Positions 1-32,338 of a stretch of DNA of 32,338 nucleotides are shown here, piece by piece. Position 1 is the stretch's first letter, and each line of letters opens with the position of its first letter. The DNA comes from Clostridiales bacterium (GTDB taxonomy: Bacteria > Bacillota > Clostridia > Christensenellales > Borkfalkiaceae), in assembly GCA_015069285.1 (NCBI GenBank), contig SVIX01000011.1:1-32338 (forward strand). The letters are read 5' to 3'. The translations under genes were made by a program, and so were the position numbers. The notes beneath the pieces were generated by a model that worked only from the letters and a program-made list of their open reading frames with translations, was not told where the DNA came from and did not search any database.

Positions 1-338
1 AAATTAACGGCGTGGATTCTTATAAGAAAGGACAATATATCGTTGCGCGAGTAAAAGCGACAGAGGGAGGAATGACGTTACGTTTCTACAACAAGGATAA
101 ATCGATTCAAGACGCTATGTGTTACACCGAAGACGGTACGATGGTGGCCGTAACCGACCTTAAGGCGAATACGTGGTATTACTACGTATGGGAAGTGATC
201 GAAGGTGGTGAAGTTACCTGGCAGGAGATTGTTTTCGTAAAGCACGGTAGTACGTGTCGCCACTTTGTAAGCGACATATACGTGACAAATGATAGCGCGT
301 CGATGCAATCGTTGTTAAACCAGAAGTTCTCGGCATAA
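1..338 (+). CDS. C-terminal fragment of unrecognised protein
   Basis: The frame is open from the first bases of the window (codons from position 3) to a TAA at 336-338, so this is the last roughly 111 residues of a longer gene whose start lies outside. The GTG at position 12 is in frame but has no ribosome binding site and is probably internal. The sequence is rich in aromatic residues and beta-strand-like (WYYYVWEV, VTWQEIVFVKHG), with no membrane segment. This is compatible with a C-terminal beta-sandwich or carbohydrate-binding module, and the next gene is a glycoside-hydrolase-like DUF4838 protein, but I do not recognise the family. The function is unknown. Confidence 0.6.
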   Translation, partial: INGVDSYKKGQYIVARVKATEGGMTLRFYNKDKSIQDAMCYTEDGTMVAVTDLKANTWYYYVWEVIEGGEVTWQEIVFVKHGSTCRHFVSDIYVTNDSASMQSLLNQKFSA

Positions 339-364
339 GCTCCCTACGGACGCGAATAGTAACC

Positions 365-616
365 AATAACCAAACGTTATTATGAGCGAAAAATCTCATA
401 ATGAGTAGCGGAGGGCAATGCGCCCTCGCGATGACGGCTGTCAGTTAAGGCGCAAAGGGCTTTAGCTCGTAGCGATAGAGGCTTACAGCAAACAATCAAC
501 GCTTGGACGGGTCGGAAATGGATGCGTTTCCGACCTGACAGGCGACGATAAACAAAGTGAAAACGAACGGTTTACCCGAATTTTCGGGTAGGTTATGGTT
601 TTCGTAACTATTTTTT
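365..616 (+). ncRNA. Candidate structured RNA or 5' leader in gene-free stretch
   Basis: The 344 bases between the two genes hold no plausible CDS but many exact inverted repeats in series. ATTATGAG (379-386) pairs with CTCATAAT (395-402). GAGGGC (411-416) pairs with GCCCTC (422-427). GCTGT (437-441) pairs with ACAGC (485-489) and encloses further small helices. GGTCGGAAA (510-518) pairs with TTTCCGACC (527-535), and TACCCGAA (573-580) with TTCGGGTA (583-590). GTTATG (592-597) pairs with CGTAAC (603-608) and is followed by T6 at 611-616, which resembles an intrinsic terminator. It could be an independent small RNA, a regulatory leader of the DUF4838 gene that starts 67 bases later, or a decayed repeat. 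The class is not recognised. Confidence 0.4.
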
Positions 617-682
617 GTTAAGAGATGCCGTTGCTAACGTCTCGCAATTACAAAAAAAATGATTTAGGAGAAAGAAAAAAAG

Positions 683-2446
683 ATGTTTTTTATCAAAGAC
701 GGCAAAACGGAATATAAAATCGTTGTAAAAGCGCCTGCATCGGAGCGCGTAGAATTTGCCGTTAAAGAATGGACGGATTTTATATTGGAGGCAACCTCTT
801 GCCAAATGCAAACGGCAGAGGAAGGCTATACGGGGAAAGCGGTCGTGCTTAGCTATACGGATAAAGGCAACGAAGGCTACCGTATTTATACTGAAAATGG
901 AAACTACTGTGTGGAAGGGTATTGTGAAAAGGGCTTAATCTACGGCGTGTACGGGTTACTTCGCCGTATCGTAGGCTTAATTTTCTACACTTCCGACGTT
1001 TACGATATCCAAAAAGGCGATATCGAGTTTAAAGAGCTTGACGAGGAGCGTATTCCCGACATTCCCTCGCGTGCGATTGGTAGCGTACCTATTGCGAGTA
1101 GTGTGTTGGACGAGCCCTTGACGAAAAAAGAATTTAGAATGGGAATTTCCAGCTCGGGGGATAATTGGGGTATCAATAGCCATTCCTATTTTAAGATTTT
1201 ACCGCCTGAGAAGTACAAAGAGTTGCATCCCGATTGGTATACCCAAGGGGACGACGGTAAGAATTTGTGTATGTCCAATTTGGAAATGCGTGGTGAGTTT
1301 GTTACGCAATTAAAGCGCATTATTTTAGATCATCCGAAGAGCAAGTATTTTATGTTGGGGCACGAAGACCACGAATACGGTTGCGAGTGTAAGGGCTGTC
1401 TTAAGGCGGTGGAATGTTATGACGGCTTGACTGGTATTTTAGAACTTGAATTTACCAACGAGGTTGTAAAAGAAATCAACGCGTGGGTAAAACAAGAAAA
1501 AATCGAACGCGAACTTGTATTCGTTACGTTTGCGTACGTGCATTCTATCGCGCCACCAGTGAAAAAGGTGGGAAATACATACGTGCCCTTATTTGATTTT
1601 AAACTGGAAAAAAATATCGGCGTAATGATAGCGCCGTTGTTTGCGAGAGGAGATAAGTCCTATTTCGACGATGAAAACTGTCACGGAAGGTCAACCTGTC
1701 ATTACGATATTTACGGCTATAAAATGAAGGATATCTTCCTCGGTTGGCGCGCTATTATGGATAAGCTATTTGTTTGGTCGTATTGCAACGATTTTTGTGA
1801 AACCTTAGCACCGTTCAACTGTTGGGACGGATTAGAAGGAAATTATCGCGGATATAAGGATATCAACGTAGAATACGTGTTTGAAGAGGCTGCTTATAAT
1901 CGGATCGTACCCAACTTCCATTATTTAAGACCGTACGTATTATCCAAGCTAATGTGGAATACGAACTGTTCGCTCGAAAGCGCGATTGACGAGTTTATCG
2001 AGGGATTCTACGGAGCGAACGCCGCGCCGTATATGCGCAAGTATTTTGATTATTTGCGCGATTGTTGCCGTAAAATCACATCGGAAAAGGGCAGACCGAT
2101 GCTCTACATCCGCTTGGACGATTTTAGTGATTTAACGATGCCCGAATATTGGAGTGTAGACGTCTTGAAAGAAGCATTGCGTTTGCATGAAGAAGTTGTT
2201 GCGCACGCAGACGAAGAGTATAAAGCCCGCGTAGAGGAAGAGGGTTTCCCGATATGGTTTATTATGCTTGCTCGCTACCATCATCGTATTACCGACGAGG
2301 AAAGATACGAAATGGCGAAAAGGGCGACTGCGGTTATGGAAAAATACGACCTTTTGGTGCGTGGCGAGGGGATTCCCTTTGTGTATTTGCAAAAAATTAA
2401 AACGTTCGTGGACAGCCCGTATTTTAGAAAGGTTAAAAAGAAATAA
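683..2446 (+). CDS. DUF4838 domain protein (glycoside-hydrolase-like)
   Basis: A 587-residue protein; the ATG follows AGGAG at 666-670. The N-terminal 110 residues resemble the small alpha/beta domain that precedes the barrel in family 20/67-type glycosidases (a GLIYGVYGLLRR-like segment and an IFYTSDVYDI stretch). Residues about 150-430 match the DUF4838 pattern: a 'HSYFKILPPEKY..LHPDWY' region, a 'LCMSNLEMR' segment, and Cys pairs in GCECKGC. There is no signal peptide or membrane helix, so it is probably cytoplasmic. DUF4838 proteins are generally found in carbohydrate-degrading loci; the substrate is unknown. A terminator follows immediately. Family membership is fairly secure, while an enzymatic role is inferred. 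Confidence 0.8.
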   Translation: MFFIKDGKTEYKIVVKAPASERVEFAVKEWTDFILEATSCQMQTAEEGYTGKAVVLSYTDKGNEGYRIYTENGNYCVEGYCEKGLIYGVYGLLRRIVGLIFYTSDVYDIQKGDIEFKELDEERIPDIPSRAIGSVPIASSVLDEPLTKKEFRMGISSSGDNWGINSHSYFKILPPEKYKELHPDWYTQGDDGKNLCMSNLEMRGEFVTQLKRIILDHPKSKYFMLGHEDHEYGCECKGCLKAVECYDGLTGILELEFTNEVVKEINAWVKQEKIERELVFVTFAYVHSIAPPVKKVGNTYVPLFDFKLEKNIGVMIAPLFARGDKSYFDDENCHGRSTCHYDIYGYKMKDIFLGWRAIMDKLFVWSYCNDFCETLAPFNCWDGLEGNYRGYKDINVEYVFEEAAYNRIVPNFHYLRPYVLSKLMWNTNCSLESAIDEFIEGFYGANAAPYMRKYFDYLRDCCRKITSEKGRPMLYIRLDDFSDLTMPEYWSVDVLKEALRLHEEVVAHADEEYKARVEEEGFPIWFIMLARYHHRITDEERYEMAKRATAVMEKYDLLVRGEGIPFVYLQKIKTFVDSPYFRKVKKK

Positions 2447-2456
2447 CTTATACAAG

Positions 2457-2481
2457 AAAAACGCCTCAAGGGCGTTTTTTC
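2457..2481 (+). terminator. Rho-independent terminator after DUF4838 gene
   Basis: AAAAACGCC (2457-2465), a five-base loop, and GGCGTTTTT (2471-2479) form a nine-pair stem with a T-tract, eleven bases after the DUF4838 stop codon. Confidence 0.8.
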
Positions 2482-2736
2482 TTTTGGTGGACGCATGGGG
2501 TTCTTGTTCTGCGAACAAGAGTAGCGCAACGCCGAAAGGGCGAGTGGAAGAAAGGAAATATCATGGTCGGACGTTGCTCAAGCGGTCTCGGATAAGGTAG
2601 GGTAAACCTTATCCTCGGTCATCGTTCGCGCGGAAAAAATGCGCTCACTTATCTCGTCCCTACAAGGCATTATCAATGCCTTGTTTAACGGGTAACTCGT
2701 CCTCCGCTAATTACGGAGTTTCTCGCCTCTCGCTAC
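2482..2736. other. Gene-free hairpin-rich stretch flanked by a tRNA 3'-end repeat
   Basis: No convincing CDS lies between the DUF4838 terminator and the tRNA terminator. The stretch contains perfect hairpins: TCTTGTTC/GAACAAGA (2502-2509, 2513-2520), CGCC/GGCG (2530-2533, 2539-2542), GCAACG/CGTTGC (2526-2531, 2572-2577), GGATAAGGT/ACCTTATCC (2590-2598, 2606-2614), CAAGGCATT/AATGCCTTG (2663-2671, 2675-2683) and CTCCG/CGGAG (2702-2706, 2714-2718). Its left edge (2482-2494) repeats 13 bases that include the tRNA-Val 3' end (2771-2783). It may be a structured RNA, a palindromic repeat element, or a remnant of an insertion at the tRNA. Confidence 0.4.
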
Positions 2737-2773
2737 AAAAAATATCCTCGCGTTAAAACGCGAGGATATTTTT

Positions 2774-2774
<1 letters not shown>
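2737..2774 (-). terminator. Perfect 18-bp terminator hairpin after tRNA-Val
   Basis: The arms at 2737-2754 and 2757-2774 are exactly complementary over 18 bases, with an A6/T6 base at the foot and a GC-rich core (CCTCGCG/CGCGAGG). It begins at the tRNA CCA end and can act on both strands. Confidence 0.85.
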
Positions 2775-2850
<76 letters not shown>

Positions 2851-2865
2851 AAAGTTTACTTTGTT

Positions 2866-2894
2866 ATTATAGCAAATAAATTTCCCTCCGTCAA
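2866..2894 (-). promoter_or_regulatory. Sigma-A promoter of tRNA-Val
   Basis: On the minus strand there is TTGACG (complement of 2889-2894), a 17-base spacer and TATAAT (complement of 2866-2871), 15 bases before the first tRNA base. Confidence 0.85.
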
Positions 2895-2928
2895 TCGTTT
2901 TTAGGCGCATTATTAAAATAATGTAAAG

Positions 2929-2962
2929 AAAAACGACCTCGGCAAAGCAAGTCGAGGTCGTT
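2929..2962 (-). terminator. Terminator of the PadR/coiled-coil gene
   Basis: AACGACCTCG (2932-2941) pairs with CGAGGTCGTT (2953-2962) over ten bases. On the minus strand the stem is followed by a T-run and lies nine bases after the gene's stop codon. The outer nine base pairs are identical to those of the terminator at 16216-16252. Confidence 0.8.
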
Positions 2963-2970
2963 ACGGGTAT

Positions 2971-5667
2971 TTAACTGTTTATTTCGTGGGTTCTTTTGGA
3001 AAATAAATAATAGAAACCGACGAAGAAAAGGATATTCGCCAAATACAGCGTGGGAATAATCACGAATGAAAGTAATTGAGAGGGGACGGAAACGTCCGCT
3101 TTGAAATACACGGCAATCATCGTAACGACGATGACGGCAATTACGAATAACACGGAGGCGGTTACGACGTAAGAGGCGTGTTTTTTCCTTCTTACCCGTT
3201 TTTTGAACCCGCTTGCGTATAAAATCGCGCAAACGATAAAGGCGAGGAATCCAACGGCGAATCCTGCGATAGGATATACGATAGGCACGCCTAAATAGTC
3301 TTTCATAAAGAAAGCGACTAAGCTTTCGAACGCAATAATACAAAATACGATAAACGCCGATTTAAAAAGGGTAAGACCGCCGTTATAATATCCGTTTCCG
3401 AGCGTTTGAGCGGGGCGCGGTTCAGCGGAGGTGATTTGCGTTCTGCCCATATTCATATTTCCCGCGGTATTTAATTTAATGCCTTCCGTTTGCGCGCGAC
3501 CGCGTATATCCGCGTACGCGCTTTCTGGGGAGGGTTGCGGTTGTTGGGGTTGCGTGAAAGCATACGCATTTTCAGGTTGTTGCGTAGGGTATCCAAAGCC
3601 GTAACCGCCGGAATAGCCGTTTCCTGCGTAGGTCGCCGTGGCGTATTGACGGGCGCGTAAATCTCTGGCGAGGTTGTTTAAAGAGTTCTCGCGATTGTTC
3701 AAGTCCAACTCCCGTTCTTGGATTTCTCCGATAGTGCGTTGTAATTGCGCGCGTTCTTCGGTAAGGCGTTGTTGCGCGTTCGCCGTTTCTTCTTGGGCTT
3801 GTGTCAACGCTTTGCGTTCTTCTTCTAAGTCCGCAACCGCCTTTGCGTGAACTTCCCGTTCGTTTTGCAGTTTTGCGCGTTCCGCCTCTAATTTTTCTAA
3901 ATTCTCGTTAAAGAGTTTTACTTGAACGTTGTACGAGCTTAACTTATCCGCAAAATCGAATTGTTGCGTCGCAAGTGCGTTTTTGCGTGTGATAAAATCA
4001 AGCTGTTGTTGATTGTATACCGCTTGCCTTGCGGAAATTTCTTTTTGTTGTTGCGCGACGGTGTCCAAATCCTCTTGTAACTTTTGCGCCGTTTTCGAAA
4101 TTTCCATTTCCCGAAGTTGCAACTCTTCGCGCCGACGGCGTAAATCTTCGTCCGTGGCGTCCGTTACGATTTGTTTATCGCTTATCGAGCGTTGCCGTTC
4201 CTCTAACGCATATTCCCGTTGCGTAATTTCATAAGTTTTTTTATCAATTTCTCCGCGTTCTGCCTGTAATGCGGTGCGCAGAGCGTTGACTTCTTCCCGT
4301 TCCTTTTCAAAATTTAATTTAGCCGATTCCAAAGCCTCGTTATCCGCGCGAAGGGTATCGCGTTCGACTTCTAAAATTTCAAGCTTGTTTTGCAAGTCTT
4401 CGCGTTGCGTTTGTAATTGGCGTTTTTGTTCTTCTAACTCCGCAAGAGCGATGCTCGTACCTTCTTCCGTTTCGCGAATGTTTTGCGATTGTTCTAAAAG
4501 CGCCTGTTCGCGGGCGAAAAGTTCGTCTTCTTTTTCTTTTAAACGCGTTCTTTCCGTTTCTAATTTATCTTTTTGCGTTTCAATTTGCGCTTGTTGCGAA
4601 CGAAGTTCTATATCGCGGTTATAAAATTCCGAAGATTTATTTTCTAAATCGTTCCGCAAAAGCGCAATCGTGTTTTCCTTAGACGCGATGGCGGAATTTA
4701 AAGAGGTAATTACGCCGTTTTTGTTTTCAAGCTCCGCTTGCGTAGCGATAAGTTCCGCTTTGGTTTGTTGTAACTCTTCGCTGTTTTGCGCCGACAGTTT
4801 TAATTCTTCCGCCTGTTTTTGTAAAGAAAGAAGGGTGGACTGGCTTTCTGCGAGTCTTTTTTCCTGTTCGTCGAAAGCGTCGCGTTGCGCCTGTAATAAC
4901 GTTTTTAATTGCGCAATTTCGTCCGTTTGACGGATAAGCTCCGCTTTGGTTTGCGCGATTTCTTCTTCTTTTATTGCGATTTCCGCTTCTTTGGCTTCTA
5001 AAATCGCTTGTCCTGCAAGCAGACTTTCTCGTTGTTCTTCCAACTCGCGGGTTTGCTGTTCTACCTTGTCTTTAAGCTCCTTAAAATCCGTTTTTTGCGA
5101 AGAGAGAGAGGAGCTTTGCGTGGAGAGGAGCGCCCGTTCGCGTTGCAATTCGTTTTTTAAATTAGCGAGGGCTTTTTTCTCGTCCTCAAGCGCCGATTCG
5201 CGCGCGGATAAAGCGCGCTTTAATTCTTGTAATTCCGTTTGCTTTTCGGTGATGAACGAAAAATCGTAATGCGCTTCGCCGTCTGAAATTAAGCTATCGA
5301 TAATCGTTCGGGAATATTCCCATTCGGCAAGATTTTTTTCGGTGATGCGTTTGCCTTCGTCGGTGAGGGAGAAGTATTTTCTTCTACCGCCGTAGGAAGA
5401 ATCTCCGTAGTACGATTGCACGTATTGTAAAGACTCCAAGCGTTTTAAAGCGCTATAAAGGGTGGGTTGCTTAATCGTATATAAGCCCCCGCTCTTGCGC
5501 TCGATTTCGTAAATGATATCGTAGCCGTATTTATCTCCGTCGTATAAACTGCGGAGAATAATGGTGTTGATATGCCCGCGGATAAGGTCGGAACTAATTC
5601 CCATATTTTGTTCTTCGCCACCCGTAAGCGTTTCGTCGGCGTCTAAGATTTTGTCCGTTTCAACCAT
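2971..5667 (-). CDS. Giant PadR-type regulator: winged helix, long coiled coil, membrane anchor
   Basis: 898 residues from the ATG at 5667, which sits ten bases after AAGGAG; a TTG two codons earlier is also possible. Residues about 20-110 are a PadR winged helix (GHINTIILRSLYDGDKYGYDI, a TLYSALKRLE recognition helix, and a GGRRKYFSLTDEGK wing). Residues about 150-665 are almost uninterrupted charged heptads rich in E, Q, K, R and A. A flexible Gly/Tyr/Gln/Pro-rich linker follows to about 765, then four hydrophobic segments to the end (AFIVFCIIAFESLVAFF, YPIAGFAVGFLAFIVCAIL, VVTASVLFVIAVIVVTMIAVYF, SFVIIPTLYLANILFFVGFYYLF). Ordinary PadR proteins have about 110-180 residues. The coil and anchor suggest a membrane-tethered DNA-binding protein, possibly sensing envelope state or linking DNA to membrane; that role is inference. 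Confidence 0.85.
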   Translation of the reverse strand: MVETDKILDADETLTGGEEQNMGISSDLIRGHINTIILRSLYDGDKYGYDIIYEIERKSGGLYTIKQPTLYSALKRLESLQYVQSYYGDSSYGGRRKYFSLTDEGKRITEKNLAEWEYSRTIIDSLISDGEAHYDFSFITEKQTELQELKRALSARESALEDEKKALANLKNELQRERALLSTQSSSLSSQKTDFKELKDKVEQQTRELEEQRESLLAGQAILEAKEAEIAIKEEEIAQTKAELIRQTDEIAQLKTLLQAQRDAFDEQEKRLAESQSTLLSLQKQAEELKLSAQNSEELQQTKAELIATQAELENKNGVITSLNSAIASKENTIALLRNDLENKSSEFYNRDIELRSQQAQIETQKDKLETERTRLKEKEDELFAREQALLEQSQNIRETEEGTSIALAELEEQKRQLQTQREDLQNKLEILEVERDTLRADNEALESAKLNFEKEREEVNALRTALQAERGEIDKKTYEITQREYALEERQRSISDKQIVTDATDEDLRRRREELQLREMEISKTAQKLQEDLDTVAQQQKEISARQAVYNQQQLDFITRKNALATQQFDFADKLSSYNVQVKLFNENLEKLEAERAKLQNEREVHAKAVADLEEERKALTQAQEETANAQQRLTEERAQLQRTIGEIQERELDLNNRENSLNNLARDLRARQYATATYAGNGYSGGYGFGYPTQQPENAYAFTQPQQPQPSPESAYADIRGRAQTEGIKLNTAGNMNMGRTQITSAEPRPAQTLGNGYYNGGLTLFKSAFIVFCIIAFESLVAFFMKDYLGVPIVYPIAGFAVGFLAFIVCAILYASGFKKRVRRKKHASYVVTASVLFVIAVIVVTMIAVYFKADVSVPSQLLSFVIIPTLYLANILFFVGFYYLFSKRTHEINS

Positions 5668-5705
5668 AATCAATCTGCTCCTTCGTGTGATAGAGTACCT
5701 AATTT

Positions 5706-5724
5706 AATACTTTATAAAAGTATT
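5706..5724. promoter_or_regulatory. Palindromic operator candidate at the PadR-gene promoter
   Basis: AATACTTT (5706-5713), ATA, AAAGTATT (5717-5724) is a perfect inverted repeat overlapping the -10 and start region of the minus-strand promoter. A second pair of half-sites, AAAGTA at 5773-5778 and TACTTT at 5794-5799, lies between the two divergent promoters. PadR proteins usually bind dyads at their own promoter, so this is a reasonable autoregulatory site. Confidence 0.5.
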
Positions 5725-5751
5725 ATATCACAAATAGCACCCTATTGTCAA
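5722..5751 (-). promoter_or_regulatory. Promoter of the PadR/coiled-coil gene
   Basis: On the minus strand there is TTGACA (complement of 5746-5751), an 18-base spacer and TATAAT (complement of 5722-5727), giving a 5' UTR of about 50 bases. Confidence 0.8.
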
Positions 5752-5823
5752 TACTATTACAGACAAAATTGTAAAGTATATCGTAAATTTTAGTACTTTT
5801 CTGTAATTTTGATTTTTTCTTCA

Positions 5824-5852
5824 TTGACATTTTTTAGAAAAAAGTGTATAAT
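5824..5852 (+). promoter_or_regulatory. Consensus promoter giving a near-leaderless thioesterase mRNA
   Basis: TTGACA (5824-5829), 17 bases, TATAAT (5847-5852). The best start codon is the ATG at 5860, only seven bases after the -10 box, where transcription itself should begin. No Shine-Dalgarno sequence precedes it. Confidence 0.75.
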
Positions 5853-5859
5853 AATAAAT

Positions 5860-6606
5860 ATGGAAAAATACGTGCATAGTAAAGAGTTTCAAGTAAAATA
5901 TTGCGAGGCGGATTTCAAAGACGAACTAAAAACGTCTACCGCGCTTTCGTATATGGAAGAAGTGGCGTGTTCGAGCGCGGACGAGCTGGGTTTTGGTTAC
6001 GATTACGTAAAACCCAAAAATCAGGCGTTTATGGTGACGAATATTTGTTGTGAATTTTACCGTCCAATCCGTTTGGGGGAAAAGATAACCGTAAAAACTT
6101 GGCCCACACCGCCCACGTTCGTCGTGTTCGGCAGGGAATATCAATTTTTTTCTGAAACGGCGGAACTTCTCGCCAATGCGTCGTCGCGGTGGTGTCTTAT
6201 CGATATGCAAACGGGAAAACTGTTACAATCAAAAACGATAGACAATCAAGATTATTCGACCTATAATACGGACAAGGCGTTAGAAAACGTACAATGGAAA
6301 ATTCCCGCTTTCTCTATAGAAGACGGGGAATTGGCGTTCGTTATTAAAATTGCCAATTCGGAATACGACCATAATTTACACGTCAATAATACGCGTTACG
6401 CCGATTATTGCTTGAATTGTTTTTCCGTGGCGGAGTTGTCCGTTTGCACGCTTGCGCAATTTTCCATATCTTACGTGAAACAATGCAAGGAAGGGGAAGT
6501 TTTAAAATTTTATCGGAAAGCAACGGAAAAGAACGTATATTTAACGCAAGGCGTAAACGAAAAAAACGAAATCGTGGTGCAAGCCCGTATCGTGTTCGGG
6601 GAATGA
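5860..6606 (+). CDS. Acyl-ACP thioesterase family protein
   Basis: 248 residues from the ATG at 5860. It is a double hot-dog thioesterase of the plant/bacterial FatA type, which releases fatty acids from acyl carrier protein. The first hot-dog covers about residues 1-130 (YCEADFKDELKTSTALSYMEEVA, then a region with FYRPIRLGEKITVKTWPT). The second begins near residue 150 and carries the Asp-x-Asn-x-His-x-Asn-Asn catalytic segment, seen as YDHNLHVNNTRYADY. The length fits the bacterial family. An upstream TTG at 5809 is in frame but would place the promoter inside the coding sequence. Three bases separate it from the ArgJ-family gene, so the two are probably co-transcribed. Confidence 0.85.
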   Translation: MEKYVHSKEFQVKYCEADFKDELKTSTALSYMEEVACSSADELGFGYDYVKPKNQAFMVTNICCEFYRPIRLGEKITVKTWPTPPTFVVFGREYQFFSETAELLANASSRWCLIDMQTGKLLQSKTIDNQDYSTYNTDKALENVQWKIPAFSIEDGELAFVIKIANSEYDHNLHVNNTRYADYCLNCFSVAELSVCTLAQFSISYVKQCKEGEVLKFYRKATEKNVYLTQGVNEKNEIVVQARIVFGE

Positions 6607-6609
6607 AGT

Positions 6610-7812
6610 ATGCGCAAGAACGGAATTAATAAAGAACTCGTGGAAATAGAAGGAGGCGTGTGCGCTCCGCTTGGATTTTGTGCGAACGCAACCGTTTGCG
6701 GAATCTTAAACGGGAATAAAGAAGACTTGGCGCTGATTGCCTCGGAACGGCGCGTACCGACGGCTTGCGTTTTTTCAAAGGGAGGTATCCTTTCTCCCTC
6801 CGTCACCGTAACGCAAAAACATTTAAAATCCAATCGCGGACAAGCGCAGGCAATATTGCTAAACGGTGGCGTGGCGAATTTTTCCGAAGTCGGCGAAACG
6901 CTCGCGGAAAACGCTTGTCGGAGCTTGGAGCGTAAAGCGCAAATTTCCCGCGACGAAATCATCGTAATTTCTACGGGAAAAATAGGAGAAGTTTTTCCTT
7001 CTACCGCCTATTTGCAAGGAATAGAACGCCTTGCCGAAGGGCTAAATTGTTGCAAGGTCGCCTCGCAAAAGGTGGCAAGAACAATCGCGCCGACGGCAGA
7101 AAGGGCGAGGCAAAAGGCGTTTTCCTTCCTTCTTGGCGATACGCCCTGCAAAATAGGCGCGGTTTTTCAAAAAGGGATACATAACGAAAAAACGCCGTCG
7201 GGCTTGGTTTGTTGTTTGACTACGGACGTGTGCATTACGTTCGAACGCTTACAAAAGGCGTTAGCGTCTGCCGTGCGTGAGTCCTTCGATTTATTATGCG
7301 TGGACGGCGCACCCTCTCCGTGTGATACCGTTTGCATAATGGCGAGCGGAAAGGCGGGGAATTATAAAATATCCGACGAGGATACCGAATACGATAAATT
7401 CCGTTATTTTTTAACGGAGGCTTTGAAAAAAATTTGTTTCGCGACGGCGAGCGTTTGTTCGGAAAATAAGGCGTTTTCTTGCCGAGTGGAAGGCGCGAAA
7501 TCCGCGCGTCTTGCGAAAACGGTAGCGAAAGCGTTGGCTTATTCGCAGACGGTCAAACGCATTTTTTCCGATTTGGAAACGGACGCGGAAGGGATACTTT
7601 GCGAATTGCACGCAGTATCCGAACGCATAGTTTTAGAACGACTGTCTTTCACGCTAAAATCAAGTACGGGCGAGGCGGTGCTTTTCGAGGACGGAAAATG
7701 CGCGAACTTTCAAGAAAACGCTTTGAAAAGAATTGTTTTAGGGGAAAGTACGGAGCTTTTCGTTCGGTTAGGAAGAGGGAATTATACCGCGTCTGCCATC
7801 GGGGTATTCTAA
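6610..7812 (+). CDS. Divergent ArgJ-family protein lacking the processing Thr
   Basis: 400 residues, the normal length for ornithine/glutamate N-acetyltransferase ArgJ. The fold is recognisable throughout: an N-terminal GGVCAPLGF, STGKIG at residues 121-126 (the oxyanion Thr-Gly is kept), LTTD at 203-206, and a VDGAPSPCDTVCIMASGKAGN region in place of the usual DGDTSTNDT...NG.A. In active ArgJ the precursor cleaves itself before a Thr in an Ala-Thr-Met-Leu motif. The ungapped equivalent here is Ser197-Gly198-Leu-Val, so the nucleophile is missing. The NSGNAN-like loop reads NGGVAN, and the C-terminal NWGRI and tyrosine-rich motifs are eroded. The frame is intact. Acetyltransferase activity is doubtful; it may be a pseudo-enzyme. 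No other arg-specific gene is present except carAB. Confidence 0.75.
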   Translation: MRKNGINKELVEIEGGVCAPLGFCANATVCGILNGNKEDLALIASERRVPTACVFSKGGILSPSVTVTQKHLKSNRGQAQAILLNGGVANFSEVGETLAENACRSLERKAQISRDEIIVISTGKIGEVFPSTAYLQGIERLAEGLNCCKVASQKVARTIAPTAERARQKAFSFLLGDTPCKIGAVFQKGIHNEKTPSGLVCCLTTDVCITFERLQKALASAVRESFDLLCVDGAPSPCDTVCIMASGKAGNYKISDEDTEYDKFRYFLTEALKKICFATASVCSENKAFSCRVEGAKSARLAKTVAKALAYSQTVKRIFSDLETDAEGILCELHAVSERIVLERLSFTLKSSTGEAVLFEDGKCANFQENALKRIVLGESTELFVRLGRGNYTASAIGVF

Positions 7813-7852
7813 AAAAAAATTAAAAAAAATATTTGGAAACCGCTTTGAAAGG

Positions 7853-7881
7853 TTGACAAGAAAGTAAGCTTGTGTTATAAT
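7853..7881 (+). promoter_or_regulatory. Consensus promoter of the carA leader
   Basis: TTGACA (7853-7858), 17 bases, TATAAT (7876-7881). It starts a leader transcript near 7888, about 244 bases before carA. Confidence 0.88.
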
Positions 7882-7905
7882 AGTAAAAATTCGGCAGGTG
7901 GAAGT

Positions 7906-8028
7906 ATGTTTTTAGCAAAAAACAAAAAAATGAACGGAATAGAAGCAAACGAAAGGGCAGTTGCCGTTTTCGCGGATTCTTATTTTTTCATTCTTCCAAT
8001 AAACGCAAAACTTCTACAACGGGACTGA
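7906..8028 (+). CDS. Putative leader peptide of the carA attenuator
   Basis: A 40-codon ORF (MFLAKNKKMNGIEANERAVA..., ending KLLQRD) begins about 18 bases after the predicted transcription start and is preceded by a GGTGGAAG ribosome site. The TGA at 8026-8028 falls within the 5' arm of the following terminator hairpin. A U-rich tract in the RNA, within 7978-7997, encodes the SYFFILP stretch. Arg codons are not clustered (two, far apart), which argues against arginine-codon attenuation. The geometry resembles the E. coli pyrBI leader, where slow polymerase at low UTP lets the ribosome catch up and block the terminator. Translation is inferred. Confidence 0.6.
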   Translation: MFLAKNKKMNGIEANERAVAVFADSYFFILPINAKLLQRD

Positions 8029-8051
8029 TTTTTGAAATCAGTCTTTTTTTT
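8023..8051 (+). terminator. Attenuator-type terminator upstream of carA
   Basis: GACTGATTT (8023-8031), loop TTG, AAATCAGTC (8035-8043) form a perfect nine-pair stem followed directly by eight T (8044-8051). It lies after the leader promoter and 80 bases before carA, so transcription must read through it to express carA and carB-dapF. Confidence 0.88.
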
Positions 8052-8131
8052 AGAAAAAAGCAAAAAAGGGTTTGCCTGCTTGTAAAATAGGATAATAATA
8101 AAAATTACGAGTTATAAAAAAGGAAGTGCTT

Positions 8132-9199
8132 ATGAAGAAAAAAGTGTATGTAACGTTGCAAAACGGAAAGACTTTCCAAGGTTATCGCTTTGGCGCGGAA
8201 GGCGAAGTTTCGGGTGAATTGGTGTTTTCGACGAATATGGTCGGCTACGTAGAAACGCTTACCGACCCTACTAATTACGGTCAAATCCTCGTGCAAACCT
8301 TTCCCCTGATAGGCAATTACGGCGTAATGCAAGCAGACATGGAAAGCAAGCGCGCGTGGGCAAAGGCTTTTATCGTCCGCGAGGCGTGTGAAATACCCTC
8401 TAATTTCCGTTCGGAAGGTACGCTCGACGCATTTTTGAAAGAACAAAACGTCGTCGGCGTATACGGTATCGACACGCGTGAACTGACGAAAATTTTGCGT
8501 GAAGAAGGCACGATGACGGCGGTAATAAGTAATAAGCCGTCTACCTCCGTCGACGCGGAAAACGCCGAAGAGGATTGCGTGAAAATCGTCGCGCCGACGC
8601 AAAGAGAAACTTACGGCGCGGAAAATGCGAAATATACGCTTGCTTTGTTGAATTTAGGTACGAAAAAAAGCATTATCGAAGGATTCGTAAATCAAAACTG
8701 TCGTATCGTCAGTTTGCCTGCTACGGCAACGGCGGAAGAAATTTTATCCGTCGGCGCGGACGGCGTCGTGATTGGCGACGGTCCGGGAAATCCCAAAGCA
8801 AATTTGGATATCGTGGAAGAGATTAAAAAACTCGTTGGAAAAACGCCTGTGTTTGGCGTAGGGCTTGGACATTTGCTCTTTGCGCTTGCGCTCGGCGCGG
8901 ATACGAAAAAACTTAAATACGGACACCGTGGCGGAAATCAACCCGTAAAATGTTTAAAATGCGGAAAGGTATATATTTCTACGCAAAACCACGCGTACGA
9001 AGTAGTAAGCGAAACGGTAAATAAAGGAGAAGTGCGTTTTATCAACGTCAACGACAATTCCTGCGAAGGTATCGTATACGACGAAATGAACGCGCTCACC
9101 GTCCAATTTGCGCCCGATTCGTTCGGCGTCGGTCACGTCGATAATCCGTTATACAAAAAATTCTTTACTTTTATGAAGAAGGAGAACGAAAATGCCTAA
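8132..9199 (+). CDS. carA: Carbamoyl-phosphate synthase small subunit, glutaminase triad lost
   Basis: 355 residues from the ATG at 8132 (AAAGGAAG just upstream; a GTG two codons earlier is less likely). The N-terminal CarA domain (about 1-150) is normal: TLQNGKTFQGYRFGAEG, VFSTNMVGYVETLTDP and YGIDTRELTKILR. The class I amidotransferase domain follows (about 165-350). It keeps the surroundings LGH, KLKYGHRGGNQPV and STQNHAYEV. The nucleophile Cys of GxCLGH is Gly244 (GVGLGH). The His and Glu of QFHPE are Ala327 and Asp329 (QFAPDS). Glutamine hydrolysis should be abolished, so the synthetase probably uses free ammonia, as mammalian CPS I does after losing its Cys. The stop overlaps the carB start by eight bases, which suggests coupled translation. 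Confidence 0.92.
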   Translation: MKKKVYVTLQNGKTFQGYRFGAEGEVSGELVFSTNMVGYVETLTDPTNYGQILVQTFPLIGNYGVMQADMESKRAWAKAFIVREACEIPSNFRSEGTLDAFLKEQNVVGVYGIDTRELTKILREEGTMTAVISNKPSTSVDAENAEEDCVKIVAPTQRETYGAENAKYTLALLNLGTKKSIIEGFVNQNCRIVSLPATATAEEILSVGADGVVIGDGPGNPKANLDIVEEIKKLVGKTPVFGVGLGHLLFALALGADTKKLKYGHRGGNQPVKCLKCGKVYISTQNHAYEVVSETVNKGEVRFINVNDNSCEGIVYDEMNALTVQFAPDSFGVGHVDNPLYKKFFTFMKKENENA

Positions 9200-12100
9200 G
9201 AGAAGTGATATTAAAAAAGTACTCGTTATCGGGTCCGGTCCTATCGTTATCGGACAAGCCGCTGAATTCGACTATGCAGGCGCGCAAGCTTGTCGCGTTA
9301 TGAAAAGCGAAGGGGTGAACGTCGTTCTTTGTAACTCTAACCCCGCAACGATTATGACGGATAAGGCGCTTGCGGACGAAATATATCTTGAACCGCTTAC
9401 GGAAGAAACGTTAAAGCGTATTATCATCAAAGAAAAACCGGACAGTTTGCTCGCCTCGCTCGGTGGACAAACGGGGCTTACGATGGGTTGTAAATTGGCA
9501 AAATCGGGATTTTTAGAACAGCACGGCGTAAAGCTTATCGGTACGAAACTTGACGCGATTGACCGTTCGGAAGATAGAGAACTTTTCAAACAAACGATGG
9601 AAAAAATCAATCAACCGTGCGTGCCTTCGGATATCGCGTATACGGTAGAGGAATGTGTGGAGATAGCAAACAAACTCGGTTATCCCGTTATCATTCGTCC
9701 TGCGTATACCCTCGGTGGCGCAGGTGGCGGTGTGGCGTATACGGAAGAGGAACTCCGCCTCATTTCACACAACGGCTTGATGCTTTCGCCCATTACGCAA
9801 GTGCTTATCGAAAAGTATATCGCGGGCTGGAAAGAAATTGAATTTGAAGTATTGCGCGACGGTGCAGGGAACGTACTTACCGTATGTTCTATGGAAAACG
9901 TAGACCCCGTTGGAATCCATACGGGCGATTCTATCGTCGTTGCCCCTGCGGTTACGCTGTCTAATAAAGAATACAGTATGCTCCGCGGAGCGGCGCTTTC
10001 GATTATTAGCGAACTTGGTATTGAAGGCGGGTGCAACGTACAGTTTGCGCTTAATCCCGATTCCTTTGAATATTCGGTAATCGAAGTAAACCCTCGCGTT
10101 AGCCGTTCTTCGGCGCTTGCCTCTAAGGCAACGGGTTTCCCGATTGCAAAGGTGACTTCCAAGATTGCGCTTGGATATACGCTCGACGAAATTGTAAACG
10201 ACGTAACGGGCAATACCTACGCTTGTTTCGAACCGACGATTGACTACTTGGTTGTCAAAATGCCCAAGTGGCCGTTTGATAAATTCTTGTACGCAAAGCG
10301 TGAACTCGGTACGAGAATGAAAGCGACGGGCGAAGTGATGTCGATTGGTACTTCGTTTGAAATGGCGATGATGAAAGCCGTGCGCGGTGCGGAAATTTCC
10401 ACGAGCACGATGAACTATAAAAAATTCGTGGATTGGACGAAGGAGGCGCTTATTGCGCAACTTTCCGTACAATCGGACGAACGCATTTTTGCCGTATACG
10501 CGGCGCTTAAAAAGGGCGTAAGCGTAGACGAAGTATTTAATATTACCAAAATAGATAGATGGTTCTTGAATAAATTCAAGAATTTAATAGCCTACGAAGA
10601 AGCGTTAAAAACGCAAAAACTTACGCGCGCCTTGTACGAAGAGGGCAAACGCCTTGGGTATTTGGATAAAGACATTGCGCTTATCAGCGGTCAAAAAGTA
10701 CCTTATCGCAAAAAAGTCGCGTATAAAATGGTAGATACCTGCGCGGCGGAATTCCCCGCGAAAACGCCGTATTTCTATTCGACTTCCGACCCTTACGAAC
10801 ACGACGAGGCAAAACCTTTTATCGAAAAGAGCAATAAAAAGCGTATCGTCGTTATCGGGTCCGGACCTATCCGTATCGGACAGGGTATAGAGTTTGACTA
10901 TTCGTCCGTGCATTGTGTTTGGACGCTTAAAGAACTCGGGTACGAAGTAGCGATTATCAACAATAACCCCGAAACGGTTTCCACCGACTTTGATACGGCG
11001 GACAGACTGTATTTCGAGCCGTTGACGCCCGAAGACGTACAACACGTTTTGGACATTGAAAAACCGTACGGCGTCATTATTACCTTCGGCGGACAAACGG
11101 CAATCAACCTTTGCGCGTATTTCGCTTCGCACGGTATCCGTATTTTGGGTACGTCGGCGGACAGCGTTGACAGAGCGGAAGACAGAGAGCGTTTTGAGGC
11201 GTTGCTTGAAAAATACTCGATTCCGCGCCCGAAAGCAATTACCGTAATGACGAAAGAGGAGGCGCTTAAGGCGGCGGATAAATTGGAATATCCCGTACTG
11301 CTCCGTCCTTCCTACGTTATCGGCGGACAAAATATGACGATTGCCTTCACGCAAGAGGACGTTTGTCGTTATATGGACGTTATATTGGCGCAAGGCATAG
11401 AAAATCCCGTACTTTGCGATAAATATTTAATGGGTACGGAATTGGAAGTAGACGCCATTTCCGACGGCAAAGACGTATTAATTCCCGGCATTATGCAACA
11501 CATTGAACGTACGGGTATTCACTCGGGCGACTCCATCGCCGTATATCCGCCGTACAATCTTGACGATACGATGCTCGAAAAAATTATCGAAGTATCTACC
11601 CAACTTGCGTTGGAATTGCAAACGAAGGGTTTAATCAATATTCAGTATCTTATCTATCGCGGTCAACTCTACGTAATCGAGGTGAATCCCAGAGCGTCGC
11701 GTACCGTTCCGTATATTTCAAAGGTAACGGGCGTGCCGATGGTAGAACTTGCAACGAAGATTATTACGGGCGCAAAATTGAAAAAGCTCGGATACGGAAC
11801 GGGCTTATATCCTTCTTCCCCGTACGTCGCGGTAAAAGTTCCCGTGTTCAGTTTTGAAAAACTCAACGACGTAAACTCGCAACTCGGTCCGCAAATGAAA
11901 TCGACGGGCGAGGTATTGGGTATCGGTAAAACGATAGAAGAGGCGATGTTCAAAGGGCTCGTGTCGGCAGGCTTTAAAATGTGTCATCCTTCCGAACGCC
12001 GTCCCGTAGGCGTATATATGACGGTAAACGACCAAGACAAACTCGATTTGTTGACGATAGCGAAAAAGTTTGGGGACTTAGGTTGTACGATGTACGCAAC

Positions 12101-13247
12101 CAAAGGAACGGCGGAAGTTATCAACGATTTGGGTATTGATTGTACCGTAGTGGATAGACTCTCCGCAACGGATAGCGTTATCAAATTGATGGACGAAGGC
12201 AAGATTGATTACGTCGTATATACCGGTAAAACGGATATGGAATCGATTAACGATTTCATCAAATTACACCACCACGCGATATTGCTCGGTATTACGGTAC
12301 TGACGGCGTTGGATACGGCAAACGCGCTTGCGGATATTATCGCAAGTAAATTCACGGAAGACAATACCGAACTTGTAGACATCAACGCGTTGCGTAGTGA
12401 AAAATTAAAACTTAATTTCACAAAAATGCAATCCTGCGGAAACGATTATATCGTCTTTGATAACCGCGACGGAAAAATAACCTGTCCCGAATCGATTGCC
12501 GTCAATTACGTATTACCGCATTACGGAATCGGGGGCGACGGAATTGCGCTTATCGAACATTCGGATATAGCCGACGCGAAAATGCGCGTATTTAATAAAG
12601 ACGGTTCAGAGGCAACGCAAGGCGGTAACGCTATCCGTTGTATTGGAAAATACCTTTACGAAAAGGGTATCGTCCGTAAAACGGAGATGAAAATAGAAAC
12701 GGCGACGGGCGTTTGCGACGTAAAAGTATATTCTTTTGGCGGAAAGGTGAATTCGGCAAGCGTAAATTTGGGAAAAGTACAACTTGCAGGCAAAAAGATT
12801 CCTTGTACCTTTGACGAAGAACAAATCGTCGGTAAAACGGTCAGCGTCGGCGGTATTGATTATAAGATAACGCTCGTCAACGTGGGAAATCCCCATTGCG
12901 TAGTGTTCAGCGAAAAAGTAGACGCCGTCAACGTGGAAACGATTGGCCCTGAATTTGAAAATTGTGAATATTTCCCCGAGGGAATCAATACGGAATTTAT
13001 CCGCGTGGTCAATAAAGTCACCTTAAAAATGCGCGTTTGGGAGCGCGGTAGCGGTGAAACGTGGGCGTGCGGAACGGGCGCGTGCGCCGCAGTCGTAGCG
13101 GCGGTGCTTGGCGGGTATTGCGAAAAAGATACCAACGTTACCGTGAAACTTCGCGGAGGCGACTTGACGGTAAACTATCACTTAGACGGTGACGTAGAAT
13201 TGATGGGTAGCGTAAAGACTGTATACGAAGGAACGTTGGAAATTTAA
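9192..13247 (+). CDS. carB: CarB-DapF fusion: carbamoyl-phosphate synthase large chain plus diaminopimelate epimerase-like domain
   Basis: 1351 residues in one frame. Residues 1-400 and about 550-930 are the two ATP-grasp synthetase halves (GSGPIVIGQAAEFDYAG / GSGPIRIGQGIEFDYSS; EVNPRVSRSSALASKATG / EVNPRASRTVPYISKVTG). Residues about 930-1062 are the MGS-like allosteric domain (YATKGTAEV). A short linker leads at about 1074 into a complete DapF-type domain: KMQSCGNDYIVFD, GIGGDG, VGNPHCVV, ERGSGETWACGTGACAA. No stop or ribosome site separates them; the first in-frame ATG in the DapF part (12426) lies inside its first motif. In DapF the first catalytic Cys (CGNG/CGNA) is Gly1144 (QGGNA); the second, Cys1293, is present. 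Carbamoyl-phosphate synthesis looks intact, while epimerase activity is doubtful. Confidence 0.93.
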   Translation: MPKRSDIKKVLVIGSGPIVIGQAAEFDYAGAQACRVMKSEGVNVVLCNSNPATIMTDKALADEIYLEPLTEETLKRIIIKEKPDSLLASLGGQTGLTMGCKLAKSGFLEQHGVKLIGTKLDAIDRSEDRELFKQTMEKINQPCVPSDIAYTVEECVEIANKLGYPVIIRPAYTLGGAGGGVAYTEEELRLISHNGLMLSPITQVLIEKYIAGWKEIEFEVLRDGAGNVLTVCSMENVDPVGIHTGDSIVVAPAVTLSNKEYSMLRGAALSIISELGIEGGCNVQFALNPDSFEYSVIEVNPRVSRSSALASKATGFPIAKVTSKIALGYTLDEIVNDVTGNTYACFEPTIDYLVVKMPKWPFDKFLYAKRELGTRMKATGEVMSIGTSFEMAMMKAVRGAEISTSTMNYKKFVDWTKEALIAQLSVQSDERIFAVYAALKKGVSVDEVFNITKIDRWFLNKFKNLIAYEEALKTQKLTRALYEEGKRLGYLDKDIALISGQKVPYRKKVAYKMVDTCAAEFPAKTPYFYSTSDPYEHDEAKPFIEKSNKKRIVVIGSGPIRIGQGIEFDYSSVHCVWTLKELGYEVAIINNNPETVSTDFDTADRLYFEPLTPEDVQHVLDIEKPYGVIITFGGQTAINLCAYFASHGIRILGTSADSVDRAEDRERFEALLEKYSIPRPKAITVMTKEEALKAADKLEYPVLLRPSYVIGGQNMTIAFTQEDVCRYMDVILAQGIENPVLCDKYLMGTELEVDAISDGKDVLIPGIMQHIERTGIHSGDSIAVYPPYNLDDTMLEKIIEVSTQLALELQTKGLINIQYLIYRGQLYVIEVNPRASRTVPYISKVTGVPMVELATKIITGAKLKKLGYGTGLYPSSPYVAVKVPVFSFEKLNDVNSQLGPQMKSTGEVLGIGKTIEEAMFKGLVSAGFKMCHPSERRPVGVYMTVNDQDKLDLLTIAKKFGDLGCTMYATKGTAEVINDLGIDCTVVDRLSATDSVIKLMDEGKIDYVVYTGKTDMESINDFIKLHHHAILLGITVLTALDTANALADIIASKFTEDNTELVDINALRSEKLKLNFTKMQSCGNDYIVFDNRDGKITCPESIAVNYVLPHYGIGGDGIALIEHSDIADAKMRVFNKDGSEATQGGNAIRCIGKYLYEKGIVRKTEMKIETATGVCDVKVYSFGGKVNSASVNLGKVQLAGKKIPCTFDEEQIVGKTVSVGGIDYKITLVNVGNPHCVVFSEKVDAVNVETIGPEFENCEYFPEGINTEFIRVVNKVTLKMRVWERGSGETWACGTGACAAVVAAVLGGYCEKDTNVTVKLRGGDLTVNYHLDGDVELMGSVKTVYEGTLEI

Positions 13248-13263
13248 CGGAAAGGAGATGGGC

Positions 13264-13902
13264 ATGGACGCTTTTTACGAAGAAAGCGCGGTAAATCAAA
13301 ACGCGAAAAAGGGCGCGAGGCGATATAAGATAGCGCATATTTTGTCGATAATATTTTTGGTATTAGGTATTATTATGCTAATAATGTGCCTTTATAATAT
13401 CCCGCTTGCTCCTTCTAACGAAAACGCAACGGCGGAACAAATTGCCTCTTATCAAACCGCTAAAATTGCCTGCATCTTTTGCGGAGCGCAAAGCGCGTTG
13501 TTTTGGATTTTTTGGTTTGTTTTGCGCAAAGTAAAAATGGGTGTAAACGTTAGTTTCGATTATTGTTTCGTGTCAGGTGAATTGCGTATTTCCAGAGTGG
13601 TAAACGTCAACCGCAGACGGCTTCTCGTAAAAATTGACTGTGCGGATATGATACAAATAGGCGATATCGATAATCCTTCTTACGAACGGTTTAGAGCCGA
13701 CCCTACGGTAAAAGAAATCGTATGCACGCCGAACAACGTGGCTATGGAAGGTAAGTTTTTTATGTACGTTCTCGCCAACGTAAACGGGAAGAAAATGTAC
13801 GTGTTGGAATGTCGTGAAAACTTATTGATGAATATAATGAAATTTGTAAAACGTAGCGTTTTGGAAAGCGACTACGTAATGCAGGAACGGAAACAAAAAT
13901 AA
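13264..13902 (+). CDS. Hypothetical two-helix membrane protein
   Basis: 212 residues from the ATG at 13264, six bases after AAAGGAG; the ATG at 13258 would touch the ribosome site. Two hydrophobic segments lie near residues 22-45 (IAHILSIIFLVLGIIMLIMCLYNI) and 66-90 (KIACIFCGAQSALFWIFWFVLR). A soluble domain of about 120 residues follows with a beta-rich pattern (VNVSFDYCFVSGELRISRVV, VLECRENLLMNIMKFVKRS). I do not recognise the family. It sits 16 bases after carB-dapF and one base before the cysteine desulfurase, so it is probably in their operon. Confidence 0.7.
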   Translation: MDAFYEESAVNQNAKKGARRYKIAHILSIIFLVLGIIMLIMCLYNIPLAPSNENATAEQIASYQTAKIACIFCGAQSALFWIFWFVLRKVKMGVNVSFDYCFVSGELRISRVVNVNRRRLLVKIDCADMIQIGDIDNPSYERFRADPTVKEIVCTPNNVAMEGKFFMYVLANVNGKKMYVLECRENLLMNIMKFVKRSVLESDYVMQERKQK

Positions 13903-13903
13903 G

Positions 13904-15034
13904 ATGATTTATTTGGATAACGCCGCAACGACGAAACCGAGCGAAAGCGCGTTTGCGCGCGCTACGGCGTTTGCGATGGATAAGTATTATAATCCCTCCG
14001 CTTTATACGCGGAGGGGTACGCATTACAGGGCGAGCTGAAAAAAGCGCGCTCCGCTTTGCTTTGTAAAATAGCGGACGAAGCGTCGTTTGAACTCGTGTT
14101 TACCTCTTGCGGTACGGAAGCGGACAATCACGCGATTTTCTCGTTTGCCAAACGCGGAAACGCCGTGACGACGGCGGGCGAACATTCTGCCGTATTGTCG
14201 GCGTTTGCCGAATTAAAAAACAGGGGAATTGCCGAACCGAGAATTGCGCCTTTGGAAAAAGACGGACGGGTAAACGTGGAAAAATTGCTTGCGCTCGTCG
14301 ATGAAAAAACGACTTTCGTGTCCGTGATGCAAGTCAACAACGAGGTCGGCGCTATCAACGATATCAACAAAATAGCAAAACTCGTCAAAGCGAAAAATCC
14401 ACGCGTTATTTTTCATAGCGACGGCGTGCAGGGGTACGGAAAAATTCCCTTCCGTTTGGCAAAAGAAGTGGATTTATATTCGGTGAGCGCGCATAAAATC
14501 GGCGGATTAAAAGGGGTCGGAGCGTTAATCAAAAGAAAATCGCTCGTATTGCCTCCGTATATTATCGGCGGTGGACAAGAATCGGGTAGGCGTAGCGGAA
14601 CGGAAAACGTGTTTGGGATTAAACAGTTTGAATACGCGACGGAAGAAAAATTTTCGACGATTCGGGAAGACTTTGAGAGAATCCGTGCTTATCGTGAGTT
14701 GCTTTGGTCGTTATTGGATAAAGAAATATTCACACGGCTTTCGGGCGAGGACGGCACGCCGTATATTTTAAGCGTGTCCGCTTTGGGACTTCGCGGGGAA
14801 ACGCTGTTACATATGGCAAACGATAAAGGATTGATTATCGGTACGGGTTCGGCGTGTTCGTCAAATGCAAAAAGGCGGTATAGCAAGGTGGTACTTGCGT
14901 GCGGATACGACGAGAAAACGGCTGACGGGGTATTGCGGTTGAGTTTTTCTCATAAAACGACGGAGGAAGAAGTAAAACGGTCGGCGGAAATTTTGAACGA
15001 AGTCGGGCAAGACTTGCGTCGCCGAATGAAATAA
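13904..15034 (+). CDS. Cysteine desulfurase (NifS/IscS-like)
   Basis: 376 residues, a class V aminotransferase-fold PLP enzyme that removes sulfur from cysteine and carries it as a persulfide. Visible features are YLDNAATTKPS at the N-terminus, TSCGTEADNHAIF, the PLP lysine in SAHKIGGLKGVGAL, GGGQESGRRSGTEN, and the catalytic Cys in GTGSACSSN. It lies directly upstream of thiI (ten bases apart). In Gram-positive bacteria such desulfurase-ThiI pairs supply sulfur for 4-thiouridine in tRNA, so that dedicated role is more likely than general Fe-S assembly. Confidence 0.93.
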   Translation: MIYLDNAATTKPSESAFARATAFAMDKYYNPSALYAEGYALQGELKKARSALLCKIADEASFELVFTSCGTEADNHAIFSFAKRGNAVTTAGEHSAVLSAFAELKNRGIAEPRIAPLEKDGRVNVEKLLALVDEKTTFVSVMQVNNEVGAINDINKIAKLVKAKNPRVIFHSDGVQGYGKIPFRLAKEVDLYSVSAHKIGGLKGVGALIKRKSLVLPPYIIGGGQESGRRSGTENVFGIKQFEYATEEKFSTIREDFERIRAYRELLWSLLDKEIFTRLSGEDGTPYILSVSALGLRGETLLHMANDKGLIIGTGSACSSNAKRRYSKVVLACGYDEKTADGVLRLSFSHKTTEEEVKRSAEILNEVGQDLRRRMK

Positions 15035-15044
15035 AGGAAAGATT

Positions 15045-16202
15045 ATGAAAAAAGTAATTATCGTACGCTATGCGGAAATATGGTTAAAAGGAAAGAACAG
15101 AGGCTTTTTTGAACACGCGCTTGAAACGAATTTGCGTCGCGCGATTCGTGGATTTACCTGCGAACTCGTCAAACAAAGCGGTAGATATCTCGTTCAAAAT
15201 TTTTACGAGGACGAATCGGAATATATTATAGAAAAATTGCAAAAGGTTTTCGGCGTTCATTCGATAAGCGTGGCGTTGGAAACGGCGTCGGATATGGATT
15301 CTTTATTCGAGGCGTCCAAAATACTCGCCCGTCCGAGCGGTACTTTTAAAGTGGAATCGCACCGCGGTGATAAAAAATACCCGATGACTTCGGTAGAAAT
15401 AAGTAAGGAATTAGGCGCAAGATTATTAGAATACGCGAAAGGCGCGTTGCGCGTGGACGTGCATACGCCCGAATTCGTCGTGCGTGTGGATATTCGCGAA
15501 CACGGTGTTGCGCTTGTATTTGCCGACTTTATCGACGCCGTCGGCGGTATGCCCGTAGGAACGGCAGGGAAGGGCTTGTTGCTTTTATCTGGCGGGATTG
15601 ATAGTCCCGTCGCAGGGTATATGATGGCAAAACGGGGAATGAAAATCGACGGATTGCATTTTCATAGTTATCCGTATACGAGTATGCAAGCCAAAGAAAA
15701 GGTGGAGGAACTCGCCAACCTTTTATCCGAATATACCTGTGGAATCAATTTATATACGATAAGCGTAACGCATATTCAAGAGGCGATTCACGAGCATTGT
15801 AAACCTGAACTTATGATTACGCTGTTACGGCGTTTTATGTATCGTATAGCAGAACGGCACGCGAAAAAAATCGGCGCGCAATGTTTGATTACCGGCGAAA
15901 GTTTAGGACAGGTCGCAAGCCAAACGATAGAGGGTATGACCTCGTCGAATTCGGTCATGGAAACCTTGCCCGTTTTGCGCCCGTTGGTAGGGTTTGATAA
16001 GAGTGAAATTATCGAGCGTTCGATAAAGATGGGGACTTATGAAACTTCGATATTGCCATACGAAGATTGTTGTACGGTATTTTTGCCCGATTTCCCCGCG
16101 ATTCGACCGCAACTGAAAGAAATTTTGGAAGAAGAAAGTAAGTTGGACGTAGAGGGGTTAATTGCGCAATCGCTTGCGTACGTAGAAAAAATTAAAATTT
16201 AA
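15045..16202 (+). CDS. thiI: tRNA 4-thiouridine synthase ThiI
   Basis: 385 residues with an AAAGGAAAG ribosome site. The order is a ferredoxin-like N-terminal domain, a THUMP domain (about 60-165), and a PP-loop adenylation domain with LLLLSGGIDSPVAGYMMAKRG near 185. The conserved PYEDCCTVFLPDFP is near the end. It adenylates U8 of tRNA and inserts sulfur received from the adjacent cysteine desulfurase. There is no C-terminal rhodanese domain, as is usual in Gram-positive ThiI, so sulfur must come straight from the desulfurase. No thiamine genes are nearby. Confidence 0.95.
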   Translation: MKKVIIVRYAEIWLKGKNRGFFEHALETNLRRAIRGFTCELVKQSGRYLVQNFYEDESEYIIEKLQKVFGVHSISVALETASDMDSLFEASKILARPSGTFKVESHRGDKKYPMTSVEISKELGARLLEYAKGALRVDVHTPEFVVRVDIREHGVALVFADFIDAVGGMPVGTAGKGLLLLSGGIDSPVAGYMMAKRGMKIDGLHFHSYPYTSMQAKEKVEELANLLSEYTCGINLYTISVTHIQEAIHEHCKPELMITLLRRFMYRIAERHAKKIGAQCLITGESLGQVASQTIEGMTSSNSVMETLPVLRPLVGFDKSEIIERSIKMGTYETSILPYEDCCTVFLPDFPAIRPQLKEILEEESKLDVEGLIAQSLAYVEKIKI

Positions 16203-16215
16203 GGAACAAAAAAAG

Positions 16216-16252
16216 AACGACCTCAAAAGTTGTAAAAACTTTTGAGGTCGTT
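16216..16252. terminator. Bidirectional terminator between thiI and the TSCPD gene
   Basis: AACGACCTCAAAAGTT (16216-16231) pairs perfectly with AACTTTTGAGGTCGTT (16237-16252) around a five-base loop. It has A-rich and T-rich flanks and lies between convergent genes. Confidence 0.88.
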
Positions 16253-16273
16253 TTGCGTATCAACGCGTTTAGA

Positions 16274-16531
16274 TTAGTCGCTGTTTTTCGTAGCTTTATA
16301 TTCCAAAATCGCTTTGGAAAGCTGGTCGGGACAAGACGTGTTATTTTTACAACGGATGCCTGCGAGTAAAGCGGATACTTCGTCGATGTCCTTTCCTTCT
16401 ACAAGACGCGCGATGCCTTGCAAATTACCGCCACAACCGCCGATAAAACGAACGTTGTGCATTTTGTTGTCATCGTCAACGTCGAAAAGGATTTGACGGG
16501 AACAAGTACCTCTAGTAGAATAAGTAAACAT
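16274..16531 (-). CDS. TSCPD domain protein
   Basis: 85 residues. It matches the small TSCPD-family proteins common in Clostridia, named for a conserved Thr-Ser-Cys-Pro-Asp motif, seen here as NTSCPDQLSKAI. Other typical parts are TRGTCSRQI near the N-terminus and RFIGGCGGNLQGIARLVEG in the middle. TSCPD domains also occur at the C-terminus of B12-dependent ribonucleotide reductases, but the role of the stand-alone form is not established. The ribosome site AAGGAGA lies just upstream of the ATG. It follows the DUF4364 gene on the same strand after 46 bases. Confidence 0.88.
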   Translation of the reverse strand: MFTYSTRGTCSRQILFDVDDDNKMHNVRFIGGCGGNLQGIARLVEGKDIDEVSALLAGIRCKNNTSCPDQLSKAILEYKATKNSD

Positions 16532-16547
16532 AATATTTTCTCCTTAT

Positions 16548-16561
16548 GTCTATATATAGAC
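16548..16561. promoter_or_regulatory. 14-bp perfect palindrome upstream of the TSCPD gene
   Basis: GTCTATATATAGAC lies in the short gap between the DUF4364 and TSCPD genes, just before the ribosome site. It could be an operator or a weak RNA hairpin; it may also be chance in AT-rich DNA. Confidence 0.25.
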
Positions 16562-16577
16562 TGTGTATTTTTTTAAA

Positions 16578-17105
16578 TTAATCAACGAGCGTTTCATAAA
16601 TAGCGGAATACAATTCAGACGCTTTGCTTTCCCAATTTTTATAAATATTTTGCGCCGTTTTTTTGTCGGGAACGACGAATTTAAGTTCCAACATAGGTTG
16701 TATAGGCGCGAGGATTTTTAAAAATACGGTATACGTACCGTCTACGTTTTGATAGTAGTCCGATTTACATTCTTGGCGGTTTCGCAGTTTTCCGCTGTTT
16801 TTCTTAACGAATACGGAAATTTCGTCACGGATACTTTTCGGAATGTTGATGTAAAAATTATTCAAACTTTCCCGTCCGTCGCTCGTAATAGAATAAAGAG
16901 GCTCTTCGTCGGGGGAGGAGATACGGCAAAGAAATCCGTCGTCTAAAAGCCTAGGCAATAATTCCATACAGTCCATATAATTAAGCCAAGAATTAACGGC
17001 GGTACACATTTCGACGATCGTACGCTCGGAAAGCGCGCTTTCCATTTTATCGAAAACGAAAAGCACGATAAGTTTATTGACTGAAGTTTCTCCTTGAATT
17101 TGCAT
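16578..17105 (-). CDS. DUF4364 family protein
   Basis: 175 residues. It resembles the clostridial DUF4364 family: an N-terminal winged-helix-like part (NKLIVLFVFDKMESALSERTIVEMCTAVN..., LLPRLLDDGFLCRI, YSITSDGRESLNNF) and a C-terminal alpha/beta part. The N-terminal pattern suggests DNA binding, but the function is unknown. The ATG at 17105 has an AAGAGG site seven bases away. It is transcribed with, or shortly after, the HPr-like gene, although a terminator separates them. Confidence 0.8.
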   Translation of the reverse strand: MQIQGETSVNKLIVLFVFDKMESALSERTIVEMCTAVNSWLNYMDCMELLPRLLDDGFLCRISSPDEEPLYSITSDGRESLNNFYINIPKSIRDEISVFVKKNSGKLRNRQECKSDYYQNVDGTYTVFLKILAPIQPMLELKFVVPDKKTAQNIYKNWESKASELYSAIYETLVD

Positions 17106-17123
17106 TTGTAGCCTCTTTTGGTA

Positions 17124-17157
17124 GAAAAAAGTCGCGCGATTTTTGGCCGAGCGACTT
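17124..17157 (-). terminator. Terminator after the HPr-like gene
   Basis: On the minus strand AAGTCGC (complement of 17151-17157) pairs with GCGACTT (complement of 17129-17135), followed by a T-run. It lies 35 bases after the HPr-like stop codon. Confidence 0.7.
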
Positions 17158-17192
17158 AACTTTTTAAGTAGATTTGCTTGAAAAATAGAGGA

Positions 17193-17420
17193 TTACGCCT
17201 CAAATTTTTTCAGTTTTTCCATAAGGTCGTCACAATCATCGCTATATGCCTCTACGGTGATAGGTTGCGACAGGTCGAGGGAAAAAATACCTAAAATAGA
17301 TTTTGCGTCTACGATATATCTACCGCTTTTCAACAAAATTTCGTAAGGATAGTCCTGCGTAACGTTTACGAATTCTTTCACTCTTTGTGCCATTTCTAAA
17401 GAAATTTTAATGGATTTCAT
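17193..17420 (-). CDS. HPr-like protein without the active-site histidine
   Basis: 75 residues, slightly shorter than canonical HPr (about 85-88). The C-terminal two thirds follow the HPr fold, including the regulatory serine segment AKSILGIFSLDLS (the Ser46 region). The GLHARPA segment that carries phosphorylatable His15 is replaced by LEMAQRV, and there is no His anywhere in the protein. It therefore cannot relay phosphate in the PTS. Such proteins are usually annotated as HPr family in Clostridia, and a Crh-like regulatory role is conceivable. GGAGGTG precedes the ATG, with its own promoter upstream. Confidence 0.85.
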   Translation of the reverse strand: MKSIKISLEMAQRVKEFVNVTQDYPYEILLKSGRYIVDAKSILGIFSLDLSQPITVEAYSDDCDDLMEKLKKFEA

Positions 17421-17454
17421 AAAACACCTCCAAACTTCAAATTTAACCTTGCCT

Positions 17455-17483
17455 ATTATACAAGATTTTTTTTAAAAAATCAA
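17455..17483 (-). promoter_or_regulatory. Promoter of the HPr-like gene
   Basis: On the minus strand there is TTGATT (complement of 17478-17483), 17 bases, and TATAAT (complement of 17455-17460). Confidence 0.75.
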
Positions 17484-17503
17484 GACGTTTCGTAAAAAAA
17501 TAT

Positions 17504-17531
17504 TTGATTTTTTTATAATTTGTGCTATAAT
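17504..17531 (+). promoter_or_regulatory. Promoter of the NUDIX gene
   Basis: TTGATT (17504-17509), 16 bases, TATAAT (17526-17531). It diverges from the HPr-like promoter. Confidence 0.7.
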
Positions 17532-17588
17532 GATAACAAACAAAGTGTTTCTTGGCGATATTGCCGAAGGAGAAATGAGGGTGTTTTT

Positions 17589-18116
17589 ATGGAATATATT
17601 GAAAAAACCGTTCAAAAAAATTATATTTATAAAGGTAAAATTTTAACCTTGCGGAAGGACGACGCGTTACTCCCCGACGGAAAAGCGTGCGTTCGTGAAA
17701 TTATTGAACACAGCGGTGGCGCGTGCGCTTTATACGAACGGCAAGGCGAAATTTTATTCGTTCGCCAATACCGATACGCTTACGGGGAGAGCGTCTTGGA
17801 AATTCCCGCGGGGAAATTAAACGAGGGGGAAGACCCGAAAAAAGCCTGTTTACGCGAGTTAGAGGAAGAAACGGGCATAAAAACGGACGATGCGGAACTT
17901 TTATTCGTCGTTTATCCTACGCCGGGATATACGAATGAAAAAATTTATATCTATCGCGCGTACGGCGGAGAGAACTCGTCTAAACGGTTAGACGAAGGCG
18001 AGTTCGTCGATACGGTGTGGATTCCCGTGGCGCAAGTGAAAAAAATGCTTTTCAACGGAGAAATTAAGGACGCGAAAACGATTATTGCGCTACAAAGATA
18101 TTTTCTCGAACTTTAA
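17589..18116 (+). CDS. NUDIX hydrolase, ADP-ribose pyrophosphatase type
   Basis: 175 residues from the ATG at 17589. It carries a perfect Nudix box (Gly-x5-Glu-x7-Arg-Glu-Leu-x-Glu-Glu-x-Gly-Ile) beginning at GKLNEGE, preceded by FVRQYRYAYGESVLEIPAG. This is the arrangement of the NudF group that hydrolyses ADP-ribose and other ADP-sugars. A proline-containing PTPGYTNE follows the box, as in that group. It stands alone with its own promoter and terminator. The exact nucleotide substrate is inferred from the subgroup. Confidence 0.9.
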   Translation: MEYIEKTVQKNYIYKGKILTLRKDDALLPDGKACVREIIEHSGGACALYERQGEILFVRQYRYAYGESVLEIPAGKLNEGEDPKKACLRELEEETGIKTDDAELLFVVYPTPGYTNEKIYIYRAYGGENSSKRLDEGEFVDTVWIPVAQVKKMLFNGEIKDAKTIIALQRYFLEL

Positions 18117-18122
18117 AAAAAC

Positions 18123-18156
18123 GCGGAGGCTGGAAAAACCAACCTCCGCATTTTTT
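18123..18156. terminator. Terminator between the NUDIX and Cys-rich genes
   Basis: GCGGAGG (18123-18129) pairs with CCTCCGC (18143-18149), extended by TGG/CCA inside. T6 follows on the plus strand and there is an A-run on the other side, so it can serve both convergent genes. Confidence 0.8.
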
Positions 18157-18195
18157 AGGAAAGCAAAAAAAGTTAAAGAGAAAAAGGAGAGAAAA

Positions 18196-18417
18196 TCAAC
18201 GGCAATCGCACGAACAGTTACAAGAACATCCGCAAGGTGGCGTCAACAAGCCGGCGAGCGTGCCGTTTTTATACAAGCAGTACAAAAGCGCGAGAAGGAT
18301 AGGTAAACCGCAACCGCTGAAAATATTGGAACAGAAAATTCCGTTTTTCGACCCGAGTACAAGCAACGCGATGAGAATCCAAAGGGTAGTATTATTACCC
18401 GACAAACAACAATTCAT
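18196..18417 (-). CDS. Small Cys-rich membrane protein
   Basis: 73 residues from the ATG at 18417, which is preceded by a near-ideal AGGAGG five bases upstream; a longer ORF to 18465 lacks this. There are eleven Cys: an MNCC start, three in the middle, and a C-terminal PCGCSCNCSCDCR array of alternating Cys. Two hydrophobic segments (TTLWILIALLVLG, GLPILLALLYCLY) suggest membrane insertion. It resembles the short high-cysteine proteins often called 'chorion class' in clostridial annotations. The role is unknown; metal binding or a spore/envelope component is speculation. Confidence 0.7.
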   Translation of the reverse strand: MNCCLSGNNTTLWILIALLVLGSKNGIFCSNIFSGCGLPILLALLYCLYKNGTLAGLLTPPCGCSCNCSCDCR

Positions 18418-18578
18418 AAAAACCTCCTGTGTTTCACCGCAGGGGTATGTAAATTCGACCTCCAAACGGATAAAGACCTGCGGTTATTTCTTTCTATTAC
18501 ATAATATTCCGAGCACGTTCTTTTTGTGTTTATATCAAAACCAAAACGAAAAAAAAATAAAAAAGCTCGTTTATTTTG

Positions 18579-18607
18579 TTGCGTTAAAAGAAAAAATACG
18601 CTATAAT
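18579..18607 (+). promoter_or_regulatory. Probable promoter of the ECF-coaX-hom genes
   Basis: TTGCGT (18579-18584), 17 bases, TATAAT (18602-18607). The -35 is weak and the -10 is perfect. A leader of about 105 bases precedes the ECF gene. Confidence 0.5.
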
Positions 18608-18717
18608 GTTACTATGTTCGTGGCAAATATGCTTTTGCAATTTGACCGAGTAAACGAACAAATACTTATTTTTTGTCTACGGGTATCTTGTTAAAAGAAC
18701 TCGATGGAGGATTTATT

Positions 18718-19317
18718 ATGGAAAAGAAATTGTTCTTTTCGGCAAAACGAGTTACGGGTATGGCGGTATTGCTTGCGCTCGTAATCGTGTTACAGGCTTT
18801 CGGCGGTACGATTACCATCGGTGTGGCGCAATTGAATTTCACGTTGATTCCTATCGTACTCGGCGCGATTTTATTCGGACCGTTCGTCGGCGCGTTTTTG
18901 GGGCTTGCGTGCGGTATCGTCGTGTTGATACAAGTCGTGATGGGAATGGTACCCTTTTACGTATTGATATGGACGAACGACCCGTTCGTTACCACCCTTA
19001 CTTGTATCATAAAAACAACGGTGGCTGGATTCGTTGCGGGCTTGCTTTTTCAATGGTTATCCAAGAAAAACGGTTTGCTTGCGGTGTTTATCGCGTCTGG
19101 AATAGTACCCGTATGCAATACGGCGCTCTTTATCGTCGGTTGTTTATTTATGACCGATTCGGTGTACGTAATGGCGGGGGAGCAAAACGTTTTAGCGTTT
19201 ATTTTGGTAGGTATCGTTACCTTCAATTTTTTTATAGAGTTTGCGATAAATTTAATCGTATCGCCTGCAATTCACCGCGTTATCGGAATTGTAGACAAAC
19301 AATTTAAAAGGAAATAG
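18718..19317 (+). CDS. ECF transporter S component, probably pantothenate (PanT-like)
   Basis: 199 residues from the ATG at 18718, after TGGAGG; an upstream in-frame start at 18673 lacks a site. Six hydrophobic segments fit an energy-coupling-factor substrate-binding subunit, with the typical AVLLALVIVLQ first helix, a VAQLNFTLIPIVLGAILFGPFVGAFLG second/third helix region, and PVCNTALFIVG near residue 130. S components partner with separately encoded EcfA/EcfT, not seen here. The substrate is inferred from coaX (pantothenate kinase), which begins three bases later, and from resemblance to clostridial PanT. Confidence 0.85.
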   Translation: MEKKLFFSAKRVTGMAVLLALVIVLQAFGGTITIGVAQLNFTLIPIVLGAILFGPFVGAFLGLACGIVVLIQVVMGMVPFYVLIWTNDPFVTTLTCIIKTTVAGFVAGLLFQWLSKKNGLLAVFIASGIVPVCNTALFIVGCLFMTDSVYVMAGEQNVLAFILVGIVTFNFFIEFAINLIVSPAIHRVIGIVDKQFKRK

Positions 19318-19320
19318 AAA

Positions 19321-20097
19321 ATGATTATTTGTATCGATGTAGGAAACACGAATATTAAATACGCTATTTACGATAAGAACGACTTGAAAATGTCCTTTCG
19401 TGTAGCGACGGATTTCAAGAAAACTTCGGACGAGTACGGCGCGCAGTTGACGAGTATGCTCACCACGCAAGGCGTAGACGTAAAAGTGATTGAAGGCGGT
19501 ATCGTATCCTCCGTCGTTCCCTCGCTTGATTACACGATAGACAAAATGTGTTCGTTGTATTTGCGTATCGACCCGTTGCATATCGCGCCCGGACTTAAAT
19601 CAGGCTTGAATATCCGTTGCGACGACGCAAGGGAAGTGGGCGCGGACAGAATCGTAAATTGCGTTTCGGCTATCGTAGAATACGGCGAAGGAATCCCTAT
19701 GATTGTCGTGGATTTCGGTACGGCGACAACCTTTAATATTATTAGCGAGAAAAACGAATTTATCGGCGGGGTTATCGCGCCGGGGATTAAAGGTTCGCTC
19801 GATTCGCTTGTAAACGGAACGGCGAAATTACCGCGCGTAGAAATAGAAGCGCCCGATTCGATTATCGCGAAAAATACGGTCACGAATATGCAAGCAGGTA
19901 TTGTGTTCGGGTTTGCAGGACTCGTGGAATATATCGTCAAGCGGATTAAAAAAGAATTGAAAACGAATAAAGTCAAGACGATAGCGACGGGTGGATTTAG
20001 TACGATTATTTCTAAAGAAATCGAAGGAATAGACGTCGTAGATAAATTATTGACCTTAAAGGGCTTAAAATATCTTTACGATTTGAATACGAAGTAA
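19321..20097 (+). CDS. coaX: Type III pantothenate kinase
   Basis: 258 residues, the usual CoaX length; AAAAGGAAA precedes the ATG. It phosphorylates pantothenate in the first step of coenzyme A synthesis, with an ASKHA fold. Visible motifs are IDVGNTNIKYA (phosphate loop, residues 5-15), PGLKSGLNI, the catalytic Asp in VGADRIVN, VVDFGTATTFN, GGVIAPGI, KLPRVE and TGG near residue 220. Pairing with the ECF S component suggests a pantothenate uptake-and-trapping unit. Confidence 0.95.
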   Translation: MIICIDVGNTNIKYAIYDKNDLKMSFRVATDFKKTSDEYGAQLTSMLTTQGVDVKVIEGGIVSSVVPSLDYTIDKMCSLYLRIDPLHIAPGLKSGLNIRCDDAREVGADRIVNCVSAIVEYGEGIPMIVVDFGTATTFNIISEKNEFIGGVIAPGIKGSLDSLVNGTAKLPRVEIEAPDSIIAKNTVTNMQAGIVFGFAGLVEYIVKRIKKELKTNKVKTIATGGFSTIISKEIEGIDVVDKLLTLKGLKYLYDLNTK

Positions 20098-20142
20098 GTT
20101 GGGAAATGAGGAAATACAGTAAACAAGGACGGTGTATTTGAA

Positions 20143-21432
20143 ATGGTTAAAAAGGTAGGCGTAGCAATTTTAGGACTTGGCGTTGTGGGTGGCGGAACGT
20201 ATCAAACGCTCGTTGAACATCGCGAATTTTATTTAAAAACGCAACAGGTAGATATTTCCGTGGAAATGGTATTGGACCGCTCGTCGGAAAGATTGGACCA
20301 ACTCGGCGTACCTTCCGAAATTCGTGCGAAAAGTATACAAGAGGTAATAGCGCATCCAAACGTAGATATCGTAATTGAAACAATTGGCGGTATCGGTGTG
20401 GCAAAAGAATTCGTAACGATGGCGCTTCGCGATGGAAAAACGGTTGTTACTTCCAATAAAGAATTGATTTGTAAATATTCCCACGAATTAGAAAAAATAG
20501 CAAAGCATAACCGTTGCGGACTTTTTTACGAGGCAAGTTGCGTAGGAGGCGTACCGATTATCCGTACCCTTTTGGACGGTGTGCAAGCAAATTGTATTCG
20601 CAGTATGATGGGTATCGTCAACGGTACGACCAATTACATTTTAACGAAAATGACCTACGAGGGCGCGGATTACGCCGACGTTTTAAAAGAAGCGCAAAAA
20701 TTAGGGTACGCGGAGGCTGACCCCACCGCAGACGTCGAGGGGTTTGACTCTATGTATAAACTTTCCATTCTCTCGTCGATGGCGTTCCACACGAAAATTC
20801 CGTATACGAAAATTTCGCGCGAAGGAATTACGGGTATCGGCGCTAAAGATATTGCGTACGGAAAGGAACTCGGGTATACCCTTAAATTGTTGGCAATAGG
20901 AAAAAATACCGAAAAAGGCATAGAAGTACGCGTGCATCCCACGTTTATTTCCAACGCGCATCCGCTTGCAAGCGTAAACGATTCGTTTAACGCCGTATAT
21001 ATGCAGGGCGACGCGGTAGGCGACGTGATGTTGTACGGTCGCGGTGCAGGCGCTTTGCCGACGGCAAGCGCGGTGGTGAGCGACGTTATTTACGCCGCAA
21101 CGCACGCGGAAATTAAATATTCTACCTTTAAAAATACGGCAAACGCGGACGGTAGCGTGAAATTTATCAGCGACTTTGAAAGCGCGTATTATTTAAGACT
21201 TTTGGTAGACGATAAACCGGGCGTTTTGGCAAAAATAAGCGGTGTGTTTGCGAAATGCGGTATGTCCATCGTGGAAATTGCGCAAAAGAAACGGGATATG
21301 GATTTAGAACAAGGTCAAGTTCCGCTCGTGATTATTACCCACCAAACGACGGAAAATACCGTAAAAAAAGCGGTTGAAAAGATTAAAGCTTTGCAAATCG
21401 GTACGATAGAAACGGTGATTCACGTAGAATAA
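20143..21432 (+). CDS. hom: Homoserine dehydrogenase
   Basis: 429 residues, NAD(P)-dependent reduction of aspartate semialdehyde to homoserine for threonine and methionine. The Rossmann motif is GLGVVGGGTY at 10-19. The substrate domain shows TSNKELI, YEASCVGGVPIIRTL, GIVNGTTNYILTKM and EADPTADVEGFD..K. A C-terminal ACT domain (about 350-429: YYLRLLVDDKPGVLAKISGVFAKCGMSI) points to feedback control by an amino acid, typically threonine. AAGGACGG upstream is a modest ribosome site. It is probably transcribed from the ECF-coaX promoter, since only 45 bases separate it from coaX. Confidence 0.95.
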   Translation: MVKKVGVAILGLGVVGGGTYQTLVEHREFYLKTQQVDISVEMVLDRSSERLDQLGVPSEIRAKSIQEVIAHPNVDIVIETIGGIGVAKEFVTMALRDGKTVVTSNKELICKYSHELEKIAKHNRCGLFYEASCVGGVPIIRTLLDGVQANCIRSMMGIVNGTTNYILTKMTYEGADYADVLKEAQKLGYAEADPTADVEGFDSMYKLSILSSMAFHTKIPYTKISREGITGIGAKDIAYGKELGYTLKLLAIGKNTEKGIEVRVHPTFISNAHPLASVNDSFNAVYMQGDAVGDVMLYGRGAGALPTASAVVSDVIYAATHAEIKYSTFKNTANADGSVKFISDFESAYYLRLLVDDKPGVLAKISGVFAKCGMSIVEIAQKKRDMDLEQGQVPLVIITHQTTENTVKKAVEKIKALQIGTIETVIHVE

Positions 21433-21464
21433 TTAAAAAAACGGAAAAGATAAAGGGGGAAAGC

Positions 21465-21498
21465 AAAGGGAATTTCGTTCGCTATGCTACTCCCTTTT
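21465..21498 (+). terminator. Possible terminator after hom
   Basis: AAAGGGA (21465-21471) pairs with TCCCTTT (21491-21497) with a 19-base loop and a short T-run. The same left arm also pairs exactly with AATTCCCTTT at 21567-21576. The 248-base gap before serC otherwise holds only AT-rich sequence and the serC promoter. Confidence 0.45.
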
Positions 21499-21612
21499 TG
21501 TCATAATTGGAATCGTTGGCGTAAAATATATAGATATTATTAAAAAAAAACAAAAAAATATATCGCAATTCCCTTTAAAATTCTTGCGTTTTACTAGCGT
21601 GTTGTGGTAAAA

Positions 21613-21621
21613 TGGTATAAT
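21613..21621 (+). promoter_or_regulatory. Extended -10 promoter of the serC-his operon
   Basis: TGGTATAAT (21613-21621) is a perfect extended -10 element with no good -35 at the right distance. It lies 59 bases before the serC ATG. No T-box or leader hairpin is visible between it and serC. Confidence 0.6.
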
Positions 21622-21680
21622 CAATATTTTTGATTAAAGATATTGCTTTATTCAATTTTTTCGTTTGGAGGATAATATTT

Positions 21681-22772
21681 ATGGAAAGAATTTTTAATTT
21701 CTCGGCTGGACCGTCGATGTTGCCTATAGACGTATTAAAACGCGCCTCGGCGGAGATGCTTTGCTATGAAGATAGCGGTTGTTCGGTAATGGAAATGAGT
21801 CATCGTTCGCCCGTATACGAAAAGATTATTACGGACGCAGAACGCTTGCTTCGTGAAGTAATGCAAATTCCGCAAAATTATAAAGTGCTGTTTTTGCAAG
21901 GCGGTGCGTCTACGCAGTTTTCCGCCGTACCCTTAAATTTATTGTCGGGGAGCGGAAAAGCCGATTATATTTTGTCGGGACAATTTTCCACAAAAGCTTA
22001 TCAAGAGGCGCAAAAATACGGCGACATCGTAGCGGTAGCGTCGAGCAAAGATGCAAATTTTTCGTTCGTACCCAAGACGGATAGAAATTCTTTCCGTTCG
22101 GACGCGGATTACGTGCATATTTGTTTTAATAATACCATTTACGGAACGAAATTCAATTATATTCCCGATACGGGGGATATTCCGCTCGTAGCGGATATGT
22201 CGTCGTGTATTTTAAGCGAACCGTTCGACGTGAGCAAATTTGGCGTTATTTACGCAGGTGCGCAAAAGAATATGGCGCCGGCAGGACTTACCGTCGTAAT
22301 CATACGCGAGGATTTATTAGGCAAAGCGAAAGCGCAAACGCCGTCTATGCTTGATTATAAGCTTATGGCGGACAACGGTTCTATGTATAATACTCCGCCT
22401 TGCTATTGTATCTATATTGCAAAGCTCGTATACGAATGGATTTTAGGGCTTGGCGGATTGGAAGAGATGAAAAAACGGAACGAAAAGAAAGCCAATCTTT
22501 TGTACGGGTATTTGGATAGCCAATCGTATTATCTTGCGCCCGTAGCAAAGGATTGCCGTTCCTTAATGAACGTGACGTTCGTAACGGGTAACGCCGATTT
22601 GGATAAGAAATTTGCGAAAGAGGCGGAGCAAAACGGACTTATCAATTTGAAAGGACACCGCTCGGTGGGCGGTATGCGCGCTTCTATCTATAACGCAATG
22701 CCGTACGAAGGCGTAGAAAAATTGCTTTCGTTTATGGAGGAATTTGCGAAAAACAATTCTAAAGCGTTATAG
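21681..22772 (+). CDS. serC: Phosphoserine aminotransferase
   Basis: 363 residues from the ATG at 21681, with TTTGGAGGA ten bases upstream; the frame extends up to 21630 but crosses no better start. A class V PLP aminotransferase that converts 3-phosphohydroxypyruvate to phosphoserine. Motifs are FNFSAGPSMLP at the N-terminus, MEMSHRSPVYEKI, LFLQGGASTQFSAVPLNL, the PLP lysine in YAGAQKNMAPAG, and GHRSVGGMRASIYNAMP near the end. It is the first gene of a contiguous serine-histidine cluster. Confidence 0.96.
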   Translation: MERIFNFSAGPSMLPIDVLKRASAEMLCYEDSGCSVMEMSHRSPVYEKIITDAERLLREVMQIPQNYKVLFLQGGASTQFSAVPLNLLSGSGKADYILSGQFSTKAYQEAQKYGDIVAVASSKDANFSFVPKTDRNSFRSDADYVHICFNNTIYGTKFNYIPDTGDIPLVADMSSCILSEPFDVSKFGVIYAGAQKNMAPAGLTVVIIREDLLGKAKAQTPSMLDYKLMADNGSMYNTPPCYCIYIAKLVYEWILGLGGLEEMKKRNEKKANLLYGYLDSQSYYLAPVAKDCRSLMNVTFVTGNADLDKKFAKEAEQNGLINLKGHRSVGGMRASIYNAMPYEGVEKLLSFMEEFAKNNSKAL

Positions 22773-22830
22773 AGAATCTTTTGACGAGAGGGAAAAAGGT
22801 TGGGAGAATACCTCGTTAAGGAGAGCGACT

Positions 22831-23991
22831 ATGTTAAAAATTAAATTATACAATCAAATCGCCAAAGTAGGAACGGATATGCTTTCGGCGGAAAAATATC
22901 AAATGGGGACGGAAGTGCAAGGCGAAGACGCGATTATGGTGCGCTCCGCGTCGTTGCACGATATTCCTTTTTCTAAAAATCTTCGCGCGATAGCGCGTTG
23001 TGGCGCAGGCGTTAATAATATTCCCGTGGATAAATGCACGAAAGAGGGAATAGTGGTTTTCAATACGCCCGGCGCGAACGCCAACGCGGTGAAAGAATTG
23101 GCAATCGCCACGCTCATTCTTGCTTCTCGTGACGTGCTTGGCGGTATCGAGTGGGCGAAAACGCTCGCAGGACAAACGAACGTGGCAAAGCTCGTGGAAA
23201 CGGGTAAATCGGCGTTCGTTGGACACGAATTGGCAGGTAAAACGCTGGGCGTCGTAGGTTTGGGCGCGATTGGCGGTATGGTGGCGAACGCCGCAATTTC
23301 GCTTGGAATGAAAGTTATAGGCTACGACCCGTATATTACGGCGAAGGCGGCTTGGAATTTAGCGCCGTCCGTAGTGCAAGCGTTCGATTACGCGGAGATT
23401 TTTAAAACTTGCGATTATATTACCTTACACGTTCCCGCAACCCCTCAAACGAAAAATATGATTTGCGAAAAGAGTATTGCGCAAATGAAAGACGGCGTGC
23501 GTATTATCAACCTCGCGCGCGCAGAATTAGTAAACGCGGAAGATATCAAAAAGGCGTTAAAGGATAAGAAAGTGGCTACCTACGTCACCGATTTCCCCAC
23601 GGACGAAACGGTGGGAGTAGAAGGGATTATCGCCACACCGCACCTCGGCGCGTCGACGGTGGAGTCGGAAGACCATTGCGCGATAATGGCGGCGCAACAA
23701 CTCGACGAATTTTTGTCTTGCGGAAATATCCGCAACAGCGTGAATTTTCCGTCGGTCAATTTACCGCGCTCTGGATTTCCGCGCGTTTGCATTATGAACG
23801 AAAATATCCCCAATATGCTCGCGCAAATCACGTCGGTATTTTCTGCAAAAAATATCAATATCGAGCATATGGCGAATGCGTCTAAGGGCGAAACGGCGTA
23901 TACGATTTTGGAAACGAACGTCGCGGTAAGCGAAGAATTGATAAAGTCGCTGAGTGCCATTCAAGGCGTATTAAGGGCGTGGGCGTTATAA
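22831..23991 (+). CDS. serA: D-3-phosphoglycerate dehydrogenase
   Basis: 386 residues from the ATG at 22831, with AAGGAGAG upstream; an in-frame start at 22744 would overlap serC. It makes 3-phosphohydroxypyruvate with NAD. The NAD-binding motif is VVGLGAIGGMVA. The catalytic residues are in NLARAELV (Arg), DFPTDE (Glu) and TPHLGASTVESE (His). A C-terminal ACT domain (about 318-386) suggests serine feedback, although the intervening ASB domain of long SerA is missing. With serC it gives phosphoserine; no serB is present in the window. Confidence 0.95.
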   Translation: MLKIKLYNQIAKVGTDMLSAEKYQMGTEVQGEDAIMVRSASLHDIPFSKNLRAIARCGAGVNNIPVDKCTKEGIVVFNTPGANANAVKELAIATLILASRDVLGGIEWAKTLAGQTNVAKLVETGKSAFVGHELAGKTLGVVGLGAIGGMVANAAISLGMKVIGYDPYITAKAAWNLAPSVVQAFDYAEIFKTCDYITLHVPATPQTKNMICEKSIAQMKDGVRIINLARAELVNAEDIKKALKDKKVATYVTDFPTDETVGVEGIIATPHLGASTVESEDHCAIMAAQQLDEFLSCGNIRNSVNFPSVNLPRSGFPRVCIMNENIPNMLAQITSVFSAKNINIEHMANASKGETAYTILETNVAVSEELIKSLSAIQGVLRAWAL

Positions 23992-24019
23992 TAAGCTATC
24001 AACGAAGGAGTAGATATAA

Positions 24020-25123
24020 ATGTCGGAAAATATTTTGAAATCGGAAGAACGGGTGGCGTTTGCGTTACGGACGATTTATCGTAAGTACGGGTATTTACCG
24101 TATAAGATGAGCAAATTTGAGGCGTACGATTTGTACGTGGCGAATAAGGAATTTCTCGTAGGCGACGGCGTAATTACCTTTAACGATACGGACGGAAAAT
24201 TATTGGCGTTAAAACCGGACGTGACGCTTTCGATTATCAAAAACGGTAACGATAGCGAAAAGCAAAAAGTGTATTACCACGAAAACGTATACAGAATTTC
24301 CGGAGAAACCAAGCAATTTAAAGAAATTCCGCAAGTAGGCGTAGAATGTATCGGAAAACTTGGCGCGTACGATATATACGAAACGGTAAAATTGGCGATG
24401 GAAAGTTTGCGCGCAATTTCCGAGCATTTCGTTTTGGATATTTCGCATATCGGGATTTTAGCGTCCGTTTTAGAAGAAATCGGATTAGGGGAAGAATTTA
24501 ACCGTGAAACGATGCGGTTGCTTAGCGAGAAAAACGTACACGAAACGCGCGCGCTTTGCGAACGCCGTGGCGTTACGCAAGCGGAAACGGACAAGCTTTT
24601 GACCATCGTGGGCAGTTATGGAAATATGCGCGCGGTATTGCAAAAAATTCAACCGCTTTGCCAAACTCCAAAAGCGCAAGAGGCGTACAAGGAACTTGCC
24701 GTGCTTTGCGATTTATTAGAGAAAAACGGGTACGGGGATAACGCGCGGTTTGATTTTTCTGTTATCAACGATATGAAATACTATAACGGCATCGTCTTTA
24801 AAGGATTTATCGACGGCGTGTGCGAGGGCGTGCTTTCGGGCGGTAGATACGATAAGTTGTTGCAAAGTATGGGCAGAAAATCAAACGCCATCGGGTTTGC
24901 CGTATATTTAGATTTATTAGAGGGTTTTCAAAAACGCAAGACGGAATACGACGTGGACGCGCTCGTGCTGTACGACGAAAGTACGGATACGGCAATGCTT
25001 GCCCAGCAAATCGACGCTTTGACGAAAAGCGGTGAAAGCGTGCGCGCACAACAGGAAAAGGAAACGGGGAAAGTTCGTTTTAAAAAGATTTTCGATTTTA
25101 CGGCAAAGGGAGAAAAGTTATGA
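24020..25123 (+). CDS. hisZ: ATP phosphoribosyltransferase regulatory subunit
   Basis: 367 residues with AAGGAG upstream. It is a histidyl-tRNA-synthetase paralogue that activates short-form HisG. It keeps the class II synthetase core (KPDVTLSIIK, VYYHENVYR, QVGVECIG, and SGGRYDKL near 270) but lacks a full anticodon-binding domain, and its neighbours are his biosynthesis genes. That excludes HisS. The stop overlaps the hisG start (ATGA). Confidence 0.93.
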   Translation: MSENILKSEERVAFALRTIYRKYGYLPYKMSKFEAYDLYVANKEFLVGDGVITFNDTDGKLLALKPDVTLSIIKNGNDSEKQKVYYHENVYRISGETKQFKEIPQVGVECIGKLGAYDIYETVKLAMESLRAISEHFVLDISHIGILASVLEEIGLGEEFNRETMRLLSEKNVHETRALCERRGVTQAETDKLLTIVGSYGNMRAVLQKIQPLCQTPKAQEAYKELAVLCDLLEKNGYGDNARFDFSVINDMKYYNGIVFKGFIDGVCEGVLSGGRYDKLLQSMGRKSNAIGFAVYLDLLEGFQKRKTEYDVDALVLYDESTDTAMLAQQIDALTKSGESVRAQQEKETGKVRFKKIFDFTAKGEKL

Positions 25124-25740
25124 TAAACGTAGCGCTTCCCAAGGGCAGATTGGGAGAAAAAATTTACGATATTTTCGAAAAGGCGGGCTATGAATGTCCG
25201 TCCATCAAAGAACCCAATCGAAAGCTCGTTTTTGAAAATGCGGAAAAGGGCGTGCGTTATTTTTGGGTAAAGCCTTCCGACGTGTCTATTTACGTAGAAC
25301 GCGGGGCGGCGGACATCGGCGTTTGCGGTAAGGATATTCTCGCCGAATACGCGCCCGAAGTGTACGAATTGTTGGATTTAAAAAAAGGCGTTTGCAAAAT
25401 GGCGGTAGCGTCGAAAAAGGATTTTTACGACGATAGAGAAACGACGTTAAAAGTAGCGACCAAATTCGTGCGTGTCGCCAAAGCGTTTTATGCAAGCAAG
25501 GGCAGAGAAATAGACGTCATAAAGCTTAACGGTTCTATTGAAATCGCGCCTATTTTAGGACTTTCCGACGTTATCGTGGATATCGTGGAAACGGGCGCGA
25601 CGCTCAAAGAGAACGATTTGGAAGTGGTGGAAACGATATTTCCCATTAGCGCGCGATTGATTGCCAATAAATCTGCGTTTAAATTTAAAACGGAAGAAAT
25701 TGAAACGCTTACGCAAAAAGTAAAAGCGTTGCTTGATTGA
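25120..25740 (+). CDS. hisG: ATP phosphoribosyltransferase, short form
   Basis: 206 residues, the short form that needs HisZ; it catalyses the first committed step, ATP plus PRPP. ALPKGRLGEKI opens the protein, ERGAADIGVCGKD forms the middle, and the PRPP loop is DIVETGATLKEND near residue 155. The C-terminal regulatory domain of long HisG is absent, so histidine feedback presumably acts through HisZ. Confidence 0.96.
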   Translation: MINVALPKGRLGEKIYDIFEKAGYECPSIKEPNRKLVFENAEKGVRYFWVKPSDVSIYVERGAADIGVCGKDILAEYAPEVYELLDLKKGVCKMAVASKKDFYDDRETTLKVATKFVRVAKAFYASKGREIDVIKLNGSIEIAPILGLSDVIVDIVETGATLKENDLEVVETIFPISARLIANKSAFKFKTEEIETLTQKVKALLD

Positions 25741-25753
25741 GAAGGAAGAAGAT

Positions 25754-27025
25754 ATGATTAAGATTTTGAAGTACGGTGAAGTAGAAAAGGACGAAATATT
25801 CGCAAGGTTCAATCCAACGGCAAGCGTTTCGGATACGGTGTCTAATATTTTGTCGGAAGTGGCGCAAAAGGGCGACGAAGCCTTAAAAGCGTTTGCGGAA
25901 AAATTCGACGGTGTAAAACTTGACGATTTAGAAGTTAAAAAAGAGGAAATAGAAAAAGCGTACGAAAACGCCGATAAAAAATTCGTGGCGATTTTGGAAG
26001 CGTCGGCGAAAAATATTCGAGAGTTTCATTCCAAACAAGTCCGCCAAGGCTTTACGATAGAAAAGCAAGACGGCGTGATTGTCGGGCAAAAAATAACCCC
26101 CATAGAAAAGGTGGGTTTATACGTGCCGGGCGGTACGGCGTCCTATCCTTCTACCGTTTTAATGGACGCCATTCCCGCAAAAATCGCAGGCTGTAAAGAA
26201 ATCGTCATGGTAACGCCCACGAAAACGGGAGAAGTAAATCCCGACATTTTAACGGCGGCAAAAGTCGCGGGCGTGGACAGGATTTTTAAAATCGGTGGTG
26301 CGCAGGCAATCGGCGCGCTTGCGTACGGAACGCAAAGCGTCCCGAAAGTAGATAAAATCGTAGGTCCGGGCAACGCGTTCGTTGCCGAGGCGAAAAAACA
26401 GGTCTTCGGACTCGTGTCGATTGATATGATTGCAGGACCGAGCGAAATTTTAATCGTTGCGGACAATACCAACGCGCCTTCGCATATTGCCTCGGATTTA
26501 CTTTCGCAGGCGGAGCACGATAAAATGGCGAGCGCCGTTTTGGTGACGGACGATATGCCGTTTGCAAAAGCCGTTGCTATGGAAATAGAAAGACAAATCC
26601 CGTTGCTTTCAAGGCGGGAAATTGCGCGCGCCTCCATAGACGACAACGGAAAAATTATCGTGGCGGATAATTTAGATAAGGCGATTGATATAGCCAACGA
26701 GATAGCCCCTGAACATTTAGAGCTTTGCGTGGACGAGCCGTTTGCATATTTGGATAAAATACGGCACGCAGGTTCGATTTTTATGGGGAAATATTGCCCC
26801 GAGGCGCTTGGGGATTATTACGCAGGTCCTAACCACACGTTACCCACAAGCGGAACGGCGAGATTTTCTTCGCCCCTTTCGGTAGACGATTTCGTGAAAA
26901 AATCGCAGTTTACGTATTATACCAAAGAAGCGCTTGAAAAGGTCGCAAAAGACGTGGAATATTTCGCAAACAAAGAAGGGCTGGAGGCGCACGGAAAAAG
27001 TGCGGTCGTTCGAATAGAAAAATAA
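25754..27025 (+). CDS. hisD: Histidinol dehydrogenase
   Basis: 423 residues from the ATG at 25754, eight bases after GAAGGAAG; a TTG at 25733 overlaps hisG and is less likely. It oxidises histidinol to histidine in two NAD-dependent steps with a catalytic zinc. Visible are VGLYVPGGTASYPSTVLM, GVDRIFKIGGAQAIGALAYG, VGPGNAFVAEAKK, GPSEILI, LLSQAEHD, the Glu-His pair in IAPEHLELC, GDYYAGPNHTLPT and EGLEAHGKS. Confidence 0.96.
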   Translation: MIKILKYGEVEKDEIFARFNPTASVSDTVSNILSEVAQKGDEALKAFAEKFDGVKLDDLEVKKEEIEKAYENADKKFVAILEASAKNIREFHSKQVRQGFTIEKQDGVIVGQKITPIEKVGLYVPGGTASYPSTVLMDAIPAKIAGCKEIVMVTPTKTGEVNPDILTAAKVAGVDRIFKIGGAQAIGALAYGTQSVPKVDKIVGPGNAFVAEAKKQVFGLVSIDMIAGPSEILIVADNTNAPSHIASDLLSQAEHDKMASAVLVTDDMPFAKAVAMEIERQIPLLSRREIARASIDDNGKIIVADNLDKAIDIANEIAPEHLELCVDEPFAYLDKIRHAGSIFMGKYCPEALGDYYAGPNHTLPTSGTARFSSPLSVDDFVKKSQFTYYTKEALEKVAKDVEYFANKEGLEAHGKSAVVRIEK

Positions 27026-27039
27026 AAAAAAGGATAATT

Positions 27040-28104
27040 ATGAGCAAATTTTTTAGTAAAAAATACGCAAAACTTACGCCGTACGTGCCCGGAGAACAAC
27101 CCAAAGATATACAATATATAAAACTCAACACGAACGAATCGCCCTTTCCGCTCCCGAAAGAGGTGATAGAATCGGCGCGCGCAGAAGCGGAAAAGTGTCA
27201 ATTATATTCCGACCCGACTTGTACGGAGCTTATAAAAAAAGCGTCGGAAGTTTATAAGGTGAAGCCGTCGCAAATTTTACCGACGAACGGTTCGGATGAA
27301 ATTTTAAATTTTGCGTTTATGGCGTTTTGCGATAAGGATACGCCTGCCGTATTTGCCGATATTACTTACGGGTTTTATTCGGTATTTGCTGAGTTGAACG
27401 GCGTACCGTATAAAACGATTGCTTTAAAAGAGGATTTTTCTATCGACTATAAAGAGTATTTAGGAGTGAACGCAACGGTGTTTATCGCCAACCCCAACGC
27501 GCCGACGGGGCTTGCGCTTAGTAAAGCCGAAATAGAAGAAATCGTAAAAAGCAATCCCGATAACGTGGTGGTTATCGACGAAGCGTACGTCGATTTTGGA
27601 GGCGAAAGCGTAGTTTCGCTCATTGATAAATACGAGAATTTACTCGTAACGCATACCTTTTCAAAATCGAGAAGTATGGCAGGCGCACGGCTTGGGCTCG
27701 GTTTTGCCTGCGAAAAATTGATTGCCGATTTAAATACGGTAAAATATTCTACCAATCCGTACAACGTAAACAGAATGACGATGGAAATGGGTCGCACGGC
27801 GCTTTGTCGGCAGGATTATTTCGACGAGAAATGCAAGGAAATTTGCGCGGTAAGAGAGTTCGTTGCAACGCGTTTGCGCGCGCTCGGTTTTTCCGTGTTG
27901 CCCTCAAAAACGAATTTCTTGTTTATAACTTCGCCCGCTATTTCAGGAGAAAAATTGTATAAAAAATTAAAAGCGCGCGGAATTTTGGTAAGACATTTTG
28001 AGAAAGAACGGATACGAAATTATAACCGCGTAACGATAGGAACAAGAGAACAAATGCAAACCTTTTTAGAGACGGTACAAGCGATTTTGGAGGAAGAAAA
28101 ATGA
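27040..28104 (+). CDS. hisC: Histidinol-phosphate aminotransferase
   Basis: 354 residues. A fold-type I PLP aminotransferase. KLNTNESPFPLP near the N-terminus, TNGSDEILN, ANPNAPTG, VVIDEAYVDFG and the PLP lysine in THTFSKSRSMAGARLG are all present. The ATGA overlap with hisB indicates translational coupling. AAAAGGA upstream is a weak ribosome site. Confidence 0.95.
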   Translation: MSKFFSKKYAKLTPYVPGEQPKDIQYIKLNTNESPFPLPKEVIESARAEAEKCQLYSDPTCTELIKKASEVYKVKPSQILPTNGSDEILNFAFMAFCDKDTPAVFADITYGFYSVFAELNGVPYKTIALKEDFSIDYKEYLGVNATVFIANPNAPTGLALSKAEIEEIVKSNPDNVVVIDEAYVDFGGESVVSLIDKYENLLVTHTFSKSRSMAGARLGLGFACEKLIADLNTVKYSTNPYNVNRMTMEMGRTALCRQDYFDEKCKEICAVREFVATRLRALGFSVLPSKTNFLFITSPAISGEKLYKKLKARGILVRHFEKERIRNYNRVTIGTREQMQTFLETVQAILEEEK

Positions 28105-28691
28105 GAAGAGTAAGTGAAATTCAAAGAAAAACGGCGGAAACGGATATCTGTTTAAAGCTCAATTTAGACGGTGAAGGCAAAGCGGAAATAAATAGCGGTT
28201 GCGGTTTTTTGGACCACATGTTGACGTTGTTCACCAAACACGCAAACTACGATATGTCGGTAACGTGTAAGGGCGACGTCGAAGTCGATTATCACCACAC
28301 GACGGAAGATATCGGGATTGCCCTCGGAAAAGCGTTTTACGAGGCAATCGGAGAAAAACGCGGAATTACCCGTTACGGGGATATCCTTTTGCCAATGGAC
28401 GAAGCGCTCGTTATGGTAGCGCTCGATATTTCCGGTCGCGATTACGTTTCTATGGATTTGCAGTTCCAATCCGAAAAAGTAGGCGACTTTGATTGCGAAC
28501 TTTGCGAGGAGTTCTGGCTGGCGTTTGCAAGGGAAGCGAAAATAACGTTACACGTGAAACAACTTGCAGGAAAGAACGCGCATCATATTATTGAAGGCGT
28601 ATTTAAAGCGGTGGCAAGGGCGCTTGGTAAAGCGACGGCGATTGATAGTCTTCGCGCGCATCAAATTCCGTCGACCAAAGGTATTTTATAA
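28101..28691 (+). CDS. hisB: Imidazoleglycerol-phosphate dehydratase
   Basis: 196 residues, the monofunctional form without the histidinol-phosphatase domain of enterobacterial HisB. Manganese-binding histidine clusters are seen in GFLDHMLTLFTKHANYD, DYHHTTEDIGIALG and AGKNAHHIIEGVFKAVARAL. Because the phosphatase is not fused, a separate histidinol phosphatase is needed; none lies in this window. Confidence 0.96.
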   Translation: MRRVSEIQRKTAETDICLKLNLDGEGKAEINSGCGFLDHMLTLFTKHANYDMSVTCKGDVEVDYHHTTEDIGIALGKAFYEAIGEKRGITRYGDILLPMDEALVMVALDISGRDYVSMDLQFQSEKVGDFDCELCEEFWLAFAREAKITLHVKQLAGKNAHHIIEGVFKAVARALGKATAIDSLRAHQIPSTKGIL

Positions 28692-28702
28692 GAGGTGGCA
28701 AA

Positions 28703-29317
28703 GTGATTGCAATCGTAGATTACGGCGTTGGAAATTTGTTTTCGTTGCGTTCCTCGTTTGAAAAAATCGGCGCGGACGTAATCGTGACTTCTGACGAGAA
28801 AACGATAAAAAACGCCGATAAAATTTTGTTGCCGGGCGTAGGCGCGTTTGCGGACGCCTCTAAAAAACTTGTCGATACGGGTATGGGCGAATTGGTAAAA
28901 GAACAGGCGCGCAAAGGTAAGTACGTTATGGGCATATGTTTAGGTATGCAGTTGTTGTTTGAAAAAAGCTACGAATACGGCGTATACGAAGGGCTTGGGT
29001 TGTTGAAAGGGGAGGTCGTTCCCTTGAAAGGTGATATTGACCCGAAATTGAAAGTTCCGCATATCGGTTGGAACGCGTTGCAGTTTACGCGTCCGCATTT
29101 TTTGTTTACGCATATCAAAGAGGGGGATTGCGCGTATTTCGTTCATTCCTATCACGCGGTACGTTGCTTGGATAGCTTGATTGCGACGACCGAATACGAT
29201 AAACAAATAACGGCGACGGTAGCGAAAGACAACGTTTTGGGTTGCCAATTCCACCCCGAAAAAAGCGGGGACGTGGGTTTAAATATTTTGCGAGCATTCG
29301 TGGAAAGGAAGGGATAA
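28703..29317 (+). CDS. hisH: Imidazole glycerol phosphate synthase, glutaminase subunit
   Basis: 204 residues starting with GTG at 28703 after AGAGGTGG. The class I glutaminase is intact: nucleophile Cys79 in GICLGMQLLFE, and His184 and Glu186 in QFHPEKS. It supplies ammonia to HisF. Its normal triad contrasts with the CarA of the same window. Confidence 0.96.
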   Translation: MIAIVDYGVGNLFSLRSSFEKIGADVIVTSDEKTIKNADKILLPGVGAFADASKKLVDTGMGELVKEQARKGKYVMGICLGMQLLFEKSYEYGVYEGLGLLKGEVVPLKGDIDPKLKVPHIGWNALQFTRPHFLFTHIKEGDCAYFVHSYHAVRCLDSLIATTEYDKQITATVAKDNVLGCQFHPEKSGDVGLNILRAFVERKG

Positions 29318-29318
29318 G

Positions 29319-30032
29319 ATGAAGATTTTTCCTGCGATTGATTTATATGAAAATAAAGCGGTTCGCTTATACAAAGGCGATTACGCGCAAATGACCGTAT
29401 ACAATGAAAGCCCCGTTGCCGTAGCTAAGGACTTTCTTGCGTGCGGAGCGGAACAAATACACGTCGTAGATTTAGCTGGAGCGAAATTCGGCGCGCCGAT
29501 GCACGCGGATACGGTACGGGAAATCGTTGAAAAAACGGGCTTATTCGTGGAAATAGGAGGCGGAATCCGAACGATACAAACGGTAGAGGCTTACGTTCGT
29601 TCCGGGGCGAGTCGGGTAATTATCGGTACTTCGGCGGTGGAAGACGAGAAATTTTTACGCGAAGCGCTTGAAAAATACGGGGATAAGATTGCCGTGGGCG
29701 CAGATATTGCGGACGAAAAAATTGTAATCAAAGGCTGGTTAGAAAAATCCAAATACGGCGTGGACGAATTTTTAGAAAAAATGCAAAACCTCGGGGTTAA
29801 AACGGTTATTTGTACGGACGTATCCAAAGACGGCGCGATGAAGGGCGCAAATCACGAATTATACAAAAAATTGACGGAAAAATATTCTATCAATTTTATT
29901 GCGTCGGGTGGCGTATCTTCTATAGAGGACGTAAAAACTTTAAAAAAGAACGGCGTATACGGCGCGATTATCGGAAAAGCGTATTACGTCGGCGCTATCG
30001 ATTTACGGCAAGCGATTGAGGTGGCGAAATGA
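29319..30032 (+). CDS. hisA: Phosphoribosylformimino-AICAR ribotide isomerase
   Basis: 237 residues. A TIM barrel with an Amadori rearrangement mechanism; catalytic Asp in FPAIDLYENKAVRLYKGD, second Asp in VGADIADEKIVIKGW, phosphate loops GGGIRT and ASGGVSS. The start is one base after the hisH stop, with AAGGAAGGG upstream. The stop overlaps the hisF start. Confidence 0.96.
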   Translation: MKIFPAIDLYENKAVRLYKGDYAQMTVYNESPVAVAKDFLACGAEQIHVVDLAGAKFGAPMHADTVREIVEKTGLFVEIGGGIRTIQTVEAYVRSGASRVIIGTSAVEDEKFLREALEKYGDKIAVGADIADEKIVIKGWLEKSKYGVDEFLEKMQNLGVKTVICTDVSKDGAMKGANHELYKKLTEKYSINFIASGGVSSIEDVKTLKKNGVYGAIIGKAYYVGAIDLRQAIEVAK

Positions 30033-30787
30033 TAACGAAGCGAATAATCCCGTGTTTAGACGTACGCGACGGCACGGTGGTAAAAGGCGTAAATTTCGAT
30101 AAATTAAAAAAAGTGGCATCCCCCGTGGAGCTTGCAAAATTTTATTCGGAGAACGGCGCGGACGAACTTGTTTTTTACGATATTACCGCGTCTTCAGAGG
30201 GGCGAAACCTCTTTACTGAAATTTTAAAGGAAACGGCAAAAAACGTGTTTATTCCGCTTACCGTTGGGGGCGGAATTCGCGAGGTTTCCGATTTTGAACG
30301 GGTGCTTTCTTGCGGTGCGGATAAAGTAAGCGTCAATTCGGGCGCAATTTCTAATCCCTGTTTAATAAAAGACGCGGCGAAAAAATACGGCAATCAATGC
30401 GTGGTAATTTCAGCGGACGTAAAAAGGGTAAATCACGAGTTTCACGTCTTCGCGAAAGGCGGTCGAGAGGATACGGGTATGCTTGCCGTGCCTTGGATTA
30501 CGCGTTGCGTAAACGAGGGCGCGGGGGAAGTCGTCGTGAATTCAATGGATACGGACGGCGTAAAACAAGGCTTTGATTTGGAATTATTGCAAGCCGTTTG
30601 CGAAGCGGTGGACGTACCCGTGATTGCGTCGGGTGGCGCGGGGAGCGTGCAGGACTTTATTCGTTTATTTAAAGAAGTGCCCGTGATTGACGCGGGGTTG
30701 GCTGCGTCCGTGTTCCATTTCGGGGAGATTGCCATACCCGATTTAAAGAAAAAATTGCAAGAGAACGGTATCACCGTTCGGATATAA
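30029..30787 (+). CDS. hisF: Imidazole glycerol phosphate synthase, cyclase subunit
   Basis: 252 residues. A TIM barrel partner of HisH; RIIPCLDVRDGTVVKGVNF has the first catalytic Asp, SADVKR the second, and GGGIRE plus ASGGAGS are the phosphate loops. NSMDTDGVKQGFD is the usual NSxDxDGxxxGYD segment. Confidence 0.97.
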   Translation: MITKRIIPCLDVRDGTVVKGVNFDKLKKVASPVELAKFYSENGADELVFYDITASSEGRNLFTEILKETAKNVFIPLTVGGGIREVSDFERVLSCGADKVSVNSGAISNPCLIKDAAKKYGNQCVVISADVKRVNHEFHVFAKGGREDTGMLAVPWITRCVNEGAGEVVVNSMDTDGVKQGFDLELLQAVCEAVDVPVIASGGAGSVQDFIRLFKEVPVIDAGLAASVFHFGEIAIPDLKKKLQENGITVRI

Positions 30788-30802
30788 AAAACGAGGTGTA
30801 AT

Positions 30803-31453
30803 ATGATTAAAATAGAAGAATTAAAATTTGACGAAAAAGGCTTAATCCCTGCTATCGTCGTTGACGCAAAAACGCAAAAAGTTTTAACGCTTGCGTATAT
30901 GAACAAGGAAAGTTTGGCGATAACGCTGGAAAAGGGATTGACTTGTTTTTGGAGCAGAAGTCGGCAGGAACTTTGGTTGAAAGGCGAAACGAGCGGTAAT
31001 TATCAACACGTCGTATCCGTTACCGCCGATTGCGATAAAGACGCGTTGGTGGTAAAGGTGGAAAAAGACGGCCCTGCGTGTCATACGGGCGAGGATAGTT
31101 GTTTCTTTAATCCGTTGTACGTAAGCGAGGAAAAAGCGGAATTCGGGTTACACGATTTGTACGAATTGTTGCTCGGCAGAAAAAAGGATATGCCACAAGG
31201 TTCGTATACTACCTATCTGTTTGAAAAAGGATTGGATAAAATCTTGAAAAAGGTAGGAGAAGAAAGTACGGAAGTAATTATTGCGGGAAAGGCGCAGGAC
31301 AAAAAAGAAACGATTTACGAAATAGCCGATTTAACCTATCATTTATTAGTGTTGATGGTAGAGGCAGGGATTAGCTTGGACGAAGTTTATGCGGAAATTG
31401 CATCCCGTAACGTTATCGACCATAAAGTAAAACAGGAAAAAATGACGAAATAA
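30803..31453 (+). CDS. hisIE: Bifunctional phosphoribosyl-AMP cyclohydrolase / phosphoribosyl-ATP pyrophosphatase
   Basis: 216 residues, with CGAGGTG before the ATG. The N-terminal HisI part (1-110) has [22 protein letters not shown] and the zinc site in [10 protein letters not shown]...[13 protein letters not shown]. The C-terminal HisE part (about 118-216) has an all-alpha MazG-like fold with [16 protein letters not shown] and [13 protein letters not shown]. It is the last gene of the cluster and is followed by a terminator. Confidence 0.96.
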
Positions 31454-31508
31454 TTTCCTAAAACAAGAATGAAAAATTTTTAAGGATAAAACGAAAAATA
31501 AACGAACA

Positions 31509-31540
31509 AGCTCCGTTTTTTTGACGGAGCTCGTTTTTTT
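31509..31540. terminator. Bidirectional terminator after hisIE
   Basis: AGCTCCGT (31509-31516) pairs with ACGGAGCT (31524-31531) around a seven-base loop, followed by CG and T7. It lies between the convergent hisIE and lipoprotein genes. Confidence 0.85.
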
Positions 31541-32237
31541 ACGATTGGCGTTTCGCTAAAATATTTCCGTTTTCGGCGTTGACTAAAAAGGCTGCGATTT
31601 TGCCGTTTCTGTCGATAACGCCTACGTAATAATAGGGCGATTCTTCAAAAATTAATCGCAGGTAAATTTCTCCCGCAAAACCGTATTCGTCTGTGAGCGA
31701 GGCAAACAACTCGCTCTCTTTTTTTTGTAAAGTCTGTAAAATATTTTTAGGCGTAAGCGTATTTTCCGTTTTGACGGTTTTTGCAAGAAGTAGTTTTTCA
31801 CTTTCTCCAAAAGTGATTTTACAGGAGATTTCTTGCGAAGCGGAAAGGTCTAACGCGCAAGAAAAATAATATTCCGTTTTTACGTTATCAAACGACATTT
31901 CTCCGCCGTACTCTTTTCCGTCTACCTCAAAGGATAGATTACAAGTTTTTTCACCCGACGGAGCAGAAAGATATATTTCCGCGCGCTGACTCGTATCTCT
32001 TTTTATACCGTCCGTAGCGTAGGGGTATTCCTTTTCTACGGCGTAAATACGCAAAGAAAATCCGTCCTCTTCCGCAAGCAAAATATTACTGCGCAGTTCG
32101 GAAAGATAGGCGTAATAATCGACGGATTCTTTTTTACAACCGCCGAACGCAAACACGAAGAAGAAAAGACCGAAAAAGAGCATAAAGCGTTTTAACGAGC
32201 GTGAAAACCAAGAATTGTATCCCAAAAAAGCGTTCAT
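31539..32237 (-). CDS. Putative lipoprotein
   Basis: 232 residues from the ATG at 32237; a shorter start at Met18 would give a more usual signal peptide. A basic region and hydrophobic stretch (FMLFFGLFFFVFAFGGCKKE) end at a Cys that could be lipidated, although FGGC departs from the LAGC-like lipobox. The mature part is polar, with a C-terminal segment (YYYVGVIDRNGKIAAFLVNAENGNILAKR) resembling PepSY-type repeats. No family is assigned. Only five bases separate an upstream TATAAT (minus strand) from the ATG, so the 5' UTR may be very short. Confidence 0.7.
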   Translation of the reverse strand: MNAFLGYNSWFSRSLKRFMLFFGLFFFVFAFGGCKKESVDYYAYLSELRSNILLAEEDGFSLRIYAVEKEYPYATDGIKRDTSQRAEIYLSAPSGEKTCNLSFEVDGKEYGGEMSFDNVKTEYYFSCALDLSASQEISCKITFGESEKLLLAKTVKTENTLTPKNILQTLQKKESELFASLTDEYGFAGEIYLRLIFEESPYYYVGVIDRNGKIAAFLVNAENGNILAKRQS

Positions 32238-32293
32238 AGCTCATTATATTAAAAAAAGGTTGAAAAGATACCAAATAAAATTCGTTCATACAG

Positions 32294-32322
32294 TTGATTT
32301 TTTTATTTTAATGTGTTAAAAT
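32294..32322 (+). promoter_or_regulatory. Promoter pointing out of the right edge
   Basis: TTGATT (32294-32299), 17 bases, TAAAAT (32317-32322), with TGT before the -10. The gene it drives lies beyond the window. Confidence 0.55.
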
Positions 32323-32338
32323 AGTATAAATACAATGG

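Follow-up and report, generated by a model that had tools for sequence, protein, structure and literature searches.

PyrR-dependent attenuation is the usual control of pyr genes in Gram-positive bacteria such as Bacillus and Lactobacillus, where an intrinsic terminator stands before pyrimidine genes as it does here, and amino-acid leader attenuators such as trp and his combine a leader peptide with a terminator. The described system closest to the one we report is E. coli pyrBI, with which our leader shares a promoter, a short ORF, a U-rich run, an intrinsic terminator and a place in the carbamoyl-phosphate pathway; a further likeness is translation that, judging by the open ORF, would reach the hairpin. 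In the E. coli leader, pyrL, the -10 element lies 25 nt from the ATG and the ATG lies 88 nt from the stem (the median is 121 nt in the present leaders). Between the end of the GTTTTTCTT run of pyrL and the stem there are 20 nt; the T-richest 20-nt window picked by our script lies elsewhere, 59 nt before the stem. At E. coli rph-pyrE, the position at which the upstream enzyme gene stops relative to the attenuator sets pyrE expression according to pyrimidine supply (PMC2784333). A terminator within a few base pairs of a stop codon was reported to be almost fully repressed by ribosomes in E. coli, and amino-acid attenuators to have their terminator more than 20 bp from the stop (PMC4824070). For B. 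subtilis, it was reported that terminators lie near stops, that transcription outruns ribosomes so that a nearby stop does not prevent termination, and that the two processes are mostly uncoupled, short stop-to-terminator distances being read as a sign of wide spread (PMC7858274). Before carA itself, the carA motif RNA of Polynucleobacter was described as a leader element without a second promoter; it is an extended imperfect hairpin of beta-proteobacteria, proposed to be a riboswitch, and the excerpt of that report used here mentions no leader ORF (PMC8632094). No printed report of a carA leader like the present one was found in the open-licence PMC literature.

The window analyzed here, the whole stretch of 32,338 nucleotides, is contig C34 of a 1.41-Mb metagenome-assembled genome (MAG) that is 76% complete. 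Its leader (Table 1) differs from pyrBI in preceding carA, in belonging to a Clostridia MAG, in having an ORF that stops within the 5' arm of the hairpin and in standing in the place of argB.

Table 1. The carA leader and adjacent genes in the window
Feature	Positions	Strand	Remarks
Leader promoter	7853..7881	+	TTGACA-17-TATAAT, TG before -10; 12/12 consensus
Ribosome-binding site of leader ORF	7896..7901	+	AGGTGG; read from sequence
Leader ORF	7906..8028	+	40 codons, ATG start; peptide MFLAKNKKMNGIEANERAVAVFADSYFFILPINAKLLQRD
U-rich tract	7978..7997	+	TCTTATTTTTTCATTCTTCC; putative RNA polymerase pause site
Intrinsic terminator hairpin	8021..8045	+	Nine perfect pairs plus two G-U
T run of terminator	8044..8051	+	Eight T
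carA	8132..9199	+	Carbamoyl-phosphate synthetase small subunit; glutaminase Cys and His replaced
carB-dapF fusion	9192..13247	+	1351 aa; single ORF with CPSase large-chain and DAP_epimerase domains
argJ-family gene (PF01960)	6610..7812	+	arg-cluster leftover; active-site block altered

The carA leader in the window and in its genus

The first-pass annotation of this DNA had described a promoter, a 40-codon ORF with a ribosome site, a U-tract and a hairpin followed by eight T. All of these are present in that order, and the TGA of the ORF (8026-8028) lies within the 5' arm of the hairpin, as had been claimed. The same stop geometry had also been ascribed to E. coli pyrBI; this was mistaken, since pyrL runs through its terminator and stops 44 nt after the start of the stem. 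A stop within the 5' arm is, in the sequences compared, a geometry peculiar to the window's lineage. In the window taken singly, terminator and leader fold are unremarkable: the 2-kb region holds four terminator-like sites against 3.8 expected from shuffles, and the fold has a z of -1.54, with 14 of 200 shuffles equally good. A tRNA was the sole match in an Rfam search of the window. In one sequence the parts of the leader are no better than chance, the perfect promoter excepted, and it is comparison that decides.

In the window's genus, 36 of 57 genomes have this layout of promoter, ORF, tract and hairpin before carA. Of these leaders, 27 were taken from the neighbors of carA, and the other nine came mostly through a covariance model of tract and terminator built from the 27, which match it by construction. 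The model search matched 42 genomes, comprising the 36 leaders, five argB tails (discussed below) and, in G069 (7e-4), a site that proved on inspection to be an unrelated terminator. TTGACA-17-TATAAT is found in 35 of the 36 leaders, the first 27 of which were located with a pattern demanding both hexamers, and G067 has TATACT with an 18-nt spacer; AGGTG is within the consensus of the 27. The ORFs have 37-48 codons. Their frame is open into the hairpin in all 36 leaders, against 5.3 expected from dinucleotide shuffles, and the two remaining frames are open in 2 and 5 of them; since the leaders share descent, these figures and the codon figures below serve as guides and not as probabilities. 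In 34 leaders the ORF ends, as in the window, at a TGA in the 5' arm; in G026 it ends 7 nt later, in G034 it continues through the terminator, and none of the 36 stops before the hairpin. With 36 of 57 congeners sharing the layout and every frame open, the comparison removes chance as an explanation. The conservation predicted in the first-pass annotation, namely of the stop/hairpin overlap and the U-tract with a drifting peptide, was borne out on alignment, the peptide drifting outside one partly conserved motif.

An order-wide search with the same model matched 4 of 396 genomes, three of them congeners and the fourth, G219 (8e-4), taken as chance; this search missed the leaders of a second genus, which were found only on rechecking two loci (L169 and L174). 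Weak model matches in six genomes were fetched, and no such hairpin was present. The stem GACTGATTT/AAATCAGTC (8021-8045) is almost invariant from genus to genus, also in loci whose stop codon falls outside the stem. Such conservation exceeds what a plain terminator needs and counts against the UTP reading proposed below.

The argB junction in relatives and leaders of a second genus

Five congeners (G007, G015, G029, G075, G080) have this hairpin behind an intact argB, which has the same type of promoter and ends at a TGA in the 5' arm; argD comes after the hairpin. In four of the five, argF-carA-carB lies downstream, and the G075 contig ends in argF. G010 has argF-carA, its argB being off the contig. 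The first-pass annotation had counted relatives with the terminator and no ORF against its reading. Formally such relatives exist, but what they have in place of the short ORF is a full argB, which itself stops in or beside the hairpin. Of 35 more distant loci (L154-L188), 27 have the order argJ-argB-argD-argF-carA-carB. In five others the DNA breaks off within argB-argF, L172 starts only at carA, and at L169 and L174 no arg genes accompany carA. Among 31 argB loci examined, 25 have a terminator at the stop, which lies in the 5' arm in 15 and is separated from the hairpin by a gap of 1-4 nt in 10; in two of the other six, a hairpin missed by the scan was seen by eye.

With an enzyme gene that stops at a hairpin (in the five congeners and in 25 of the 31 argB loci), the argB-hairpin-argD junction resembles rph-pyrE. 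Unlike rph-pyrE, argB and argD belong to an arginine operon, and 36 species have a 37-48 codon ORF instead of the gene. In the CarA tree, G007, G010, G029 and G080 fall outside the leader clade and G015 is unresolved with it; the leader label requires two changes on the best tree and one in 31% of bootstrap trees. From the junction in relatives together with this tree, we infer that the leader occupies argB's place. Since the argB stop of relatives lies within or next to a hairpin of this kind, the leader most likely derives from the argB junction, and it seems that a gene-coupled junction of the rph-pyrE kind is what gives rise to leader attenuators here. The argB link suggests an origin separate from that of the enterobacterial pyrBI leaders, so that the leader would work like pyrBI without being a member of that family by descent.

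It was not supported that the leaders of the window's genus are visibly shrunken argB genes. Their C-terminal alignment with ArgB has a mean z of 0.2 over 36 leaders, the best being G071 (z 2.5); the best nucleotide match falls within the last 100 nt of argB in 3 of 36. When a wider argB set was used, 6 of 36 scored above all of their 8 shuffles. At the level of residues, the 36 leaders of this genus thus show no trace of argB. In G000 there is another arg cluster, a complete one (argG, H, C, J, B, D, F), alongside a pyr cluster and a single CarA.

L169 and L174 carry an ORF of 36-37 codons that ends at the same hairpin before carA. The genome of L169 is G577 (CarA 100% identical), which belongs to another genus, g26. 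Among the 30 g26 carA loci closest to L169, 10 have the hairpin and a short ORF and 20 have an argF end; nine of the 10 leaders were found by script and one, G601, whose TGA overlaps the base of the stem, by eye. Their ORFs have 35-50 codons. On a poorly resolved tree, the leader label changes about four or five times, and several origins or losses of the leader are likely in g26. These loci (L261-L290) offer a natural series for an attenuator leader forming from argB.

A trace of argB is visible in this genus. The leader peptide of G660, the one of nine tested that aligns with ArgB, matches residues 241-270 of 281 with a score of 46, which 0 of 200 shuffles reached, with a slight bias in its favor because the shuffles were compared with six ArgBs and the real peptide with all. 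The leader of its sister, G601, matches argB 732-782 of 846 in register as DNA, with a score of 32, the highest among 25 shuffles being 30. The same replacement in a second genus, together with this trace, makes a new origin more probable. We lean, though only slightly, towards the view that Clostridia evolved UTP-sensing leaders of the pyrBI kind afresh, on the spot and on more than one occasion. At an arginine-operon junction with the argB stop codon overlapping a weak terminator, the body of argB would have been lost with argD and argF, the promoter and hairpin kept and U-richness gained ahead of the hairpin, giving carAB a pyrimidine control of its own. Leader-peptide attenuators would then have originated step by step; if true, the family still shows a gene-coupled (rph-pyrE-like) and a leader-peptide (pyrBI-like) stage of one switch side by side. 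Neither the argB link nor the leaders of a second genus had been foreseen in the first-pass annotation.

The U-rich tract, the proposed attenuation and its alternatives

At -47..-28 relative to the TGA, T makes up 56% of the sequence in the 36 leaders, against 23% in the ORF upstream, and shuffling the codon order gave at most 39% in 2000 trials. We then asked about synonymous third positions, with the amino acids fixed, the codon usage of carA as the yardstick and shared descent ignored. T was found at 116 of 140 such positions at -51..-39 (46.0 expected, z 13.1) and at 87 of 123 at -39..-27 (46.0 expected, z 7.9), or 203 of 263 against 92 expected when both bins are pooled, and every one of the 36 leaders exceeds expectation. 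Over the 36 leaders there is no clear excess at -100..-51 (z -0.7 and 1.2); a weaker one runs from -27 to the stop (z 5.5 and 4.4), and another is seen at the far 5' end (-150..-100, z 3.4). Within the tract, Phe is encoded as TTT:TTC in a ratio of 62:6, compared with 280:291 in carA, Val is GTT in 28 of 29 codons, and all 19 CGN codons for Arg are CGT. Phe and Ser account for 23.6% and 19.4% of its residues, and first-position changes that preserve T (GTT/ATT/TTT/CTT) are common. The synonymous excess implies that the U-run is selected as nucleotides, which argues that sensing involves the RNA or its transcription and not the peptide or a charged tRNA. In the g26 leaders, T reaches 75% at -15..-3 of the stop; synonymous T is in excess at -27..-3 (z 6.1 and 6.3), and further at the 5' end (z 4.9) and at -51..-39 (z 3.4). 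Since the excess in g26 is nearest the stop and is also found elsewhere, the position of the tract is not constant between the genera.

Searches for other control elements were made in the same leaders. RNAalifold on 27 of them returned the terminator as the sole conserved structure, with double-sided changes in 3 of the 11 stem pairs. Pairing of the 5' arm with its best candidate upstream was no stronger than in shuffles (mean z 0.04 over 36 leaders; z below -2 in 3 of 36), and the duplex was stronger than the hairpin in 3 of 36; a competing antiterminator was therefore rejected. Promoter-like sites between hairpin and carA occur in 3 of 36 leaders against 4.1 expected from shuffles, with no excess and thus no sign of a hidden carA promoter. 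Unlike the trp and his attenuators, the leader has no codon run and no antiterminator, and its terminator overlaps the leader stop.

Based on these findings, we consider it fairly probable that the leader is a pyrBI-like, translation-coupled transcription attenuator of carA-carB-dapF with UTP as its signal, which supports the interpretation given in the first-pass annotation. Sequence support for an attenuator comes from the promoter, the open ORF and the selection for U, together with the lack of an antiterminator, a codon run or a second promoter; UTP as the signal we infer from the U-tract and the identity of the genes. Transcription would begin at the promoter (7853-7881) and by default get no further than the terminator (8021-8051), which is weak and AU-rich. 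Under UTP shortage, RNA polymerase would slow at the U-tract, some 24 nt upstream of the stem; a ribosome translating the leader ORF could then catch up and reach the UGA inside the 5' arm, where it would prevent the hairpin from folding, so that carAB-dapF would be transcribed. When UTP is plentiful, the polymerase would outrun the ribosome and terminate. If transcription and translation are uncoupled in this organism, a strong pause tract would be the more necessary. A conserved attenuator that needs a ribosome to catch a paused polymerase would let coupling in Clostridia be tested on a natural example.

A ribosome-coupled attenuator whose signal is not UTP but the rate of translation, arginine or another nucleotide, with the U-tract merely timing polymerase and ribosome, strikes us as possible though unlikely. 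In its favor, the arrangement in relatives gates argD-argF besides carAB, so that the first signal need not have been a pyrimidine, and PyrR is absent from g26 with either arrangement (0 of 20 genomes scanned, half of them with the leader and half with the operon form), which lowers our confidence in the UTP reading. That PyrR loss accompanies the leader is true in the window's genus but fails in g26, and it was dropped as strong evidence. Selection of U as nucleotides speaks against a signal other than UTP. Arginine-codon attenuation was rejected, as there is no run of Arg codons and their number is 0 to 5 per leader, with none at all in 4 of 36. If translation rate were the signal, slow ribosomes would give more termination, presumably the wrong sign for a biosynthetic gene that is short of its product.

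Arrest by the nascent peptide, in which the motif R-F-S-x-F-Q would stall the ribosome at the UGA and so mask the hairpin, appears improbable to us. The motif lies about 14 residues before the stop and is common to many leaders at a similar distance, and the tract is rich in Phe and Ser; against this, it is broken in several leaders, the window's included, and absent from those of g26, and within the tract the synonymous third positions are driven to T while first-position changes that keep T are frequent. We would give still less credence to a relic or stand-alone small gene with an ordinary terminator, carA being served by another promoter. Terminators near stops are indeed common in the lineage (8 of 13 found in a crude scan of 252 genes lie 0-11 nt after the stop), and the leader sits in argB's former place; however, none of those 13 gene-end terminators overlaps its stop codon, promoter-like sites before carA are not in excess, and ORF, tract and hairpin are kept across 36 species.

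PyrR-dependent attenuation of the carA leader can be set aside almost entirely, chiefly because the protein exceeded the cut-off in 0 of 36 leader genomes (MAG incompleteness is an unlikely explanation 36 times over), although it does so in 12 of the 21 other congeners (12 of 57 overall), including all six of the arg-operon type, and G002 has the RNA element. A PyrR motif, which would have spoken against the proposed attenuator, was looked for as RF00515; there was no match in the window or in 28 leader genomes, in a search that is weak, since it matched G002 and missed the other six of seven PyrR-bearing congeners.

Neighboring genes and a leader before pyrB

All 35 leader-type CarA proteins read have another residue in place of the glutaminase Cys (33 G, 1 E, 1 D), the CarA of G061, among the 36 leader genomes, being a fragment. 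The 33 that are readable at the His of QFHPE all have that residue replaced; G015 has lost both too. Cys and His are kept in G007, G010, G029, G080 and 36 of 36 distant loci (L154-L189), and the Cys in the 30 g26 genomes. A second CarA was found only in G011 and G013 among 28 leader genomes. These replacements suggest an ammonia-dependent bacterial carbamoyl-phosphate synthetase in the leader genomes. At the nucleophile site, G032 (L136, type 2) reads GVGLGY and G059 (L140) ISMGHQ; judging from these residues, their Cys losses are apparently independent. In the distant loci whose DNA reaches that far, dapF follows carB.

In the window's genome, PNMAT is missing from the argJ-family gene upstream of the leader; a second, normal argJ lies in a complete arg cluster on C47. 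A pattern search of 12 other leader-type loci found PNMAT in 8 and PNLAT in one, with no pattern match in three.

Another short leader with a terminator stands before pyrB in many PyrR-less genomes, for example at L094:9035-9145 (G000:C76). None was seen in the stretch inspected in several genomes with the carA leader, namely G063, G034, G036, G017, G031 and G073. From 30 fetched loci (upstream regions L231-L260), 17 such leaders were extracted, and the 12 loci searched gave no Rfam match for them. Eleven of the 17 share ACGAAAC, complementary to GTTTCGT of the terminator loop, and six have other loops. This upstream element is a candidate for an unknown pyrimidine attenuator.
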